Below, piece by piece: positions 1 through 64,000 of a DNA stretch of 64,000 nt. Location of the stretch: the NCBI RefSeq assembly GCF_038003085.1, contig NZ_JBBOOM010000001.1:1-64000 (forward strand). Direction: 5' to 3'. Under the pieces are notes generated by a model, which saw only the letters and a program-made list of their open reading frames with translations, was not told the origin of the DNA and made no database searches. A program made the position numbers and the translations under genes. This DNA is from Psychrobacillus sp. FSL K6-2836 (GTDB taxonomy: Bacteria; Bacillota; Bacilli; Bacillales_A; Planococcaceae). Each line of letters starts with the position of its first letter. Position 1 is the stretch's first letter.

Positions 1-1
1 T

Positions 2-742
2 CCAGTGTCATCTAGCGGTCACGTAATGATTGCTAGTGAGATTTTGGGGCTAGGTGAACAAGGATTTACGTTTGCCATATTAACAAATACAGCCTCACTA
101 TTTGCAATACTTTATATTTATAGAAAAGATATCACAAGACTTGCAGTAAATTCACAACTTTATTTGAAAACGAAAAATCTTCGTTATAAGAGTGATTTTC
201 GTTTTGTTTTCTTTGTCGTTATTGGCACTATTCCAGCAGCTGTCCTTGGAATAGTGTTAAGTGACTATATAGCAGAAAATGTTAGTATGACAACGATTGC
301 CGTGATGCTCTTCGTAACCGGGATTGCCTTGTGGTTAATTCGCAATCTAAAAGGTAAAAAAGACGAGCGTGATATTACAATAAAAGATGCTTTCATTGTG
401 GGATTAGGGCAGGCTGTCGCGTTAACGCCAGGGATTAGTCGTTCAGGTGCAACGATTATTTCAGCTATCGCTGTTGGAATGAAACAAGATACGGCACTTC
501 GATTTTCATTTATGTTATATATTCCCGTGAGTCTTGGAGGAGTTATACTAGGGTTCTCTGATTTTCTGAATGAACCGAATAAAGGAGACTTAGCTATTCC
601 GTATTTAGCTGCATTTATTGCAACACTTTTAATGACCTATTTTGCGATGAAGTGGTTTATGGGAATTATGAAAAATGGGAAGCTAGTTTATTTTACATAC
701 TATTGTTTCATCGCAGGAGCATTACTTCTAATTTTCTTCTAA
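2..742 (+). CDS. uppP: Undecaprenyl-diphosphatase (BacA/UppP family), 5' end outside window
   Basis: Integral membrane phosphatase that recycles undecaprenyl pyrophosphate to the monophosphate carrier used for peptidoglycan and teichoic acid synthesis; loss or gain changes bacitracin resistance. The reading frame is open from base 2, where a Pro codon precedes the first motif, so the window cuts the N-terminus off. Two family signatures are visible: PVSSSGH at the very start and PGISRSGATI about 145 residues in; the Arg and Ser residues of the second belong to the active site in this family. Several hydrophobic segments follow and the protein ends at a TAA in a Phe-rich helix. Missing part is probably only about 20-30 residues. 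The amj flippase at 6207, which handles the same carrier lipid, lies 5.5 kb downstream, but nothing shows they are co-expressed. Confidence 0.93.
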   Translation, partial: PVSSSGHVMIASEILGLGEQGFTFAILTNTASLFAILYIYRKDITRLAVNSQLYLKTKNLRYKSDFRFVFFVVIGTIPAAVLGIVLSDYIAENVSMTTIAVMLFVTGIALWLIRNLKGKKDERDITIKDAFIVGLGQAVALTPGISRSGATIISAIAVGMKQDTALRFSFMLYIPVSLGGVILGFSDFLNEPNKGDLAIPYLAAFIATLLMTYFAMKWFMGIMKNGKLVYFTYYCFIAGALLLIFF

Positions 743-854
743 CGGATCTATCGAAATAATGGTAATCATTTAAAAGCGAATGGGTCCCATACTTTAATAT
801 ACTATCACAGTTCCAATTACGAATAACGAAGCACATTTTGAGAAGTTATACTTA

Positions 855-930
855 AATTAACAGGTGCTTTACTTCAAAAAGGGGTAAAGCCTTTTTCTTA
901 TTGAACTATATCGGCAGGTTAGTTGAACAA
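855..930 (+). repeat. Dispersed hairpin repeat, full copy 1
   Basis: Copy of the repeat family described under the copy at 2505. The inner stem GCTTTAC/GTAAAGC is followed by CTTTTTCTTA, so it can also act as an intrinsic terminator after uppP. The first arm is decayed (AAATTAACAGG instead of TTCAACTAACGGG). The second hairpin ends in TTAGTTGAACAAG. Confidence 0.75.
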
Positions 931-987
931 GAAAAATTCTAAAAGTAACGATATAGAGTGTCAGTAGTCGGTGATTGGGGTAGTGAT

Positions 988-1395
988 ATGGGGAAGAAAA
1001 AATGGTTATTACTTAGTATAGTTCTGACAGTAATCTTAATATGGTGGATAAGTAAAACAAGCCATGAAACAACAGTTGTTTATCATTTACCAGAAGGTTT
1101 TAAAGGATGTTTTAATCTATATTTTAACCAACCTAAAGAGAAAGAACTAGAAATCATAGATGATTCCTTGCTATTAACAGTACCTGAAAACGGGAATATT
1201 CTAACTTCATCACCATCAAAGTTTATTACAGATTTAGGGTGGCACAAAAGTAAAGCCTTTTATATAGACAAAGATGGAAAACCAGTCAGTGAAATAAATA
1301 TGATGGAATTTAATAGCGGACTCACTGGGAACGGCAATCCGTTGTCCGAAAGGATGAAGGGAACGTTCGACCCAAATCAAGAACATTGTTATTAA
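988..1395 (+). CDS. Membrane-anchored small protein, DUF6843-like
   Basis: About 135 residues. The start is the ATG at 988, eight bases after a GGGG-type Shine-Dalgarno; an upstream GTG at 958 in the same frame lacks one. One N-terminal membrane segment (LLLSIVLTVILIWWI) follows a Lys-rich start. An extracytoplasmic domain then begins with LPEGFKGCFNLYF and ends in EHCY. The GF-x-G-C-F motif resembles a family of Bacillus proteins of unknown function that I remember as DUF6843; this is recall, not a search. It sits between two copies of the dispersed repeat, like most genes in this stretch. No function can be assigned. Confidence 0.6.
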   Translation: MGKKKWLLLSIVLTVILIWWISKTSHETTVVYHLPEGFKGCFNLYFNQPKEKELEIIDDSLLLTVPENGNILTSSPSKFITDLGWHKSKAFYIDKDGKPVSEINMMEFNSGLTGNGNPLSERMKGTFDPNQEHCY

Positions 1396-1407
1396 CGTTG
1401 CTTCTTC

Positions 1408-1486
1408 TTCAACTAACTGGTGCTTTACTTCAAGCAGAAGTAAAGCTTTTTTTCTTATTGAACAAAACCGGCAGTTTAGTTGAGGA
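1408..1486 (+). repeat. Dispersed hairpin repeat, full copy 2
   Basis: Begins TTCAACTAACTGG, has the inner stem GCTTTAC/GTAAAGC with a long T tract, then TTGAACAAAACC and GCAGTTTAGTTGAG. Lies directly after the gene at 988-1395, where it can serve as its terminator. Confidence 0.8.
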
Positions 1487-1546
1487 GGAAAATTGGAGTT
1501 TTTATGTCGCATTTGACACAATCTGCACAGTAATTAGTTTTCACTT

Positions 1547-1589
1547 TAAAAAATAGTCCCTTCTTAATTAGCTATTAAGAAGGGACTAT
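1547..1589 (-). terminator. Intrinsic terminator of the CatB-like gene
   Basis: Perfect 16-bp stem, arms 1553-1568 and 1574-1589, with a 5-base loop. Read on the minus strand it is followed by a run of T (complement of 1547-1552). It lies about 55 bases past the stop codon at 1643. Confidence 0.85.
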
Positions 1590-1642
1590 GACTTATTAAA
1601 CTTATTCGTTTTTAAATAAAGAGACAATATAAAAATGAAAGA

Positions 1643-2299
1643 TTATGGTTTAATTTCCCTTTTATAAAAGTCATATAATTGGTTAATAGAAGAACTGGAC
1701 ATGATATGACTAGCTCGATCAATTTTTTCACGTTCCCAATCGAACCAACGCATTTCCTGCAACTTTTCGATTTCTTTGTCTGTAAAGCGTTTCTTTATCT
1801 CTTTAGCAGGGTTGCCACCTACTATCGTATATGGTGGGACATCTTTTGCAACGACTGATCCAGCCGCAACAATGGCACCTTCACCAATGGTCACGCCAGG
1901 CATAATCATCGCATTCATGCCAATCCATGCATCATTTTCGATGATTGTATTCCCTTTTGGTTCGTAAGAAGATTCAATTTGTTCCACAAACGGATACACG
2001 GTAATCCATTCAGGATGATGATTGTTATTTCCGCCCATTAAAATAATTACACCACTTGCAATGCATACGTAATTTCCAATAATCAACTTATCTAAATGCC
2101 AACCATAGTCTTCGATGGGGTTAAATAACTTTCTTGATTTTTCATCTCCCCATAGGTATCTAACGCACCCATCTTCAAAATTTTGATTATCGTAATAACC
2201 AGAATAGTAGGAGTACTCCCCTACTTCAATCATAGGGTTGGTGACAATATCTTTTAAATACTTAATTTCAGACCAGTGCTTAAATCGTTGTTGTTTCAT
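1643..2299 (-). CDS. CatB/Vat-type xenobiotic O-acetyltransferase (left-handed beta-helix)
   Basis: Hexapeptide-repeat acetyltransferase of 218 residues, the usual length of CatB/Vat proteins that transfer acetyl from acetyl-CoA to chloramphenicol or streptogramin A. VGEYSYYSGYYDN near residue 28 matches the CatB N-terminal signature. GGNNNHHPEW holds the expected catalytic His, and left-handed helix repeats run from IIENDAWIG to VVAKDVPPYTIVGGNPAKEI. The CatB-like SYYSGYY motif favours chloramphenicol or an unknown hydroxylated substrate over streptogramins. The start ATG follows GAGGG by seven bases. It has its own good promoter, a 17-codon leader ORF, a hairpin just before the ribosome binding site, and a terminator, so it is a single-gene unit that looks inducible by translation stalling. 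Drug specificity cannot be read from the sequence. Confidence 0.85.
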   Translation of the reverse strand: MKQQRFKHWSEIKYLKDIVTNPMIEVGEYSYYSGYYDNQNFEDGCVRYLWGDEKSRKLFNPIEDYGWHLDKLIIGNYVCIASGVIILMGGNNNHHPEWITVYPFVEQIESSYEPKGNTIIENDAWIGMNAMIMPGVTIGEGAIVAAGSVVAKDVPPYTIVGGNPAKEIKKRFTDKEIEKLQEMRWFDWEREKIDRASHIMSSSSINQLYDFYKREIKP

Positions 2300-2310
2300 T
2301 TTTTTCCCTC

Positions 2311-2347
2311 GCTTCTAAGTAGTATAAATCATTTTTTACTTAGAAGC
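2311..2347 (-). promoter_or_regulatory. Leader hairpin next to the catB-like ribosome binding site
   Basis: Arms 2338-2347 and 2311-2320 pair perfectly (GCTTCTAAGT/ACTTAGAAGC, 11 bp counting an inner A-T). The 3' arm ends right before the GAGGG at 2306-2310. The stop codon of the leader ORF lies inside the 5' arm. No T run follows, so translational rather than transcriptional control is the natural reading. Confidence 0.6.
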
Positions 2348-2393
2348 TTAATGCCGTAGCAACATTCTTAAACCGTTTCAAACGACGAACCAT
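2340..2393 (-). CDS. 17-residue leader peptide of the catB-like gene
   Basis: ATG at 2393 preceded by AAGGAT with 7-8 bases spacing; product MVRRLKRFKNVATALSF, stop TAA at 2342-2340. It lies in the 5' UTR between a consensus promoter and the catB-like start. Its last codons (AGC TTC TAA) form the 5' arm of the hairpin that abuts the gene's ribosome binding site. The Arg/Lys pattern (R-R-L-K-R) resembles the positively charged stalling motifs known in macrolide leader peptides such as ErmDL; cat leaders stall on chloramphenicol by a related logic. A drug-stalled ribosome near the end of this ORF would disrupt the hairpin. Role is inferred from layout only; a chance ORF of this size is possible, but start signal, position and stop placement agree. 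Confidence 0.55.
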   Translation of the reverse strand: MVRRLKRFKNVATALSF

Positions 2394-2424
2394 CGTCCTC
2401 ATCCTTTTCCTGTTTGATGGGGAG

Positions 2425-2454
2425 ATTATAACAAATGCATCATCTGTTCGTCAA
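2425..2454 (-). promoter_or_regulatory. Promoter of the catB-like transcript
   Basis: Minus strand TTGACG (2449-2454), 18-base spacer, TATAAT (2425-2430). This gives a 5' UTR of about 120 bases that contains the leader ORF and hairpin. Confidence 0.8.
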
Positions 2455-2504
2455 TTCTTACAGCACAGTTCAACCATAATGTGCAATAAATGAGAAGGTG
2501 AATA

Positions 2505-2583
2505 TTCAACTAACGGGTGCTTTACTTCAAGAAGGAGTGAAGCACTTTTCTTATTGAACTAACAGGGCAGTTTAGTTGAACAA
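2505..2583 (+). repeat. Dispersed hairpin repeat, full copy 3 (reference copy)
   Basis: Best-preserved copy. It reads TTCAACTAACGGGTGC, then TTTACTTCAAGAAGGAGTGAAGC (inner stem), a T-rich stretch, TTATTGAACTAA, and GGCAGTTTAGTTGAAC. The outer arms TTCAACTAA and TTAGTTGAA are inverted repeats. The second half, TTGAACTAA to TTTAGTTGAA, is itself a hairpin and occurs alone elsewhere. Other full copies are near 855, 1408, 9127 and 13437. Confidence 0.85.
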
Positions 2584-2663
2584 GGAGAAAATCAATATTA
2601 AAAAAGACATATCAAGAGACTCCTTATAGGGGAAACTCTGATAATGCCTTTCGACAATTAAAG

Positions 2664-3077
2664 TTATTCTGCGAATAATTTTATATTTTTTATATCTTTA
2701 GTAGAAAGCGATTGTTCTAAAACGATATTCACTTCCTTCATGATGTCAACAATATGCTGCGCTCCACTAGGAGTCAGTACTGCATAAACACTACGTTTAT
2801 CTTCTGCAAGACTAGCTCGTTCTACTGCATGAAAATGGTGTTGCTCAAGTCTTGAAACTAAACGAGAAAGTGCGCTTTGACTAAGTCCTACCATATTCTG
2901 AAGCTCTGATAAACGTAACTGCTTTTCTTCTGTTTCATTTAGAAATATTAATAAATAAAATTCATTTAATCCAAGTTGATATTTTTGTTGGAGTAAATGA
3001 TCAAGAGCGCGTGTAATTCGATTATGGAATTTGGAAAAGTTCATCCATGTATGGATTAATTGTTCAGAATTATTCAT
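2664..3077 (-). CDS. MarR-family transcriptional regulator
   Basis: Winged-helix DNA-binding protein of about 137 residues, normal MarR size. The recognition region is LRLSELQNMVGLSQSALSRLVSRLEQ, followed by the wing with the typical D-K-R motif (LAEDKRSVYAVLTPSG). The ATG at 3077 has GAAAGG eight bases upstream and is preferred to the ATG at 3083, which is only two bases from it. It lies 40 bases downstream of the OYE-family reductase gene, same strand, so the two probably form an operon. A palindrome in the reductase promoter is a good candidate operator for this protein. Ligand unknown; MarR partners of OYE reductases usually sense electrophiles or phenolics. Confidence 0.88.
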   Translation of the reverse strand: MNNSEQLIHTWMNFSKFHNRITRALDHLLQQKYQLGLNEFYLLIFLNETEEKQLRLSELQNMVGLSQSALSRLVSRLEQHHFHAVERASLAEDKRSVYAVLTPSGAQHIVDIMKEVNIVLEQSLSTKDIKNIKLFAE

Positions 3078-3124
3078 TGCCATCGCCTTTCAAAAAATGC
3101 TAAGCCTAGTGTATCATATCATCG

Positions 3125-4171
3125 TTATCGAATGCCTCGAGCATATTGAATTGGCGGGGTAACTTCGCGTGTAATCTCTTTGATCGCGTGTAAACTCCAA
3201 TACGGATCATTCAATATCCCCCTTGCAACGGCGATTAAATCGGCGTCCCCATTAGATAAAGTAGCCTCTGCTACTTGTGGATCACTTAACATACCTACTG
3301 CAATCACTGGCAGTTTAAATTTTTCTTTGAAGGCTCTAGCAAAAGGTACTTGATAGCCAGGATAATTGCCTGGTTTTAAAGAACCTGGAATGCCTTCGCC
3401 ACCAGTTGATACATGGAATATATCGACACCAGCTGTTTTAAATTGCTCAGCTATTTGTAAGGAATGGTCTAATCCGTAACCACCATCAATATATTCAATA
3501 GCAGAAATTCGCATGATTAAAGGCATATCTTCTGGCATGACAGATTTGACTGCATGAATTACTTCTACACCAAATTTCGCGAGATCTTGACCATATTCAT
3601 CTGTACGATTATTAATACTTGGAGACATAAATTGATGTAATAAGTAACCATGCGCGCCATGAAGCTCTATTGTATCAAAGCCTGCAGCTACTGCTCTTCT
3701 AGTAGCTGTTTTAAATTGCTTGATGATTTCCTGAATTTCATCAATTGTTAAAGCATGTGATTGCTTCAATGAACCATTTTTCGTTTCTTCAGGAAGTGCC
3801 TTACCTGCAATGTTAGAAGGTCCAACTGGCTGAACTGCATCCTCAGCTTTTCTTCCTGCGTGAGCAATTTGGATGCCAATTTTGGCACCATATTTATGAA
3901 CTTCAGATACAATACGCTGATATGCTGGTATTTGGATATCATCCCACAAACCTAGATCTTGATTCGTTATTCTTCCCTCAGGTGTTACACTTGTCATTTC
4001 CATAATGATTAATCCAGTGCCACCAACAGCTCTTGATACATAGTGAACGAAGTGCCAATCGTTCGGTATACCATCTTCTTTCTCTACTGAGTATTGACAC
4101 ATTGGTGCCATGATAGTTCGGTTTTTAAGTGTTAAGCCTTTCACTTCGAATGGTGTTCCGATTGTTTTCAT
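3125..4171 (-). CDS. namA: NADPH dehydrogenase, Old Yellow Enzyme family (NamA/YqjM-like)
   Basis: FMN-dependent ene-reductase of 348 residues (B. subtilis YqjM is 338) that reduces activated C=C bonds of unsaturated aldehydes, ketones and nitro compounds. Seen: PMCQYS near residue 22 carrying the YqjM-type Cys that tunes FMN, HGAHGYLLHQFMSP with the FMN/substrate region, and late glycine-rich phosphate-binding segments (FHVSTGGEG, AVARGIL). The His pair that binds the substrate carbonyl is present as HAGRKA and HGAHG. Cytoplasmic. Cotranscribed with the following marR gene. Its promoter carries an inverted repeat over the start of transcription. Confidence 0.92.
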   Translation of the reverse strand: MKTIGTPFEVKGLTLKNRTIMAPMCQYSVEKEDGIPNDWHFVHYVSRAVGGTGLIIMEMTSVTPEGRITNQDLGLWDDIQIPAYQRIVSEVHKYGAKIGIQIAHAGRKAEDAVQPVGPSNIAGKALPEETKNGSLKQSHALTIDEIQEIIKQFKTATRRAVAAGFDTIELHGAHGYLLHQFMSPSINNRTDEYGQDLAKFGVEVIHAVKSVMPEDMPLIMRISAIEYIDGGYGLDHSLQIAEQFKTAGVDIFHVSTGGEGIPGSLKPGNYPGYQVPFARAFKEKFKLPVIAVGMLSDPQVAEATLSNGDADLIAVARGILNDPYWSLHAIKEITREVTPPIQYARGIR

Positions 4172-4195
4172 AAATAACTAACCCCCTATAAATAA

Positions 4196-4247
4196 AATGC
4201 ATGCACATGCATGTATTTATAATAATGTAATTACTAGTCAATTGCAA
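4196..4247 (-). promoter_or_regulatory. namA-marR promoter with palindromic operator
   Basis: Minus strand TTGCAA (4242-4247), 17-base spacer, TATTAT (4219-4224). Immediately downstream, 4196-4217 is a near-palindrome built on ATGCATGT/GCATGCAT, placed where a MarR repressor would block initiation. Confidence 0.6.
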
Positions 4248-4815
4248 AATAAAAGAAATGAAACCTTTCTCTAAATAAACAGTAGGAGCAGTATAGTATT
4301 TTATAACTAATTGATACTCACTTTAACATTCGGTGAAGGTTAGTTGAACAGTGATGTTTAACTTGTGTTCAACAATCGGGCCAGATTGTTGAGTAACTTA
4401 TTTGAGGATATATAATTAGCTGTAGGTTATTGACGTGGATTTAGTCTACACCTCGAATATCGGGCAGTCTTTATCCAAATTATTAATAGGAATGTAACTA
4501 TGGTTGTATTACGTCGAGGTTAAACAAAAGATGATGTAGTTAACATAGTAAAGACTTTTTCTTATTGAACTAATGAATCAGTTTAGTTGAAGAAGGAGTA
4601 CTTTGAAATAGTATAGAATAAGTTAATATATGTAAATTAACAATTGGATCGGTGTTATAAAGGGTGTTGTGAATAACAACTTGAAAAGAAGATTAAAATT
4701 CTAAGTTCTATTCAGAACAAGCTTTCAAACTTGATAAAAACTTCTGAAGAAGAGAAAAATACCTATTTACGTTATTTCATAAACTAAACAGAATGATCAA
4801 TAAAAAAAGAGGTTT
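4248..4815. other. Gene-poor stretch with repeat fragments and a coding remnant
   Basis: Holds scattered fragments of the dispersed repeat: GTTAGTTGAACAGTG near 4340, and a 3' half at 4547-4592 with T tract, TTATTGAACTAA and CAGTTTAGTTGAA. Plus-strand 4692-4788 is a 3' remnant of about 30 codons (ending NTYLRYFIN and a stop) without a start codon. Nothing else is recognisable. Confidence 0.5.
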
Positions 4816-4833
4816 ATGAAAGGGGATATAAAA

Positions 4834-5757
4834 ATGAGTTTACAAATTTACAGCAAAAAACGTTCTTTACAAAGTTATCTTTTTGAAAAATATTTAACTT
4901 TGCGTAATACAAAAAAGGGGTTTTCCACTATTGAAAACACCTCACAGTTCGTAAAACAAAGGGGGACCGAAAATATTAAGCCCTACGCTATAGGGAATGC
5001 TAAATTTTCCAGCGATATTAAGGAGCAAGTAATTGAGGACATGAAGGTTTTCACATTAAATGACCAAAATTCTTTGAAACAAAAAGTAATTCTCTATATT
5101 CATGGAGGTGCTTGGACTAATCAACCACTAATTTTTCACTGGAGGTTCATGGATAAAATGGCTCAGTCATTAAATGCAAAAATTATTGCTCCTATTTATC
5201 CTAAAGTACCTAATTTTAGTTATCAGCACACCTACCCAAAACTCTTAAACCTATATAATGAAATTCTTGGAACCGTTGAAAGTCCTAATCAATTGACCAT
5301 AATGGGGGATTCGGCAGGTGGAAATATATCACTTGGTTTGGCACATCTTTTAAAAACGAATAACATACCACAACCAAAAGATATCATTTTGCTATCTGCC
5401 TGTGTTGATATGGGGCTTGATAATCCACTTATACCTGAATATGAAAAAAAGGACCCAATGTTGGCTGTTGGAGGAATGGAAGTGATTACAAGGATTTGGG
5501 CAGCTGATAAGAACATAGATGACCCATTAATTAGTCCTATCTACGGTAACTTTAAAGGACTTGGGAAAATCACTCACTTTATTGGAACACACGAAGGTTT
5601 ATATCCAGATGCTATAAAACTTGAAGAAAAACTAACAGAGCAAGGAATTGAGAACAATACTTTTGTTTATCCAAAAATGAATCATGTGTTTGTTGTAATG
5701 CCAATCCCTGAAGCTAAAGATGCTCAACAAAAAATTATTGAGATCATTAATAACTAA
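4834..5757 (+). CDS. Alpha/beta-hydrolase, HSL-like esterase/lipase
   Basis: About 307 residues. Seen: oxyanion-hole motif HGGAW near residue 90, nucleophile elbow GDSAGGN near 155, and a late MNHVF His. With an Asp near DDPLISP these make a Ser-Asp-His triad typical of the hormone-sensitive-lipase (alpha/beta hydrolase fold-3) group, which hydrolyses short acyl esters. The start is the ATG at 4834, eight bases after AAAGGGG; the ATG at 4816 has a poorer signal. No signal peptide, so cytoplasmic. It stands alone, and the substrate is unknown. Confidence 0.82.
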   Translation: MSLQIYSKKRSLQSYLFEKYLTLRNTKKGFSTIENTSQFVKQRGTENIKPYAIGNAKFSSDIKEQVIEDMKVFTLNDQNSLKQKVILYIHGGAWTNQPLIFHWRFMDKMAQSLNAKIIAPIYPKVPNFSYQHTYPKLLNLYNEILGTVESPNQLTIMGDSAGGNISLGLAHLLKTNNIPQPKDIILLSACVDMGLDNPLIPEYEKKDPMLAVGGMEVITRIWAADKNIDDPLISPIYGNFKGLGKITHFIGTHEGLYPDAIKLEEKLTEQGIENNTFVYPKMNHVFVVMPIPEAKDAQQKIIEIINN

Positions 5758-6206
5758 GTACGGTATTTCAACTGTAAATTAAGAATGCTTGAACTAAATT
5801 TTAGGCAGCATCTTTGTTTTTAATTTCGCTAATATTAATAAGGGTAGACACGTAGAGGCTTTCTAAATTTTTCATTTCAGATAGGGCGATACATTATCAT
5901 TATTTTGACTAGTAATATTCATAGATATTACTTTTAATAAGTCATTCCCTGTAATGTCTTCAGATGGAATGCCAATTTGCTGAGAAATTTCATTGAGAAG
6001 TGGAGCTGGAATCTTGGTATATAGGGAAGGACCATTGGGAAACCTCTAAAATTGGAGGTGCAGGTTAGTTAAAAAAGGTTCTAGTGCTGAATTATATAAA
6101 ACACTTAGGAAACAATATCTAATTCTATTTCGTTTATATAAAGTAAATGAGAGATAGGGACAAAAAGTCGGGAAACTATTTCAAACAAATATAAGTGGAG
6201 CAGGTA
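5758..6206. other. Intergenic stretch with a minus-strand gene remnant
   Basis: On the minus strand, roughly 6049 to 5878, an open stretch of about 55 codons reads like real protein (PAPLLNEISQQIGIP, then SEDITGNDLLK) but has a stop upstream and no start codon. It is followed by an ATGA overlap with a second 25-codon ORF. I take this as the tail of a lost gene of unknown family. A short GGTTAGTT repeat fragment lies near 6063. No promoter was recognised for the next gene. Confidence 0.4.
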
Positions 6207-7028
6207 ATGTCTTTGGAATTTTTCACAACGCAATTAGTAATGATTGCATTATTTATCTTAATAATTCATTCAATTGAGACCTTAGCTTATTCAGTACGTT
6301 TATCGGGGGCAAGAGTGAAGCTATTAGCATCGGCACTTTCCCTATTTAATGTGATGGTAATGGTTTCAAGGCTAGCAAATATGATGCAACAACCTTTTAC
6401 GGGAAGCTTGATTGATAATGCACCAAAAGAAAATGCTCTAGAATATGTCGAAAGTCAGTATCGAATTCTAATTGGTTCTGCAACATTAGGCACAATATTA
6501 GGTTTACTTTTGTTACCAACATTTATTGCTGTTTTTTCGAGAGCAATCATTCATTTAGCAGAAGAACGAGGTTCGATTCCAGCGTTATTGAAAAAAGGAT
6601 TTACATTTTCATATTTAAGACGTGTAAAAAAGCATATTCATCTCCCTAGATATACATATTTAAAAGATATGAGTTGGCAAGATATACCTATCAAATTATT
6701 TTGCATTAATATATTAATTACAGCAATTTATACTATAGGAGTTTTATCTGCACTATATGCAGCTTTGCTTGCACCTGAACGAGCAACAACTGCTGTTATG
6801 GCATCCGGTTTAATAAATGGTATCGCTACAATCTTACTAATTGTATTTATTGACCCAAAAATTTCAATCTTAGCAGATGATGTAATTAACAAAAAAGGGA
6901 ACTATGTCACATTAAAAAATGCTTCTATTATGATGGTTACATCAAGATTGTTAGGAACACTTTTAGCTCAGGTCTTATTCATTCCAGGTGCAAAGTATAT
7001 TGCTTGGTTTACGCAGTTCCTTATGTAG
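6207..7028 (+). CDS. amj: Lipid II flippase Amj (YdaH/DUF2837 family)
   Basis: Polytopic membrane protein of about 273 residues. It matches by eye the Amj family, the alternate to MurJ that moves lipid II across the membrane in Bacillus and is induced by cell-envelope stress. Hydrophobic segments lie near residues 5-25, 35-55, 90-115, 165-190, 195-220 and 240-265. Family-like motifs are ETLAYSVRLSGAR near the N-terminus and a Pro/Asp segment FIDPKISILADDV near 220. The ATG at 6207 has GGAG six bases upstream; the GTG at 6195 overlaps that site. It is the first of a run of plus-strand genes separated by the dispersed repeat. Confidence 0.85.
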   Translation: MSLEFFTTQLVMIALFILIIHSIETLAYSVRLSGARVKLLASALSLFNVMVMVSRLANMMQQPFTGSLIDNAPKENALEYVESQYRILIGSATLGTILGLLLLPTFIAVFSRAIIHLAEERGSIPALLKKGFTFSYLRRVKKHIHLPRYTYLKDMSWQDIPIKLFCINILITAIYTIGVLSALYAALLAPERATTAVMASGLINGIATILLIVFIDPKISILADDVINKKGNYVTLKNASIMMVTSRLLGTLLAQVLFIPGAKYIAWFTQFLM

Positions 7029-7080
7029 TTTGATTTCGTCTGAAATCATAGTAATAGAACATAGGGCTGCTTAGACAGTT

Positions 7081-7124
7081 CTTTTTTCTTCTTCAGCAAA
7101 CACAGCAGTTTAGTTGAAGAAGGA
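7081..7124 (+). repeat. Dispersed repeat, partial copy (3' half)
   Basis: T-rich stretch, CTTCAGCAAACACAG, then CAGTTTAGTTGAAGAAGGA. Lies between amj and the next acetyltransferase. Confidence 0.65.
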
Positions 7125-7192
7125 TTATCCCCTAAGATTATCGAATTGATTTATGAGAAGGGGTGTAGAATATGAAATGATTTATAGAAAAT

Positions 7193-7642
7193 ATGAATGA
7201 AGAAATAGCAAAAGATACACTTGGCTGGGAATATGAAAAACCCTACGATTTTTACAATAATGAAATAACAGATGAAGAAATGAAGGAAAGACTCGATGGT
7301 TCATACTATGTACTTGTTAATGATCAGAAAGAATTATTTGGATTTTTTTGTACTGGAGAGAATGCTCAAGTTCCTTTTGGGAAAAACATTGGTGTTTATT
7401 CAGATGAATCGATTGATATGGGATTAGGCATGAACCCTAAAATTGTGGGCAAAGGTAATGGTTTTGAATTTTGTTCTTTTATTCTTCGTTATATTGAAGA
7501 AAACTATATAGATAGCCCAATTCGATTAACTGTGGCAAAGTTCAATCAAAGAGCTATTCATCTATATGAAAAGCTTGGTTTTATTAAGAAAGACGAATTT
7601 AGCACGGATTTTGCAGAGTTTATGACGATGATTAAAAAGTAA
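7193..7642 (+). CDS. GNAT-family acetyltransferase, start region apparently frameshifted
   Basis: About 149 residues with a GNAT core: the acetyl-CoA pyrophosphate-binding segment is represented by NPKIVGKGNGFEFC and the C-terminal part by AKFNQRAIHLYEKLGF, typical of RimI-like enzymes. The ATG at 7193 has no Shine-Dalgarno. A strong one (AAGGGG, 7158) precedes ATG at 7172 and 7177, but those frames stop after 2 and 7 codons. The 7177 frame (MIYRKYE) looks like the real N-terminus of such proteins, and a one-base shift would join it to the main frame. The gene is therefore probably frameshifted in its first ten codons, or is translated weakly from 7193. Substrate unknown. Confidence 0.6.
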   Translation: MNEEIAKDTLGWEYEKPYDFYNNEITDEEMKERLDGSYYVLVNDQKELFGFFCTGENAQVPFGKNIGVYSDESIDMGLGMNPKIVGKGNGFEFCSFILRYIEENYIDSPIRLTVAKFNQRAIHLYEKLGFIKKDEFSTDFAEFMTMIKK

Positions 7643-7647
7643 AACTA

Positions 7648-7672
7648 ATGAGGACTTTACTTCAAGAAGGGG
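7648..7672 (+). repeat. Dispersed repeat, short fragment supplying an RBS
   Basis: ACTTTACTTCAAGAAGGGG: the inner part of the repeat. Its AAGGGG is the ribosome binding site of the next ORF. Confidence 0.5.
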
Positions 7673-7679
7673 AAATACA

Positions 7680-7796
7680 TTGAAGAAAGCAATAACAATT
7701 GGTTTAATTTTTATCACTATTTTACTTTCAGGATGTAATACAAACAAATGTTCATCGACCTCCTTCGCCAGCTATACTAATCCATACCTGTTTTGA
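7680..7796 (+). CDS. Very short lipoprotein, probably a truncated gene
   Basis: TTG start with AAGGGG seven bases upstream; 38 residues. It has a clean lipoprotein signal peptide (Lys-Lys, hydrophobic core, lipobox LLSGC) and only about 20 residues after the Cys. The region 7750-7786 resembles, in inverted orientation, 61324-61362, so the 3' part may come from a rearrangement that cut a longer lipoprotein. Function unknown. Confidence 0.45.
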   Translation: MKKAITIGLIFITILLSGCNTNKCSSTSFASYTNPYLF

Positions 7797-7888
7797 AACA
7801 ATTTTCACCCTCTGTGGTGTAGCTTTTTTTGCTACATGGTAACTAACAAAATATAAAACAAAGTATCCCATTACGAAGGAGGTTTAAA

Positions 7889-8575
7889 ATGAAACAAATA
7901 ATTAATGAAGTGAAAGTAATTTTTTTTGATGCTGGTGGTGTTCTTTTTGAAACCTTTGTAAAAGGAGATGACAGAGTCAGGAATCTCTTGAAGGAAAGAG
8001 GTTATCCAATGCAGAAGATTGATTTCGCTATCATGAAAGCAAAGCAAAATGAATTACCTTTTATAACAAATTGGAATGAATAGGAACAATATTTTAAGCG
8101 TTATTATGGGACTATTGCAGAAGAACTTGGAGATATAAAACTAACAAATGAGTTACTTTTCTTTGCTCATTACGCTAGTCATTGTGAGTTGTTTCCAGAG
8201 GTAATAACTGTTCTGGAGGAATTAAGTAAAGATTATCGGTTGGCTGTTATTTCAAATGCTATGCCAAGTATGGATTGGATATTTGATAGATTAGGAATTC
8301 GTAAATATTTCGATTCTATTATTCTATCTTCCATTGTAAATGAAGAAAAACCTGGTGAAGCCATTTTTAATATCGCACTTCATCATACACAAGCTAAAAA
8401 AGAAGAAAGTATATTTATTGATGATAAAATTGAAAATATTGAAGGAGCCGAAACAGTTGGGATAAGAGGTCTCCACTTAGATAGGGATAATATGGATTTG
8501 TTAGAATTACTAAGAGAACATCGGCTTTTTTCAAATATCCATATAAATTTCAAGAATAAAATCTCAACAATTTAA
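7889..8575 (+). pseudogene. HAD-superfamily hydrolase interrupted by an in-frame TAG
   Basis: One continuous frame of 228 codons broken by a single TAG at 8081-8083. Before it: motif I FFDAGGVLF with the nucleophilic Asp. After it: motif II VISNAM, motif III EEKPGEAIF with the Lys, and motif IV FIDDKIENIEGA, the order and spacing of a YihX-like phosphatase. The context WNE-stop-EQYFKRYYG suggests TGG (Trp) changed to TAG. RBS AAGGAGG is seven bases before the ATG. Unless the codon is suppressed, no full protein is made; the 64-residue N-terminal piece would be inactive. Sequencing error is the main alternative. Confidence 0.8.
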
Positions 8576-8591
8576 TCTTATTATTAGCATT

Positions 8592-8684
8592 ATGGAATCG
8601 TTACCTTATGAGACATATGGTGAGTTTAATGTATTTGCTGTTGATGCAATTGATGATCCAAACCTTATCCAACGATTATCATAG
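8592..8684 (+). pseudogene. Short coding remnant (30 residues)
   Basis: Open frame from ATG at 8592 ending at TAG, encoding a protein-like segment (YETYGEFNVFAVDAIDDP). No ribosome binding site. Likely the C-terminal remnant of a lost gene; family not recognised. Confidence 0.35.
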
Positions 8685-8844
8685 GTTAGTCATGTTAGGG
8701 ATTGCGAAGAAAATGAAAGTAGGAATGAAAGAAAAAGTGAGCATGTGAAAAGGTATCGATATAAATGAGACCCAACCTTGTATCTTAAGTTATAAAAAAT
8801 AGAAGTACTTGTTATAGGGAATTGTAATGAGAAAGGATATTCAA

Positions 8845-9099
8845 ATGAATTTAAAGCATTTTCTTTCTGCTGCTTCGGTAGCGTTTGCAGTTATACTGTT
8901 TAGAATAATTGATGAATATCTAATCGACATTCCTACCTTAATAGGCGCATTAATGGCAGCTCTCTTTGCAGCTGTAGTTATCAAAGTTATTCAATCTTTA
9001 TCAACATTAGATAGAGAACTAAAGAAACCTACTTATTTGACTTTATGGATAATGGCATTTTTCTGTATATTGGGCTCTTTTTATTTCTTTGAATTGTAA
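8845..9099 (+). CDS. Small membrane protein with three hydrophobic segments
   Basis: About 84 residues. The ATG at 8845 has AGAAAGGA seven bases upstream; the ATG at 8827 does not. Three predicted membrane segments lie near residues 5-25, 30-50 and 62-82 (LTLWIMAFFCILGSFYFF). No motif recognised. Followed at once by a full repeat copy with a terminator-like stem. Confidence 0.6.
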   Translation: MNLKHFLSAASVAFAVILFRIIDEYLIDIPTLIGALMAALFAAVVIKVIQSLSTLDRELKKPTYLTLWIMAFFCILGSFYFFEL

Positions 9100-9126
9100 T
9101 CATAGAACTCGGTATGCAGTAATTCT

Positions 9127-9198
9127 GTACTAAAGGGTGCTTTACTTCAAGAGGGAGTAAAGCTTTTTTTATTGAACTAAAGCGGTAGGTAGGTGAAA
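9127..9198 (+). repeat. Dispersed hairpin repeat, full copy 4
   Basis: ACTAAAGGGTGC, stem GCTTTAC/GTAAAGC, T7, ATTGAACTAA, then a diverged GGTAGGTAGGTGAA. Serves as an apparent terminator of the gene before it. Confidence 0.75.
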
Positions 9199-9221
9199 AA
9201 ATAGAATTATGTTATGAAAGG

Positions 9222-9761
9222 GTGTTTCTAATAAAAACTAAGTTATTCATGCTTTTTAGTTGCCTAATATTCGTCACTTTGATGTTTGGATGTTCAAAAA
9301 CAGAAGAATCAAAGGAAAGTAATTGGGAGGATTTATTGAGTAGTAATCCTAAATTGGAGACTAACCAAGAGGAAATTCCTGAAGATATCTTAAGAAAAAT
9401 AAAAATACCAAAATATTCAACGATTCCTTTCGAATTGAATCAGGTACAAATAACGCCTTTACAGACTAGTGTGAGCGTGAAAGGACCCTTGTTAATCGAT
9501 ATTATTTTTAAAGGTAAGAAAGATATTTTACATGTAACCAACCTTTTTGTTAAAGAAAATCCTACCTTAGCAACTCAAGAAACAGTGGAGTTAAACAATG
9601 GAATAGAAGCCCATTGGGATGGTCAAGGAGATGGTAAAATTCTTTCGTGGCATGATAGTAAAGAGAATCTGGTTATCGATTTAATGATACCTTCTCTAAT
9701 GGGTGAGGGAAATGACTATACTATTAAGGACTTTTTAAAAATGGCAAATTCTATTGAATGA
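9222..9761 (+). CDS. Putative lipoprotein of unknown function
   Basis: About 179 residues. Signal peptide with lipobox LMFGC, then a linker rich in Glu/Ser and a globular domain ending IKDFLKMANSIE. The start is uncertain. AAAGGG at 9218 has ideal spacing to an ATA at 9231, where the peptide would begin I-KTKLFML. A GTG at 9222 overlaps the Shine-Dalgarno, and an ATG at 9249 has none. The position of ATA suggests a mutated ATG. It probably sits on the outer face of the membrane. Neighbours are unrelated small genes and repeats. Confidence 0.65.
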   Translation: MFLIKTKLFMLFSCLIFVTLMFGCSKTEESKESNWEDLLSSNPKLETNQEEIPEDILRKIKIPKYSTIPFELNQVQITPLQTSVSVKGPLLIDIIFKGKKDILHVTNLFVKENPTLATQETVELNNGIEAHWDGQGDGKILSWHDSKENLVIDLMIPSLMGEGNDYTIKDFLKMANSIE

Positions 9762-9797
9762 GGCTGTTTTAGGAAATGTAAAAATAGACCTAATAAT

Positions 9798-9948
9798 GAT
9801 AATTCTTCTTCCACTATCGAGTGCCTTGGTTTAATAAGCAGATAAGCAATTTTTGTTAATTCGAATGGAAAATTAACTTATAATTGGAACTTCTTTTCGT
9901 TTCGAACGTATGAAAGTATAGATGCAGGTTACTTGAAGAAGGGGTTTA
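9798..9948 (+). repeat. Degenerate dispersed repeat
   Basis: CTTCTTCCACTATCGAGTGC near 9803 and GCAGGTTACTTGAAGAAGGGG near 9924 match the two ends of the repeat. The middle is diverged or replaced by unrelated sequence. Confidence 0.4.
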
Positions 9949-9990
9949 AAACAAGAATATGGAAATGCAATTAGGAGATTAATTTTTTTA

Positions 9991-10437
9991 TTGGGGGGGG
10001 TTAGTAAAATAAAAAGTAAAAATTATTTAAAAACGATAAATTGGGCAACTTTTACAATAATTGTATTGTTGGGTGTTGTTACAGCAGCAATTACGTTATA
10101 TGACTTAAATAATACAACACACACTACTTTTGGTGATGAAGGACAGTCTCGTGCGGAATTCCGTTGGGGCTTTTTACACACAATCATTTCAGTTGTTATA
10201 CTTTTAATTTCTTCTTTTTTAGCTTTGGGTTGGAAACGATTATTTCCTTTTAACGTACCTATTGCAATAATATTAGCTGGTTTTTGTTATGTACTATTTT
10301 TCCTTACATTCACGATAGGATGGGTCGGTTTTCTAGGTATATTTGGTTTCTTGATTGCATTTCTAATTGGGGTAATCTTAATAGTATCTTACTCAGTTTT
10401 CAAGTTCCTTGAAAGTCGCAAGACCAATAAAATATAA
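9991..10437 (+). CDS. Four-TM membrane protein of unknown function
   Basis: Three to four hydrophobic helices (TFTIIVLLGVVTAAITLY, HTIISVVILLISSFLAL, VPIAIILAGFCYVLFF and a final Gly/Ile-rich pair) in about 142-148 residues. The first two are separated by a polar, outward-looking loop. A run of eight G (9993-10000) is the Shine-Dalgarno, but the codon at ideal distance is ATA at 10009. The in-frame TTG at 9991 lies before the G run. Either a rare ATA start is used or the start has decayed. Family not recognised. Confidence 0.55.
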   Translation: MGGVSKIKSKNYLKTINWATFTIIVLLGVVTAAITLYDLNNTTHTTFGDEGQSRAEFRWGFLHTIISVVILLISSFLALGWKRLFPFNVPIAIILAGFCYVLFFLTFTIGWVGFLGIFGFLIAFLIGVILIVSYSVFKFLESRKTNKI

Positions 10438-10584
10438 CTATTTAGAAGTGCACGAAAACAATTATATTATCTAATTGGTTCATAGTTAAAGATCATGGGT
10501 TGTTTTTTTCTAGGAGCAAGAATTGTCGAGGACCTAGAAGGTGTCGAGTATTTGAAAATACAACACAAAGTGAGGTTAAATCCT

Positions 10585-10911
10585 ATGAAGAAAAAATGGC
10601 TTATAAATGTTTTTGCTTTAATAATTTTTTTAGGAGTTATAATATACTTTAATTATCAAAACTATCGGTTAGGTGAGAGAGAAGATAGAGAGGAACTACT
10701 AGTTGCTGTCATGTTTGATATAACTGAAATTGAGTCAATTTCTAAAGAAGATGTCAAAGAAATAAAGGTATTTCGTCAAGATGCGGGAGTTTATCCGTTT
10801 TACTTTAATACTTTGGTAAGGTTAAACAATTGAAAAGAATTAAGTTATGAATGGGCTAATAAAGAAAAAAGTAGTTTAACAGTTTCACGTTATGGAAAAG
10901 TAGAGGAATAA
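10585..10911 (+). pseudogene. Small membrane protein with in-frame TGA
   Basis: ATG at 10585 with GTGAGG upstream opens a frame with a Lys-rich start and one membrane helix (VFALIIFLGVIIYF). It reaches TGA at 10831-10833 after 82 residues and then continues in frame for 25 more protein-like codons (KELSYEWANKEKSS, then LTVSRYGKVEE) to TAA at 10911. The codon pattern beyond the stop suggests a recent nonsense change. The 82-residue product may still be made. Function unknown. Confidence 0.6.
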
Positions 10912-10929
10912 GAAGTGGAAATAAACACA

Positions 10930-11071
10930 ATGAGTATTCTAAAGATGCTATTTATTAGATTGGATAATTAATAGTAATAGTAGTTTTCTTATTTACTTTT
11001 TTGCACTCGCAGTCTTATGGATACGTGAATGGATATATAAGTTACTAATAAAGAGGGAAGTATCTAACTGA
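10930..11071 (+). pseudogene. Frameshifted small membrane gene
   Basis: ATG-SILKMLFI opens the frame; the hydrophobic continuation LIVIVVFLFTF is in a second frame and ALAVLWIREWIYKLLIKREVSN-stop in a third. Together they make a plausible single-TM protein of about 45 residues broken by at least two frameshifts. The end runs into a repeat fragment (CTGAACTAAAGCAACAGC, then TTAGTTCAAC, 11068-11096). Confidence 0.45.
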
Positions 11072-11097
11072 ACTAAAGCAACAGCTTAGTTCAACAA
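11068..11097 (+). repeat. Dispersed repeat, single hairpin half
   Basis: TGAACTAAAGCAACAGC followed by TTAGTTCAAC: one hairpin unit of the repeat on its own. Confidence 0.55.
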
Positions 11098-11223
11098 TGA
11101 GTATGTAAAGAATAGCTCAAAATACGAGGAAACGGAATCGTATTTAAAAATACTAGGGAAGGGCTTTTAATACATTTGTTGAATAATAACTTATGACCAC
11201 AAATAAGACGGGAGAAAATTAAA

Positions 11224-11601
11224 TTGAAAAAACTAATTTGTTTAATGCTATTTTTAACATTGATATTAGCAGCTTGTAATTCAACAGAATCGAGTATTAG
11301 TGAAATTCAAGGTGTCCCTAATAAGGTACAAGTAGGGGTTAACTCCGATTACACACTGCAACTAATTAATGAGGGTGAAAATACTGCGTATATTCTTTTT
11401 CAATCTAAAGGAATAGTTACAGCCGAACTTGAAGTGAAAGATAACATATTAAACATTAAGTTAGATAAAGCAAAACAGGAAAATAATGAGCTAAATCAGT
11501 ACGTATTTAAACTGACTCGTGGTGAGGAGGAATATGACACAATTAATGTTCTAGTTAATGGACAACCTATGCCTTTTGATAACGCCACAGGTGTTAATTG
11601 A
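11224..11601 (+). CDS. Putative lipoprotein, Ig-like/beta-rich
   Basis: TTG start with GGGAG upstream; 125 residues. Signal peptide ending in the lipobox LILAAC, then a beta-strand-rich domain (VQVGVNSDYTLQLINEGEN and later VFKLTRGEEEYDTINVLVNG) that looks like a small immunoglobulin-like fold. Likely anchored on the outer face of the membrane. No family recognised; single gene between repeats. Confidence 0.65.
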   Translation: MKKLICLMLFLTLILAACNSTESSISEIQGVPNKVQVGVNSDYTLQLINEGENTAYILFQSKGIVTAELEVKDNILNIKLDKAKQENNELNQYVFKLTRGEEEYDTINVLVNGQPMPFDNATGVN

Positions 11602-11655
11602 ATAAAATATGCGTATATAGACAATTTATTAACATTAACACTTTAAATCTGTTTC

Positions 11656-11780
11656 TCTACTTCAACTGACGGGTGCTTCAAGAACATGAATTGCTAGAAG
11701 ATATTACATATCCCAAACTAATCTTTGCCTTCAATGATTCACGATTCATGACAGCTGAAGAATTAGTTAATGTGGGCTGA
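11656..11780 (+). pseudogene. Gene tail fused to the 5' half of a dispersed repeat
   Basis: TTCAACTGACGGGTGCTTCAAG (11660-11681) is the start of the repeat. At that point it runs into an open frame, 11679-11780, whose product (HELLEDITYPKLIFAFND, then SRFMTAEELVNVG-stop) is clearly the C-terminus of an unknown protein with no start of its own. It keeps its terminator at 11800. The junction looks like a deletion breakpoint inside the repeat. Confidence 0.5.
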
Positions 11781-11799
11781 ACTAAGTTCTCGTCTCCTA

Positions 11800-11826
11800 A
11801 GCGTTGCTATGTGCAACGCTTTTTTA
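11800..11826 (+). terminator. Intrinsic terminator
   Basis: Arms AGCGTTGC (11800-11807) and GCAACGCT (11813-11820), loop TATGT, then six T. Follows the gene tail at 11780. Confidence 0.85.
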
Positions 11827-11941
11827 TCTAAACTACTTATTAATAACGAGGAAATATCCTAACATATGGTAATATTAAAAATAGAATATATTTAGACAAA
11901 TCAAGTATGGATACATATATTTAGAGGGAGAAGGGGTACGT

Positions 11942-12283
11942 TTGAAGAATAATCTATTGGCATTATCTGTTTGCTTTTTAGCGGTTAGTGTCTTAGTAAG
12001 CGGTGGCATCATCGCAAAGGAATTAAGCGAAAAAGAAGCTACACCACAATCAGTAATAGAAGTACCGAAAGAACCGAGTCAATTAATTAATCAAGAGGAA
12101 TTAGCAGCGTATTTAGGTATTAGTGTGAAAGACTCTATATTATTAGGGCCAGCACCTGCTTGGAACGGTGTAACGGAAAGTCAAATACCTTTCATACAAA
12201 TCGGAGGACTCAATTATTACTCTCGAATAGCAGTGGACGAATGGCTTAGAAGTTACGGTGGCATCATTTCAGTTGCGGAGTAA
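11942..12283 (+). CDS. Membrane-anchored protein with excisionase-like helix-turn-helix domain
   Basis: TTG start, AGAAGGGG five bases upstream; 113 residues. One N-terminal hydrophobic segment (LALSVCFLAVSVLVSGGIIA), an acidic Pro-rich linker, then a domain resembling excisionase/MerR-type HTH_17: INQEELAAYLGI followed by IPFIQIGGLNYYSRIAVDEWL. The second motif is the usual beta-wing plus end helix of that family. By charge (Lys at the start, acidic residues after the helix), the domain would face outward, an odd place for a DNA-binding fold. It may be a sequence-related domain with another role. Single gene, function unknown. Confidence 0.6.
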   Translation: MKNNLLALSVCFLAVSVLVSGGIIAKELSEKEATPQSVIEVPKEPSQLINQEELAAYLGISVKDSILLGPAPAWNGVTESQIPFIQIGGLNYYSRIAVDEWLRSYGGIISVAE

Positions 12284-12301
12284 TGTATAACGGGGGGACT
12301 T

Positions 12302-12967
12302 ATGAAAATTCACTATTATTTAGGTTGGTTTAACAATTTATTTCCAGAGAATCTGGGCAGGGTGTTACTGGAGGATATAACTGATAGAAAATCGCTTGTT
12401 TTGATTAGCTCAAATCCAAATATTTATGAAGATGATGGTGCTACTGAACGCTCGTGGCTTGTCCAGGCTGGCATTACGTTTGATGAATATCATTTAATTA
12501 ATTATCGCGTACAAAAGGAAGATGCCCAAACAATAATTCAAAATGCTTCAGTCATTTTCTTGTTGGGTGGGAATACTCTTAAACAAAATGGGTTTTTGAT
12601 GGAATATGAATTATCGGATTCGATAAAAAAAAGCTGCGCCGTTGTGATGGGAGCAAGCGCTGGTGCAATCAATATGTCCGCTAAATGGTTATGCTCGAAA
12701 AACTTTGGATATGAAGTTGTAATGAGCTCTGTTTACAACGGAATCGGTCTTGACAATTTTTCCGTGCTATCTCATTTTGATCTTGAAAATAACATTGCTC
12801 TGGTTCAAAGCGAACTATCTCTCCTATCGGAAGAAATAGATATTTATGCGTCGAACAAAGATTGCGCTGTACGTGTAAAGGGGGACAAAATCGACGTTTT
12901 TGGCAATGTTTTTTTAATTTCCCACTCAAAGATTCAAAAATTGGATGAGACGCTCAAGTTGCAGTGA
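12302..12967 (+). CDS. Peptidase E-like (S51 family) protein
   Basis: 221 residues, the size of aspartyl dipeptidase PepE and related class I glutamine amidotransferase-like proteins. The nucleophile elbow GASAGAINMS near residue 118 has the expected Ser. LLGGNTLKQ precedes it, as in PepE, and SHFDLE supplies a His near 157. The ATG follows GGGGGAC by four to five bases. It lies 18 bases after the previous gene, so they may be cotranscribed. Cytoplasmic. S51 members cleave Asp-X dipeptides or act on cyanophycin; the substrate here is unknown. Confidence 0.75.
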   Translation: MKIHYYLGWFNNLFPENLGRVLLEDITDRKSLVLISSNPNIYEDDGATERSWLVQAGITFDEYHLINYRVQKEDAQTIIQNASVIFLLGGNTLKQNGFLMEYELSDSIKKSCAVVMGASAGAINMSAKWLCSKNFGYEVVMSSVYNGIGLDNFSVLSHFDLENNIALVQSELSLLSEEIDIYASNKDCAVRVKGDKIDVFGNVFLISHSKIQKLDETLKLQ

Positions 12968-13105
12968 ATGGCTATGGCTTAATTGAATTAATTTCTTTAT
13001 GCAAAACCTCTATTTAAATTTTGTGAAGGAGAACTAGGTAAAATAGGATTGACCGGAAATCATAGATGTGCGGACCGTTCTACTGCAATTTGTGCGAGTG
13101 TTGAT

Positions 13106-13140
13106 TTTTCTTCTTCAACTCACGGTTACTTTAGTGAAAG
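13106..13140 (+). repeat. Degenerate dispersed repeat fragment
   Basis: CTTCTTCAACTCACGGTTAC and TTTAGTGAAAG: the two arms of the first hairpin. Confidence 0.45.
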
Positions 13141-13193
13141 ATTGTTGTTAGATAGCTTTTTATGTACAGTTAGGTAGATTAAGGGGGAGTGTT

Positions 13194-13424
13194 GTGAAGT
13201 TATTATTATCCATTCTATTAGCTGGTCTTTTAGGTATCTTGGTTATCTTCGGTAGTATTGGAATCTATATCTTATGTGCAATTATTGTCGGAGTCATTTT
13301 CAGGTCATTTACTTTAATTCGTGAGATCCATAAACAAGTAGTACCAGTCAATAGCATTGACCGGGGGAAAGAGGCGTACGAAAGATATATAAAAGAGAGA
13401 GACGAAAAAGAAACAGAAAATTGA
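13194..13424 (+). CDS. Small membrane protein with charged C-terminal tail
   Basis: GTG start with GGGGGAG four bases upstream; 76 residues. Two hydrophobic stretches cover residues 3-35, followed by a hydrophilic tail rich in Lys/Glu (KERDEKETEN). Family not recognised. Followed by a full repeat copy that can terminate it. Confidence 0.6.
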   Translation: MKLLLSILLAGLLGILVIFGSIGIYILCAIIVGVIFRSFTLIREIHKQVVPVNSIDRGKEAYERYIKERDEKETEN

Positions 13425-13436
13425 TGTATGTCGTTT

Positions 13437-13512
13437 TTCAACTAAAGGGTGCTTTACTTCAAGTAGGAGTGAAGCCTTTTTTATTATTGAACTAACACTG
13501 CAGTTTAGTTCA
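13437..13512 (+). repeat. Dispersed hairpin repeat, full copy 5
   Basis: TTCAACTAAAGGGTGC, inner stem GCTTTAC/GTGAAGC, T6, ATTGAACTAACACTGC and AGTTTAGTTCAA. Confidence 0.8.
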
Positions 13513-13538
13513 ATGAGAATTGATTATATAAATTATCA

Positions 13539-13563
13539 GCCTTATCAAGTTACTTGATAAGGC
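13539..13563. repeat. Perfect 11-bp hairpin
   Basis: GCCTTATCAAG, loop TTA, CTTGATAAGGC. No T run on either side, so probably not a terminator; may be a protein site or a decayed element. Confidence 0.5.
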
Positions 13564-13641
13564 AAATGTTCACTCTTTTTTAGATTCTTCACGTTCATTT
13601 TTACCCATATTATCTGCTTTAACAAGGGAGTTATTCGTAAG

Positions 13642-13685
13642 GTTAGTTGTTCAACTAACACCGCAGCTTATTTAAATAAGGGGGT
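13642..13685 (+). repeat. Dispersed repeat fragment supplying the RBS of the next gene
   Basis: GTTAGTTGTTCAACTAAC followed by ACCGCAGCTTATTTAAATAAGGGGG. The repeat's final purine block is the Shine-Dalgarno of the gene at 13691. Confidence 0.55.
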
Positions 13686-13690
13686 ATTGT

Positions 13691-14095
13691 ATGATTTGGA
13701 TAAAACTCGCATTTTTTTTATTGATTTTATATATTTTAAATACAACTGTTAAGTTACTTTTGGGAAAATTATTAAAAATAGAGAAAGAAAAAAAACCCTT
13801 TTTTTCTTACAATCACATAAACGAAATGCATAGAAAAATTGATTGGGCTATCAGAATTACTTCGATGATTGCATTTCTCGTTATCAATATCTTAATCATT
13901 ATTGAAGATTATTCGATATACCTGATAATAATTGCATCGTTTTTCTACTTTGTATTAGATTACACTATAAGGGCATTTTTTGAATGGAAATATTCGCAGA
14001 ACCAAAAACAATATATTCTAACTATTAGCGAAGCAGTTTTAAATTTAATTGCCATCATTATAATGTATAATTTCTTATTAGATTATTTGAATTGA
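13691..14095 (+). CDS. DUF4181-like membrane protein
   Basis: 134 residues, ATG with AAGGGGG six bases upstream. Four hydrophobic helices lie near residues 3-22, 55-72, 75-95 and 112-130. Between the first two is NHINEMHRKIDWAIRITS, which I recall as the DUF4181 signature of Bacillus proteins of unknown function. Nothing about substrate or partner can be inferred. Last gene of the repeat-separated plus-strand run. Confidence 0.65.
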   Translation: MIWIKLAFFLLILYILNTTVKLLLGKLLKIEKEKKPFFSYNHINEMHRKIDWAIRITSMIAFLVINILIIIEDYSIYLIIIASFFYFVLDYTIRAFFEWKYSQNQKQYILTISEAVLNLIAIIIMYNFLLDYLN

Positions 14096-14574
<479 letters not shown>

Positions 14575-14952
14575 TCACTCCTTTTCTATTCTATATCTCC
14601 AATTTGCATGTTTTACATTATTCTGATCTATGTACGGAATACTTGCTTCTATTACATCATTTAGATTTAACTTATTGCTTTTAGCTAGTAACCTTAAACT
14701 CTCCAGTAAGTCCTTATCACATGTAGTCCTAAATTCTACGCGATCTTTTGGTCTATTTTTCTTGTCATAGATTAATGTACTTTCATTTAAAATATTCTCA
14801 AATCCGTTTTCTAATAAATATCCAATATTCGAATTGGATTCTTTTGCCAGCGTTTTGAGCTTCTTTATTAAACTAGCACTTATCCGTGTTTTATACTCAG
14901 TTCTAGTTTCATCAACTGTTTGTATTAACTTTCCGTTTACTATTTTCCACAT
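14575..14952 (-). CDS. Tandem ribbon-helix-helix-like protein
   Basis: About 125 residues, ATG at 14952 with AAAGGTG eight bases upstream. Two similar halves each look like a ribbon-helix-helix unit: KTRISASLIKKLKTLAKESN near residue 22 and VEFRTTCDKDLLESLRLLAK near 75. Each has a basic beta strand, a polar helix and a hydrophobic second helix. RHH proteins bind DNA as dimers; two halves in one chain would make a pseudo-dimer. It lies 90 bases downstream of the recombinase-like gene on the same strand, so the pair may be one transcript. Not a known toxin-antitoxin partner pair as far as I can see. Confidence 0.6.
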   Translation of the reverse strand: MWKIVNGKLIQTVDETRTEYKTRISASLIKKLKTLAKESNSNIGYLLENGFENILNESTLIYDKKNRPKDRVEFRTTCDKDLLESLRLLAKSNKLNLNDVIEASIPYIDQNNVKHANWRYRIEKE

Positions 14953-15041
14953 TCTTTTCACACCTTTATAATGATCTATGTTTTTACGCTATATCTGCTT
15001 ATTTTACCACTCTAAAACATATCTTTAGCCGAAACCATGTG

Positions 15042-15584
15042 TCACTGCTTAAACTGGTCTAAATAGCGATATAGCGTTGATTTGCTTATACCTGTTTCGT
15101 CTTTAATTTGCTGAAGTGTATATTCTTTAGTTTCATACATATAAAATGCTCGATTTAAATTATCATCAGATTTTTTAGGACGTCCAATGACTTTCCCCTG
15201 CTTTTGGGCCTCACGTACACCAAAAATTGATTGATGACGTTTGATTTTTGTTTGAAGATCTGTCATTAACTCTAGAACTTCTATTAACTTCATCGATAAA
15301 ATATCCGTACTTTTTATGTTTTCATCAATAAATGTTACTGTAACTTGATCTCTTTCAAATACACGTAATAAATCTTGAAAATGCGTTAGAGAATCCGCCA
15401 ATACAACAAAATTTTGTACATATAGTTGATCACCATTCGAGAGCTTCATAACTAAAGCATCTAATTCGTGTCTTTTTTTCATATATGGATGATGCTCTGT
15501 GTAGGTTTCTATATTTGGTATATCTATTAGCTGAAACCTCGAGTCTTCATCATTTGTTAATGGTCTTTTGTATCCGTATTTCAT
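15042..15584 (-). CDS. Serine-recombinase (resolvase/invertase) homologue without catalytic serine
   Basis: 180 residues from ATG at 15584 (GGGGGAG four bases upstream), the length of small resolvases. The N-terminal fold is visible from the start motif to VQNFVVLADSLTHFQDLLRVF and HQSIFGVREAQKQGKVIGRPKK, and ends in a Hin-type helix-turn-helix (TLQQIKDETGISKSTLYRYL). The active-site motif is normally Y-x-R-V-S-T; here it reads YGYKRPLTND, so the nucleophilic Ser is replaced by Leu. It should bind DNA but not cut it by the usual mechanism, which points to a regulatory role or a decayed enzyme. Divergent from sulP with about 120 bases between the starts. Confidence 0.75.
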   Translation of the reverse strand: MKYGYKRPLTNDEDSRFQLIDIPNIETYTEHHPYMKKRHELDALVMKLSNGDQLYVQNFVVLADSLTHFQDLLRVFERDQVTVTFIDENIKSTDILSMKLIEVLELMTDLQTKIKRHQSIFGVREAQKQGKVIGRPKKSDDNLNRAFYMYETKEYTLQQIKDETGISKSTLYRYLDQFKQ

Positions 15585-15614
15585 TTTTCTCCCCCATATT
15601 CCCAAAACCATTCC

Positions 15615-15664
15615 TTTTTAGGAAAAGACATGTTATGATATTACAGATTGTCCTAAAACTAAGG
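15615..15664. promoter_or_regulatory. Divergent control region with inverted repeat
   Basis: Between the recombinase homologue and sulP: TTTTAGGA (15616-15623) and TCCTAAAA (15650-15657) are inverted repeats 26 bases apart, with TATGATAT between them. It is a possible site for the HTH protein; no clear -35 could be assigned. Confidence 0.35.
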
Positions 15665-15707
15665 TTTTTGGGACATCATTATTGACTATATCCGAAGGAG
15701 AACTTTT

Positions 15708-17135
15708 ATGCAAACATTACAACAACAATGGTTTGGAAATATTAGAGGCGATATTTTATCAGGTATCGTTGTCGCTTTAGCACTAATTCCGGAAGCCATT
15801 GCTTTTTCTATTATCGCAGGTGTTGACCCAATGGTGGGTCTTTACGCATCATTTTGTATTGCTGTTATTATCGCCTTTGTAGGTGGTAGACCTGCAATGA
15901 TTTCAGCGGCTACTGGGGCCATGGCGCTTGTTATGGTAAATTTAGTAGCCGATTATGGCTTAAACTATTTGCTAGCAGCAACTATATTAACTGGTGTTAT
16001 ACAGATTCTCTTGGGCGTCTTTAAAATTGCAAAGCTAATGCGCTTTATACCTAATTCTGTAATGATTGGCTTTGTAAATGCATTGGCTATTTTAATCTTT
16101 ATGGCCCAAGTCCCTCATATTTTAGGGGAGGGAATCATTACGTATATTTTTGTCGCTGTTACTTTATTAATCGTGTATACAGTCCCCCGCTTTTTTAAAG
16201 CAATACCGGCTCCACTAATTGCCATTATCATTTTAACTGCAATTACTTTTACTTTTGGTATAGATTTAAAAACAATTGGTGATTTAGGTACCATTACGCA
16301 AAGTTTACCAAGCTTCTTTCTACCTGATGTACCGTTTAATTTAGAGACGCTTCAAATAATTTTACCTTATTCTCTTGCTCTAGCAGTCGTCGGTCTTTTA
16401 GAATCTTTACTAACCTCACAAATTGTGGATGATATGACCGATACTAAATCGGATAAAAACCGTGAAGCTCGCGGGCAAGGTATTGCCAATTTCATCACAG
16501 GATTTTTTGGAGGCATGGCTGGCTGTGCGATGATTGGACAATCCATGATTAATGTTAAATCTGGTGGGCGTGGCCGTCTGTCAACTTTAGTCGCGGGTGT
16601 GTTCTTAATATTTTTAATCATTGTCCTGGGGGATTTAGTTGTAGATATTCCGATGCCTGTGTTAGTAGGGATTATGGTCATGGTATCTATTGGAACATTC
16701 GATTGGGGCTCGTTTAAATACGCTGTGACGGCACCTAGGGCGGATGCTATTGTTATGATTGTTACCGTTGCAATTGTTGTGTATACAGATAATTTAGCGA
16801 TTGGTGTTGTAGTTGGAGTTATTTTAAGTGCACTGTTCTTTGTTGCTTCTATTTCAAAGGTAAAAATAACTGAACGGGATGGGACATATATTATTGAAGG
16901 CCCACTCTTCTTTGCTTCTACTCAACATTTTATCCAAACAATCGAACAAGCTACTGCTGATCATATTACAATAGATTTATCTAGTAGCCATTTATGGGAT
17001 GAATCCTCTGTTGGTGCTATCGTTAAAGTAGTAACTAAGCTAGAAGAACAAGGCAAAAAAATTACTGTAAAAGGTTTAAATCCTGCAAGTGAAACACTTT
17101 ATCAAAAATTATTAGGTATATCTACTTCACATTAA
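15708..17135 (+). CDS. SulP-family anion permease with STAS domain
   Basis: 475 residues: about 11 membrane segments from residue 15 to 380, then a cytoplasmic STAS domain (IEGPLFFASTQHFIQTIEQA, TIDLSSSHLWDESSVGAIV). SulP signatures seen: ALALIPEAIAFSIIAGVDP and GLYASFCIAVIIAFVGGRP near the N-terminus, and GFFGGMAGCAMIGQSMIN with the central helix motif. These proteins move sulfate, bicarbonate or other anions, usually with Na+ or H+; substrate cannot be told. RBS GAAGGAG. A UspA protein follows after 12 bases, a common SulP-UspA pairing. Confidence 0.88.
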   Translation: MQTLQQQWFGNIRGDILSGIVVALALIPEAIAFSIIAGVDPMVGLYASFCIAVIIAFVGGRPAMISAATGAMALVMVNLVADYGLNYLLAATILTGVIQILLGVFKIAKLMRFIPNSVMIGFVNALAILIFMAQVPHILGEGIITYIFVAVTLLIVYTVPRFFKAIPAPLIAIIILTAITFTFGIDLKTIGDLGTITQSLPSFFLPDVPFNLETLQIILPYSLALAVVGLLESLLTSQIVDDMTDTKSDKNREARGQGIANFITGFFGGMAGCAMIGQSMINVKSGGRGRLSTLVAGVFLIFLIIVLGDLVVDIPMPVLVGIMVMVSIGTFDWGSFKYAVTAPRADAIVMIVTVAIVVYTDNLAIGVVVGVILSALFFVASISKVKITERDGTYIIEGPLFFASTQHFIQTIEQATADHITIDLSSSHLWDESSVGAIVKVVTKLEEQGKKITVKGLNPASETLYQKLLGISTSH

Positions 17136-17147
17136 GGAGGACATGCC

Positions 17148-17567
17148 ATGTATCAACATATTCTTTTAGCAGCTGATGGCTCAGAAAACTCTGTTCGTGC
17201 TGCAAATGAAGCGATTAAATTAGCAAAATGCTCAGGCAACTCAATTTTAGAGTTAGTGATGGTTGTGGATATTGAGAAATCTAGACAAGATGTTCTTCAT
17301 TCCAGATCCTCTGAATCCTTATTAATCGAACGACGACGGAAAGTTGCAAATGTTGAACAATTATTAATTGAAGAGCATTTAAATTATAAGATAACTATAC
17401 TAAAAGGTGCACCAGGACCAGAAATTGTACGCTATGCAAATGAACAGAAAGTAGACATACTTGTAATCGGAAGCCGAGGATTGAATGCATTACAAGAAAT
17501 GGTACTAGGAAGTGTTAGCCATAAAGTGATGAAACGTGTGCAATGTCCCGCATTAATAGTTAAATAA
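17148..17567 (+). CDS. Universal stress protein (UspA family)
   Basis: 139 residues, a single Usp domain. Start MYQHILLAADGSENS has the family Asp near residue 10. The end carries the ATP-binding pattern G-2x-G-9x-G-S: GSRGLNALQEMVLGSVSHKV. The protein therefore probably binds ATP. RBS AAGGAGG. Cotranscribed with the SulP permease 12 bases upstream and may modulate it, as inferred for other SulP-Usp pairs. Confidence 0.9.
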   Translation: MYQHILLAADGSENSVRAANEAIKLAKCSGNSILELVMVVDIEKSRQDVLHSRSSESLLIERRRKVANVEQLLIEEHLNYKITILKGAPGPEIVRYANEQKVDILVIGSRGLNALQEMVLGSVSHKVMKRVQCPALIVK

Positions 17568-17651
17568 TTTTTCGTTTTTATGTTTTTGGAAAATGCCATG
17601 TATACTTTAATGATAATTGGTTCATATTAACTTTTGTAAGACATCTTCTAT

Positions 17652-17723
17652 TCCAGAGTAGCTCAGTGGTAGAGCAATCGGCTGTTAACCGGTTGGTCGT
17701 AGGTTCGAGTCCTACCTCCGGAG
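17652..17723 (+). tRNA. tRNA-Asn (anticodon GTT), solitary, CCA not encoded
   Basis: Cloverleaf: acceptor TCCAGAG with CTCCGGA (one A-C mismatch at the fourth pair), D arm GCTC/GAGC, anticodon loop CTGTTAA giving GTT, T arm GTAGG-TTCGAGT-CCTAC. The discriminator is G, followed by TAA, so no CCA is encoded, unlike most Bacillus tRNA genes. The mismatch, missing CCA and isolation suggest an extra or decaying copy. Followed by a strong terminator. Confidence 0.88.
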
Positions 17724-17732
17724 TAAATAACT

Positions 17733-17780
17733 AAAAAGAATGGATGGTCGTGAGATGTTTCACGATCATCCATTCTTTTT
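17733..17780 (+). terminator. Terminator after tRNA-Asn
   Basis: 21-bp stem with one G-T pair (17733-17753 with 17760-17780), six-base loop, arms ending in A5/T5. Confidence 0.9.
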
Positions 17781-17907
17781 TATTCATCAAGAATCATAGC
17801 ACCTATTTATTAACTTCCTCCCTCCCATCAAGTAAATTAATAAACTCCTTATAAAACCAAAATAAAAGGCAATACTTAGTATAGCTATTTTGAATGGGAG
17901 GATAACA

Positions 17908-19578
17908 ATGAGTACTGAAAATAATAAAGTATCGATTTTTGCTTTAGGTGGAATAAATGAAATTGGGAAAAATATGTATGTCATACAATCGGATGACGAT
18001 ATTGTTGTAATTGACTGTGGGTCTAAATTTCCAGATGAAACCTTACTAGGTATAGATTTAATCATTCAGGACATTTCCTATTTATTGGAGAACGAGGATA
18101 AAGTAAGAGCTTTAATAATTACACATGGGCATGAAGATCATATTGGAGGTATTCCCTATTTCCTTAAACAACTCAATGTCCCGATATATGCAACCAACTT
18201 AACGTTAGGTTTAATCGAAATCAAATTAAAGGAGCATGGATTATTAAGAAATACACAGCTATTTTTAATAGACTCGGACTCCAAGTTAAGACTCGGAACA
18301 ATAAGAACATCCTTTTTCCGTGTAAGCCATAGTATCCCAGATTGTTTAGGAATTGCTTTTCACACTTCTCAAGGAACAATTGTACATACAGGAGATTTTA
18401 AATTTGACATGACACCTGTAGATGAACAGAATCCAGACATTCATAAGATGGCGGAGCTCGGCCAAAATGGCGTGTTATTGCTCCTTTCAGAAAGTACTAA
18501 TGCAGAAAGACCAGGCTTTACTCCTTCCGAACGTAAAATTGCGGAGCATGTAGAGGAAGCGTTTAGAAAAGCACCAAGAAAGATTTTCATCTCTACGTTT
18601 GCTTCCAATGTACACCGGGTACAAACAATAGTGAATGCAGCTATCAAGACAAATCGGAAACTGGCTTTGTTGGGTAGAAGTATGGTCAATGTAGTATCCG
18701 TTGCTATGGACCGAGGATATTTAAATATTCCCGAAGGAATGCTTGTTGATCAAAATGAAATAAATACAATGAATCCTGAAAACATTGTGATATTATGCAC
18801 AGGAAGTCAAGGAGAACCGATGGCTGCTTTGTCTCGTTTAGCAAGTTCAAGCTACCGTCAAGTGGAGGTCCTTCCTGAGGATACAGTGATTTTCGCTGCT
18901 GGACCAATCCCTGGCAATGAAAAGAGTATTACCAGAATTATAGACAACTTATATACGTTAGGTGCCCACGTTATTTATGGTTCCGGAAATGTAACTGGAA
19001 TGCATGTTTCTGGTCATGCTTGTCAAGAAGAGCTAAAACTTATGCTCACATTGATGAAACCAAAATACTTCATCCCTATCCACGGGGAATATCGAATGCT
19101 GCACCATCATCAACTTTTAGCAGAATCAGTAGGCGTAGAACGTAAAAATATATTTATCATTCAAAACGGAGATGTAGTAGATGTTGAAAATGAAAAGGCT
19201 ATCCAAACGAGAAGCATTGAAGCTGGCAATGTGTTTGTGGATGGTTTTGGTATTGGGGACGTAGGAGAAATTATTTTACGAGATCGAAAATTGCTTTCCG
19301 AAGATGGGATGTTAGTTATCGTAACTACATTAAGTAAAGCAAATGGCAAAATTATTTCAGGGCCTGATACTATCTCGCGTGGATTTGTATATGGACCTGA
19401 ATCTGAGGGACTTATTCATGAAGTCAATCAAAATGTTCGGTCCACTGTGTCAAAAACAAGAGATACAAATAGAAACCAACGTGTTTTGAAGCAAAACATT
19501 AAAAAGTCACTGGAAAAGCTTTTATACAGTCGCACGAAAAGAAAACCTATGATACTTCCTATAATTATTGAAGTGTAA
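17908..19578 (+). CDS. Ribonuclease J family protein
   Basis: 556 residues, the length of RNase J1/J2, with a metallo-beta-lactamase/beta-CASP core and C-terminal domain. Zn ligands HGHEDHIGG near residue 73; GDFKFD near 160; beta-CASP motifs STFASNVHR and LLGRSMVN; ILCTGSQGEP; HVSGHA; PIHGEYRM. RNase J does 5' to 3' exonuclease and endonuclease steps in mRNA decay and rRNA maturation. All catalytic motifs are present, so it should be active. It aligns by eye with B. subtilis RNase J1 but differs at many positions, so it could be rnjA, rnjB or a third paralogue. ATG at 17908 follows GGGAGG by six bases. Confidence 0.9.
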   Translation: MSTENNKVSIFALGGINEIGKNMYVIQSDDDIVVIDCGSKFPDETLLGIDLIIQDISYLLENEDKVRALIITHGHEDHIGGIPYFLKQLNVPIYATNLTLGLIEIKLKEHGLLRNTQLFLIDSDSKLRLGTIRTSFFRVSHSIPDCLGIAFHTSQGTIVHTGDFKFDMTPVDEQNPDIHKMAELGQNGVLLLLSESTNAERPGFTPSERKIAEHVEEAFRKAPRKIFISTFASNVHRVQTIVNAAIKTNRKLALLGRSMVNVVSVAMDRGYLNIPEGMLVDQNEINTMNPENIVILCTGSQGEPMAALSRLASSSYRQVEVLPEDTVIFAAGPIPGNEKSITRIIDNLYTLGAHVIYGSGNVTGMHVSGHACQEELKLMLTLMKPKYFIPIHGEYRMLHHHQLLAESVGVERKNIFIIQNGDVVDVENEKAIQTRSIEAGNVFVDGFGIGDVGEIILRDRKLLSEDGMLVIVTTLSKANGKIISGPDTISRGFVYGPESEGLIHEVNQNVRSTVSKTRDTNRNQRVLKQNIKKSLEKLLYSRTKRKPMILPIIIEV

Positions 19579-19596
19579 GTAAAAGGAGGTAAAGCA

Positions 19597-19848
19597 GTGG
19601 ATGATACAGAAAAAGACTTAGTAAAACAAGGTTATAAACAATATTACGGAGAAGAAATAGACATCTACTTTCATCCCGTAAAATGCACCCATGCTGCAAA
19701 CTGCATTAAATACCTCCCTTCTGTTTTTAACGTAAACAAAAAGCCATGGATATATCCAGATGGTGCACTTAGAGAAGATGGCAAAAGGGTTGTTCATAAT
19801 TGTCCAAGTGATGCACTAAAATTTATTGATAAAAGAACCGTTCATTAG
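19597..19848 (+). CDS. YjdI-like divergent 4Fe-4S mono-cluster protein
   Basis: 83 residues; GTG start behind AAAGGAGG. One small ferredoxin-type domain: CTHAANCIKYLPSVFN gives two Cys, and VVHNCPSDALKF gives a third with the usual C-P-x-x-A-L end. This fits the Fer4_19 (YjdI) group, which binds one Fe-S cluster. Starts 18 bases after the RNase J gene and ends at a terminator, so the two are likely cotranscribed. Electron partner unknown. Confidence 0.82.
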   Translation: MDDTEKDLVKQGYKQYYGEEIDIYFHPVKCTHAANCIKYLPSVFNVNKKPWIYPDGALREDGKRVVHNCPSDALKFIDKRTVH

Positions 19849-19875
19849 AGGAATTCTCTAGTGAATGGTTTTTTA
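19838..19875 (+). terminator. Intrinsic terminator
   Basis: 13-bp stem with two wobble pairs (19838-19850 with 19856-19868), loop GAATT, T6. It overlaps the end of the YjdI-like gene. Confidence 0.85.
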
Positions 19876-19955
19876 TTTTCTGAAAAAACATATTATTTTA
19901 GTGAAATTCGTTATAATATTAATATAGTACATTATTAATTTATAAAGGAGTATAT

Positions 19956-20774
19956 ATGTTAACTACAAAACAATTAAATGACATCGAAGCACTACAAAAA
20001 GAATGTGAAACACATGACAATATTCAGTTAAAGCTAAATTGGGATATGTTAAAAAGCCGTACCGACAATAATTATGATTTCCTACTGTATGACCAGAGTG
20101 AGCTGATCGCATTTCTAGGCTTATACCCCTTCGGTACGACGGTGGAGATTTGTGGCATGGTCAAACCACGGGAACGTAGAAAACACCATTTCTCTAAGCT
20201 ATTTGAACAAGCTATAGCTCTTGCGAGACTACAGGACTTTCATAAAATTTTGTTGAATGCTCCCGCTGGTTCCGAAGAAGCAAAAGCATTTTTGAACGCT
20301 AATAAAGCAGTTTATAGCTTCTCTGAGCACCAAATGAAATGGGAACAAAAGGATTTAGGAGAAGTAACGGGCTTCGCTTTAAGAGTAGCTGAACAAAAGG
20401 ACCTTCCATTACGCATTCAGTTGAATGTCGAATCTTTTGGGTTAGATGAAGAAAGTGCTTTAGAAATAGAAAACAGAGTAGACTCTGAAATAGACAATAG
20501 CGTGTATATCATTGATGTTCAAGAGGGATCTGTAGGTAAAATAAGAGTAAAAGTAGAAGATAACGAAGCTTGGATATACGGATTTTGTATGCTTCCCCAC
20601 TTTCGTGGTAAAGGAATTGGACGTAAAGTACTGCAATATGTAGTTAAAAAATATTCAACTCAAGGTAATACTGTCCATTTAGAAGTAGAAACAGAAAATA
20701 CGTATGCTTTAAAATTATATGAATCAATTGGATTTCAAATTGTTCATGCTCAGGACTACTACTTGTATAAATAA
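19956..20774 (+). CDS. GNAT acetyltransferase with two GNAT-like halves
   Basis: 272 residues. The N-terminal half is a diverged GNAT-like domain (MVKPRERRKHHFSKLFEQAI). The C-terminal half has the full acetyl-CoA motif MLPHFRGKGIGRKVLQYVV and the final LEVETENTYALKLYESIGF. RBS AAAGGAG. Single gene with a bidirectional terminator behind it. Substrate unknown. Confidence 0.85.
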   Translation: MLTTKQLNDIEALQKECETHDNIQLKLNWDMLKSRTDNNYDFLLYDQSELIAFLGLYPFGTTVEICGMVKPRERRKHHFSKLFEQAIALARLQDFHKILLNAPAGSEEAKAFLNANKAVYSFSEHQMKWEQKDLGEVTGFALRVAEQKDLPLRIQLNVESFGLDEESALEIENRVDSEIDNSVYIIDVQEGSVGKIRVKVEDNEAWIYGFCMLPHFRGKGIGRKVLQYVVKKYSTQGNTVHLEVETENTYALKLYESIGFQIVHAQDYYLYK

Positions 20775-20775
20775 T

Positions 20776-20818
20776 AAAATCCTGATGTAACTTTAGATCT
20801 GTTACATCAGGGTTTTAT
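20776..20818. terminator. Bidirectional terminator between convergent genes
   Basis: 16-bp stem, 20776-20791 with 20801-20816, A4 before and T4 after. Serves the GNAT gene on plus and the one on minus. Confidence 0.85.
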
Positions 20819-20819
20819 T

Positions 20820-21362
20820 TTACTTTTTCCAATCACTTGCTAACATTCCATAAACTACATGATCGACATAATGGTCATATAGCCACTCCGCCTGCCTAAC
20901 ACATCCTTCTTCCTTGAAACCAAGTCTTTCAGGAATAGCCCTACTTTTTTTGTTTTGTACAGCAGCACGAATTTCTACTCGGTTTAATTGTAATTCTACT
21001 AATGCATACTCCACAAATGCTTCTACTGATTTAGTCATTAATCCTAATCCAACATAATCATTCCCTAACCAATAACCTATGCTAGTCGATTTGTTATTCC
21101 AATCAATTTTATGGAACCCAATTACACCAGCAAGGCTCCCATCGTACCAAATCCCAGCTTGAAAACCGTTATTATCACTAAATTGCTTCATGGTTGATTG
21201 GATGAAATTTTTCGTGTCGTCAGAAGTTCTCGTAAAATCTATAAATGGGAGCCACTCTCTTAACGTATCCTTAGATTGAATTGTTAATGCGAACAAATGT
21301 TCAGTGTCCCGTAAATCGAGCATTTTTAAGTAAGTTTTGTCGTTTATTTTGAATGAAAACAT
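20820..21362 (-). CDS. RimJ/RimL-type GNAT acetyltransferase
   Basis: 180 residues from ATG at 21362 (AAAGGAGG six bases upstream). RimL features: GVIGFHKIDWNNKSTSIGYW, LGNDYVGLGLMTKSVEAFVE (acetyl-CoA motif with GLGLM), and NRVEIRAAVQNKKSRAIPERLGFKEEG. Probably acetylates a protein N-terminus or a small amine. Its upstream region carries the first dif-like site, so its promoter borders the maltodextrin module. Confidence 0.85.
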   Translation of the reverse strand: MFSFKINDKTYLKMLDLRDTEHLFALTIQSKDTLREWLPFIDFTRTSDDTKNFIQSTMKQFSDNNGFQAGIWYDGSLAGVIGFHKIDWNNKSTSIGYWLGNDYVGLGLMTKSVEAFVEYALVELQLNRVEIRAAVQNKKSRAIPERLGFKEEGCVRQAEWLYDHYVDHVVYGMLASDWKK

Positions 21363-21384
21363 AAAAATCCTCCTTTTTCGCTGC

Positions 21385-21408
21385 ATTTAGTTTACATAAT
21401 AATATTAT
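21385..21408 (-). repeat. Dif-like (Xer) site A
   Basis: 24-bp sequence, identical to site B and differing at one base from site C. On the minus strand it contains ATTATGTAAACT, identical to the XerD arm plus one base of the B. subtilis dif site. The expected XerC arm is not recognisable. Lies between the GNAT start and the end of the LacI-family gene. Confidence 0.6.
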
Positions 21409-21449
21409 ATAACTATTTGTGTGTATGTACTTCCAACATTTGGTACCAA

Positions 21450-22481
21450 CTATGGTTTTATAGGTGCCACATCACATGATTGTCTTACAACTAATCTATG
21501 AGGTACTATAATACGTTTAACGGGTTCATTTTCATTTTTTAATAATTGGATTAAACTACTAGCTGCTTGGTAACCTAGTTCTTTAATATTAATATCAATA
21601 GAAGTAAGTGGTGGTCTAGACATCTCTGCAAACAATGCATTATTAAAGCTAACAATCGATACTTTAGTTGGAATATCAATTTGCATTTCGGTGAGTGAAT
21701 TTACTACACCAACCGCCATCAAATCATCCGTAACAAGTAGGGCTGTTGGGGGAATAGGTCTTCTTAGGAGTGCTTTGACAGCCTCCTGTCCACCCTCACG
21801 TAGAAAGTCTTCATGAATAATATAATCCTCATCCAAATCTATATTAGATGACCTCAGAGCTTCTTTATATCCATTTAGACGATCTAATGTAACCGTTAAA
21901 CTTGGACTTCCCCCTATAAAACCAATTTTTTTATGACCAAGTTCTATTATATATTCGGTAGCTTCTTTTGCCGCCATGTAATTGTCGTTATCAACGTGGG
22001 TAATTTTATCAACTAAATCATACGGTTTTCCAATTACAACAAAAGGAAATTTTCTTTTTGTTAAATACTCCATAATTTTGTCATCAATCATGGAGTAAAG
22101 GAGGATAATACCATCTACTCGACCACCTTGAACCATTTGAACGACCCCTTCATAGGAATCGAACTCTGTTTTTCCACTAGTCATTTGTAGTGCATAGTGA
22201 TTATCGTGTACACCCTCGCTTAATCCCTGTATGACCTCTGAAAAGAATGGGTTTTGAAAAAATACGCCTGATGAGTGAGGTAAAACTAGACCTATCACTT
22301 TAGTCGATTGACTCGCTAGGCTACGGGCGATAAAATTAGGATGATATTTAAGTTCATCCATCGCGTCCCTTACTCGTTTCTTTGTATTTTCACTTATACG
22401 GGGGCTATTTGCAATCACCCGAGAAACAGTTGAAGGAGCAACATTGGCCAGTTTCGCCACATCTTTGATTGTTATCGCCAT
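21450..22481 (-). CDS. LacI-family repressor, probable maltodextrin regulator (MalR-like)
   Basis: 343 residues from ATG at 22481 (GAGG eight bases upstream). N-terminal LacI HTH TIKDVAKLANVAPSTVSRVI and hinge YHPNFIARSLAS, then a periplasmic-binding-like sugar domain (VIGLVLPHSS, GIILLYS, LVTDDLMAVGV). It is the last gene of the maltodextrin cluster, 40 bases after the glucosidase stop codon. Two 20-bp LacI-type sites occur in the divergent control region at 29990-30131 and would suit it. The inducer is expected to be maltose or a maltodextrin; this is inference from context. Confidence 0.88.
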   Translation of the reverse strand: MAITIKDVAKLANVAPSTVSRVIANSPRISENTKKRVRDAMDELKYHPNFIARSLASQSTKVIGLVLPHSSGVFFQNPFFSEVIQGLSEGVHDNHYALQMTSGKTEFDSYEGVVQMVQGGRVDGIILLYSMIDDKIMEYLTKRKFPFVVIGKPYDLVDKITHVDNDNYMAAKEATEYIIELGHKKIGFIGGSPSLTVTLDRLNGYKEALRSSNIDLDEDYIIHEDFLREGGQEAVKALLRRPIPPTALLVTDDLMAVGVVNSLTEMQIDIPTKVSIVSFNNALFAEMSRPPLTSIDINIKELGYQAASSLIQLLKNENEPVKRIIVPHRLVVRQSCDVAPIKP

Positions 22482-22524
22482 TAGAAATTCCTCACTCTCT
22501 TTCATTTCCTTAAATCACTTTAAT

Positions 22525-24189
22525 TCACTTATATAAGTATACTCTTACTTCGTATGGATTTAGAGAAATAGTCTCTGATAGCTGCTCCGGTGCATCTTTA
22601 TAATTATATAATATTAGTTCCGTGCCGCGTTGTGGAAGATGTTTTAACGTAAGCTCCGCACTATATTCTCTAAAGTTACATAAAACAATCGCAAACTGAT
22701 CATTTAGTGCTCGTGTGTAGACATACACATCAGGATGCTCTTCTTGTACTACATCATATTCTCCATAAACAAAAACAGGATTTTCTTTTCTTACTTGAAT
22801 CATTTTTTTATAGAAATGATAAATAGAGTCTTTATCCTCTAGTTGATCAGCGACATTAATCGTCACATAATTTGGATTCACCTTCATCCATGGCTCACCT
22901 TCTGAAAATCCAGCGTTTAAAGAATTCTCCCACTGCATAGGGGTTCTTGAATTATCACGCCCATTACGCCAAATGATTTCCATTACCTGTTCATGTGGTT
23001 TACCATTTTCTATTTCTAAATCATAAAAGTTCTTCATACCAATGTCATCGTAATCTTGAATAGATGGAAACTGAACATTTGTCATTCCAATTTCCTGTCC
23101 CTGATAGATAAACGGGGTTCCTTGCATAAGGAAGTAGCACCCGGCTAGCATTTTAGCACTCTCATTCCAATATTCTTTATCATTCCCCCAACTCGAAACG
23201 CTTCGAGTCTGATCGTGATTTTCAAGAAATAGTGCATTCCACCCTTTTTGGTGCAGCCCTTTTTGCCATTTCGTAAGAACTTGCTTTAAAGCGATAACAT
23301 CTACTGAGTTATTGAGTGCCTTGTTCCAAAGCCCGAGATGTTCAAACTGAAAAATCATATCAAATTTTCCATTCTCTTCTCCAACCCACTCATCCGCCTC
23401 GTCTATCCCTACTCCATTTGCTTCACCAACTGTCATAATATCGTATTTAGCAAAAGTCTCTACCTTTAACTCTTTTAAATACTCTTGTATACCAGGCTGG
23501 TTCGTATGCATCTCAAATGACGAAACATATTTTTCATGATTGGGATTAGGCATATCCGGTAATCCATCACGTTTTTTAATGTGACTGATTGCATCTACTC
23601 GGTAACCATCGATTCCTTTATCAAGCCACCAATTGACCATTTTAAAAAGTTCCTGTCGAACTTCTGTATTTTCCCAATTCAAGTCAGGCTGTTTCGTTGC
23701 AAATAAATGGAGATAGTATTGATCCGTCAGCTCATCTTGCTCCCATGCGCTCCCAGAGAAAATACTTTCCCAGTTATTTGGTTCTTGATCTCCTTTACTA
23801 TCCTTCCAAATATACCAATCCCTTTTAGCATTTTCTTTAGAAGAGCGTGATTCGATAAACCAAGGATGCTCATCGCTTGTATGGTTGATAACCAGGTCAA
23901 GAATCAGTTTCATACCTCTTGCGTGTATTTCTTCCAATAACTCATCAAAATCGTCTATGTTCCCAAACTGCTCCGAAATACCCTGATAGTCACTAATATC
24001 ATATCCATTATCTGCATTTGGAGACTTATAGAACGGGCTGACCCATATAACATCGACACCCAAGTCCTTCAAGTAATCTAATTTCGTAATAATTCCTCGT
24101 AAATCGCCGATTCCGTCACCATTGCTATCCATGAAACTTCTTGGATATACCTGATAACTGACAGCTTCTTTCCACCATTTTTCTTTCAT
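22525..24189 (-). CDS. GH13 alpha-glucosidase / oligo-1,6-glucosidase
   Basis: 554 residues, the typical length of MalL/oligo-1,6-glucosidases. GH13 regions in order: DLVINHTSDEHPW (I), GYRVDAISH with the nucleophile Asp (II), MTVGEANGV with the acid/base Glu (III), FLENHDQTRS (IV). Start WWKEAVSYQVYPRSF is characteristic of the subfamily. Cytoplasmic: it would split imported maltodextrins to glucose. RBS GAGAGGAG ten bases before ATG 24189. A trehalose-6-phosphate hydrolase is the main alternative, but the cluster has no PTS gene. 13 bases or so separate it from the amylase gene. Confidence 0.9.
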   Translation of the reverse strand: MKEKWWKEAVSYQVYPRSFMDSNGDGIGDLRGIITKLDYLKDLGVDVIWVSPFYKSPNADNGYDISDYQGISEQFGNIDDFDELLEEIHARGMKLILDLVINHTSDEHPWFIESRSSKENAKRDWYIWKDSKGDQEPNNWESIFSGSAWEQDELTDQYYLHLFATKQPDLNWENTEVRQELFKMVNWWLDKGIDGYRVDAISHIKKRDGLPDMPNPNHEKYVSSFEMHTNQPGIQEYLKELKVETFAKYDIMTVGEANGVGIDEADEWVGEENGKFDMIFQFEHLGLWNKALNNSVDVIALKQVLTKWQKGLHQKGWNALFLENHDQTRSVSSWGNDKEYWNESAKMLAGCYFLMQGTPFIYQGQEIGMTNVQFPSIQDYDDIGMKNFYDLEIENGKPHEQVMEIIWRNGRDNSRTPMQWENSLNAGFSEGEPWMKVNPNYVTINVADQLEDKDSIYHFYKKMIQVRKENPVFVYGEYDVVQEEHPDVYVYTRALNDQFAIVLCNFREYSAELTLKHLPQRGTELILYNYKDAPEQLSETISLNPYEVRVYLYK

Positions 24190-24268
24190 GATTGAAGTAC
24201 TCCTCTCGTGCAGATCTTTCTTTTGTCGGTTTTGACAAACATTTGGTTCGAGCATATCTAATCGGTAC

Positions 24269-25804
24269 CTATTTCAGCTTTTTTTGCTTTATTCGATTGA
24301 ACCAAATGAAAAGGATCAATAACATCAAAACGATGCTCACCATCCAAATGCCTGTAGTTAACCGATTATCATTCTGTCGATCCACTAGCTTATATATTTC
24401 GGACTGGCCACTTTCCAAATGAATCGTATACCCATCCTCATCTGGTTTAACTAATTCTCCAGCTAATAATCCTTGTAACTCTTTTCCTGTTTCTTTCTCT
24501 TCATCCAGTACTACGGTTTGAGCTTCCGAGGTATTGTTGATTGCTATTACTACTGTTTCATCAGCATAGGTCCTTTTATAGACAGTCCATCCTGTGTCAT
24601 CACCTAAAAGTTCCATATCACCCCTAGTCAGTGGCAACTGCTGCTGTCTTACTGCTCCTAGTTTTGTGATATATTCAACCAGCTCAGCATCTTCCTCAAA
24701 ATTCATCATTCGACGATTATCTGGATCATTTCCTCCGTCCAATGCGATTTCTGTTCCATAGTAGATGATTGGAATGCCTGGAGCAGAATACATATAAGTT
24801 AAACCAAGTTTTAACCTTGCTACTGGATCCTGATTATTCTGGATTGCCAAATTAGTGAACCGTTGCATATCATGATTGTCGATAAATTGACCAAGCAGTT
24901 CTGGACGCTCAAACAATTTATCGTTTCGCTCATTATTTGAAAATAACCAACCAAGTGATTGATCCGATTTTTCAAAAGCGGTTCTTAGAGATCCATTTTG
25001 GGAAAAGTCCATGAAACCATCGATACCTGTATCCTGATAACCAACTATGATATTGGGGTTATCATGCCAAACCTCCCCTATCAAAAAGAACGATTCTTTC
25101 ACTGATTTCACTTCAGCTGAAAATTCGGTCCAAAATTCCTTTGGAACATGTTTGACCGTGTCCAGTCTATATCCATCGATATCTGTTTCTTCTATCCACC
25201 ATTTTGCAGCATCTAATAAATACTTACTAACCTCTGGATTGTCTTGATCTAAGTCGGGAAGATCATATAACCAACCAGTTTCCACTTCTTGTTGGTTATT
25301 CCAATTGGAAATGGACTTATTTTGATGAAACCACTCTTCTTTAGTAGGATCACTTAGCCACTCGTGATTTGGTCCAACATGGTTAACAACAAAGTCGAGA
25401 ATCACTTTTATATCCAGTTTGTGGGCTTCCTCTACAAGTGTTTTGAAATCTTCCATCGAGCCAAAATACTCATTCGTTTCATAAAAATCCTTTATCCAAT
25501 AGCCGTGATACCCTTTTTCCATATTTTCAAAAATGGGTGTCAACCAAATAGCTGTAAAACCCATTTCTTTAATATAAGCAAGCTTCTCTGTTATTCCTTT
25601 AAAGTCCCCACCATGATACGCAAGTGGATCGTTTATATTAGCATCGTAATCATTACTCGTATCTCCATTATTAAATCGGTCCACCATAATACTATAAATA
25701 ACCTCATCCTGCATCTTTCGTTCTTCACTAGCGAGAGCTGTCAGTGGACTTACAGTGGCAATTAAGAGCGATATTAAAACAAAGAGCATTCCACTTTTTT
25801 TCAT
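24269..25804 (-). CDS. Secreted, C-terminally membrane-anchored alpha-amylase (GH13)
   Basis: 511 residues. Signal peptide (MKKSGMLFVLISLLIA to LTALASEE), catalytic barrel with DFVVNHVGPNHEW (I), GYRLDTVKHV nucleophile (II), LIGEVWHDN acid/base (III), FIDNHDMQRF (IV), a C-terminal beta domain, and then a single membrane helix (GIWMVSIVLMLLILFIWF) followed by a basic tail. The enzyme would be held on the outer face of the membrane and degrade starch or maltodextrins beside the ABC importer. ATG at 25804 with GGGGAAG seven bases upstream. In the operon between malG and the glucosidase. Confidence 0.9.
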   Translation of the reverse strand: MKKSGMLFVLISLLIATVSPLTALASEERKMQDEVIYSIMVDRFNNGDTSNDYDANINDPLAYHGGDFKGITEKLAYIKEMGFTAIWLTPIFENMEKGYHGYWIKDFYETNEYFGSMEDFKTLVEEAHKLDIKVILDFVVNHVGPNHEWLSDPTKEEWFHQNKSISNWNNQQEVETGWLYDLPDLDQDNPEVSKYLLDAAKWWIEETDIDGYRLDTVKHVPKEFWTEFSAEVKSVKESFFLIGEVWHDNPNIIVGYQDTGIDGFMDFSQNGSLRTAFEKSDQSLGWLFSNNERNDKLFERPELLGQFIDNHDMQRFTNLAIQNNQDPVARLKLGLTYMYSAPGIPIIYYGTEIALDGGNDPDNRRMMNFEEDAELVEYITKLGAVRQQQLPLTRGDMELLGDDTGWTVYKRTYADETVVIAINNTSEAQTVVLDEEKETGKELQGLLAGELVKPDEDGYTIHLESGQSEIYKLVDRQNDNRLTTGIWMVSIVLMLLILFIWFNRIKQKKLK

Positions 25805-25838
25805 GGTCAAACTTCCCCACTTCTTTCCATTAAGGTAA

Positions 25839-26681
25839 TTAACCTTTCGTACCCCCAGCTGTAAGACCAGAGATAAAATATTTTTGAAATGATAGGAAAA
25901 GAATTGTAATCGGAATAGCTATCAAAACCGACCCCGCAGCGAAAGTAGTAAATTCATTACCAAACTGCTTGGAAACTAATTCGTATAAACCGACACCCAT
26001 TGTAAACTTTTCTTCCGTGCGTAGCATAATACGAGCGAGTATGAAATCACCAAATGGAGCGATAAATGAAAACAGGGCTACCACTGCTATGATTGGCTTA
26101 GATAATGGCATAATTATTTGCCAAAAAATTCGTAAATGGCCTGCTCCGTCCATACGTGCAGATTCATCCAACTCTTTTGGAATTGTATCCAAATATCCTT
26201 TCATCAGCCACGTATTCATCGGTATCTGGCCGCCTACATAAATAATTATTAGTCCTGCATGCGTGTCTAATAGTCCAGTTCGTTGGGCAAGTACAAAGAT
26301 TGCAATAAGCGCAGCGAAGTTTGGAATCATTTGCAGGACTAGAAAGGTTAGAAGACCATTTTTTCTTCCGATAAATCGGTAGCGTGAGAACGCATACCCA
26401 GTAAACGCTACACTTATAACCGCAAGTACCATTGTGATTAAACTAATTTTCATCGAATTTAAGTACCATAAAACATAATTGGAGTTTTCTGTATCAAATA
26501 AGCTCGTATAGTGCTTAAATGTAGGATTATTAGGAAACATCGTAGAACCTGAAAGACTTTGCCCAGGGTTTAAAGAAGAACCTACAACCCATAGCAATGG
26601 GTAAATAACTATTATCACCGCAATTAGAAGAATAAGATAAGAAACTGACAGTCTGATGATTTTTTCAGTCTTATTAGTCAT
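25839..26681 (-). CDS. Maltodextrin ABC transporter permease, MalG-like
   Basis: 280 residues, six membrane segments. The EAA loop that contacts the ATPase is visible: PKELDESARMDGAGHLRIFW, followed by QIIMPLSKP. MalG family lengths agree. Its start overlaps the malF stop by one base (TAATG), so the two are translationally coupled. No MalK/MsmX ATPase is in the cluster; in Bacillus one shared MsmX serves several sugar importers, which would explain this. Confidence 0.9.
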   Translation of the reverse strand: MTNKTEKIIRLSVSYLILLIAVIIVIYPLLWVVGSSLNPGQSLSGSTMFPNNPTFKHYTSLFDTENSNYVLWYLNSMKISLITMVLAVISVAFTGYAFSRYRFIGRKNGLLTFLVLQMIPNFAALIAIFVLAQRTGLLDTHAGLIIIYVGGQIPMNTWLMKGYLDTIPKELDESARMDGAGHLRIFWQIIMPLSKPIIAVVALFSFIAPFGDFILARIMLRTEEKFTMGVGLYELVSKQFGNEFTTFAAGSVLIAIPITILFLSFQKYFISGLTAGGTKG

Positions 26682-27961
26682 TACATCATATCCTCCTCTT
26701 TGAATGAATTAGTTCGTTTGAATTGCCATAATGCTACTGCTACAACGATAAGTGATAGGAGCATTGTTATTGCTGCTGCTTTTCCATATTGTCCAGAAGT
26801 CATCGTCAATTGATAAATCCAAGAGATTAATATATCTGTTCCCCCAGCATTTTGCCCAGGTAAAGCTGGACCTCCTCCATTGAACAGGAAGATGACGTTG
26901 AAATTATTGAAGTTAAATGTATACTGCGTAATAAGAATTGGAGCAGTTGCATATAGCACCATAGGTAATGTGATACCTCGGAATTTCTGGAAGATAGAAG
27001 CGCCGTCCACATTTGCAGCCTCGTACAATTCATTTGGAATAGATTGAAGCACTCCAGTTGTCATTGCAAATATAAATGGGAAACCTAGCCATGATTGTAT
27101 TAAGATCAACGCTAATCTAGTCCACATCTCTTCTGTCATCCAAGGAATAGCATCGATGCCTAACATACTGAGTATTTGCGTATTGATGACACCAAATGAT
27201 TCATTGAACATACCTGAAAATATTAAGATCGATACAAATGCGGGTACTGCCCAAGGTAAGATTAATATAGTACGGAAAAATGCTTTCCCTTTTAAATCCT
27301 TTTGATTGATCACAACTGCGAGAAAGACTCCAATTGCAACTTGTAATGTCGTTGCCCCAAATGTCCAAACAATTGTCCAACCCAATACACCAAAAAATGT
27401 GGATCTCCAAAGATCTAATTTGAATATATCAATATAGTTTTGAATACCAACCCAATCTACCAGTTTTGCAGGTGGTGAATGATATAAATCATAGTTTGTA
27501 AATGATAGAAGGATTACAAAGATAATTGGGAAAATAACTACGAAGATTAATAATAAAAACCCAGGGGAAATCATTAGATAAGGAAAACCGTTATCCAATA
27601 GATTATGATATTGCTCCCTTACACTATTTAATAGGAATCCTTCATCTCGTTTTTTTCCATTGTTATAAGCATCATAAATATTAAACGCATAAATTCCAAG
27701 ACCGATGATTGCTACCAACAATGCGATGATGCCATCGATCAATAAGAATATGGAATGATCAAGGACTGGAATTTCTCCAAGCGTAATCAGTCCCCAGAAA
27801 CCCCAGTTTAGCGTTTGAGAAAAGCTACTGAAGAATGCGACAGTTAATACTAAGAAAATGATTCCTTTTATAAACTGTTTATTATAAAATTGCCCAATGC
27901 CTGGGATGATAGATAATAACCCGGCATATTTTCTATGTTTGGTTGTGACATTACTATTCAT
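26681..27961 (-). CDS. Maltodextrin ABC transporter permease, MalF-like
   Basis: 426 residues from ATG at 27961; GGAGG lies 11 bases upstream, and the in-frame ATG at 28006 would place that site inside the gene. The N-terminus carries two extra hydrophobic segments (SIIPGIGQFYNKQFIKG, then IIFLVLTVAFF), as in MdxF/GanP-like permeases, before the transporter core. EAA loop: IPNELYEAANVDGASIFQKF followed by GITLPM. Forms the membrane pore with MalG. Its 5' end is only about 25 bases from a structured repeated element, so its translation may be affected by it. Confidence 0.9.
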   Translation of the reverse strand: MNSNVTTKHRKYAGLLSIIPGIGQFYNKQFIKGIIFLVLTVAFFSSFSQTLNWGFWGLITLGEIPVLDHSIFLLIDGIIALLVAIIGLGIYAFNIYDAYNNGKKRDEGFLLNSVREQYHNLLDNGFPYLMISPGFLLLIFVVIFPIIFVILLSFTNYDLYHSPPAKLVDWVGIQNYIDIFKLDLWRSTFFGVLGWTIVWTFGATTLQVAIGVFLAVVINQKDLKGKAFFRTILILPWAVPAFVSILIFSGMFNESFGVINTQILSMLGIDAIPWMTEEMWTRLALILIQSWLGFPFIFAMTTGVLQSIPNELYEAANVDGASIFQKFRGITLPMVLYATAPILITQYTFNFNNFNVIFLFNGGGPALPGQNAGGTDILISWIYQLTMTSGQYGKAAAITMLLSLIVVAVALWQFKRTNSFKEEDMM

Positions 27962-27985
27962 CGTAAATGTCGCCTCCTTCTTCCT

Positions 27986-28260
27986 AAAAAGTGAAACTTC
28001 AATCATTGGGGGTTTTCTTCATCCCCCAATGATTGAAAAACTGAACTCAGACAAAGAACGCCGCATCGTGCGGCAATGCCTGAGTGACCAACATCCTGTT
28101 GGCCCGATCCATTCGTGCGTTTACGGGCAGTTGTCTCCCATTTATGCTTTGTTGCTTTGGCCAAACCTTAAGTGGGAGTATTACGACGTACAGGAAGTAC
28201 TAGTGCCGCTGTTGCCACATGACGTGGTGACTTTAATCGGCCTGCCCGTAAACGCGGGAT
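27986..28260 (-). ncRNA. Structured repeated element, copy 1 (upstream of malF)
   Basis: 275 bp with three nested or adjacent stems: 28000-28012 with 28023-28035 (13 bp, loop TTTTCTTCAT on plus), 28117-28130 with 28242-28255 (14 bp perfect, GCGTTTACGGGCAG), and inside it 28135-28143 with 28070-region partner 28170-28178 (CTCCCATTT/AAGTGGGAG). A diverged copy at 59876-60032 keeps all three stems, with paired base changes. Both copies end about 20-35 bases before a minus-strand start codon. An RNA element or a palindromic mobile element (IS200/IS605-type MITE) would both fit. The 28142-28242 part also holds further small hairpins. Confidence 0.55.
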
Positions 28261-28329
28261 GAAAGGAGAATACTCTCATATTTTCATGCAAATTTTCCTG
28301 AAGTAAACGTTTCTCATACTAATATAGAA

Positions 28330-28366
28330 GCAAAGCCATGCTCCCTATCAGGTAACATGCCTTTGC
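28330..28366. repeat. Hairpin in the malE-malF gap
   Basis: GCAAAGCCATG and CATGCCTTTGC pair with one mismatch over a 15-base loop; T6 follows on the plus strand. With the neighbouring palindromes it makes the malE-malF gap strongly structured. Confidence 0.55.
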
Positions 28367-28431
28367 ACTTTTTTAAAAGATAAGAAAGTATTTAATAATA
28401 CTGTAAATTATTTGACGATACCACTGATTTC

Positions 28432-28552
28432 TGTTTCAGGTGGACGCTTTCCGCGGGGTGAACGATGAGCCATCACCGTAGCTTCGCTTCCGTTGTGATG
28501 GCTCATCTGTCTCACTCATCCCGGTGGAGTCGCCAACTTCCACTTCAATCAA
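28432..28552. repeat. GACGCTTTCC/GGAGTCGCC palindromic repeat, copy H1
   Basis: Begins near GGTGGACGCTTTCCGCGGGG and ends CGGTGGAGTCGCC plus TTCCACTTCAATC. The centre is a perfect 13-bp stem GATGAGCCATCAC/GTGATGGCTCATC. Same outer motifs as copies at 32252 and inside the two MITE-like elements. It lies between malE and malF. Confidence 0.7.
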
Positions 28553-28639
28553 TTAAATGAGCAGTACTTAGCAATTAGATTACAGTACCGCCTCTACTCT
28601 GCTAGGTCGTCGCAATAAAAGTGTAAACTGCTTTTCTAG

Positions 28640-29944
28640 TTAATTCGGATGATTAGTTTCTATATTTGTTTTAATCGTTTTCACTGCATCATCCATTGCT
28701 GCTTTCGGTTCTGCTTTACCAGTAGCAATTGTTTGAAGTGCAGATGCTGCAGGACCCCATACTTCTCCCATTTCAGGAATATTAGGCATAGGTACTGCGT
28801 ATTGAGATTGAAGTGCTACTGCTTTTGCACCTTCATTATCCGCAATAATTGGATCTTCAATCAATGTTGTAACCGGTGGAATTTCTTGCGTTAATTCAAA
28901 ACGAATTTTTGCATTTTCTTCATTTGTTAACCATTCAACTAATTTTGTTGACCAGTATTCATGTTCTGTAAAGGCTGATACATGCCATCCTTTTACTCCC
29001 ATAAATGTTTTCATTTGTTCTCCGTTTGGAAGAGTTGGCATTGCTGTAACCCCAATATCGATTCCAGCGTCCTTCATACTTTGGAAAGCCCAAGGACCGT
29101 CCATTACAGAAGCGACTTTTCCTTCATTGAATAGACCATCTTTAGCTGAACCGCCACTTTCTCCAATAATTCCTTTAGGGAATAAACTTTCTGCGTACCA
29201 TTTTTGAATATATTCTGCTCCAGCGATAGCACCTTCATTGTTTAAACCAATATCATCTCGGTCAAGTGCTCCATCATTTTCTTGGAAGACGTAACCGCCC
29301 ATACCTCCAATAACACCATGTGCAAAGTAAAAGTTATCCCATAACGCTAGGAATCCGAACTTTTTCCCATCAGTGAAATCTTTTGAAAACGCGTATACAT
29401 CATCCATAGTCTCAGGTGCTTCAGTCATTAACGCCTTATTGTAGATAAAGACTGGTGTTTCTGTAGCTTTTGGTAATCCATAAAGCTTCCCATCATACTT
29501 TTGTGCTGTTACAGCAGATTCACTAAAAGTAGAAAGTATTTCGTCACTTACTTCAATTTCTTGAATCAAACCTTCTGTAACAACTTGACCAATTTGATCA
29601 TGAGGTAAAGTTACAACGTCTGCACCAGTTCCCGAAGGACCATCTAAGCGCAATTGTTCACGCATTTTATCTGCCATACCTAATTCTTTAAATTCAACTT
29701 TAATACCGTATTCTGCCTCAAAAGACTCGATTGCAGGCTTTAGAGCGATAGATTTATCTGTGTCTTCCCAAACAATAAGCTTTTCGGGTTTTGCAGGTTC
29801 ATCCGTTGTTTCTGCTCCTGTTTCTGTTTCCGGTTCTTTTTCATCCGTGTTCGCTGGAGCTGTTTCCTCCCTATCTGGACCACATGCCACAAGTAAAACA
29901 ACCGTAATAATTAGCATGAATAACAAAGTTAATGACTTTTTCAT
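28640..29944 (-). CDS. Maltodextrin-binding lipoprotein (MalE/MdxE-like)
   Basis: 434 residues, first gene of the minus-strand operon. Lipobox LLVACG, an acidic Thr/Glu linker, then an extracellular solute-binding domain of family 1: EKLIVWEDTDKSIALKPAI, PKATETPVFIYNKAL, and VASVMDGPWAFQSM. These are close to MalE/MdxE signatures. Captures maltodextrins for MalF-MalG. RBS GGAGGGG. It is 680 bases from malF, and that gap is full of hairpins, which would favour higher malE mRNA levels than malFG, the pattern known in E. coli malEFG. Confidence 0.92.
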   Translation of the reverse strand: MKKSLTLLFMLIITVVLLVACGPDREETAPANTDEKEPETETGAETTDEPAKPEKLIVWEDTDKSIALKPAIESFEAEYGIKVEFKELGMADKMREQLRLDGPSGTGADVVTLPHDQIGQVVTEGLIQEIEVSDEILSTFSESAVTAQKYDGKLYGLPKATETPVFIYNKALMTEAPETMDDVYAFSKDFTDGKKFGFLALWDNFYFAHGVIGGMGGYVFQENDGALDRDDIGLNNEGAIAGAEYIQKWYAESLFPKGIIGESGGSAKDGLFNEGKVASVMDGPWAFQSMKDAGIDIGVTAMPTLPNGEQMKTFMGVKGWHVSAFTEHEYWSTKLVEWLTNEENAKIRFELTQEIPPVTTLIEDPIIADNEGAKAVALQSQYAVPMPNIPEMGEVWGPAASALQTIATGKAEPKAAMDDAVKTIKTNIETNHPN

Positions 29945-29989
29945 TTTTTAACCCCTCCAAAATTTTTGTTTGAACACTACATCCCAAAG

Positions 29990-30009
29990 TTGGACAACCG
30001 TTTGCACAA
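29990..30009 (-). promoter_or_regulatory. LacI-type operator 1
   Basis: Minus strand TTGTGCAAACGGTTGTCCAA; shares TTGTGCAA-w-CG-s-TT with operator 2 at 30112. Lies in the malE leader. Confidence 0.5.
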
Positions 30010-30018
30010 TTAAGAAAA

Positions 30019-30032
30019 AGAAAGCGCTATCA
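30019..30032 (+). promoter_or_regulatory. cre-like site (CcpA)
   Basis: AGAAAGCGCTATCA matches TGWAANCGNTNWCA at all fixed positions except the first. Location in the malE leader fits catabolite repression. Confidence 0.5.
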
Positions 30033-30111
30033 TAAATTTCACTGAAAAATATTCTTTTCCGTCTTCTATTGGTCTTTATATGAGATTTCAAGAATAATAA
30101 TAGTAATAATT

Positions 30112-30148
30112 TTGTGAAAGCGATTGCACAACTTATGGTTTTATTATA
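30112..30148 (-). promoter_or_regulatory. malE operon promoter -10 with LacI-type operator 2
   Basis: TATAAT on the minus strand at 30143-30148, with TTGTTT 16 bases upstream as a weak -35. The 20-bp operator TTGTGCAATCGCTTTCACAA (30112-30131) lies just past the start point, where a repressor would block transcription. The same sequence also matches the cre consensus with one mismatch (30115-30128). Confidence 0.6.
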
Positions 30149-30248
30149 CATTTATTTGAGAAGGAAACAATCTATTTTTTGTAAATTTTTTAAATATTAT
30201 ATTTACACCTCCCTTTCACCATGGATTGTGATATGTTTTGCTTAAGTA

Positions 30249-30258
30249 TTTACGTAAA
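30249..30258 (+). promoter_or_regulatory. Small palindrome before the neopullulanase gene
   Basis: TTTACGTAAA, 28 bases before the ATG, in the leader of the plus-strand gene. Possible LacI-family half site; weak evidence. Confidence 0.3.
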
Positions 30259-30285
30259 CAAATTTGTTTAATTAGGAGATGTATT

Positions 30286-32031
30286 ATGGAAAAAACAGCT
30301 ATTTTTCACCGATCGACCGATAATTTTGCTTATCTACTAAACGATCAAACGCTTCAAATACGGCTTAAAACAAAGCAACAAGATGTAAAAACTGTTTCAT
30401 TAATAATGGGTGATCCATATATTTGGAGTAATGGAAAATGGCAGTATTCGGAATTACCCATGAATTTAGTTGGAAACGATGGATTATTTGACTATTGGGA
30501 AACCGAAGTATTTGCAGCAACTAATAGACTAAGATATGGCTTTAAGTTGAATTCATCAACAGAGGAGATAATTTATACTGAAAAAGGATTTTATGACAGC
30601 ATACCAGTAGATAGTGATTATTATTTTTGCTTTCCTTATTTACACGAAAATGAACAATTCCAAGCTCCAGAATGGGTGAAGGATACTGTCTGGTATCAAA
30701 TATTTCCAGAGCGTTTTGGGAATGCCGATCCTACTATAAATCCCGAAAATGTAAAAGCATGGGGTAGCGAACCTCCCGCAGTAGATAATTTCTTTGGTGG
30801 TGATTTCGCCGGTGTTACTGAACATTTGGACCACCTAACGGACATAGGGGTAAATGGCATCTATTTTACTCCAGTCTTTAAAGCTTACTCGAATCATAAA
30901 TACGATACGATTGACTATATGGAATTGGATCCTCAATTTGGCGATACAGATGCTTTAAAAGAACTTATAGCACAATGTCATAACCGAGGTATTAAGGTAA
31001 TGCTTGATGCCGTATTCAATCATAGTGGTTATTACTTTCCGCCTTTTCAAGATGTCCTAGAAAATGGAGAAAATTCACCTTATAAGGATTGGTTTCACAT
31101 CCATGATTTCCCGGTTGTTGGAGGAGAAAAGCCAAACTATGAAGCTTTTGGATTTGTAGAATCTATGCCAAAGTTAAATACTGCTAATTCAGCGGTAAAG
31201 AAATATCTGCTTGACGTAGGTACCTATTGGATTGAGGAATTTGATATTGATGGATGGAGACTAGATGTTGCAAATGAAGTAGATCAGCCTTTCTGGCGCG
31301 AGTTTAGAAAAATAGTAAAAAATGCAAAGCCTGATATATATATTCTTGGAGAAATATGGCATGATTCCATGCCGTGGCTTAGAGGAGATCAGTTTGATGC
31401 TGTGATGAATTATCCGTTTAAAACAAATGTACTGAACCTTTTAGCAAACAATAGTATTACGTCAAAGCAGTTCGTAGAGAATATGAGTAAGGTTTACTAT
31501 AGTTACCCAAAGACTGTGTTTGATTATACGTTTAATCTTGTAGGCAGTCACGATACTCCAAGAATTCTTACGGAATGCGAAGGCGATATAAAAAAAACGA
31601 AGCAAGTATTTACTATACTTCTAACTTTTATGGGCACTCCCTGCATTTATTATGGGGACGAAATAGGTCTTACAGGTACCCAAGATCCTGGCTGTAGAAA
31701 ATGCATGGACTGGGACGAAGGAAATCATCAGCTAGAGCTTAAAAATCATATTCGGACTCTAAATGCGCTTCGGAAAAAAGAAAAACTGCTAGCTAATGAA
31801 GGTTCTGTAATATTCCTGCACCCTACTGAGGCAAATGGCATATTTGGTTATAAGAAATTTAGCGCTAATAAAACTATTTTAGTCTTACTTAATCCAATCT
31901 CCAGTAACCAAAAATTTTCGCTTGATAAGAGCGAGAATTATAACATACTTTATAGTTCTAATATAGTAATAGAAGGTAATCAAGTTAACATAGAACCAAA
32001 TGGATTTGGAATCATTGAATACAACGTATAA
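30286..32031 (+). CDS. Neopullulanase/cyclomaltodextrinase (GH13_20)
   Basis: 581 residues, the length of neopullulanases, maltogenic amylases and cyclomaltodextrinases. An N-terminal beta domain of CBM34 type (about 1-120) precedes the barrel. Catalytic regions: MLDAVFNHSGYYF (I), GWRLDVANEVDQ (II), ILGEIWHDSM (III), LVGSHDTPRIL (IV). No signal peptide, so it works in the cytoplasm on cyclodextrins, pullulan fragments or maltodextrins brought in by MalEFG. ATG at 30286, AGGAGA six bases upstream. Divergent from malE and sharing its control region. Confidence 0.92.
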   Translation: MEKTAIFHRSTDNFAYLLNDQTLQIRLKTKQQDVKTVSLIMGDPYIWSNGKWQYSELPMNLVGNDGLFDYWETEVFAATNRLRYGFKLNSSTEEIIYTEKGFYDSIPVDSDYYFCFPYLHENEQFQAPEWVKDTVWYQIFPERFGNADPTINPENVKAWGSEPPAVDNFFGGDFAGVTEHLDHLTDIGVNGIYFTPVFKAYSNHKYDTIDYMELDPQFGDTDALKELIAQCHNRGIKVMLDAVFNHSGYYFPPFQDVLENGENSPYKDWFHIHDFPVVGGEKPNYEAFGFVESMPKLNTANSAVKKYLLDVGTYWIEEFDIDGWRLDVANEVDQPFWREFRKIVKNAKPDIYILGEIWHDSMPWLRGDQFDAVMNYPFKTNVLNLLANNSITSKQFVENMSKVYYSYPKTVFDYTFNLVGSHDTPRILTECEGDIKKTKQVFTILLTFMGTPCIYYGDEIGLTGTQDPGCRKCMDWDEGNHQLELKNHIRTLNALRKKEKLLANEGSVIFLHPTEANGIFGYKKFSANKTILVLLNPISSNQKFSLDKSENYNILYSSNIVIEGNQVNIEPNGFGIIEYNV

Positions 32032-32040
32032 ATAATCTAT

Positions 32041-32066
32041 CTAGGCAAGTACTTACACTTGCCTAG
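32041..32066. terminator. Hairpin after the neopullulanase gene
   Basis: CTAGGCAAGT/ACTTGCCTAG with a six-base loop, 10 bases after the stop. The following A5T4 is not a perfect T run, so termination strength is uncertain. Confidence 0.55.
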
Positions 32067-32082
32067 AAAAATTTTAAATACA

Positions 32083-32106
32083 ATTTAGTTTACATAATAA
32101 TATTAT
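32083..32106 (-). repeat. Dif-like (Xer) site B
   Basis: Identical 24 bp to site A, same orientation, 52 bases after the neopullulanase stop codon. Together A and B enclose exactly the maltodextrin genes. Confidence 0.6.
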
Positions 32107-32251
32107 TGTTTTTTATTTGTTAATCAAATCCATCTCAAAAAATATTGATGATTTCACCACTAATCGATAGCCCATATATAAATAATAGTTATAAATTAAA
32201 ACAAGCGAATCAGTTTCATAAAGAATATTATATAGTTAAATCCGAACAACG

Positions 32252-32440
32252 CTGATTTCCCCTTGAGGCGGACGCTTTCCGCGGGCACGGCTTCAATCTC
32301 CTCGTCACTACGAAAACATATGCTCCTGCTGTAACTCGTCGCAAAGACATTGGTCAAACAAAGTTCGACCAATGTCTTTCCTGCCGGGCTTTCAGCCTGC
32401 GCTGTTCCCGCTGGAGTCGCCGCCTGCCACTCCAATCAAC
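32252..32440. repeat. GACGCTTTCC/GGAGTCGCC palindromic repeat, copy H2
   Basis: Longer variant: GAGGCGGACGCTTTCCGCGG at one end, CGCTGGAGTCGCCGCCTGCC at the other. The central 13-bp stem AAAGACATTGGTC/GACCAATGTCTTT lies near 32346-32382. GC-rich compared with surroundings. The rest of the 32107-32567 gap holds no gene I can support. Confidence 0.65.
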
Positions 32441-32567
32441 GGGATCGCTTTTAAAAAAACGAATAATATATTTCGATATTAAATAAACATTCGTATTTTT
32501 AAATGAAACAAGTAATTATGAAATTGACTCAAACATAATACCAATACATATATTTTATTAGTAATAG

Positions 32568-33512
32568 ATGAAAAAAAGTACCAGTATATTAAATGACAAG
32601 GGGCTGACAGAATTACACCATATGAACAAAGAAAAAAGGACGTTCTTTCAATGGATAAATTTTTTAATTCCGTACTTTTATACAGCAGGAATCACGCTTA
32701 TAATATCGTGGATGATCGTTGCATCTATACTAATTGGTTTCCATACATGGAAAGATAATCCCCAGGCTTTTCTTTTACAAACTGAAAGCACTAGCAATAG
32801 TGGTTCTACAATTAATACAGCAGAAACGGCGTTTTCAATAATAGTTAAGCCTTTCGTGGAATCCAATTTTAATCAAATCATTTTTCGTGGCCTTTTTTTG
32901 CTTTTCATATGGTTGCTTCTATTTCTTACTGTACCTGTTGCTTTTAAACGTTTAAAAAGATTCAAGTTTTTAAATCTTGAATTTGAAGTAGATAATATAG
33001 AACAGGCTGCTATAGAAACTGTTGAGATCAGTGGAACTAAAGCAAAACTTATGGCATATTTTACTGGGGATGATGCCTCCGGAAGAACATTAGATTTTTT
33101 GACTCAATCTACAATAGACTTTAAAGAAGTACTGGAGTATTTCCTAGCTGAAACTCAACTAGGATACAAAAATCATCCCATCAATGGCGTCTTTACGTAT
33201 GAAATATACAATGGTGCCGCACCTGAAAAATTCTATGAGTTAGTGGAGGAATCTAAAGAATCTGGGGAATCTGCGGTTTTTAACAAAATCAATGAAGAGA
33301 ATTTGTGGAAGAAAAGCTATCTTGTGTATTACTTTCCTTTTAACCATAATGAATACATTACGGTAATAGAAAGTTATTCCTATTCCTTTGATATACTAGA
33401 TAAGTATTTATTTGAGCTGCTTCATAAAACGATTAGTAAAAACCTGGAGAATATTGAGTATATGGTAGCTTTGACAGACACTGAAGATGATACGAACGAT
33501 GGTAATTACTGA
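32568..33512 (+). CDS. Unknown two-TM protein with C-terminal soluble domain
   Basis: About 314 residues. Two membrane helices (near 38-60, ITLIISWMIVASILIGFH, and 105-125, GLFLLFIWLLLFLTVPVAF) flank an outer loop with many Ser/Thr/Asn. The cytoplasmic C-terminal domain (130-314) has alternating helices and strands, including FTGDDASGRTLDFLTQ, LVYYFPFNHNEYITVIE and YSFDILDKYLFELLHKT. This arrangement looks like a GAF-type sensor, but no diagnostic motif is present. There is no good Shine-Dalgarno before the ATG at 32568. It is the main gene between dif-like sites B and C, so a cargo role is possible. Confidence 0.55.
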   Translation: MKKSTSILNDKGLTELHHMNKEKRTFFQWINFLIPYFYTAGITLIISWMIVASILIGFHTWKDNPQAFLLQTESTSNSGSTINTAETAFSIIVKPFVESNFNQIIFRGLFLLFIWLLLFLTVPVAFKRLKRFKFLNLEFEVDNIEQAAIETVEISGTKAKLMAYFTGDDASGRTLDFLTQSTIDFKEVLEYFLAETQLGYKNHPINGVFTYEIYNGAAPEKFYELVEESKESGESAVFNKINEENLWKKSYLVYYFPFNHNEYITVIESYSYSFDILDKYLFELLHKTISKNLENIEYMVALTDTEDDTNDGNY

Positions 33513-33566
33513 TCTTGACTATGTATTAAAAAAATCATATATCCTAGAAAAAAAGGAGTCATGAAT

Positions 33567-33758
33567 ATGGTAAGTGCCAGAAATCCGATCAATACAGATG
33601 AAGTTAGAGTGCGTGCAGCAGAAAAATTAAGCCGTTTTAGCGCAAGAAAAAAAAATAGAAAAGCTAACACAATTACGGGTGATATTGTTAAACCGATTTA
33701 CCTTAGTAAATCAGAACCATTAGTAAGACGAATGACTTGTTTTCAAAAACATAATTAG
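33567..33758 (+). CDS. Small basic protein of unknown function
   Basis: 63 residues; ATG at 33567 lies eight bases after AAAGGAG (the ATG at 33561 is too close). Rich in Arg/Lys (SRFSARKKNRKAN), without membrane segment. A strong terminator follows after a few bases. No family recognised. Confidence 0.5.
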   Translation: MVSARNPINTDEVRVRAAEKLSRFSARKKNRKANTITGDIVKPIYLSKSEPLVRRMTCFQKHN

Positions 33759-33762
33759 TAAT

Positions 33763-33792
33763 AACCCGCTTCTTCAAAGCGGGTATTTTTTT
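33763..33792 (+). terminator. Intrinsic terminator
   Basis: ACCCGCT (33764-33770) and AGCGGGT (33778-33784) with a seven-base loop, then A and T8. Confidence 0.88.
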
Positions 33793-33959
33793 TGGTGCTT
33801 TAAACTTTTGGAGTGTTTTTTTGCTATTTCTTGCATAATGGGTGAAGATCCAACCAAATCTGCTGCATGCTTTATTGGCAATTTTCCTAGGTTTATATCA
33901 CTAATGCTTTTAAATTTTTCTCCATTTAAATACCTTTTATAAATTTCTGATATTTTCAA
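33774..33959 (-). CDS. Small ORF, 61 residues
   Basis: TTG start with GAGGAG nine bases upstream; product begins MKISEIYKRYLNGEKFKSI and is basic at the end (KHSKSLKHQKKYPL). Convergent with, and slightly overlapping, the terminator of the small basic gene. The ribosome binding site argues for translation; function unknown. Confidence 0.4.
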   Translation of the reverse strand: MKISEIYKRYLNGEKFKSISDINLGKLPIKHAADLVGSSPIMQEIAKKHSKSLKHQKKYPL

Positions 33960-34114
33960 ATTATATTGCTCCTCTCTTCCATCAGCGAAATCGTATGCGT
34001 ATATTGTAGTGTATTCTCTTACTTCAAAAAGTTATTTAAATGAACAAGAAAATTATTCATATTTCGTCTTATTTCAGCAATTTTTCTACAAGTGAAACTA
34101 AACAATTCCATTGA

Positions 34115-34145
34115 ATTTAGTTTACATAATTATATTATGTCAACC
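34115..34145 (-). repeat. Dif-like (Xer) site C, abutting the recombinase gene
   Basis: 24-bp core with one base different from A and B. Here both arms are present: minus strand GGTTGACATAAT and ATTATGTAAACT form an imperfect inverted repeat with a short A/T centre. The TGA of the recombinase gene lies within the site. Confidence 0.6.
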
Positions 34146-35096
34146 TAATTGGTTGAAAGGATTATTTTCTATTACTCGTTCAATTTCTTTATCCTCCACA
34201 TGTGTATAAATCTGTGTAGTAGATACACTAGTATGACCCAAAATATGCTGTAAACTTCTAATATCTGCACCACTCTTATACATAATAGTTGCAGATGTAT
34301 GCCTTAGCTTGTGCGGTGTTAGTTTTTCTTTGTTTAAGCCGGAGTCCTGGTTGATTTGTTTAATGATTTTTGCAACTGTTTGTCGTGTTAATCTAGTTCC
34401 TTTTTGTGACAGGAATAGCGCTTGATTTGTAGTTGCACCTTGTATGTATTGGCGTTCTTTTTCGATATATTTATGTAGTGACACTGTACAAGCTTTGTTT
34501 AGGAAAACGGTACGTTCTTTATCCCCTTTACCTATCACATGCAATACATTATCCTGGACAGATGTAAGATTTAAGCTGCATAGCTCCGAAACACGAAGAC
34601 CTAAATTTAAGAAAAACATGATCATACTATAATTTCTATAGTAGTGATTACTTTTTTTAATACCTGCTATAAATATTTCTGCCTCTTTTTGATCCATATA
34701 AATCGGCTTTTTCTTACCGATTTTAGGCGTTTCCAATTCATCCGCTGGATTTTCGTCCAGCATTCTTCTTTTCCCCTTTAAGTATTTAAAAAAGGATTTA
34801 AGCGTCGCTGCTTTCCTTGCCCGCGAAGCAGCACTATTACTGCGTTTCATTTCACAGTATTCCAAAAACAAATACATATCTTCCAGTGAAATTTCTTTAA
34901 TAAAATCAATCGTTACATCTTTAATAATGATTTTGTCGATTTTAGTTATATCCATATCATTTTCCACCGCTATTAGAAACCTTAAAAATAAAGTGATGTC
35001 ATATTCATACTCTTTTCTTGTTCGTAAAGATTTCCCCTTAATAGTCGTTAAATAGACCAGAAAATCTTTTACTATTTTCGGTAATTCTCTTTGCAT
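34140..35096 (-). CDS. Tyrosine recombinase, XerC/XerD-like
   Basis: 318 residues from ATG at 35096, GAGGTG six bases upstream. An N-terminal SAM-like core-binding domain (FLVYLTTIKGKSLRTRKEY to ATLKSFFKYLKGKRRML) precedes the catalytic domain. Catalytic residues are all present: Arg in NLGLRVSELCSL, Lys in IGKGDKERTVFL, HKLRH, LGHTSVSTTQ and Tyr in IYTHV. Slightly longer than XerC/XerD (about 300). It could be a chromosomal Xer-type protein or a mobile-element recombinase. A dif-like site overlaps its stop codon, and two more copies lie at 32.1 and 21.4 kb, so it is a candidate to act on them. Confidence 0.88.
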   Translation of the reverse strand: MQRELPKIVKDFLVYLTTIKGKSLRTRKEYEYDITLFLRFLIAVENDMDITKIDKIIIKDVTIDFIKEISLEDMYLFLEYCEMKRSNSAASRARKAATLKSFFKYLKGKRRMLDENPADELETPKIGKKKPIYMDQKEAEIFIAGIKKSNHYYRNYSMIMFFLNLGLRVSELCSLNLTSVQDNVLHVIGKGDKERTVFLNKACTVSLHKYIEKERQYIQGATTNQALFLSQKGTRLTRQTVAKIIKQINQDSGLNKEKLTPHKLRHTSATIMYKSGADIRSLQHILGHTSVSTTQIYTHVEDKEIERVIENNPFNQLG

Positions 35097-35130
35097 TGCT
35101 TCCACCTCTTCTTCTCCCATTTTATCACAA

Positions 35131-35166
35131 AATAAGGTTCCCAAATATGTATTTGGGAACCTTATT
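35131..35166 (-). terminator. 36-bp perfect palindrome upstream of the recombinase
   Basis: Arms of 17 bp (35131-35147 with 35150-35166) and a two-base loop; on minus, TTATTTT follows. It can be a terminator for read-through from the amidohydrolase gene or a control site 35 bases before the recombinase start. Confidence 0.65.
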
Positions 35167-35517
35167 GAATATTACCTTAAAAATACCATCAAAAAGTTCG
35201 TTTTCTCTATATTAAGTTCCAAATATTAGGGTGCTTCAAATTCACTCTGAGAGCCTTTTAGAATTTCTTTTGTGAGTAATTGTCCGAAACTTGCTTCTGA
35301 GGTGAAAATTGATTTTATGTACTCATTTGGGGGTCGGTGACTTATACTTATGCAACAATCTATGATAATTTACTGTTAGGTAAATCGGGAATTTCCACAC
35401 AGACAACTTTCAACACCTATAGTTATTTCGAATAATAACCAAACAATACATTAAACCTAATATGCGTACTAATTAGTTAATTACTAAATATTTCTATGAA
35501 ATTTTGAATACACAAAA
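35167..35517. other. Intergenic stretch without recognised features
   Basis: AT-rich; no ORF with a start signal, no repeat shared with other parts of the window, no promoter I would defend. Confidence 0.5.
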
Positions 35518-35549
35518 GGACCGAATAACTTTGGAACATTATTCGATCC
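35518..35549 (-). terminator. Terminator of the amidohydrolase gene
   Basis: GGACCGAATAA and TTATTCGATCC pair with one mismatch; on minus the stem is followed by TTTTGTG. Confidence 0.65.
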
Positions 35550-35651
35550 TATTACGTGGAAACACAACTATACTTTATTGACAATGAAGTTCATCACTAT
35601 TGCTTTCGGTAAGTTTGCACACTGTACCTACAATATTAGATTTCGATGAAT

Positions 35652-37256
35652 CTATTGTTTAGAAGAAACTCCTTCTTTTAAGTACACCAATTCTCCTTTC
35701 ATAAAAGTTGCTTCAACAGATATTTGGTCAATTTCTTCAGGAGAAACTTCAAAAATATCTTTGTTTAGCACTATAAAGTCTGCACGATAACCTTCTATTA
35801 ACTGACCAACGTTCGGTATCCGCGTAATGTATTGAGCTCCTCTTGTATAAAGTTCAATTGCAGTTTCTACATCAATTTTTTCCGCATCACCTGTATTAGT
35901 ACCATCATATGCAACACGAGTAACGGCAGATTTGATACCAACAAATGGATTGACAGGATCTGCCCAGGCAGTGGCAGGCGCGTCAGAAGAAAAAGCTACA
36001 GGAATACCCGCATTTAACATTGTTTTAACCGGATAGGTTGTTTTCGTTCGATCAGAACCTAAATTAGCTAAATAACTTTCTATTTCAGCATATAAGAAAA
36101 TTGGTTGTGGAACAAATGCAATACCCATTTCTGCAGAACGTTCTATTGCCTGTAATGTTGGCATAGCAGCATGTTCTATTCGAATGGACGGACCATCGTG
36201 AATCCAAGGTTCTTTCCCATAAAATGTGTTTACGATTAGATCGATTGCCTGTTCACCCATTGCATGGATCACCAATTGCACACCATTTTGTTTAGCATAC
36301 TCCGCCGCTTCTAATAGTTCATTTTCTGAAGTAGTCGAAATACCGTGGTTATCTTCTTCCCCAAGAAACGAAGGATTAACCCAAGCAGTTCTTCCCGATA
36401 CACTTCCATCTGCAAATAGCTTCACTCCACCAATATGAATAGGATTTTTACGATCCGTGTTTTTCTCATTTAGAATAGGATTAATTTTTAAATCATGCCA
36501 CATATAGTATAGAACAACATTATGTGTTAAACCTTTTTCTCTTGCTAATGTATAAATGTCTATATAATCCATCGGTTTATGGCTAGCCATAAGATCTGTA
36601 ATCGATGTAATACCATGTGCATATAAAGATTTTGTTAGTGCAGTAAGTCGAGAAGCATTTTCTTCCATAGAAAGCTGCGGCATTTTATTTAATACTAATA
36701 ATCTAGCACTTTCTCGTAATACACCAGTTGGTTCGCCATTCGTATCACGGTCGATTTTCCCTCCATCAGGGTCAGGTGTGTCTTTATTAATTCCAGCGAT
36801 TGAAAGTGCTTTACTATTCACAGAAATAATATGTCCGCATGTACGGGTAACTACAATTGGCTTGATTATAGAAACCTGATCTAAATCCTGTCTATTTGGT
36901 GCACGTCCCTCTTCCAACTTACCTTCATCATAGCCCCACCCTTCAATCCAATCTGCATTATCCATTGTTAATAATTCACGAATCATGTCCACTATTGAAT
37001 ATACTACCGGAGGGGTACATGCAATTTGTTTTGAGAAATTCGCCAATAATAATGGATGCATATGAGCATCAATAATCCCAGGTAGAACCCGACGATTTTT
37101 TAAATCAATTACTGCTCCTTGAAAATCATGAATTTCCTCTTGGTTACCTATCCACTCAACAATTCCATTATGAATAATCATCGCATTCGCGTATTTTTTT
37201 TCCTTATTAGACGTAAAAATTTTACCATTAATAAACATTCGTTTGTTCATTTCCAT
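35652..37256 (-). CDS. Amidohydrolase (YtcJ-like, Amidohydro_3 family)
   Basis: 534 residues. Metal-dependent hydrolase core: GIIDAHMHPLLL (first His pair), TRTCGHIISVNSKAL, GGVKLFADGSVSGRTAW, VIHAMGEQAID, RIEHAAMP, and AFSSDAPATAWADP (last Asp). The order matches the YtcJ/N-substituted formamide deformylase group. Cytoplasmic, substrate unknown. RBS AAAGGAGA. 30 bases downstream of brnQ on the same strand, which hints at an amino-acid derivative as substrate; the AAA+ regulator upstream may control both. Confidence 0.82.
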   Translation of the reverse strand: MEMNKRMFINGKIFTSNKEKKYANAMIIHNGIVEWIGNQEEIHDFQGAVIDLKNRRVLPGIIDAHMHPLLLANFSKQIACTPPVVYSIVDMIRELLTMDNADWIEGWGYDEGKLEEGRAPNRQDLDQVSIIKPIVVTRTCGHIISVNSKALSIAGINKDTPDPDGGKIDRDTNGEPTGVLRESARLLVLNKMPQLSMEENASRLTALTKSLYAHGITSITDLMASHKPMDYIDIYTLAREKGLTHNVVLYYMWHDLKINPILNEKNTDRKNPIHIGGVKLFADGSVSGRTAWVNPSFLGEEDNHGISTTSENELLEAAEYAKQNGVQLVIHAMGEQAIDLIVNTFYGKEPWIHDGPSIRIEHAAMPTLQAIERSAEMGIAFVPQPIFLYAEIESYLANLGSDRTKTTYPVKTMLNAGIPVAFSSDAPATAWADPVNPFVGIKSAVTRVAYDGTNTGDAEKIDVETAIELYTRGAQYITRIPNVGQLIEGYRADFIVLNKDIFEVSPEEIDQISVEATFMKGELVYLKEGVSSKQ

Positions 37257-37288
37257 GATACTTTTCTCCTTTATACTTGTTAAATAGA

Positions 37289-38611
37289 TTATTCAACCTC
37301 TATAGGATGAATGGTATTAGAAATATTATTTTCTTTTCCCCAAAATTTATATAGAATACTTCCAACAATAAAACCTACAATTGCTGGTACTAACCAACTA
37401 AATCCTTCTGAACTTAAAGGTAGTTTCATAATAATGTCAGTCAAAAACGGTATCGTAAATCCTATTGAACCGATTGTTTCAAACAGACTAACTATGAACG
37501 TTAATAAAATAGCTCCTTGATAAGAACCCGAATTTGGAACGAATTTGCGGAAAGTACCTAGAATTACTAAAACAATTGCCACTGGATATAAAGCCGTAAA
37601 GATTGGCATTGCATAAGTGACAATTGCTCCAACCCCAGCGGAACCTATTACACTACCAACAATACATATAATAGCAACCCAAAGACGATAGCTTAGTTTG
37701 TTTTTCGTTAAGTCATTCAAGAAGTCAGCGATTACGGCAATTACACCTATAGCTGAAGTTAAACACGCTAATGCAATCGCAACGGCTAAAGCTATAGAAC
37801 CAAAATTACCGAGTGATATTTCTATTAAGCTGGAAACTAAAGTAGTGTCTTCAATTCCAGTTTGAAAAAGACCACTTCCAGAAGCTCCGAGATATAATAA
37901 TCCTCCATATACAATAAGTAACCCTAACCCAGCAATGAGTGTTCCTGTTAATGCCATTGAACGAGCTTGCTTACCTTTATAGCCAAAAGCCGCTATTGCA
38001 GCTATAAAGATTGGTGCACAAAAGATTCCAGTTACTACGTCCCCAGTTTGATAAGCACTAATGAAAGCATTAGAGAAAGAATTCTTTGTATCGGTTACAA
38101 CGGGTACGCCGATCGGATCAAAAATACCTTTTCCAACGATGAATAAAAGAATAATTACTAATACAGGTGTGAGAAATTTACCAATTTTATCTATAACATT
38201 TGATTTATCCATTGCAAAATAAAAACAAATGGCAAAAAAGACTAAAATAGTGACTAAAGATGGCACCTTGGGAAACAACTGGTGTACCCCTAATTCATGT
38301 GTTGTTGCGGACATCCTTGGAATAGTTACAAGCATTCCAATGCCAACCATCAATAACAAATTGAATACTTTATAAAACCATGGACTAATCGGTCTTGTTA
38401 AATCTTCAAATTTACCTCCCGCATTTAATATGGCAATTACCGCTAAAAGCGGCAATACTATACCTGTGATACTAAACCCAATTAATGCTGATACCCATTC
38501 AGATCCCGAAACATTTCCTATGGACGGTGGGAATATTAAATTACCAGCACCAAAAAATATTGCAAATAATGCAAATCCCACTATCAGATTATGTTGAATT
38601 GATTTGTTCAT
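37289..38611 (-). CDS. brnQ: Branched-chain amino acid:cation symporter (BrnQ/LIVCS)
   Basis: 440 residues, the family's standard length, from ATG at 38611 (GAGGGG seven bases upstream). N-terminal signature FALFAIFFGAGNLIFPPSIG is diagnostic of BrnQ. About 12 membrane helices. Imports Leu, Ile and Val with Na+ or H+. In an apparent operon with the amidohydrolase that follows, and downstream of an AAA+ regulator on the same strand with a terminator between. No BrnQ-linked riboswitch or T-box was seen upstream. Confidence 0.93.
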   Translation of the reverse strand: MNKSIQHNLIVGFALFAIFFGAGNLIFPPSIGNVSGSEWVSALIGFSITGIVLPLLAVIAILNAGGKFEDLTRPISPWFYKVFNLLLMVGIGMLVTIPRMSATTHELGVHQLFPKVPSLVTILVFFAICFYFAMDKSNVIDKIGKFLTPVLVIILLFIVGKGIFDPIGVPVVTDTKNSFSNAFISAYQTGDVVTGIFCAPIFIAAIAAFGYKGKQARSMALTGTLIAGLGLLIVYGGLLYLGASGSGLFQTGIEDTTLVSSLIEISLGNFGSIALAVAIALACLTSAIGVIAVIADFLNDLTKNKLSYRLWVAIICIVGSVIGSAGVGAIVTYAMPIFTALYPVAIVLVILGTFRKFVPNSGSYQGAILLTFIVSLFETIGSIGFTIPFLTDIIMKLPLSSEGFSWLVPAIVGFIVGSILYKFWGKENNISNTIHPIEVE

Positions 38612-38740
38612 TCCTTTTCCCCTCTTTTCTTTTGTCCCCATTGAAAACCCTTACAAAAAATGAAATTCTATGCATCTAAATGTAGAAATCAATATTTTAA
38701 TTTTCTAACAGTTGCTTTTATCTTAATTAATAATGCCCAA

Positions 38741-38772
38741 TAAAAAAAGGAGGTAAATTTTTCACCCCCTTT
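38741..38772 (-). terminator. Terminator of the AAA+ regulator gene
   Basis: AAAGGGGGT/ACCTCCTTT stem on minus (38746-38754 with 38764-38772), followed by seven T. Confidence 0.75.
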
Positions 38773-38785
38773 CGTAAAAATATTT

Positions 38786-40150
38786 TTACTTCAATTCGTA
38801 TTTGCTCATTTTATATTTTAATAATTGCTTTGAAATACCTAACCTTCTAGCGGTTTCTGCAAGTTTTCCTCCGGTATTATTTAGCTCTATTACAATTAAG
38901 TTTTTTTCATATTCCTCCACTTTGTCTTTTAGATGAAAGTTATTTTTAGAAAAGTTTATTTTCTCCGAAACACTAGAGTAATCTCTAATTTTCGCTGGAA
39001 TATCATTTAGATTAATCACATTAGAGCTTGCGTTATTATACGCAGTTTCCAATGCATTCTTAAGTTCCCTTACATTACCTGGCCAACTATATTGTTGAAA
39101 AGCTAAAAATACTTGATCGTCTAATTTTTCAATTTTAGTTTGCATATGACGATTATAAAATTCGATAAAATAATGAATAAGTACTGTAATATCCTCTTTC
39201 CGGTCAGATAATCGTGGTAAATCTAATTGAAACACACATAATCGATAATACAAGTCTTCACGTAATAGTTTTTCTCTCATAAGTTTATCGGGATTTTCAT
39301 TAGTAGCAGCTATTACCCGTATATTCAAGTGAATATCCTGTATTCCACCAACACGACGAATGAGCTTGTCTTCAATTACTCTCAATAATTTAGCTTGGAG
39401 CTTGATATCCAATGCACTAATTTCATCTAGAAAGATTGTTCCACCGTTTGCTTGTTCTAAAATACCAAGTATACCTGGTACTGCATTTAATGTATCGTTC
39501 TCCGTTCCGAAAAATATTTGTTCTATGAAATTGGTAGGAATTTCACCACATTTTATCGAGACGAATGGTTGAGTATATCGACTGCTTAAATTATGAATGG
39601 ACTGTGCAACAATTTCTTTTCCAGTTCCGGTTTCCCCTTTTATTAATATTGTGGAATCAGTACTGGAAACTTTTTTTATTTTACTCTTTATTTCTTCCAT
39701 CACATTACTTTGAGAAACAAGATTGTCGATTGTATAAATGGTATTATTTTTGCGATACATTTTATGGCTAGCAAACTGTTCCAGTAATTGTATATTTTCT
39801 TTTTGATAGTAATGCTTTGAAAATTCTATAGCTCCTACGATAGAAGTTCCATTATGAAGAGGAAAAGTAGAACTTTTCGAAATATATGTAAACCCATTAT
39901 TGGATGTAAGTTGTTGTTTGATATTCCATAAAGGTTCCCCGGTTTTTAAAACTGTCATTAACGTACTTTCTTCAATTGGTAAGTTTTTATAAAAGGATGT
40001 AACGCTTTTTCTTAAAAACTCTTCTGGTTTAAGACCAATATGCTTCAAGATATGTAAATCAGCTAAATCGTAGAAAATTGTAATACCATTTTGATCAACA
40101 ACTAACACATTATCATACTCAGGTAAATGTTTGAGTTCATTTAAATTCAT
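38786..40150 (-). CDS. PAS/AAA+/Fis regulator lacking the GAFTGA motif
   Basis: 454 residues from ATG at 40150 (AAAGGA 11 bases upstream). A PAS-like sensor (VLVVDQNGITIFYDLADLH) is followed by an AAA+ domain with Walker A GETGTGKE, Walker B GGTIFLDEIS and the arginine-finger segment REKLLREDLYYRL, then a Fis-type HTH (ETARRLGISKQLLKYKM). Where sigma-54 activators have ELFG-x-E-x-GAFTGA, this protein reads FFGTENDTLNAV. Without GAFTGA it should not remodel sigma-54 polymerase; TyrR-type members with the same loss act on sigma-70 promoters. It may regulate the brnQ-amidohydrolase pair; no -24/-12 promoter was found there. Confidence 0.85.
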   Translation of the reverse strand: MNLNELKHLPEYDNVLVVDQNGITIFYDLADLHILKHIGLKPEEFLRKSVTSFYKNLPIEESTLMTVLKTGEPLWNIKQQLTSNNGFTYISKSSTFPLHNGTSIVGAIEFSKHYYQKENIQLLEQFASHKMYRKNNTIYTIDNLVSQSNVMEEIKSKIKKVSSTDSTILIKGETGTGKEIVAQSIHNLSSRYTQPFVSIKCGEIPTNFIEQIFFGTENDTLNAVPGILGILEQANGGTIFLDEISALDIKLQAKLLRVIEDKLIRRVGGIQDIHLNIRVIAATNENPDKLMREKLLREDLYYRLCVFQLDLPRLSDRKEDITVLIHYFIEFYNRHMQTKIEKLDDQVFLAFQQYSWPGNVRELKNALETAYNNASSNVINLNDIPAKIRDYSSVSEKINFSKNNFHLKDKVEEYEKNLIVIELNNTGGKLAETARRLGISKQLLKYKMSKYELK

Positions 40151-40238
40151 GTGTTCATCGATCCTTTCTTTCACACGCTTCAAGTAGTTCATTAAAGTGA
40201 TGTATAATTTATAATTATTAACCAAGCTGTATGAATCA

Positions 40239-40631
40239 TTATATTATACAACTCGCCATAAGAATATTAGTGGCTGCCACTGGTGTATTTGGCATCACAT
40301 GTGTAGTAAGAAACGTACCGGAATGATACAAAATAGTAATAGTATATAAAAAAACCATGCATACAAATATGAGAGAAAAGGCTTTACCTATCCATTTTCC
40401 AAAAAGGGTTTCAATCAATTGAACAAAAGTGATGTTAGGAAACCAAAGACTGATTTTCGTGAATACCCATACAATCACTATCCCAATTCCTGTACCAAGT
40501 ATTGCGGCAATCCAACCGTCTTGCTTGGCTACTGCAACCAAAGCTGATGGTACAATTAAGATGCTCGTACCGACAGTAAATAAAATAACTAAAACTAGAA
40601 ATTGGTACGAATTTATTTTATCGTTTGGCAA
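40239..40631 (-). pseudogene. Truncated second copy of the germinant receptor B gene
   Basis: About 130 residues, nearly the same as the first third of the B subunit at 40753-41865 (LVLVILFTVGTSILIVPSA, LFGKWIGKAF, and the run TFLTTHVMPNTPVAATNILM). It then stops after SCII. TTG start with GGAGG upstream. A tandem partial duplication is the simplest explanation: the right breakpoint lies near the ATNILMA segment shared by both. A four-helix fragment is unlikely to function. Confidence 0.8.
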
Positions 40632-40752
40632 CTTATCATACCTCCACAACACCATTAGTACGAACTAACCTATCGACTTAGAGAATCATGTAATGTCTAA
40701 AAAATAAAAGTTAAGGATCAATTGGAATCAGAATAGAATTAACTAAATATTT

Positions 40753-41865
40753 TTAAGGATTTTCAGTATATTTTTTCAATTGTTTTTTTCGTACAGAATA
40801 TACAATTACCATCAAAAGAGGTAAAAGAAGTCCTATCAACAATGAAAAATAAATAGATATAGTCGAATCAAAAGTTTGTTGCTCCACAACATTAGAAAAA
40901 ACGACGAGCGATAGGACAACTACAATCATCCCTAACGGATAAGTTAAGGGACGATAATCTTTCAAATTTAAAATTTGCGCCAGCCCAAAGACAGATGCAA
41001 AAAAATATAAAACCATCTTAAAAAAGAGACAAATAATCCAAAGCGTAGCCATCAGTACTTCTATGCGGTTCACAAAATTTCCAATGTTAATCTTTTTGGC
41101 TAGTCCGTAGCTTGGATACATTTGTCTGGCCGTCAAATCATGGCCTAAAACTAAAATACAAAAAAGTGTAATGATAATAATGACTAGTCCGCCTATTAAA
41201 TTTCCAATAAAAAAAGATTTCTTTGCAGATTTAGGTTGGCTGATAAAGGCAGGAAAAACCATTAATAAAGCCACTGCATTGATGGAAGAAATAACGACCA
41301 ATGATAAGGTTCCATGAGCGAAGCTCTTAATGTCTGCCTCAAATACAGGCTGCATGTTTATAATTTCGATTTCAGGTGCAATAAAAACCACTAAAATAAT
41401 AAATAGTAGGAAGAAAATACCTATTAAAATTTCTGCAGAACGAGCAATGGTTTCAATTCCAAGACGAACAGCCATTACCATTATAAACGCCATAAGTATA
41501 TTAGTGGCTGCCATAGGCGTATTTGGTAACACGTGTGTGGTAAGGAATGTACCAGAATAATACAAGAGAATAATAGTAAATAGAAGACTTAAGAATATAA
41601 AAAAGAAAGAAAAGGCTTTACCTAACCATTTTCCAAAAAGTGTTTCATTCATTTGGATAAAAGTTTGGTTAGGAAACCAAAGACCTATTTTCGTAAATAG
41701 CCATATTATCAAAAGTCCAATACCCGTACCTAATACTGCGGCAATCCAAGCATCTTGCTTCGAATCAGCAGCTAAAATTGATGGTACAACTAAGATTCCC
41801 GTACCTATCGTAAATAAGATAACTAAAACTAGAAATTGGTGCGAACTTATTTTAACGTTTTGCAT
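40753..41865 (-). CDS. Spore germinant receptor, B subunit (GerAB/GerKB family)
   Basis: 370 residues, ten membrane helices of the APC-like spore germination permease family, which forms the germinant-binding part of receptors in the inner spore membrane. Signature features: SSHQFLVLVILFTIGTGILV at the start and LFGKWLGKAFSFFFIFLS. Start is the ATG at 41865 rather than the upstream GTG. Last complete gene of the ger operon (A-C-D-like-B). Germinant specificity cannot be deduced. Confidence 0.88.
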   Translation of the reverse strand: MQNVKISSHQFLVLVILFTIGTGILVVPSILAADSKQDAWIAAVLGTGIGLLIIWLFTKIGLWFPNQTFIQMNETLFGKWLGKAFSFFFIFLSLLFTIILLYYSGTFLTTHVLPNTPMAATNILMAFIMVMAVRLGIETIARSAEILIGIFFLLFIILVVFIAPEIEIINMQPVFEADIKSFAHGTLSLVVISSINAVALLMVFPAFISQPKSAKKSFFIGNLIGGLVIIIITLFCILVLGHDLTARQMYPSYGLAKKINIGNFVNRIEVLMATLWIICLFFKMVLYFFASVFGLAQILNLKDYRPLTYPLGMIVVVLSLVVFSNVVEQQTFDSTISIYFSLLIGLLLPLLMVIVYSVRKKQLKKYTENP

Positions 41866-41894
41866 CTTATAATATTTCCACCTCACTTTTTGTT

Positions 41895-42128
41895 CTAATT
41901 CACCTGACGAGTAAGCGCATCATGTAATGGCTTGAAAATGAAATTTAGAAGATCAATTGGATTCGGAATAGATTTCCCAAAACTATATGCAATACCTAGC
42001 CCAACTCCAAAAGCAAGAAGAATCGAAAACACAATCAACTCTTTTTTATACTTTTTTTCCAATAGGGACGGAACTTCAATAAATAGAATGACGCCAGCTA
42101 TTAAGAGTATTCCTACGCTTTTCAACAT
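41895..42128 (-). CDS. Small two-TM protein of the ger operon (D-subunit-like)
   Basis: 77 residues, two membrane helices (VGILLIAGVILFIEVPSLL and ELIVFSILLAFGVGLGIAYSF). Lies between the C and B receptor genes, six bases after the C stop codon. Two-TM small proteins of this size are known beside ger operons in Bacillus as modulating D subunits; assignment here rests on size, topology and place. Confidence 0.7.
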   Translation of the reverse strand: MLKSVGILLIAGVILFIEVPSLLEKKYKKELIVFSILLAFGVGLGIAYSFGKSIPNPIDLLNFIFKPLHDALTRQVN

Positions 42129-42134
42129 AATTTA

Positions 42135-43322
42135 TTAGTCCTTTCTTAGTTCTACTACAGAATTATCCACTGTACCAGTTTTCACAATTTTTGCATTGAC
42201 CTCTACATTTACTGTTAATTCAGTAAAATATTGATCCCACTCCTTTTTCATCTTTTTCCATTCTTTTGGATTTGATCGATGAATAGCATTCCCAAATCCA
42301 AATATGTCTGTCTCGTATTTCTCTTGTACACTGTCAATAGAATTGTTAATGGTATTTTCCATTTCTTTTTCGAGAATTTTTTCAAGTGCTTCAATTGATT
42401 CTGATTTAGTAATATCAATTGAGCATTCCAAGGCACCTACATTTGCCTCAACCTTAGTATTGACATCCACTTCCGGTCTTCCGTTTATAACTTTGCCTTT
42501 AACATCTGTTTTGAAACTAGTTAGTTCCATTGAAGCTTTTCCTTCTTCTGGGCAAGATATGGATGACACAGTATTTTTCACATGATTTATAATGCCATTA
42601 TAGCCTCTACTCTCATCTTCTGTTAACCACCCTACTAGTTTATCGGCTTTAAATATAGCTAAATCGTCGTATTGAATTGTAACAGAGGGAGTGATTGTTT
42701 CCACATTCTGTTTGCTTGATCCTGATTCCCTATGTCCTGTTGTTAGAATCCCTGTTAATACCGCTTCTTTTCCTTCACTTCTTAAATCTTTTATTAGCTG
42801 ATCTAAGGTGACTCCTACCGTAGCTGCCCAGTTTTCTTCTGATATTTTAAGTGTGTTAAACATTTTATTGGCTGGTATGCTTTCTAATGTAGTTTGAACA
42901 TTCAAAATTTCTTCTGCTGTAGATTCCTTAGCTACAACAACATAGAAATCCGATCGTAATTCCCAGTCCCTTGATAACACATCTAAGGAATCTCCAATTC
43001 CTTCTTCGGCTAATGATTCACTTAAAACAAGCATTCGAAGATGTCCAGGATACATTTTTCTAGGCGTTTCTTTAGTCATTTTACGAATGGCTTCATACAC
43101 AGTCTCTCCTCGCCCTTTAATGAGAGTAACCGGTGTTTTCCCCATACCTCCGCTCGCGGAGACTTCTGAAGGAACAACGATTTGGGCAGAAACAATGTAT
43201 TCGCCATCTGATTTATCAATACCTACGGCTAGAGTTATGCCTAGCTCATTTAATTCCCTTCGATTCCAACAACCTGTGAGAAAGATGCTAAGAATCAGTA
43301 ATATGAAGATGCCTCTTTTCAT
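42135..43322 (-). CDS. Spore germinant receptor, C subunit lipoprotein (GerAC/GerKC family)
   Basis: 395 residues. Lipoprotein signal with lipobox FLTGC, then the family signature CWNRRELNELGITLAVGIDK. Mixed alpha/beta body ends in a segment typical of Ger(x)C (EKYETDIFGFGNAIHRSNPK, then EWKKMKKEW). Diacylglyceryl modification anchors it to the outer face of the inner spore membrane. 22 bases after the A-subunit gene. Confidence 0.93.
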   Translation of the reverse strand: MKRGIFILLILSIFLTGCWNRRELNELGITLAVGIDKSDGEYIVSAQIVVPSEVSASGGMGKTPVTLIKGRGETVYEAIRKMTKETPRKMYPGHLRMLVLSESLAEEGIGDSLDVLSRDWELRSDFYVVVAKESTAEEILNVQTTLESIPANKMFNTLKISEENWAATVGVTLDQLIKDLRSEGKEAVLTGILTTGHRESGSSKQNVETITPSVTIQYDDLAIFKADKLVGWLTEDESRGYNGIINHVKNTVSSISCPEEGKASMELTSFKTDVKGKVINGRPEVDVNTKVEANVGALECSIDITKSESIEALEKILEKEMENTINNSIDSVQEKYETDIFGFGNAIHRSNPKEWKKMKKEWDQYFTELTVNVEVNAKIVKTGTVDNSVVELRKD

Positions 43323-43344
43323 TGACTAATCCCCCTAACTTCAC

Positions 43345-44949
43345 TCATTGTTCTTTTTCCGGCCTCGATTTTGCAGCAGTTGGATTTTGCTGTCTCTTTA
43401 TATTATTTTGACTGATAAGAGGAAGACGAGTAAACATTTTCCATATTGGAACTCGAATAAATGTATCCTTTTGACCGGAAAGATTAAACGGAGCAATTGG
43501 AAACATATATGGAATGCCAAAAGAACGTAAACTGCATAAATGCAAAATAAGCGCAATTAAACCAACTGTAACTCCAAACAAACCAAACGAAGCAGCAAGT
43601 CCCATAAATATAAATCGCAAAATTCTGACAGACATCGCCATGTCGTAGGAAGGAGAAACAAAACTAGCGATAGCTGTTATCGAAACAACAATTACCATGG
43701 CAGCGGAAATCATACCTGCTTCTACTGCTGCCGTTCCAATAACAAACGCGCCTACAATGGACATGGTTGAACCGATAGCTCTTGGCATTCTTAAACCCGC
43801 TTCACGTAAAATTTCAAAAGTTATTTCCATTATAAGTGCTTCAATAAATGCAGGGAATGGGACGCCCTCTCGTTGGGCAGCCAGATTAATAAGCAATGCA
43901 GTCGGTATCATCTCATGATGATAAGTAGTAGCCGCTATAAATAAAGCAGGAGCAAGTAATGAGATTGTGAATGAAAAAAATCGAAGGATTCGAACAAGAC
44001 TGGTAAGATCAGCACGCTGATAAAAGTCTTCAGAAGATTGAAAGAACTGAACAAATAACGCAGGAACGGTTAACACAAACGGTGTACCATCGATTAAAAT
44101 AGCTATTTTGCCTTCTAAAATATCTGCAGCTACTACATCAGGACGTTCCGAGTGATATACAGTAGGAAAAGGTGATGCTTGAGCATCCTGAATCAATTCC
44201 TCGATATTGCCACTTTCAAGTATTCCATCGATGTCAATGCGATCTAGTCGCAAACGAAGTTCTTCCACTATATCGTCATTTGCAATGCCTTTGATATACA
44301 TGACGGCAATATTCGTTTTCGTGCGTTTTCCTATTATTCTGCTTTCCATCCAAAGTTGTGGGTCTTTTATTTTTCGCCGTATTAAGGCAGTATTTATACG
44401 TATATTCTCTGAGAATGCTTCCCTTGGACCCCTTATTACTGTTTGTGTCGTACTTTCAGTAACTCCACGTTCAGCCCAACGTTTATTACCAATGATTAGT
44501 CCTTCCGAATAACCTTCAATCAAAATAATGACATCTCCTGATAAAAGGGAAAGAAATAACTCATCAAAATGGGTAAAGTCTTTTAATTCTCCTACGGTCA
44601 TGGCAAAATCTTTTAATGTGTTCATAAGGTTAGGACTAGGACGAAGCTCGCTTTCTATATTAGTATCTTTAATTTCCAACATTAAAGACTCCATAATGAA
44701 GTGTTGTATAGAAGGTGCATCGCTTAAACCATCTGTATACATTATTCCAGCTTTAAGCACTCCTTCTTTTCCAATTCGAATCTCTCGAATTATAATATCG
44801 GTGCTTTCACCTAGAGTATCTTTTACGGTTTTTATATTTTCCTGAAGGTTTGTTTTTAGTATTTGTTTTTCATTAGACTCCTTCGTTGGACTCTTGGAAG
44901 GAGTTGTGGGTTTTAACTGATTATTTTTTTTCTCATAAAAAAATCCCAT
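43345..44949 (-). CDS. Spore germinant receptor, A subunit (GerAA/GerKA family)
   Basis: 534 residues. A soluble N-terminal domain (to about 290; VKDTLGESTDIIIREI, GDVIILIEGYSEGLIIG) and a C-terminal membrane region with five to six helices (AREGVPFPAFIEALIMEITF-like region, RMPRAIGSTMSIVGAFVIG). First gene of the operon. RBS AAAGGAGGG. A possible sigma-G promoter lies upstream, consistent with expression in the forespore. Confidence 0.93.
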   Translation of the reverse strand: MGFFYEKKNNQLKPTTPSKSPTKESNEKQILKTNLQENIKTVKDTLGESTDIIIREIRIGKEGVLKAGIMYTDGLSDAPSIQHFIMESLMLEIKDTNIESELRPSPNLMNTLKDFAMTVGELKDFTHFDELFLSLLSGDVIILIEGYSEGLIIGNKRWAERGVTESTTQTVIRGPREAFSENIRINTALIRRKIKDPQLWMESRIIGKRTKTNIAVMYIKGIANDDIVEELRLRLDRIDIDGILESGNIEELIQDAQASPFPTVYHSERPDVVAADILEGKIAILIDGTPFVLTVPALFVQFFQSSEDFYQRADLTSLVRILRFFSFTISLLAPALFIAATTYHHEMIPTALLINLAAQREGVPFPAFIEALIMEITFEILREAGLRMPRAIGSTMSIVGAFVIGTAAVEAGMISAAMVIVVSITAIASFVSPSYDMAMSVRILRFIFMGLAASFGLFGVTVGLIALILHLCSLRSFGIPYMFPIAPFNLSGQKDTFIRVPIWKMFTRLPLISQNNIKRQQNPTAAKSRPEKEQ

Positions 44950-44991
44950 CGTATCCCTCCTTTGCTGAAAAAAGTTTTATATGTACTTATT

Positions 44992-45022
44992 AAGTTTGTA
45001 CAAATAAATTCAAAAATATTCC
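44992..45022 (-). promoter_or_regulatory. Candidate sigma-G promoter of the ger operon
   Basis: Minus strand GGAATA, 18-base spacer, CAAACTT; compared with TGNATA and CATNNTA each box has one or two mismatches. Position about 50 bases before the A-subunit start is right for ger operons. Confidence 0.35.
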
Positions 45023-45039
45023 TTTCATCAACAATTAAA

Positions 45040-45075
45040 AAGCCGATATCCCTAAATATAGGAATATCGGCTTTG
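45040..45075 (-). terminator. Terminator of the YitT gene
   Basis: AAGCCGATAT-CC / GG-ATATCGGCTT stem with A/T-rich loop; T5 follows on minus. Confidence 0.8.
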
Positions 45076-45097
45076 TTGTTCGAAACTATAATAATCT

Positions 45098-45907
45098 TTA
45101 ATTTTTTGCGAATTCACCAACGACTTCAACCGTCTCAAATATATTGATAAATGCTTTTTCATCATGCTTATGAATAATTTGCTTTATTTGCAACATTTCA
45201 TATCTAGTAACGACCATCATTAGAATATGCTTTTTTTCTAGCGTGTAGCCACCATATCCTTCTGTGACAGTCACCCCACGATAAATGCTTGCTAATAATT
45301 CCTGACGAATTGGTTCAGCTGCCGTCGTTATTATTTGCATCGTTAGTTTTTCATGATTGGTATAAATGGTGTCAATCGCTTTACCAGTTAAATATATGGA
45401 TAATAAGGTGTATAATGCTATTTCCCAGTTAAATACAGTTCCAGAAACTAGCACGATTACACTGTTCATCCCTGTAAGTAATAGACCCACACTAAAATTA
45501 CTTATGCGAGAAATAATAATAGCTATTATATCCATCCCACCAGACGTACCAGAGTATTTCATGATAAGACCTATACCAAGTCCACCAATAGCTCCTCCAA
45601 ATATAGCCGAGAGCAATATATTATTTGAAATAGGCTCTGCAGGGATTACGTATAAAAATATGGATAACGATAAAACACATACAAGCGTATTAAGCGTAAT
45701 TTCTTTTCCAAGCTTGTAATACCCTAATATTAAAAGTGGTACATTCATAACAAAGTTAAGTATGCCTGTATCAAAAGGAGTTATAAGACCTAACAAAATA
45801 GCTATACCACTTATTCCACTGCTTAAAATTTCATGAGGTACTAAAAATGCATTAAACGCAAAAGCAATTACAAAGGAGCCCACAATTACAATTAGATTTT
45901 TTACCAA
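45098..45907 (-). CDS. YitT-family membrane protein (DUF161 + DUF2179)
   Basis: About 269 residues; TTG at 45907 is seven bases after AAAGGAG and is preferred to the ATG at 45928, which precedes that site. Five to six membrane helices, including GTSGGMDIIAIIISRISNF, the YitT core signature. A soluble C-terminal DUF2179 domain follows (ITTAAEPIRQELLASIYRGV, then TVTEGYGGY). Function in Bacillus is unsettled; proposed as a transporter. Single gene between terminators. Confidence 0.88.
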   Translation of the reverse strand: MVKNLIVIVGSFVIAFAFNAFLVPHEILSSGISGIAILLGLITPFDTGILNFVMNVPLLILGYYKLGKEITLNTLVCVLSLSIFLYVIPAEPISNNILLSAIFGGAIGGLGIGLIMKYSGTSGGMDIIAIIISRISNFSVGLLLTGMNSVIVLVSGTVFNWEIALYTLLSIYLTGKAIDTIYTNHEKLTMQIITTAAEPIRQELLASIYRGVTVTEGYGGYTLEKKHILMMVVTRYEMLQIKQIIHKHDEKAFINIFETVEVVGEFAKN

Positions 45908-45927
45908 GTGACTGCTCCTTTCTTCCA

Positions 45928-45962
45928 TAAAAAAACTCGCCCATTGAGGACGAGTTTTTCTT
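45928..45962 (-). terminator. Hairpin upstream of yitT-like gene
   Basis: AAAAACTCG/CGAGTTTTT (45931-45939 with 45951-45959), T run on both strands. Terminates the DUF4097-type gene on minus. Confidence 0.75.
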
Positions 45963-46049
45963 CTACTAGAATTTTCTCTTCACAAATGATATAAGAAACA
46001 ATTTAACAAAGATTAACGTAATCGTCAATATATTGCTTGTATTTCTTTA

Positions 46050-46844
46050 TTAATTTCCCTTTTTCACCGAAATAACCCCATTATCGGTTGTTAAATCGAT
46101 TATATTCTCACCTTTGCCGAAAATGGTTTCTCCATTAGCAGATCCAAAAATATCAATTCTTCCATTATCTATATCGGCATATATAGTTGCGTTCTTTGGT
46201 TCATTGGTCGAACGAATATTAATAAGTCCATTATCTGTTTCTAAGGATATGGATCGGTCTAGGTTATCCGTCACCATCGAAATTTGACCATTATCAGATT
46301 TGGCTTCTATATCACCAGTAACATTGTGAAAATCTATTTTTCCGTTATTTGTTTTTACATTGACCTTCTTACTTTCCAGATCTTCTAATACGATTTTCCC
46401 ATTATCTGACTTAATATTTACTGTTTCAAATTGGAGATCGCTTGCGATAATTTGACCATTGTCTGTTTGCGTTGTTAACTCCTCGTATTTTTCATCCGGA
46501 ACAGTTACGACAATTTTGTTACCTGAAGCATTGAATCCAATATTGAATCCGTTAAAGAGCTTCTTTTTCATATCTACATATAAAGTATCACCTTTTACAT
46601 ATGCCTGAATTTTACTACGTGAGCTTTTTTTGCTTATAAATTCAACTTTCCCGTTAGAACTAGACGTTCGAACAACTTCAATAGCTGTGTTATCCCCTGT
46701 TATATCTATCCTCGTGAACTCTTCCACAATCTCAATTTCTTCTGTATTTTTGACAAATCCACCAGCTATACTCATCCCAACGTTTAAAGCTGCTCCTAAA
46801 ACTATTACAATAATCGCGATGATACCAACCTTTTTTATACTCAC
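46050..46844 (-). CDS. Membrane-anchored DUF4097-type beta-helix protein
   Basis: 264 residues; GTG at 46844 lies eight bases after GGGAGG. One N-terminal helix (VGIIAIIVIVLGAALNVGM) anchors an extracellular domain of repeating beta strands with the phrase DNG returning about every 20 residues (QTDNGQI, SDNGKI, TNNGKI, SDNGQI, TDNGLI, DIDNGRI, TTDNGVI). Such repeats form a right-handed beta-solenoid. Related proteins are linked to envelope stress in Bacillus (YvlB/LiaG type); LiaG-like is a reasonable comparison, but no lia operon neighbours are here. Confidence 0.78.
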   Translation of the reverse strand: MSIKKVGIIAIIVIVLGAALNVGMSIAGGFVKNTEEIEIVEEFTRIDITGDNTAIEVVRTSSSNGKVEFISKKSSRSKIQAYVKGDTLYVDMKKKLFNGFNIGFNASGNKIVVTVPDEKYEELTTQTDNGQIIASDLQFETVNIKSDNGKIVLEDLESKKVNVKTNNGKIDFHNVTGDIEAKSDNGQISMVTDNLDRSISLETDNGLINIRSTNEPKNATIYADIDNGRIDIFGSANGETIFGKGENIIDLTTDNGVISVKKGN

Positions 46845-46999
46845 TGCTGTAACCTCCCATTTATTTACCTTATACACTTCATTATAAAGAAATGAATACC
46901 AATTCCTATAGTCCTCAGATGTGAAGTTCTCTAAGGCTTAAGATGTATATCATTTAGGGTAAATCCGATTAACTTGTACATTAAAGTATGTAATTCAAA
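46845..46999. other. Promoter region of the DUF4097-type gene
   Basis: No convincing -35/-10 pair recognised; runs into the MITE-like element. Confidence 0.3.
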
Positions 47000-47244
47000 G
47001 AGGCTGGGACAGAACCCCAAAACAGCATTTTTCTCTGTGAGAAAAATGCTGTTTTTTTTGCTGTGCACAAAATTGATTTCCATTCCAGGGACGCTTTCCA
47101 CGGCCGTGGACTGATCCTGTAGTCTCAGGCATCACGCTATTCCCGTAGGAGTCGCCCCTCCATTTCAATCAATTTTATTAAATATCCATTATTTAGTAAA
47201 GGTTTCTCCTTATCCAATAAAAAATCTACTACTGTCCCAGTCTC
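47000..47244 (+). mobile_element. MITE-like element, copy 1
   Basis: About 245 bp. Ends are imperfect inverted repeats GAGGCTGGGACAGAA and CTGTCCCAGTCTC. Inside: a perfect hairpin CAGCATTTTTCTC/GAGAAAAATGCTG followed by T8, and a GACGCTTTCC/GGAGTCGCC palindrome. Over 90 % identical by eye to the inverted copy at 55020-55278. No ORF. Confidence 0.75.
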
Positions 47245-47258
47245 CTCATATATGAAAA

Positions 47259-47627
47259 TTATACTCTCACATTTTGTAAAACGTTAATAGCGAACAGGAT
47301 TACACTAAACACTACTAACACCCCGCCTATCGCAACAAATATCGTAGCTTGATCGGCTGCTGCCAATATTAAAACAGTTAGTGAAATCATCATTAATGGA
47401 ATACCTATATTGGCACTCCAAAAATGCAGTTTTGCATACATATTTTTAGAAATTGCAGGAAATAAATGATAAACAATCCCAGCAAGTGCAAACGAAGCCC
47501 AACCTAACAGATTAATGTGTACATGAACACCTGTTAATGCATAATCATGAGCCATAGACATGTACATTCCTAAACTAACCCCAATTGCAAAATAAACAAC
47601 AGAAATTTGAATCAACCGTACTCCCAT
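47259..47627 (-). CDS. Short cytochrome oxidase subunit I-like membrane protein
   Basis: 122 residues, four membrane helices. GVHVHINLLGWASFALAGIV carries the His pair and aromatic pattern seen in small heme-copper/NnrS-like four-helix proteins often annotated cytochrome-c oxidase in Bacillales. It is much shorter than a real subunit I (over 500), so it is not an oxidase by itself; perhaps a heme- or NO-related sensor. RBS GGGAG. Single gene next to the MITE-like element. Confidence 0.65.
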   Translation of the reverse strand: MGVRLIQISVVYFAIGVSLGMYMSMAHDYALTGVHVHINLLGWASFALAGIVYHLFPAISKNMYAKLHFWSANIGIPLMMISLTVLILAAADQATIFVAIGGVLVVFSVILFAINVLQNVRV

Positions 47628-47672
47628 TCTCTTCTCCCTTCGAATAATAGAATAATAAATGCTCTATATTCT

Positions 47673-47762
47673 ATGCAAAGAAGAAAATTATTACGCCATA
47701 CAATAGATGAGGTTGTTAGATTAGGAGAAAGTGTATGGAATGCTTATGAATATTACCTGTAA
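47673..47762 (+). CDS. 29-residue ORF, doubtful
   Basis: ATG to TAA encoding a basic start (MQRRKLLRHTIDEVVR) and an aromatic end (VWNAYEYYL). Protein-like composition but no ribosome binding site; could be a remnant. Confidence 0.25.
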   Translation: MQRRKLLRHTIDEVVRLGESVWNAYEYYL

Positions 47763-47771
47763 TCATCTACC

Positions 47772-48257
47772 TTATTTCCAAACTTCATCAAGATGCTTAG
47801 AGTAAAATTTTAATGCTTTTTCGTAAGAAAGAATCTGTTTATCATCAGTCGTTTCCAATAATACATCCAACAATAACTCGGTAGCATTTGAATGTTCGCG
47901 AAGATTATACAAAGTAATCGCGTAGAACACTTGAATAGCCTTATTATTCGGAAACAATTCTATCCCTCGTTTAAACACTTGCTTCGATTTTTCATACTCA
48001 CCTAGTGCCCTATATGTACTTCCCAATCCTATAATGGCCCCTTCCAATTCATTATTTGGAAGACCGAGCTCTATCGCTTTTTCATAAAATGGTATAGCTT
48101 CTGTCTCTTCACCTAAAACGTCAAAACTCCATCCACATTGATAGTGGATACTTGCGTTATTCGGATACTTTTCTACTAATTGAAGCAGGAGCTCGTTTGA
48201 TTCTTTTTTCATTCCATTATTTCTGAAAAGAATAGCTTGCTCTATTTCTTTTTGCAT
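47772..48257 (-). CDS. Tetratricopeptide repeat protein
   Basis: 161 residues with three to four TPR units: ASIHYQCGWSFDVLGEETEA, AIIGLGSTYRALGEYEKSKQ, and KAIQVFYAITLYNLREHSNA, each with the alternating small and aromatic residues of TPR helices. RBS GGGGG before ATG 48257. Likely a cytoplasmic protein-binding scaffold; partner unknown. Confidence 0.85.
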   Translation of the reverse strand: MQKEIEQAILFRNNGMKKESNELLLQLVEKYPNNASIHYQCGWSFDVLGEETEAIPFYEKAIELGLPNNELEGAIIGLGSTYRALGEYEKSKQVFKRGIELFPNNKAIQVFYAITLYNLREHSNATELLLDVLLETTDDKQILSYEKALKFYSKHLDEVWK

Positions 48258-48329
48258 AATAGAAGCCCCCTTTCTTAAAAGGTATATGTTATTTGATGTC
48301 GAATACTATGATGAAAGGAGTGTTTATAA

Positions 48330-48548
48330 ATGGATATAGCTAGTATTCTATATGGACTTTTTTTCATTGTCTTGTTTGCTCGTATAACTTACCAAATCAT
48401 TAGGAAGAAACGTTTTCCAAAGGTGAATTATCAACCTTTCGATGATGCAATGTCTGGAATAGATCCTGAGGAAAAGCATAACAACCAAGTATTGAAAGAT
48501 ACCAAGCATGAAAAGAACTATGAAGAACGAACTCCTCGTTCAGTATAA
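48330..48548 (+). CDS. Small single-TM protein, DUF3951-like
   Basis: 72 residues; AAAGGAG nine bases before the ATG. One membrane helix (ILYGLFFIVLFARITYQII), then RKKRFPKVNYQPFDDAMSG, which resembles the DUF3951 group as I remember it, and a polar charged tail. Function unknown. Confidence 0.6.
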   Translation: MDIASILYGLFFIVLFARITYQIIRKKRFPKVNYQPFDDAMSGIDPEEKHNNQVLKDTKHEKNYEERTPRSV

Positions 48549-48555
48549 TTCTATT

Positions 48556-49428
48556 CTATTTTTTGTACGCAACCAGTCTATGTTTTAATTGAAATCCCGA
48601 GGCCATATAAAGAGCAATTGCAGCTTTGTTGTTAGCCCCTACACTTAATGTAATTTCATCTATTGTTTCATATGAAAATAAATGATGAAGAGCCGCTTGC
48701 ATTAACTTCGTTGCTATTCCTTGTCCCCGATATTCAGGCGAAACAGCAATATATTCAATTGCTCCTTCTCCGTGAAGAGGTACGGCCTCCACATACACGT
48801 ATCCCTTTATCACATTGTTGTCTCGGATGATAAATAATTGGTGGTCTTTACTAATTCGAGAAATAATCTGCTCACTACTATAATACGTATTTGGAAAAGC
48901 TAGATTATGAAGGTCACTAAATGATTTGTGAAAAACAGGTTCATACGTTTTAATAAGTAAATCTTGTCCATTCGTTAGATTATTTCTTTCTGCCCTTAAT
49001 ATAAGATGATGACCACTTTCTATTCCATTTTTATTTTCAATAAATTGACTAGCTAAAGTATTTTTTTCATTCACAAAAAACAAGTACTCGTTTAGTTTAC
49101 AAGGAATACTGATCTCTAACGCTTCCCACAAATCATTTGCAATTTTGGTATAGTCTTGGTCTTCTTTGACAAATGGTCCCCATACTTCCGCACTTTTGTT
49201 TTCTTCATCCACGTCAAATCCCAGTGCACCTATTATATTGTCTTCATCAAAGACAACTACAAATGATTTCATTATGTCCAAATCGGAAAAATCATTTGTT
49301 AGCGTATCGTAAATTTCCTTCTTATTTTCTCCGCAATATCCAATATGAGAGTGGTCATCCTTGTTTATAACCTCTAAGAATACAGCTAAATTTTCTAAAT
49401 TTTTCGGGGGGCTTATATAGATTGTCAT
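48556..49428 (-). CDS. GNAT acetyltransferase with two GNAT domains
   Basis: 290 residues from ATG at 49428 (AAAAGGAG six bases upstream). The second half has the complete acetyl-CoA motif VSPEYRGQGIATKLMQAALH followed by VGANNKAAIALYMASGFQ. The first half is a diverged GNAT fold that probably helps dimerise. Substrate unknown. Confidence 0.85.
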   Translation of the reverse strand: MTIYISPPKNLENLAVFLEVINKDDHSHIGYCGENKKEIYDTLTNDFSDLDIMKSFVVVFDEDNIIGALGFDVDEENKSAEVWGPFVKEDQDYTKIANDLWEALEISIPCKLNEYLFFVNEKNTLASQFIENKNGIESGHHLILRAERNNLTNGQDLLIKTYEPVFHKSFSDLHNLAFPNTYYSSEQIISRISKDHQLFIIRDNNVIKGYVYVEAVPLHGEGAIEYIAVSPEYRGQGIATKLMQAALHHLFSYETIDEITLSVGANNKAAIALYMASGFQLKHRLVAYKK

Positions 49429-49533
49429 ATGAAACTCCTTTTCCAAACCACAAGTATCTAAATATTTTATCATCTATGTAATTGTAAAGATATACAAATA
49501 TGGTAAAAAGGACCCTCTTTTAATAAATATATT

Positions 49534-49588
49534 TTGACAAAACATGCTCATTTCTATATATTAATTTAATAGACCGGTTGGTATAATT
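49534..49588 (+). promoter_or_regulatory. Promoter and operator of the tetR-MFS pair
   Basis: TTGACA (49534-49539), 17-base spacer, TATATT (49557-49562). Just downstream, TAGACCGGTTGGTATA is a partial palindrome of the kind bound by LmrA/YxaF-type TetR repressors, positioned for autorepression. Confidence 0.7.
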
Positions 49589-49605
49589 TATGAGGTGATT
49601 TAAAA

Positions 49606-50175
49606 TTGTCTACAAAAAATAATTCAAAAGATGTTCTAATTGAAACTGCGTCCCGGCTTTTTCGGATACGAGGCTACTATGGAGTGGGACTTAAAGACAT
49701 TATAGAGGAAAGTGGAATTCCAAAAGGCTCTCTTTATCACTATTTTCCACAGGGTAAGGAGCAGTTAGCCATTGCAGCTATTAATCATACAAAGGCAATT
49801 GTTATAGATGAAATTCAAGAGGTGTTTGATGATATGGAAGATCCTATTCTAGCATTACAATCACATCTGGACCATTTATCCGGTATCATTATAAAAAGTG
49901 ATAACATAGGCTTCCCTATTGGAACAATTGCTGGAGAAACCCATTCCACAAGTGAGCCTATCCGAATGGCATGTCAACTTGCTTTTGAAGAATGGCAAGC
50001 TATTTATAGGATGAAATTACTTCAATCCGGATATGACGAGAAACAAGCAACGGACTTAGGAATTACTATAAATTTAATGATAGAAGGTGCTATTCTTTTA
50101 TCTTTAACAAATAAAAGTAATAAGCCGCTTGAAGTAGCTAAAAAGCAAATTACGTTATTATTGAAGAAAGATTAA
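49606..50175 (+). CDS. TetR-family repressor (LmrA/YxaF-like)
   Basis: 189 residues; TTG start after GAGGTG. N-terminal HTH: RGYYGVGLKDIIEESGIPKG followed by SLYHYF, the classic TetR block. The C-terminal part (HSTSEPIRMACQLAFEEWQA) is close to the LmrA/YxaF group that senses drugs. Followed after 66 bases by an MFS pump, which it most likely represses together with itself. Confidence 0.9.
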   Translation: MSTKNNSKDVLIETASRLFRIRGYYGVGLKDIIEESGIPKGSLYHYFPQGKEQLAIAAINHTKAIVIDEIQEVFDDMEDPILALQSHLDHLSGIIIKSDNIGFPIGTIAGETHSTSEPIRMACQLAFEEWQAIYRMKLLQSGYDEKQATDLGITINLMIEGAILLSLTNKSNKPLEVAKKQITLLLKKD

Positions 50176-50241
50176 TTTTAATTCATCAGAATATGTATTA
50201 TATGTAAGGTCTATGTAGTTAGTAATTGGAGGAATTTGTTC

Positions 50242-51663
50242 ATGATTGAAAAAGCTTCACAGCAAGAAAAACCAGTATTTAAAACAACCCCTATCTTAAT
50301 CTCCTTTTTAATAGCTGGGTTTGTCGGATTATTTAGTGAGACCGCATTGAATATGGCACTTGGAGATTTAATAGGAATATTTGATATTAGTCCATCCTCA
50401 GTTCAATGGCTAACAACTGGTTACCTATTAACATTAGGGATACTAGTACCCGTCTCAGGGGTCATCATGCAGTGGTTCACTACAAGACAATTATTTATCG
50501 CTTCATTACTATTTTCAATTGTAGGAACGCTTATAGCAGCACTTGCACCGAGTTTTACTATACTGCTACTTTCGCGGGTTATACAAGCGATAGGAACAGG
50601 GTTATTATTACCTTTAATGTTCAATACTATTTTACTCATTTTCCCCGTTCATAAAAGAGGGGCCACAATGGGAATTATGGGATTGGTAATAATGTTTGCA
50701 CCAGCGATTGGTCCAACGATTTCTGGTTTAGTTCTTGAGCAACTTACTTGGCATTGGATTTTTTGGATTTGTTTACCTTTCCTTCTAATTGCTTTGTTGT
50801 TTGGTATAAAATTCGTGCAAAATGTAACGACTGTAACGAAACCAAAAATAGATATCCTATCAATCATTTTATCAACTATCGGTTTTGGCGGAATTGTCTA
50901 TGGCTTTAGTAGTGCAGGAGAAAAGGGTTGGGGTAGTTTCATAGTTATTACCACAATCATTGTCGGTCTATTCGCACTAGCTTTGTTCTCTATGAGACAA
51001 TTTAAAATGGAAACACCAATGATTGACTTAAGAGTTCTAAAATTCCCAATGTTTACGTTAGGATTATTAAGTGTATTTATCACCTTTATGGTGATCTTGT
51101 CTTCAATGATTCTTTTGCCATTATACTTGCAAACAGGACTTGCTTTAGCAGCATTTACAGCAGGACTTGTACTATTACCAGGTGGAGTTTTAAATGGTTT
51201 TATGTCTCCATTGACTGGTCGTATATTTGACAAATATGGACCAAGAGGCCTTGTTTCACCTGGATTCATCATCATGATTATCATGCTATGGATGCTTTCC
51301 AATATCACTGTGGATACTTCTATTTTGATGGTTATTATTATGCACTCTGTTCTATTTATTGGAGTATCAATGGTTATGATGCCAGCACAGACAAATGGAC
51401 TTAACCAACTTCCAAGAAATCTATATCCAGATGGAACTGCCTTGATGAATACATTACAACAAGTATCAGGTGCAATCGGAACAGCTGTTGCAATTACAAT
51501 TATGTCAACATCTCAGAACGCTTATTTGAAGAATGCAACAAATGTATTGGATCCAGAAACAGTTAGTGCTTCATTAACTGCTGGTGTTCAAGATGCCTTT
51601 ATATTTGGCTTAGTCTTAGCAATCATAGGATTGGTCATGTCATTATTTATTAAAAAAGCATAA
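50242..51663 (+). CDS. MFS multidrug efflux transporter (DHA2, EmrB/QacA-like)
   Basis: 473 residues from ATG at 50242 (GGAGG nine bases upstream); about 14 membrane helices. DHA2 motifs: QWLTTGYLLTLGILVPVSG, the motif C-like GIMGLVIMFAPAIGPTISG, and SRVIQAIGTGLLLPLMFNT. Exports drugs in exchange for protons. Forms a resistance pair with the TetR repressor upstream; lincosamides are known targets of relatives, but substrate here is not shown. Ends at a strong terminator. Confidence 0.9.
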   Translation: MIEKASQQEKPVFKTTPILISFLIAGFVGLFSETALNMALGDLIGIFDISPSSVQWLTTGYLLTLGILVPVSGVIMQWFTTRQLFIASLLFSIVGTLIAALAPSFTILLLSRVIQAIGTGLLLPLMFNTILLIFPVHKRGATMGIMGLVIMFAPAIGPTISGLVLEQLTWHWIFWICLPFLLIALLFGIKFVQNVTTVTKPKIDILSIILSTIGFGGIVYGFSSAGEKGWGSFIVITTIIVGLFALALFSMRQFKMETPMIDLRVLKFPMFTLGLLSVFITFMVILSSMILLPLYLQTGLALAAFTAGLVLLPGGVLNGFMSPLTGRIFDKYGPRGLVSPGFIIMIIMLWMLSNITVDTSILMVIIMHSVLFIGVSMVMMPAQTNGLNQLPRNLYPDGTALMNTLQQVSGAIGTAVAITIMSTSQNAYLKNATNVLDPETVSASLTAGVQDAFIFGLVLAIIGLVMSLFIKKA

Positions 51664-51676
51664 GTAGCTAAATTAC

Positions 51677-51722
51677 AACCCCCATTTCTATGAGTTATTT
51701 GCTCAGAAATGGGGGTTAGTTT
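51677..51722 (+). terminator. Terminator of the MFS gene
   Basis: 13-bp stem AACCCCCATTTCT/AGAAATGGGGGTT (51677-51689 with 51705-51717), then AGTTTT. Confidence 0.88.
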
Positions 51723-51736
51723 TAGGCTTTCTTATA

Positions 51737-51838
51737 TTATTCATCCGCATGGCAAATTTTATTGTCACAAATACATGCTAATAAGAGTTCCATTTCTTTA
51801 TCAGATATGCTTCAATTTTTCATGATATTTTTGCTCAT
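51737..51838 (-). pseudogene. Small gene with in-frame TGA
   Basis: 34 codons from ATG at 51838, GGAGG seven bases upstream; MSKNIMKN-stop-SISDKEMELLLACICDNK, then a Cys-containing end. The good start signal and the sensible peptide past the TGA point to a recently broken small gene. Further non-coding debris lies between it and the MerR gene (to 51982). Confidence 0.45.
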
Positions 51839-51982
51839 ATCCTCCAGTTTGTAGTTTTCAACCCCCGCATCCTATGCTGCATTATTCATAGAATTCCCAC
51901 CACGCTAGAAACAACTACATTGTCAGTTTCTTTCAGTTTTGGTGCATGAAATATATGAATATATAATCCATCACTGCTCACT

Positions 51983-52810
51983 TTAAATCATCTCCACCTC
52001 TATCATGATTTGGGTGACATAGTTATCATTACCGCTTACAGAGATTTCATCTAGTATATATTCCTCGTATGAATAGCTCCCAAGCTTTATATGAAGTGTA
52101 TCCATAAAATTCATGATTCTTCTATAAGTTTTCGAAATATTTTTATCATTCCCTACATGGTAAGCTACAACATATAATCCTTTTGGTTTCGTGTAAAATG
52201 AAACATTCTCCATGTCTGCCTCTGTTTTCGTATACAAATAAGAATAATTATCATAATCCTCTTCCATCAACTTTTCCTTATTTACAATCGCACCAATTGG
52301 ATACCCAATATCGAGTTCATTTTTGTATAAAAAATCAATGAAATTGGAGACAGATTTTAAAAAAGACCGATCTGAACAATCTAAAATAGAGTCACTTAAA
52401 AATAATAACTCCTCTTCCTGTTCCTCTAGTCTAATTTGCTTAAAATCTAAGGTTAGTGCATTTTCCGTTAGAGCTATCTTTGTGTCGATTATTTTTTGTA
52501 TTTGGTTCAAATTATTTATCTTTTTTTGAATTTCCAATGACTTCCCTTTTAAAAGCTCAATTAATTCAGCAGGCGTCTTATTGTTCAAAAACAGTTTAAT
52601 TTCTTTTAAAGGCATGTCTACCTCTTTTAGAAGTTCAATAACATTAAAAACGTCAAATTGATGGTAGGAGTAATAACGATAACCTTTTTCATTTTTTATT
52701 TCTGGTGAAAGAAGTCCAATCTCATCATAGTGAAATAAGGTCTGTTTTTTCACATTACATAACTTTGCGAATTCGCCTGTCGTAAAATATTTACGTAAAT
52801 TCTCGCTCAT
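51983..52810 (-). CDS. MerR-family regulator (BmrR/BltR type)
   Basis: 275 residues: N-terminal winged HTH (YFTTGEFAKLCNVKKQTLFH, then YDEIGLL), a long coiled-coil dimer helix (residues 80-120), and a C-terminal GyrI-like drug-binding domain (about 120-275; FYTKPKGLYVVAYHVG). It should bind a dyad in a promoter with a 19-base spacer; such a promoter lies between it and the divergent GNAT-MATE genes. Activator of efflux on drug binding is the expected role. Confidence 0.9.
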   Translation of the reverse strand: MSENLRKYFTTGEFAKLCNVKKQTLFHYDEIGLLSPEIKNEKGYRYYSYHQFDVFNVIELLKEVDMPLKEIKLFLNNKTPAELIELLKGKSLEIQKKINNLNQIQKIIDTKIALTENALTLDFKQIRLEEQEEELLFLSDSILDCSDRSFLKSVSNFIDFLYKNELDIGYPIGAIVNKEKLMEEDYDNYSYLYTKTEADMENVSFYTKPKGLYVVAYHVGNDKNISKTYRRIMNFMDTLHIKLGSYSYEEYILDEISVSGNDNYVTQIMIEVEMI

Positions 52811-52825
52811 CTACTTATTCCCCCC

Positions 52826-52856
52826 TTGACTATATGGTTACCGGATACTTTAGGAT
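52826..52856 (+). promoter_or_regulatory. MerR-type promoter with 19-base spacer
   Basis: TTGACT (52826-52831) and TAGGAT (52851-52856) are 19 bases apart. The spacer centres on TATGGTTACCGGATA, a dyad with GGT-T-ACC in the middle. Long spacer plus dyad is the hallmark of MerR control; it reads into the GNAT-MATE genes. Confidence 0.75.
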
Positions 52857-52911
52857 GTAACTATACCATTTAGCGTGTATGTTTGCACTAAAAAGAAAGG
52901 ATTTGATAGTC

Positions 52912-53397
52912 ATGAATATATCCATTCGTGACGTAACGCAAGAAAATGTTCAAGATATATTAAAGTTAAGTGTTAGGGAGTTACAAGCGTCTTTTATAGA
53001 AACAACTGAACAATGTTTAGAAGAAGCAGAAGAATGTAGTATATATAAACCAGTTGGCCTTTATTCTGACGATTGTTTAATCGGCTTTGCCATGTATGGG
53101 TTTTTCCCTGAGGAAATGGAGAATGGCCGAGTATGGTTGGATCGTTTTTTAATCGATTCCAGATACCAAGGTTTTGGTTATGGAACTATCATGCTGGAAG
53201 CTTTAATACAGAAACTAGTTATTGAATTTTCATGTACACAAATATATTTGAGTGTCTTTGAAGAAAATAGAGCAGCGATTCACTTATACCAAAAATTTGA
53301 ATTTCGTTTCAATGGTGAATTCGATCTAAAAAATGAAAGAATTATGATGAAAAATATAACAAACTTAAACGGACAGCTAGATAACTCTACTCTATAA
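52912..53397 (+). CDS. GNAT acetyltransferase (spermidine/aminoglycoside type fold)
   Basis: 161 residues; ATG at 52912, AAAGGA ten bases upstream. Acetyl-CoA motif SRYQGFGYGTIMLEALIQKL and end motif SVFEENRAAIHLYQKFEF. Resembles BltD/spermidine N-acetyltransferases, which also sit beside MerR-controlled pumps (Blt). Cotranscribed with the MATE gene 16 bases downstream, so it likely belongs to the same drug or polyamine response. Confidence 0.8.
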   Translation: MNISIRDVTQENVQDILKLSVRELQASFIETTEQCLEEAEECSIYKPVGLYSDDCLIGFAMYGFFPEEMENGRVWLDRFLIDSRYQGFGYGTIMLEALIQKLVIEFSCTQIYLSVFEENRAAIHLYQKFEFRFNGEFDLKNERIMMKNITNLNGQLDNSTL

Positions 53398-53413
53398 ACA
53401 ACAGGTGAATAAC

Positions 53414-54814
53414 ATGAATGAAACATTAAGAAACACGCCAACCAAAAAATTATTTATAATGTATTTAATCCCTTCCTTACTCGGAATGCTACTAATGGCA
53501 GTCAATATTTTAGTCGACGGTATTTTTGTTAGTAATGGAATCGGTCCTGAAGCACTTGCTGGTATAAATATAGCGGTACCTATTTTCTCTATTTTACTTT
53601 CCATTTCCCTCTGGATCGGGATGGGGGGAGCAACGCTATATTCCATTTCACTTGGAGAAAATGATAGTAAAAAAGCTCGTTCAATCTTTACACAATCTCT
53701 TTTCCTAGCCGTTATCATTGTTGCGGTACTTGTCATTCTAAGTTTATGGAAGCAAAAAGAAATTGCTTATTTGTTTGGTGCAAGTGATGAAATTTTTCCT
53801 TATGTACAAGACTATCTTCATATTATCCTAGTGTTTGGTGTCATTTATGTAGTAGAAAATATATTAAGTATTTTTATACGCAATGATGGAAATCCAAAAC
53901 TTGCTATGCTTGGACTTGGAACTACTTCACTTCTAAACATTGTATTTAATTATTTGTTTATTTTTGTAATGGAACTTGGTGTTGAAGGCGCTGCCTATGC
54001 AACCGTTCTTTCAACCGCTATTGGACTACTCGTATTATTGCTCCATTTTACTCGAAAAACGAGTGTGTTGAAATTTACTAAGTTAAGATTTGAGCTGGAG
54101 ACGGTTTCTGAAATATTGAAGATCGGCTTGCCAAGTTTTATAGTAGAAGGTTCTGCTGCTATGACAATTATTGCTTATAATGTGACGTTTATGCATTTTG
54201 TTGGAGCCGTTGGTGTTACTTCGTATGCTGTTGTGAATTATTTACATGCTGTTTTTATCATGCTATTTATCGGCATTGGTGCGGCCCTCCAACCTATTGT
54301 AAGCTTTCACTATGGAGCGAAGTTATATGACCGTTTACAGCAATTTTTGAGATTAGGCGTGATTACGGGGATTTTATTCGGAGCTCTAATATTACTAGTG
54401 GGCTGGTTGTTCGGAGATGTAATTGTTTCGTTATTCGGAGTTACCTCCGAAGAAGTGTTTAATTACACGGAGAAAGGTATTTCTATGTTTTTCATCGGCT
54501 ATTTATTTTTAGGTTTTAATTTAGTATATGCCGAGTATTACCAAGCGATTAAGAAGATTAAACTTTCTTCAATTATAATCATTACCAGAAGTATAGTGCT
54601 ATTCTTACCACTTTTATGGTTATTACCAACTTACATGGGCACTGATTACATTTGGCTTGCCTTCCCACTTGCAGAAGGAATTACAGCAATTGGCTTAGTA
54701 ATTGCAAGATATACTTTAAAAGCATTAACCCCGTTCAAAGATAGATCTGCAAAAGTCATGCAAGTAGGCAAAGTTAATATAGGGATCATCCATTCTATCA
54801 AAAAAGAAGGATAG
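53414..54814 (+). CDS. MATE-family multidrug efflux protein (MepA-like)
   Basis: 466 residues, 12 membrane helices in two related halves. N-terminal TPTKKLFIMYLIPSLLGMLL and NILVDGIFVSNGIGPEALAG are typical of MepA-type MATE pumps, which expel cationic drugs using H+ or Na+. ATG at 53414 (AGGTGA five bases upstream). Under the MerR-type promoter with the preceding GNAT gene. Terminator follows at 54878. Confidence 0.9.
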   Translation: MNETLRNTPTKKLFIMYLIPSLLGMLLMAVNILVDGIFVSNGIGPEALAGINIAVPIFSILLSISLWIGMGGATLYSISLGENDSKKARSIFTQSLFLAVIIVAVLVILSLWKQKEIAYLFGASDEIFPYVQDYLHIILVFGVIYVVENILSIFIRNDGNPKLAMLGLGTTSLLNIVFNYLFIFVMELGVEGAAYATVLSTAIGLLVLLLHFTRKTSVLKFTKLRFELETVSEILKIGLPSFIVEGSAAMTIIAYNVTFMHFVGAVGVTSYAVVNYLHAVFIMLFIGIGAALQPIVSFHYGAKLYDRLQQFLRLGVITGILFGALILLVGWLFGDVIVSLFGVTSEEVFNYTEKGISMFFIGYLFLGFNLVYAEYYQAIKKIKLSSIIIITRSIVLFLPLLWLLPTYMGTDYIWLAFPLAEGITAIGLVIARYTLKALTPFKDRSAKVMQVGKVNIGIIHSIKKEG

Positions 54815-54877
54815 AGAAAATAGAATTCCCTATTTGTTAGTGGAGATACGGGAAATAGTAAGTGATCACTAAAAAAA

Positions 54878-54915
54878 GTAGCGCCAGAAATTGTATCTTC
54901 TGGCGCTTACTTTAT
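54878..54915 (+). terminator. Terminator of the GNAT-MATE unit
   Basis: GTAGCGCCAGAA/TTCTGGCGCTTAC stem with one bulged A, then TTTATT. Confidence 0.82.
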
Positions 54916-55019
54916 TAATAGGAAAGTATCATTTCTTTAGTTATCCGAAAAAGTACTAATCTGTTTCGAAAAGTTATAGTAGTGCGGAGGACTGGTATAC
55001 GCAATAAGATTACTGAAAA

Positions 55020-55278
55020 AAAGGATGAGGCTGGGACAGAAGTAGAAATTTTATTGGATAAGGAGAAACCTTTACTAAATAATGGATATTTAATAAAATT
55101 GATTGAAATGGAGGGGCGACTCCTACGGGAATAGCGTGACGCCTGAGACTACAGGCTCAGGCCACGCCCGTGGAAAGCGTCCCTGGAATGGAAATCAATT
55201 TTGTGCACAGCAAAAAAAACAGCATTTTTCTCACAGAGAAAAATGCTGTTTTGAGGTTCTGTCCCAGCCTCATCCTTT
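55020..55278 (-). mobile_element. MITE-like element, copy 2 (inverted)
   Basis: Same element as 47000-47244 in the opposite orientation. Here the terminal inverted repeats are perfect over 22 bp (55020-55041 with 55257-55278), reading AAAGGATGAGGCTGGGACAG at the start. Contains the CAGCATTTTTCTC hairpin and the GGAGTCGCC/GACGCTTTCC palindrome. Between it and trpA (55279-55426) there is only AT-rich sequence with a weak AGTTGGA/TCCAACT pair. Confidence 0.78.
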
Positions 55279-55426
55279 CAAAAATTAGCCGGTTAGTAAT
55301 ATAGATAAAAGTCTGTCCAAAGCCCTTCGAAAATAATAGAAACTGGTTTGACCTTCAAGGACCGGTCGTTTTTGCCCGTTTTTTTATAGTTGGAAAAACA
55401 ACTACACAAAAAACAATAAATCCAAC

Positions 55427-56218
55427 TTAGTTAAGCACCTTCTTAGAGACCACAATTAGCTCGTGTATTTTATCCAATTCATTTCGATGAAACGCCTCGA
55501 CTATCGCGCTTCCTACAATTACACCGTCTGCTAAGGAACTTACCAATCGCACTTGTTCGGGAGTTGAGATTCCAAACCCAGCGACGACTGGAACCGGACT
55601 AATATCTTTCAATTGTCTCAAATGAGTCTCCAATTGGTCATCAAATTTATCCCTTACTCCCGTAATTCCATTTACTGTTACCGCATAGATGAAACCTTCT
55701 CCAGCAGCAACTATCTTTTCCATACGTTCCGGTGGGCTAGTTAGAGAAACAAGTGGGACAAGTGCGACATCTGTTTCTACAAGCAAACTCTTTAATAATT
55801 CACTTTCTTCCATCGGTAAGTCTGGAACGATTAAACCCGCTATCCCTAATTTTTCACATGCTTGTGCAAACTGTTCTAATCCATAGCTGAGTAGCGGATT
55901 ATAATACGTCATTAGTACAAGTGGGACCTTTACCTCTTTATAAAAAGTTTCTAATTCCTGAAGAATCGATCGAAGTGTTATCCCGCTTGCAAGCGCTCTT
56001 TCACCCGCTTTTTGAATGGTAGGTCCATCTGCGACAGGATCAGAAAATGGTATACCTAGTTCAATCGCAGTAACTCCTGCTGTTTGAAGAAATAATATTT
56101 TAGACTTTAATGTCTCTAGTCCTCCGTCTCCAGCCATTATATACGCGACAAATACTTTATCCCCTTCCGCATTTACAGATTGAATAGCATTTAATAGTTT
56201 TGTTTTAGCCATTGTCAT
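55427..56218 (-). CDS. trpA: Tryptophan synthase alpha chain
   Basis: 263 residues. Splits indole-3-glycerol phosphate to indole and glyceraldehyde 3-phosphate; the indole passes to TrpB. Catalytic Glu and Asp are visible in [16 protein letters not shown] near residue 48; phosphate-binding GFGIS and VIVGSAIV near the end. Start overlaps trpB by 14 bases. Last gene of the trp operon. Confidence 0.97.
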
Positions 56219-57410
56219 TCACCCCTAACGCATCTCGAACAGTTTGGACATCCTTATCCCCACGGCCAGATAAACAAATTACTAAAATCTCCTCCTGAGA
56301 CATTTCTTTTGCCAGCTCTGTAGCAAAATAAATAGCGTGAGCACTTTCAAGAGCCGGTATTATCCCTTCTTTTTTTGATAATAGCTGTAAACCCTCTAAA
56401 GCTTCTAAGTCTGTTACGGAAGTATATTTAACTCTACCTATATCATGTAAATAGGAATGTTCGGGACCTACTCCAGGATAATCAAGACCAGCTGAAATTG
56501 AATGTGCTTCCTGTATGAAACCATTATCATCCTGCAAAATGTACATATAAGCACCGTGCAGAACTCCTTCTTTTCCTCCAGTAACAGCTGCTGCGTGAAG
56601 ACCAGTAGAAATACCACTTCCCCCTGCCTCTACACCGTATAAAGCAACATTCTTGTCCTCCACAAATGGATGGAACATACCGATTGCATTGCTACCTCCA
56701 CCAACACAAGCTACTACAGCATCTGGTAACTTCCCTGCCTTTTCTACAATTTGGCGCCTTGTTTCAACTCCAATTACCCGTTGGAAATCGCGAACAATTT
56801 TAGGGAAAGGATGTGGACCAAGCGCAGAACCTAGTATGTAATGCGTATCCTCTACATTGGAAACCCAATATCTAAGTGCCTCATTTACTGCATCTTTAAG
56901 TGTACCTGCTCCCTGATCCACGGAAACAACTTTTGTACCAAGTAATTCCATACGAAACACGTTTAGTTCCTGTCTACGCACATCCTCTTTTCCCATGAAA
57001 ACAACACACTCTAAGTCAAAGAGTGCACAAACAGTTGCGGTTGCAACACCATGCTGTCCAGCCCCTGTTTCCGCTACGATTTTCTTTTTCCCCATACGCT
57101 TAGCAAGCAGCGCTTGACCAATTGTATTATTAATCTTGTGAGCACCAGTATGATTTAGATCTTCTCGCTTTAAATATATCTGTGCTCCACCAAGCTCTTT
57201 CGTTAGTCTTTCAGCAAAATATAATGGTGTTTCACGTCCAACATAATCTTTTAAATAGTAATTTACTTCATCAAGGAAGGTTGGATCTACAATTGCTTGC
57301 TCATATGCATTCTCTAACTCTATTAAAGCAGTCATTAACGTCTCCGGGACATACTGACCACCAAATCTTCCATATCTGCCTGCTCGTTGTTCCTCTTTTA
57401 TGTTAATCAT
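56205..57410 (-). CDS. trpB: Tryptophan synthase beta chain
   Basis: 401 residues. PLP enzyme that joins indole and serine. PLP-binding Lys in [17 protein letters not shown], catalytic Glu in [13 protein letters not shown], glycine-rich phosphate loop [11 protein letters not shown]-terminus [16 protein letters not shown] is diagnostic. Overlaps trpF by one base and trpA by 14. Confidence 0.98.
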
Positions 57411-58027
57411 TATTCCACACTCCCATCTTTTGCAGCTCGAATAAACGATTGAATCAATTCTTTATCTTTTATTCCATTTCGTTCTACTCCACTCGATACA
57501 TCTACCATATAAGGATTTACTCGCTCAATAGCATCTTTTACATTATTTGGGGTCAAACCACCTGCTAGAATAATTTTTTCAATCGGAATATTATTAACTT
57601 CCATCAGCTGCCAGTCAAATACTTTTCCACTACCGCCTTGATAATCTGTACCTGGAGCATCAAACAAATAAAAATCTGTCTCGTATTTTTTTGCCTGAAG
57701 AACATCCTCTTCATTGTGAACTGATAATGCTTTAATAGAAGGTAGATTGCTTGTCAGTACAAATTCTGGAGTTTCCTGACCATGATATTGTATATAATCG
57801 AGCGGAACCTCTTGTATTGCAGTTATAAGTTCCTCTTTTGTTGGATTTACAAAAACTCCTATCTTCAAAACCCCAGGAGGCACATGCTTAGCTAGACCAT
57901 GTGCTTTTTCAATTGTTACCTTTCTCTTACTAGGAGCAAAGACAAAACCAATCGCGTCTGCACCTGCCCTAACGGCGATTTCTACATGTTCTTTCTCCAT
58001 AAGCCCACAAATTTTCACCTTTGTCAC
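57410..58027 (-). CDS. trpF: Phosphoribosylanthranilate isomerase
   Basis: 205 residues, (beta/alpha)8 barrel. KVKICGLME with the catalytic Cys near residue 7, the general acid region [20 protein letters not shown], and the end signature [14 protein letters not shown]. Converts PRA to CdRP. Overlaps trpC by four bases. Confidence 0.96.
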
Positions 58028-58815
58028 GAGATAATCGCCTCCCTTTTAACCTGTAAGCTTCGAAGAGCATTTTCAACATCTCCACTACGCATTAGCGATT
58101 CCCCGACAAGAACTGCACTGGCACCATAGCTTGCTACTTTTATCGCATCAGCGGAATCCCAAATACCACTTTCACTTATGAGCACACGTTCTTCTCCAAA
58201 TGGAAAGATAGCTGCAATTTCTGCAGTTCTAGACAAATCTACTTGAAATGTTCGAAGATCTCGGTTATTAACTCCAATTAGTTTCGCATCCAGCTGCAAA
58301 GCACGATCCAGTTCCAAAGAGTCATGAACTTCCACTAACACTTCCAAGCCTTTACCTAGCGCATATATATATAAAGTTGAAAGTTTTTCTTGTTCCAATG
58401 CTGCAACGATAAGTAGCACGACAGATGCACCTGCTTGTTTTGCATAATCGATCTGTATTGGATGAATGATAAAGTCTTTACAAAGAATTGGGATAGAAAC
58501 AGTGCGAGCAACGATAGCTAAATCATCAAATGTTCCTTGAAAAAAAGGTGTATCGGTTAATACAGAAATACAGGCAGCACCAGCTTCTGCATATTGAGAC
58601 GCTTGCTCTGCAGGATTAACTCCTTCAGCAATCAAACCTTTTGAAGGCGACGCTCGTTTAATCTCAGATATTATTTGCAAGCTTTCAGATTGATATAGTG
58701 AATCAAATAAGGAAGGTCTAATAGAAGAATTGGCTTGTTCTGGAATGGTATGCATTAACAATTCTTGAATTTGACCTTTTTTAGCATCCAATATCTTATC
58801 TAGAATGGTTGTCAT
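58024..58815 (-). CDS. trpC: Indole-3-glycerol phosphate synthase
   Basis: 263 residues. Barrel enzyme closing the indole ring. ISEIKRASPSKGLI near residue 50, LCKDFIIHPIQID, IGVNNRDLRTFQVDL and LISESGIW are the family's active-site segments. Overlaps trpD by four bases (ATGA). Confidence 0.97.
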   Translation of the reverse strand: MTTILDKILDAKKGQIQELLMHTIPEQANSSIRPSLFDSLYQSESLQIISEIKRASPSKGLIAEGVNPAEQASQYAEAGAACISVLTDTPFFQGTFDDLAIVARTVSIPILCKDFIIHPIQIDYAKQAGASVVLLIVAALEQEKLSTLYIYALGKGLEVLVEVHDSLELDRALQLDAKLIGVNNRDLRTFQVDLSRTAEIAAIFPFGEERVLISESGIWDSADAIKVASYGASAVLVGESLMRSGDVENALRSLQVKREAIIS

Positions 58816-59843
58816 AATGCCACCTCATGTCGTACAGAGTGTTGACTGAAAGTAATAACTGCTTCCAGTTTTTCCATTGCTTTTCCCGAATGAATACAAT
58901 CCGCTGCCATCTTTACTCCTTCTTGAATAGAGCTAACGATACCAGAAGCAAATAATCCAATTCCGCTGTTAAAAAGGACTGTATCTAAATAGGCACTTGC
59001 TTCACCCTGAAGAACGTTTCGCAGTATTTCAGCATTTATGTGTCCATCTCCTCCACGTACTGCAGAAATAGGAGCAGAAGCTAAACCAACATCATTTGGC
59101 GTCAGCTTAAAGGGTATTAAATCCCCGTTATCTACTAACACTAATTGATTTACACCTGCAAGTGACGCCTCATCCATTCCTCCAGCACCACAAACAACAA
59201 TAGCCCTCTTTCTTCCTAAAATTCTTAATACTTCTGCATATTCCATCGTGAAATCTGATCGATTGATCCCCGTATATTGAGTTTGTAATTTAATAGGATT
59301 TGTTAATGGGCCAACCAAGTTAAAAATTGTTGGCTTTCCAATAATTTTTCGAGCAATTCCAATTTTCTTAAGTTTTGGGTGCACATTTGGTGCGTAAAGG
59401 AAAGTTAACCCTTCTTGCTTAAGTAATTCAATTGATGCCTCTGGACTAATGGATGTATGGATTCCTAATGCTTCCAGTACATCAGAGCTTCCTGCGCTAC
59501 TTGAAATTTTGCGGTTACCATGTTTTGCTATTGTTGCACCTGCACCAGCTAAAACAAATGCGGAGGTTGTACTTATATTAAAGCTATTCAAACCATCACC
59601 ACCAGTACCGCAATTGTCCATATAATCGCCATCTGGCTCATTTAAATGAATTGCAAAGGACTTCATAACTGTTGCAAGTGCAGCAACCTCAATAGAAGTC
59701 TCCCCTTTTTTTGAAAGTGTTCTTAAAAAATCGACAATATGTTGTACTTCCGTATCCTCGCCAAACATTAACTTAGAGGCTATAATCATTTCCTCATACA
59801 ATAAATGCTCGTTCTTCTCTACTTTCTCTATAAATTCTCTCAT
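58812..59843 (-). CDS. trpD: Anthranilate phosphoribosyltransferase
   Basis: 343 residues. Transfers phosphoribose from PRPP to anthranilate. DNCGTGGDGLNSFNISTTSA near residue 80 is the PRPP/anthranilate signature, and GNRKISSSAGSSDVLEALG follows. First gene of this trp operon; trpE and trpG, normally upstream, are not in the window. RBS AGAGGAGAG. A structured repeated element ends about 35 bases before the start, and the T-box lies beyond that. Confidence 0.97.
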   Translation of the reverse strand: MREFIEKVEKNEHLLYEEMIIASKLMFGEDTEVQHIVDFLRTLSKKGETSIEVAALATVMKSFAIHLNEPDGDYMDNCGTGGDGLNSFNISTTSAFVLAGAGATIAKHGNRKISSSAGSSDVLEALGIHTSISPEASIELLKQEGLTFLYAPNVHPKLKKIGIARKIIGKPTIFNLVGPLTNPIKLQTQYTGINRSDFTMEYAEVLRILGRKRAIVVCGAGGMDEASLAGVNQLVLVDNGDLIPFKLTPNDVGLASAPISAVRGGDGHINAEILRNVLQGEASAYLDTVLFNSGIGLFASGIVSSIQEGVKMAADCIHSGKAMEKLEAVITFSQHSVRHEVAL

Positions 59844-59875
59844 CTTTAATCTCTCCTCTGCTCGTCTCTAGCTAA

Positions 59876-60032
59876 AAAAAGTGAAACTTCAATCTGTGGG
59901 AGTTTTCTTCATCCCTCACGGATTGTTAGTTGAATCATTCGGGCTTTTACAGGCAGTGGATCTTTCACTTACACTTTGTTACATCGGCCTAGCCTTAAAG
60001 TGAAAGTCTTACTGCCCCGTTAAAGCGGGATA
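59876..60032 (-). ncRNA. Structured repeated element, copy 2 (upstream of trpD)
   Basis: 157 bp, shorter relative of 27986-28260. Stems: 59890-59902 with 59913-59925 (loop TTTTCTTCAT identical to copy 1), 59943-59957 with 60012-60027, and inside it 59962-59970 with 59998-60007. Compared with copy 1 several pairs change on both sides (C-G to T-A, T-A to G-C, G-C to T-A), which supports selection for structure. It is in the trp leader, after the T-box terminator. Confidence 0.55.
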
Positions 60033-60376
60033 AAAAAAGTCCTCTTCCAAGGGATTTCAAAAAAATCCCTTGGAAGAGGACGGTGTTGACCGCGTTGCCA
60101 CCTCTAGTTGGAGTGTAACACTCCCGCTTAAGCTCCTGTAACGTAGGAAACACGTCTACCTCTAAAACAGTTTATGTCCTCGAGGAAGCTCTCATAAGCC
60201 CATTCGCATTAGCAACAAATCAGTTTACACCAACCACTGACTCTCTTAATTGTCCGCCAAAGCTACTATTCTTATTCAAACAATTTTCTCCGCTATTCTA
60301 AACTAATCTCAGCTCATCTGTTCCTAGGCGACACTACTTTTAGCATCTTCTGCCCTTTATCCGAACATAAAAGTTA
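60030..60376 (-). promoter_or_regulatory. T-box riboswitch, tryptophan specific
   Basis: On the minus strand: the stem I distal motif AGAGAGTCAGTGGTTGGTG, then the specifier loop GCGAATGGGCTTA with the Trp codon TGG. The T-box sequence AGGTGGCAACGCGG lies at 60091-60104. A long terminator stem follows (60040-60058 with 60064-60082, then T7). Uncharged tRNA-Trp would pair with TGG and, by its end, with the T-box, and stop termination, so the trp genes are transcribed when Trp is short. The antiterminator would form with the 5' arm of the terminator region. Confidence 0.93.
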
Positions 60377-60382
60377 ACTATT

Positions 60383-60411
60383 ATGATATTAGGAATACTT
60401 TCAATTGTCAA
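60383..60411 (-). promoter_or_regulatory. trp operon promoter
   Basis: Minus strand TTGACA (60406-60411), 17-base spacer, TATCAT (60383-60388), directly before the T-box. Confidence 0.85.
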
Positions 60412-60480
60412 ATAATTTTTATCCTTTTATATACCGTTTGCATAAAATAGGTATTAACATGACTGGGAGGGGTTTAAACA

Positions 60481-60711
60481 GTGGTAAATCCAATGTATGG
60501 CCAGAGGATTACTGTAGAACAGGCAATGAGTATTGCCTTACAAAGAGTGCCTGGAGAAATTGTACACGTGGACCTGGATATGGAGGACGGTATTCTAGTA
60601 TACGAGGTGTTCATCATGACACAAAGTAACCAGATTTTTGAAGTGGAAGTTCATGCGAGAACAGGGAATATTATAAAAATAGAACAAGAAAATGACTTTG
60701 ATTTTGATTGA
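60481..60711 (+). CDS. PepSY-domain protein
   Basis: 76 residues; GTG start eight bases after GGGAGGGG. One PepSY unit: ITVEQAMSIALQRVPGEIVH, DLDMEDGILVYEVFI, VEVHARTGNIIKIEQEND. There is no signal peptide, unlike most PepSY proteins, which are extracytoplasmic, so this one appears cytoplasmic. PepSY domains are thought to inhibit or chaperone peptidases. Divergent from the trp operon. Confidence 0.82.
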   Translation: MVNPMYGQRITVEQAMSIALQRVPGEIVHVDLDMEDGILVYEVFIMTQSNQIFEVEVHARTGNIIKIEQENDFDFD

Positions 60712-60896
60712 ACAAACAAGCATGTCACAAAAAAGCAGAAAAGAGATGGTTGCGAACAACTACTCCATTGATTCCCTTCATTATAGTTGGTGTAATAAAT
60801 GAAAATACAGGTATGCAATAAAATACCGCCCGGATGTTAATAGCATCCAATCGTTAAAATAGACTGATTCCCTTCAAGGTGTCGACAAAGATATTA

Positions 60897-60940
60897 AGTA
60901 ATCCATCCAAGCGCTAACTCATAGGTGGATTACTTTTTTC
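60897..60940 (+). terminator. Intrinsic terminator downstream of the PepSY gene
   Basis: AGTAATCCATCC/GGTGGATTACT stem with one bulge (60897-60908 with 60924-60934), then T6. Confidence 0.75.
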
Positions 60941-61432
60941 ATGTCACCTAAAAGAGTCAGCGTAATCAATGCAATCATTAGTGAGAAAAACTAATCATAA
61001 GCATTTTATCAAGACTAAATTATATAAAATACTTAAACTATTTACTTTCAATCATTAATTATATGTATTTAAAGATACCAATTTTTGTTACTGTAGTTTT
61101 GTAAAAATAGTGTGACCAAAAATACTTCGAAAACCCATATTTTAAGAAAAACAAAAAGAAACCATTTTGAAAAAAATAATTCCAAATGGCGTCATAATCA
61201 GTTATTTTGTTATTTATAAAAAAAGTTTGTTCTTTTATTATGATCCTTGTTCAACTAAACAACCCGTTAGCTATAGCATCCATGCAGCTAAAAAAACTGT
61301 ACCATAGAGGATGAAAGCATAGGAATAGATTAGTAAGGCTGGCGAAGAAGGTCGATGAACTATGGTGCCATTGAGCCCATCCGTTAGTCTGACTCCATCG
61401 CCCCCGGGTTTAATAAGGAACTTCTCGAAGCA
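60941..61432. other. Intergenic stretch with repeat fragments
   Basis: AT-rich. GTTCAACTAAACAACCCGTTAG near 61255 is an arm of the dispersed repeat. 61324-61362 resembles the complement of 7750-7786 (GGCTGGCGAAGAAGGTCGAT core) and reads RLAKKVDEL on plus, so both may be pieces of one lost gene. No intact gene. Confidence 0.45.
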
Positions 61433-62022
61433 TTATTCACTGTGGACCAATTCAGGTCCCCAAGGAGCTGGTAATATAGAATCTTCTTTGATATTTTGTC
61501 TCATTAACCCTATTTTTTTTGCATAATAATCAAGCATTTCAAAAACAGTAAAACGGTGAAAACTTCCGTGGATAAATTGGGGTTCATTTCGTCTGTTAGG
61601 GTCTATTTCCCAAAGAGGAATTGAAACACTTCCTGTATTATCACTAAATTCATTTATTAGAACACTGAAGTTAATATGCTCGTTATACCCTTTTGCAACT
61701 GCTATTACAGTAACCTCCCCCATGTTTTTCATTAGGAACCTGGGATCCTTGTTCACTGAAATAGGTATTTTTGCTTCGCCATCAGAATTTGTTAATTCTG
61801 TTCCAATTATCTCACCTAATGAATTTATTACAATAATTCGAGAGTTGCTAATTGGTGTAACATTTTCCTCAAAAATTGTTGTTACTTTAGCGGTTAATGT
61901 CGCTAAGAATGTGTTTTCATTTATCCCTGCAAACTCAGCTTTTGTTAAACTTTCCCGATTTGCATAAAACACTGTTGTTAGACTTAATAGCAATAGTAAA
62001 AAATTACTGATATTTTTTTCAT
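61433..62022 (-). pseudogene. Secreted protein gene with a -1 shift in a T tract of the signal peptide
   Basis: The main frame (from TTG 61993, 186 residues) begins inside a signal peptide: LLSLTTVFYANRES. The real start appears to be ATG 62022 (AGGTGA four bases upstream), encoding MKKISVIF. A run of six T (61998-62003 on minus) separates the frames, and adding one T would join them into a perfect signal peptide. The mature part has a beta-sandwich, carboxypeptidase-regulatory-like stretch (SRIIVINSLGEIIGTELTNS, DGEAKIPIS) and an end like WEIDPNRRNEPQFIHGSFHR. Either a recent loss, a reversible slippage switch, or a sequencing error. Function unknown. Confidence 0.6.
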
Positions 62023-62063
62023 CTAATCACCTACCTAATTTTAAGTAGTATTTCCCTGTGAAA

Positions 62064-62108
62064 AGACATTATTCTTATTGAAGTAAAGCGCCAGTTAGTT
62101 GAAGATGA
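62064..62108 (+). repeat. Dispersed repeat, 3' half
   Basis: TTATTGAAGTAAAGCGCCAG followed by TTAGTTGAAG; lies just upstream of the secreted-protein gene. Confidence 0.55.
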
Positions 62109-62154
62109 TATCATTTATAAAAACAGAATTAAATACATTGGTTTTTAAATTAAA

Positions 62155-62748
62155 TCAGTAATTCTTCTCCAGTAAGTTAATCAATTTTCCCTTTACATCA
62201 ATCCATTCGGTATCAACAATACTGTAAAATATATTGTCGTGAATAGTCCCATCTGCCTTAATCCTATGTTTACGAAATGTTCCTTCTTTTACTGCACCTA
62301 TTCGTTCAACTGCTTTTTGAGAGCGTACATTTTGACCACTAATAGAAAATTGAACACGTAGTACCTTCAGTTCTTCAAAACAATATTGAAGTAATAAAAA
62401 TTTACATTCTGTGTTTACCTTCGTTCTCCAAACTGATGGAGAAAGCCAAGTCCAGCCTATTTCAACATTTCGATTTGCTGTATCTATTTCACCAATACGA
62501 GTTGTCCCTATTACTTCACCAGATAATTTATCCTTTATTATAAAAGGTAATTGCTTTCCGTCATTTTTGCTTTGTACAGCTATGGATAATATTTGTTCTA
62601 TATCATCAAATGTTTTAACTTGCCTCCAAGTATATTTCCATACATCAGGGCTTTTTATAGCTTCATATACTCGTTCCTTATATTTCATCTCAAGAGGAAC
62701 AAGAATGATTGTATTTCCTTCCAATATTATATTTGTATCAATTTTCAT
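62155..62748 (-). CDS. RimJ/RimL-type GNAT acetyltransferase
   Basis: 197 residues. IDTANRNVEIGWTWLSPSVW is the RimL substrate region, with KVNTECKFLLLQYCFEELKV and FSISGQNVRSQKAVERIGAV for acetyl-CoA and the C-terminal motif. RBS AAAGGAG, 12 bases from the ATG. Single gene. Many Bacillales proteins with this arrangement are annotated as ribosomal-protein or general N-acetyltransferases; substrate unknown. Confidence 0.85.
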   Translation of the reverse strand: MKIDTNIILEGNTIILVPLEMKYKERVYEAIKSPDVWKYTWRQVKTFDDIEQILSIAVQSKNDGKQLPFIIKDKLSGEVIGTTRIGEIDTANRNVEIGWTWLSPSVWRTKVNTECKFLLLQYCFEELKVLRVQFSISGQNVRSQKAVERIGAVKEGTFRKHRIKADGTIHDNIFYSIVDTEWIDVKGKLINLLEKNY

Positions 62749-63138
62749 AGTGATTATTAATCTCCTTTAAAGAATTAAATAGACTTTCCTTCATAATACA
62801 ACAATACAAAAACTTTACGTCAATAGAGAGAAGTTCTTGTTAACATATAAATCTTTTTCGTGAAGCACTGGCTCTTTTAACAGACGAGAAGGAAACCAAT
62901 ATAGAACATTGAATTGCTTTCAAATTTCTACTTACTAATGTGAATTCCTTCTTCAACTATATTGCGTCGTTAGCTCAATACCAATGGTACCAACGATTTT
63001 CTACTAAAGCTCCCATTAATTTAATAAGCAACTGTAACTCTGTTTCACATAATCTTCATAATGTACAACAAAAAAGCCAACACCATGTGCCAGCTTCCTC
63101 TTTCGGTTTATTGTGAGTTACTTAATGTTTAGAATAAA
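62749..63138. other. Intergenic stretch with repeat remnant
   Basis: CTTCTTCAACTATATTGCGT followed by CGTTAG near 62948 is a decayed arm of the dispersed repeat. Nothing else recognised. Confidence 0.4.
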
Positions 63139-63549
63139 TTATTTTAATGCACTTTCGTCCATGTAAAAAAGCTCCCAAAGATGACCGTCAATATCCTCAA
63201 AACTCCATCCATACATAAAACCATGGTCTTGTGGTTCCATTGAAGGTTTCCCACCTGCTTCTAAAGCCTTGTTTACAATCTCCACGACTTTTTCTTTACT
63301 ATCAACAGATAGTGCCAAGATCGCTTCATTACTTCTTGTAGAATCAGCGATTTCTTTTTTCGTAAAAGTTTTAAAATGTTCTTCAACTAACAACATAGCA
63401 AATATATTATCACTAATAATCATACTTGCTGCAATCTCATTGGTAAACTGGGCATTGAATTCAAACCCCAATTTAGAGAAAAATTCCTTAGTCTTATTTA
63501 AATCTTTAACTGCTAAATTTACGAATATCTTATCAGCCTGAAACTCCAT
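63139..63549 (-). CDS. VOC-superfamily (glyoxalase/bleomycin-resistance-like) protein
   Basis: 136 residues from ATG at 63549; AGAGGTG lies six bases upstream, and the longer frame to 63618 has no start signal. Two beta-alpha-beta-beta-beta units: NLAVKDLNKTKEFFSKLGFE and a late GFMYGWSFEDIDGHLWELFY with the Glu of the metal site. Such proteins act as dioxygenases, isomerases or drug-binding proteins; those of PhnB/YuaE type resemble it most. Function not assigned. Confidence 0.85.
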   Translation of the reverse strand: MEFQADKIFVNLAVKDLNKTKEFFSKLGFEFNAQFTNEIAASMIISDNIFAMLLVEEHFKTFTKKEIADSTRSNEAILALSVDSKEKVVEIVNKALEAGGKPSMEPQDHGFMYGWSFEDIDGHLWELFYMDESALK

Positions 63550-63675
63550 TTTACTCACCTCTACTATAGTATTGTCATCCACAATATAATTCTCTATTTC
63601 ATTAATGAATTCCTTCAAAGAATAAAATTATTTTACAGAATCCGTTATGCGACATAAGAGGCTGGCTTTCTTTAT

Positions 63676-63696
63676 TCAACTAAAATGCGGCGATAG
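63676..63696 (+). repeat. Dispersed repeat fragment
   Basis: TTTATTCAACTAAAATGCGGC: one arm of the repeat. Confidence 0.4.
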
Positions 63697-63800
63697 TATT
63701 GTTGTTATTAAAACGTTACTTTTTTTCTATTTTTAAAAGAAATATTTGCTTGGGATAAGTTGATTTTTTCTAAACAAAATAAACATAAGGTGGTGTGATA

Positions 63801-64000
63801 ATGAAAAAATTTTATGCAACATTAGTCTTACTTTTATGCTCCTTATTAGTTTTGGCTTTATCTGTTCCTGCCCAAGAAATAAAGTCGCCTAAAGTGCTCA
63901 CTTACCATGGGGAAAGTGAAAATTGGGTGGGTGATTTTACACTTGAAATTTCTAAAGGGGCGATAACAAGACTAGGGAAGATAAAGTATCAAGGGGAAGA
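63801..64000 (+). CDS. Secreted protein, 3' end outside window
   Basis: ATG with AAGGTGGTG before it; at least 66 residues. Signal peptide: KKF, hydrophobic core LVLLLCSLLVLALS, cleavage after VPA-QE. The mature start, SPKVLTYHGESENWVGDFTL, looks like a beta-rich extracellular domain. The frame is open to the window's last base. Family not recognised. Confidence 0.7.
   Translation, partial: MKKFYATLVLLLCSLLVLALSVPAQEIKSPKVLTYHGESENWVGDFTLEISKGAITRLGKIKYQGE

Follow-up and report, generated by a model that had tools for sequence, protein, structure and literature searches.

In Bacillus subtilis, the XerD-binding sites at which SMC complexes are unloaded were reportedly defined by Karaboja in 2021 and given the name XDS. 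XerD-dependent SMC unloading near ter and the term XDS appear in three papers (PMC10945525, PMC8357415, PMC13220808), and another places the unloading at dif (PMC13342612). A different type of dif-related sequence is found in the pdif/dif modules of Acinetobacter, which form rows of dif-related sites with differing genes between them and with reordered units (PMC13141974, PMC11705084, PMC12907356). According to PMC13141974, each pdif site combines XerC and XerD arms around a 6-bp spacer and neighbouring sites are inversely oriented, C and D modules alternating, with fused CD modules that would permit pdif sites of the same direction; PMC11705084 describes as active Acinetobacter sites with a divergent XerC arm and a near-palindromic form. 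Finally, in the XerS/difSL system a single recombinase replaces XerC and XerD, and its gene adjoins a dif-related site (PMC5357621). Among the matches listed for the literature on Psychrobacillus Xer and dif, no paper dealt with the sites described here.

The window, that is, the whole stretch of 64,000 nucleotides of Psychrobacillus sp. FSL K6-2836 that was analysed, contains three copies of a 24-mer (Table 1). Their positions and single orientation were confirmed, as was the identity of A with B and the one base by which C departs from them. The repeats are beyond chance, with no match at up to 3 mismatches in 100 shuffles, and the 24-mer proved as scarce as the initial annotation required: in the genome of the window (4.54 Mb, 5 contigs; G000 in our set) only one other match was found at up to 2 mismatches (C1:3719081), so that the repeat is almost restricted to these 13 kb, and with 3 mismatches allowed the matches equalled those of the reversed-pattern control (8 vs 8). 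All three copies carry, as had been proposed, the XerD arm of dif (ATTATGTAAACT, the complement of AGTTTACATAAT). The claim that A and B border a maltodextrin gene cluster (M) also stood, with about 41 bp between A and the lacI stop (21450) and about 51 bp between the neopullulanase stop (32031) and B, and so did that of an XerC/D-like recombinase (REC) beside C, whose integrase domain was matched in Pfam (E 3.9e-44) and whose catalytic residues were identified by eye in the open reading frame. Site C had further been said to hold the REC stop codon; this stop (34140-34142) falls just past the 24-mer, inside the 28-bp footprint of dif length at 34119-34146. Within M, the neopullulanase alone was scanned against Pfam, the remaining names being taken from the open reading frames, and the two-TM gene (T) between B and C had no match in Pfam, NCBIfam or PHROG. 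A small open reading frame of 63 aa without a Pfam match lies 3' of T (33567-33758, +). A GC-rich intergenic repeat with the core GGCGGACGCTTTCCGCGGGC occurs at 28439 and 32267 (+) of the window, and once each in the regions retrieved from G006, G013, G015 and G018.

Table 1. Coordinates of the sites and genes discussed, numbered from the first letter of the window.
Feature	Position	Strand	Remarks
Altered dif	14513..14540	-	XerC arm and centre intact, XerD arm replaced: TGTGGTCATAA TATATA TTATACTAAGT
Ribbon-helix-helix and serine-recombinase-like genes	14575-15611	-	Adjoin altered dif; the latter apparently without catalytic Ser
GNAT acetyltransferase	20820..21386	-	Left anchor of the locus; start probably ~21358
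Site A	21385..21408	+	XerD half-site; upstream of GNAT gene; left border of maltodextrin cluster
Maltodextrin cluster M	21450..32031		lacI-type regulator, glycosidases, ABC transporter genes, neopullulanase
Site B	32083..32106	+	XerD half-site 3' of neopullulanase gene
Two-TM gene T	32568..33512	+	Function not assigned; found in 10/19 Psychrobacillus genomes
Site C	34115..34138	+	XerD half-site at 3' end of REC gene
REC, XerC/D-like tyrosine recombinase	34140..35144	-	Third Xer-like gene, beside host XerD and XerC-like gene

The element conserved through 19 Psychrobacillus genomes (one per species) and the family is a 20-bp half-site, AGTTTACATAATAWWATTAT, made of the XerD arm and the 9 bp that follow it. 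In three site sets the left arm AGTTTACATAA carried 17.1, 16.1 and 17.9 bits and the 9 bp (TAWWATTAT) 11.5, 9.9 and 11.1 bits, values that are inflated because the sites were selected by these positions, a bias of which the outer second arm is free. In the second arm, the outer 8 bp came to 1.8 bits for 30 Psychrobacillus sites away from REC and to 1.0 bits for 21 sites from other genera. At the 18 REC-adjacent sites the same positions reached 8.5 bits and the following 8 bp, which are also REC codons, 7.0 bits, this right-arm conservation being largely due to the codons of the REC C-terminus. On average, the second arm shows a faint inverted likeness to the XerD arm, 3.35 of 7 outer positions matching (shifted controls, 1.9-2.0; other genera, 2.76). 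Covariation between the arms gave no signal, the fraction of shuffles that reached the observed value being 0.11-0.20, and the seemingly matched arm changes of G002, G004, G014 and G015 were discarded accordingly. The idea of a two-arm recombination site was dropped as well, since REC codons explain much of the right arm and covariation of the arms gave no signal; one strong arm, a weak inverted second arm and no sign of covariation thus define a XerD half-site and not an XerC/XerD pair. The analyses of the arms used 48 of 51 Psychrobacillus rows, after removal of three distant chance sites (G003:31836, G009:24212 and G002:37997, in region coordinates), and 21 of 28 rows from other genera, from which two dif, one reverse duplicate, one viral site and three sites with poor cores were excluded. 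A perfectly palindromic version of the site was seen in another genus (L144 252584, in G258), about 0.7 kb from REC.

All 19 Psychrobacillus genomes bear at least one site at up to 2 mismatches. The total of 61 matches (9 with the reversed pattern) includes some near-palindromes scored once on each strand. The genomes share a common locus frame (GNAT gene, site, variable units, site, REC), and REC was found exactly once in each (E <= 1e-60; 71-100% identical). Its named relatives belong to P. psychrodurans, P. antarcticus, P. insolitus, Psychrobacillus sp. OK028 and 'Bacillus sp. FJAT-22090', and one from Lysinibacillus piscis is 62% identical. The REC stop has a site no more than 60 bp away in 18 of the 19, the exception being G001, which has lost it; the same adjacency occurs in other genera (G036, G078, G079 and G143 to G146) and was not seen in the Lysinibacillus loci that were read. 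Across the family, REC (E <= 1e-75) is present in 95 of 261 genomes and 11 of 19 genera, and the site pattern (up to 1 mismatch) in 229 of 261 genomes and all 19 genera, with 19 reversed-pattern control matches by our own tally. Closer inspection of 20 genomes devoid of REC and four possessing it revealed the arm and a TA-rich core in most, in some over 100-700 kb around the terminus. The exact pattern appeared in just one viral contig (L150 8360-8379), and a viral or phage origin of the sites was dropped on this ground.

The position of the sites was then referred to dif. A two-arm dif (XerD arm, TATAAA or TATATA, XerC arm) was found in 9 of the 19 Psychrobacillus genomes and in nine genomes of other genera (G052, G100, G111, G138, G140, G143, G145, G146 and G203). 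A table was compiled by hand from genomes in which the contig with the sites also carries dif, the window's own genome being included through its altered dif. All of its 49 sites (19 genomes; sites not independent within a genome or genus) have the XerD arm turned towards dif, on either side and whichever the direction of dif. Non-site matches such as G052:2327829, G111:2464758, G009:1294881 and G009:2393436 were left out of this table. These sites are in the terminus region, at distances from dif that range between 2 and 312 kb with a median of 27 kb, and in G009 and G111 they occupy both sides of dif.

Searches of the window's genome with B. subtilis-type patterns yielded no dif with the usual XerD arm, and a score scan, applied where these patterns had given nothing, detected an altered dif in the window. 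Such a dif is present in 10 of the 19 Psychrobacillus genomes, the window's included. Left flank, XerC arm and centre are kept in these sequences and the right flank differs, the XerD arm reading TTATGACCACA, or TTATGACGGCA in G004 and TTATGACCACG in G010. Beside the altered dif there is a ribbon-helix-helix gene in eight genomes and, in five, a serine-recombinase-like gene with Leu at the expected catalytic Ser, the second gene being instead homing-endonuclease-like, as read from its sequence, in G008, G010 and G017. At a guess, the altered region might be what is left of an element that had inserted at dif.

Where the sites lie and how they point with respect to dif suggest that they are terminus landmarks. 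The host XerD scores over the curated cut-off and an XerC-like gene is also present in the window's genome; the neighbours of the two genes are what we take to be deoB and trmFO. As a host XerD is present and the B. subtilis XerD unloads SMC at its own terminus sites, we consider it probable that the repeats belong to the XDS kind, as XerD half-sites in the replication terminus at which XerD would bind and SMC would be unloaded. What the genomes themselves show is the sequence of the sites, the composition of their arms, their position and polarity and their distribution in the family; that XerD binds them and unloads SMC there is what we infer. The AGTTTACATAA arm would be occupied by the host XerD alone, with no XerC, and the targets of the two to four half-sites beside dif, all pointing away from it, would be SMC complexes that come from the origin.

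Compared by features, the sites resemble XDS in their terminus location, in a XerD arm devoid of a XerC arm (here with the weak inverted second arm) and in their presence in several copies per chromosome. They differ from XDS in the overlap of one site with a Xer-like gene and in the switching of gene units at the sites. With pdif modules they share the row of dif-related sites with differing genes between them and the reordered units; in contrast to the paired arms, 6-bp spacer and inverse orientation of pdif, they show one strong arm, with 1.0-1.8 bits in the outer second arm, and their orientation is direct throughout, with a single reading direction for all 48 sites of the Psychrobacillus locus. 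The likeness to XerS/difSL (PMC5357621) is that of a recombinase gene adjoining a dif-related site, but the present host also possesses XerD, the XerC-like gene and a separate dif, so that a single recombinase does not replace XerC and XerD in the window's genome. As for the chromosomal dif of Bacillus, the XerD arm is identical, whereas the half-sites lack the XerC arm and are inverted relative to dif in Psychrobacillus. Overall, the sites fit the XDS of B. subtilis better than pdif cassettes. The chromosomal Firmicute counterpart of pdif modules put forward in the initial annotation is not supported in that form, in view of the missing XerC arm, the sites in family members without REC and their fixed position in Lysinibacillus.

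In 11 Lysinibacillus genomes the sites retain the same gene neighbours and are near-fixed while genes come and go between them. The site beside gene L2 is present in all 11, the L4/L5 site in 10 by strict scan, the eleventh having one core base changed, and the site after L12 in 10, G061 being without both gene and site. Genes were inserted between sites in G045, G053, G066 and G071, and no extra sites accompanied these insertions by strict scan, a weak scan of the intervals giving only 15-16 of 20 matching positions. Because the Lysinibacillus sites stay fixed, an integron-like cassette array was abandoned as the main reading. A site spacing of 1.6 kb common to Lysinibacillus and to G005, G014 and G017 was also set aside, as the intervals contain different genes.

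Against the XDS reading, the unit switches at Psychrobacillus sites are not explained by SMC unloading, and the second arm is not wholly free in sequence. The first of these favours Xer-type module exchange, in which units (M, T and others) would be excised, inserted and reordered at the sites by host XerC/XerD or by REC, the latter having its own site at its 3' end, as attachment sites adjoin integrase genes. We regard this as a possible but doubtful account of the repeats. Between GNAT and REC, M and T are each present in 10 of the 19 Psychrobacillus genomes. Every combination of the two occurs (both in 7 genomes, M alone in 3, T alone in 3 and neither in 6), T precedes M in G007, and in one clade T and another unit trade places between the M-side and REC-side sites (G000, G006 and G013 vs G001 and G016). 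MalE of M occurs in 11 of the 19, always at this locus, G001 having a second MalE match elsewhere (52%); in G015, against module exchange, M lies on the far side of GNAT, outside the sites. By our own reading, the sites between GNAT and REC number the units plus one in 11 genomes, a rule that fails in the other eight.

The borders of the units argue in both directions. In six close species, 22 of 70 alignment-block ends between GNAT and REC had a site no more than 10 bp away in each of the two genomes aligned, compared with 5-12% of intergenic bases that near a site and with 0 of 107 ends outside the interval. In these counts the species pairs lack independence, and alignments are attracted by the sites as such. 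With the sites masked, homology extended up to 5-10 bp of the site on the GNAT side and 0-3 bp on the REC side, and the borders of M lay 8-67 bp from a site (right 8-67, left 35-56) and the right border of T 7-61 bp, G006 having there a 2.6-kb insert. Against exchange at the sites, this insert begins on the T side about 90 bp before the site, at the M-REC border of G007 the distance on that genome's side is 232-252 bp, the left edge in G005/G014 is 17-81 bp off, and a 4-kb insert separates G011 from G012, the closest Psychrobacillus pair (98.9% identical), away from any site. REC itself is exchanged between Psychrobacillus species, with identities out of line with the flanks: relative to the window's, REC is 75% identical in G007, with flanking genes at 92-93%, and 89% in G010, with flanks at 80-82%. 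Module exchange is also favoured by the activity of Acinetobacter sites with poor XerC arms (PMC11705084), and is opposed by the gain of genes between Lysinibacillus sites without added sites and by the single viral contig that carries the site.

Accordingly, the earlier proposal that units are swapped as site-flanked blocks holds in so far as units vary between species with edges mostly at or near a site, and not for the off-site insert of G011/G012. The comparison of the 24-mer across related genomes that had been suggested as a check likewise pointed both ways, M and T switching at sites and sites existing also in family members without REC. Most unit edges are within 70 bp of a site in Psychrobacillus, and other insertions ignore the sites; in unit turnover the sites may be used, or may merely be safe, conserved edges. 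The locus is also a hot spot of gene turnover, where Psychrobacillus unit borders often coincide with sites. A double duty, with terminus XerD sites that would unload SMC directionally and at the same time be joints where REC, as a dedicated third Xer-like recombinase anchored by its own site, would swap units beside dif, seems unlikely to us. A cis-regulatory operator or terminator-like repeat common to the three borders, which the imperfect palindrome and the location of site A about 27 bp upstream of the GNAT gene could evoke, is very improbable, since the sites adjoin 3' ends and gene starts with equal frequency, their clusters round dif have a constant polarity, and they include the XerD arm in full.

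The repeats are more likely terminus landmarks than a gene-cassette system. If they are XDS, the family would supply natural examples by the hundred, on both replichores and clearly polarised relative to dif, on which direction-dependent SMC unloading by XerD would become testable, and caution would be called for before taking dif-like repeats at gene borders for cassette systems. If the unit switches were made by Xer recombination, one DNA site would serve both as SMC landmark and in gene exchange, and, should the double duty be true, the terminus would be a chromosomal exchange locus in Psychrobacillus.
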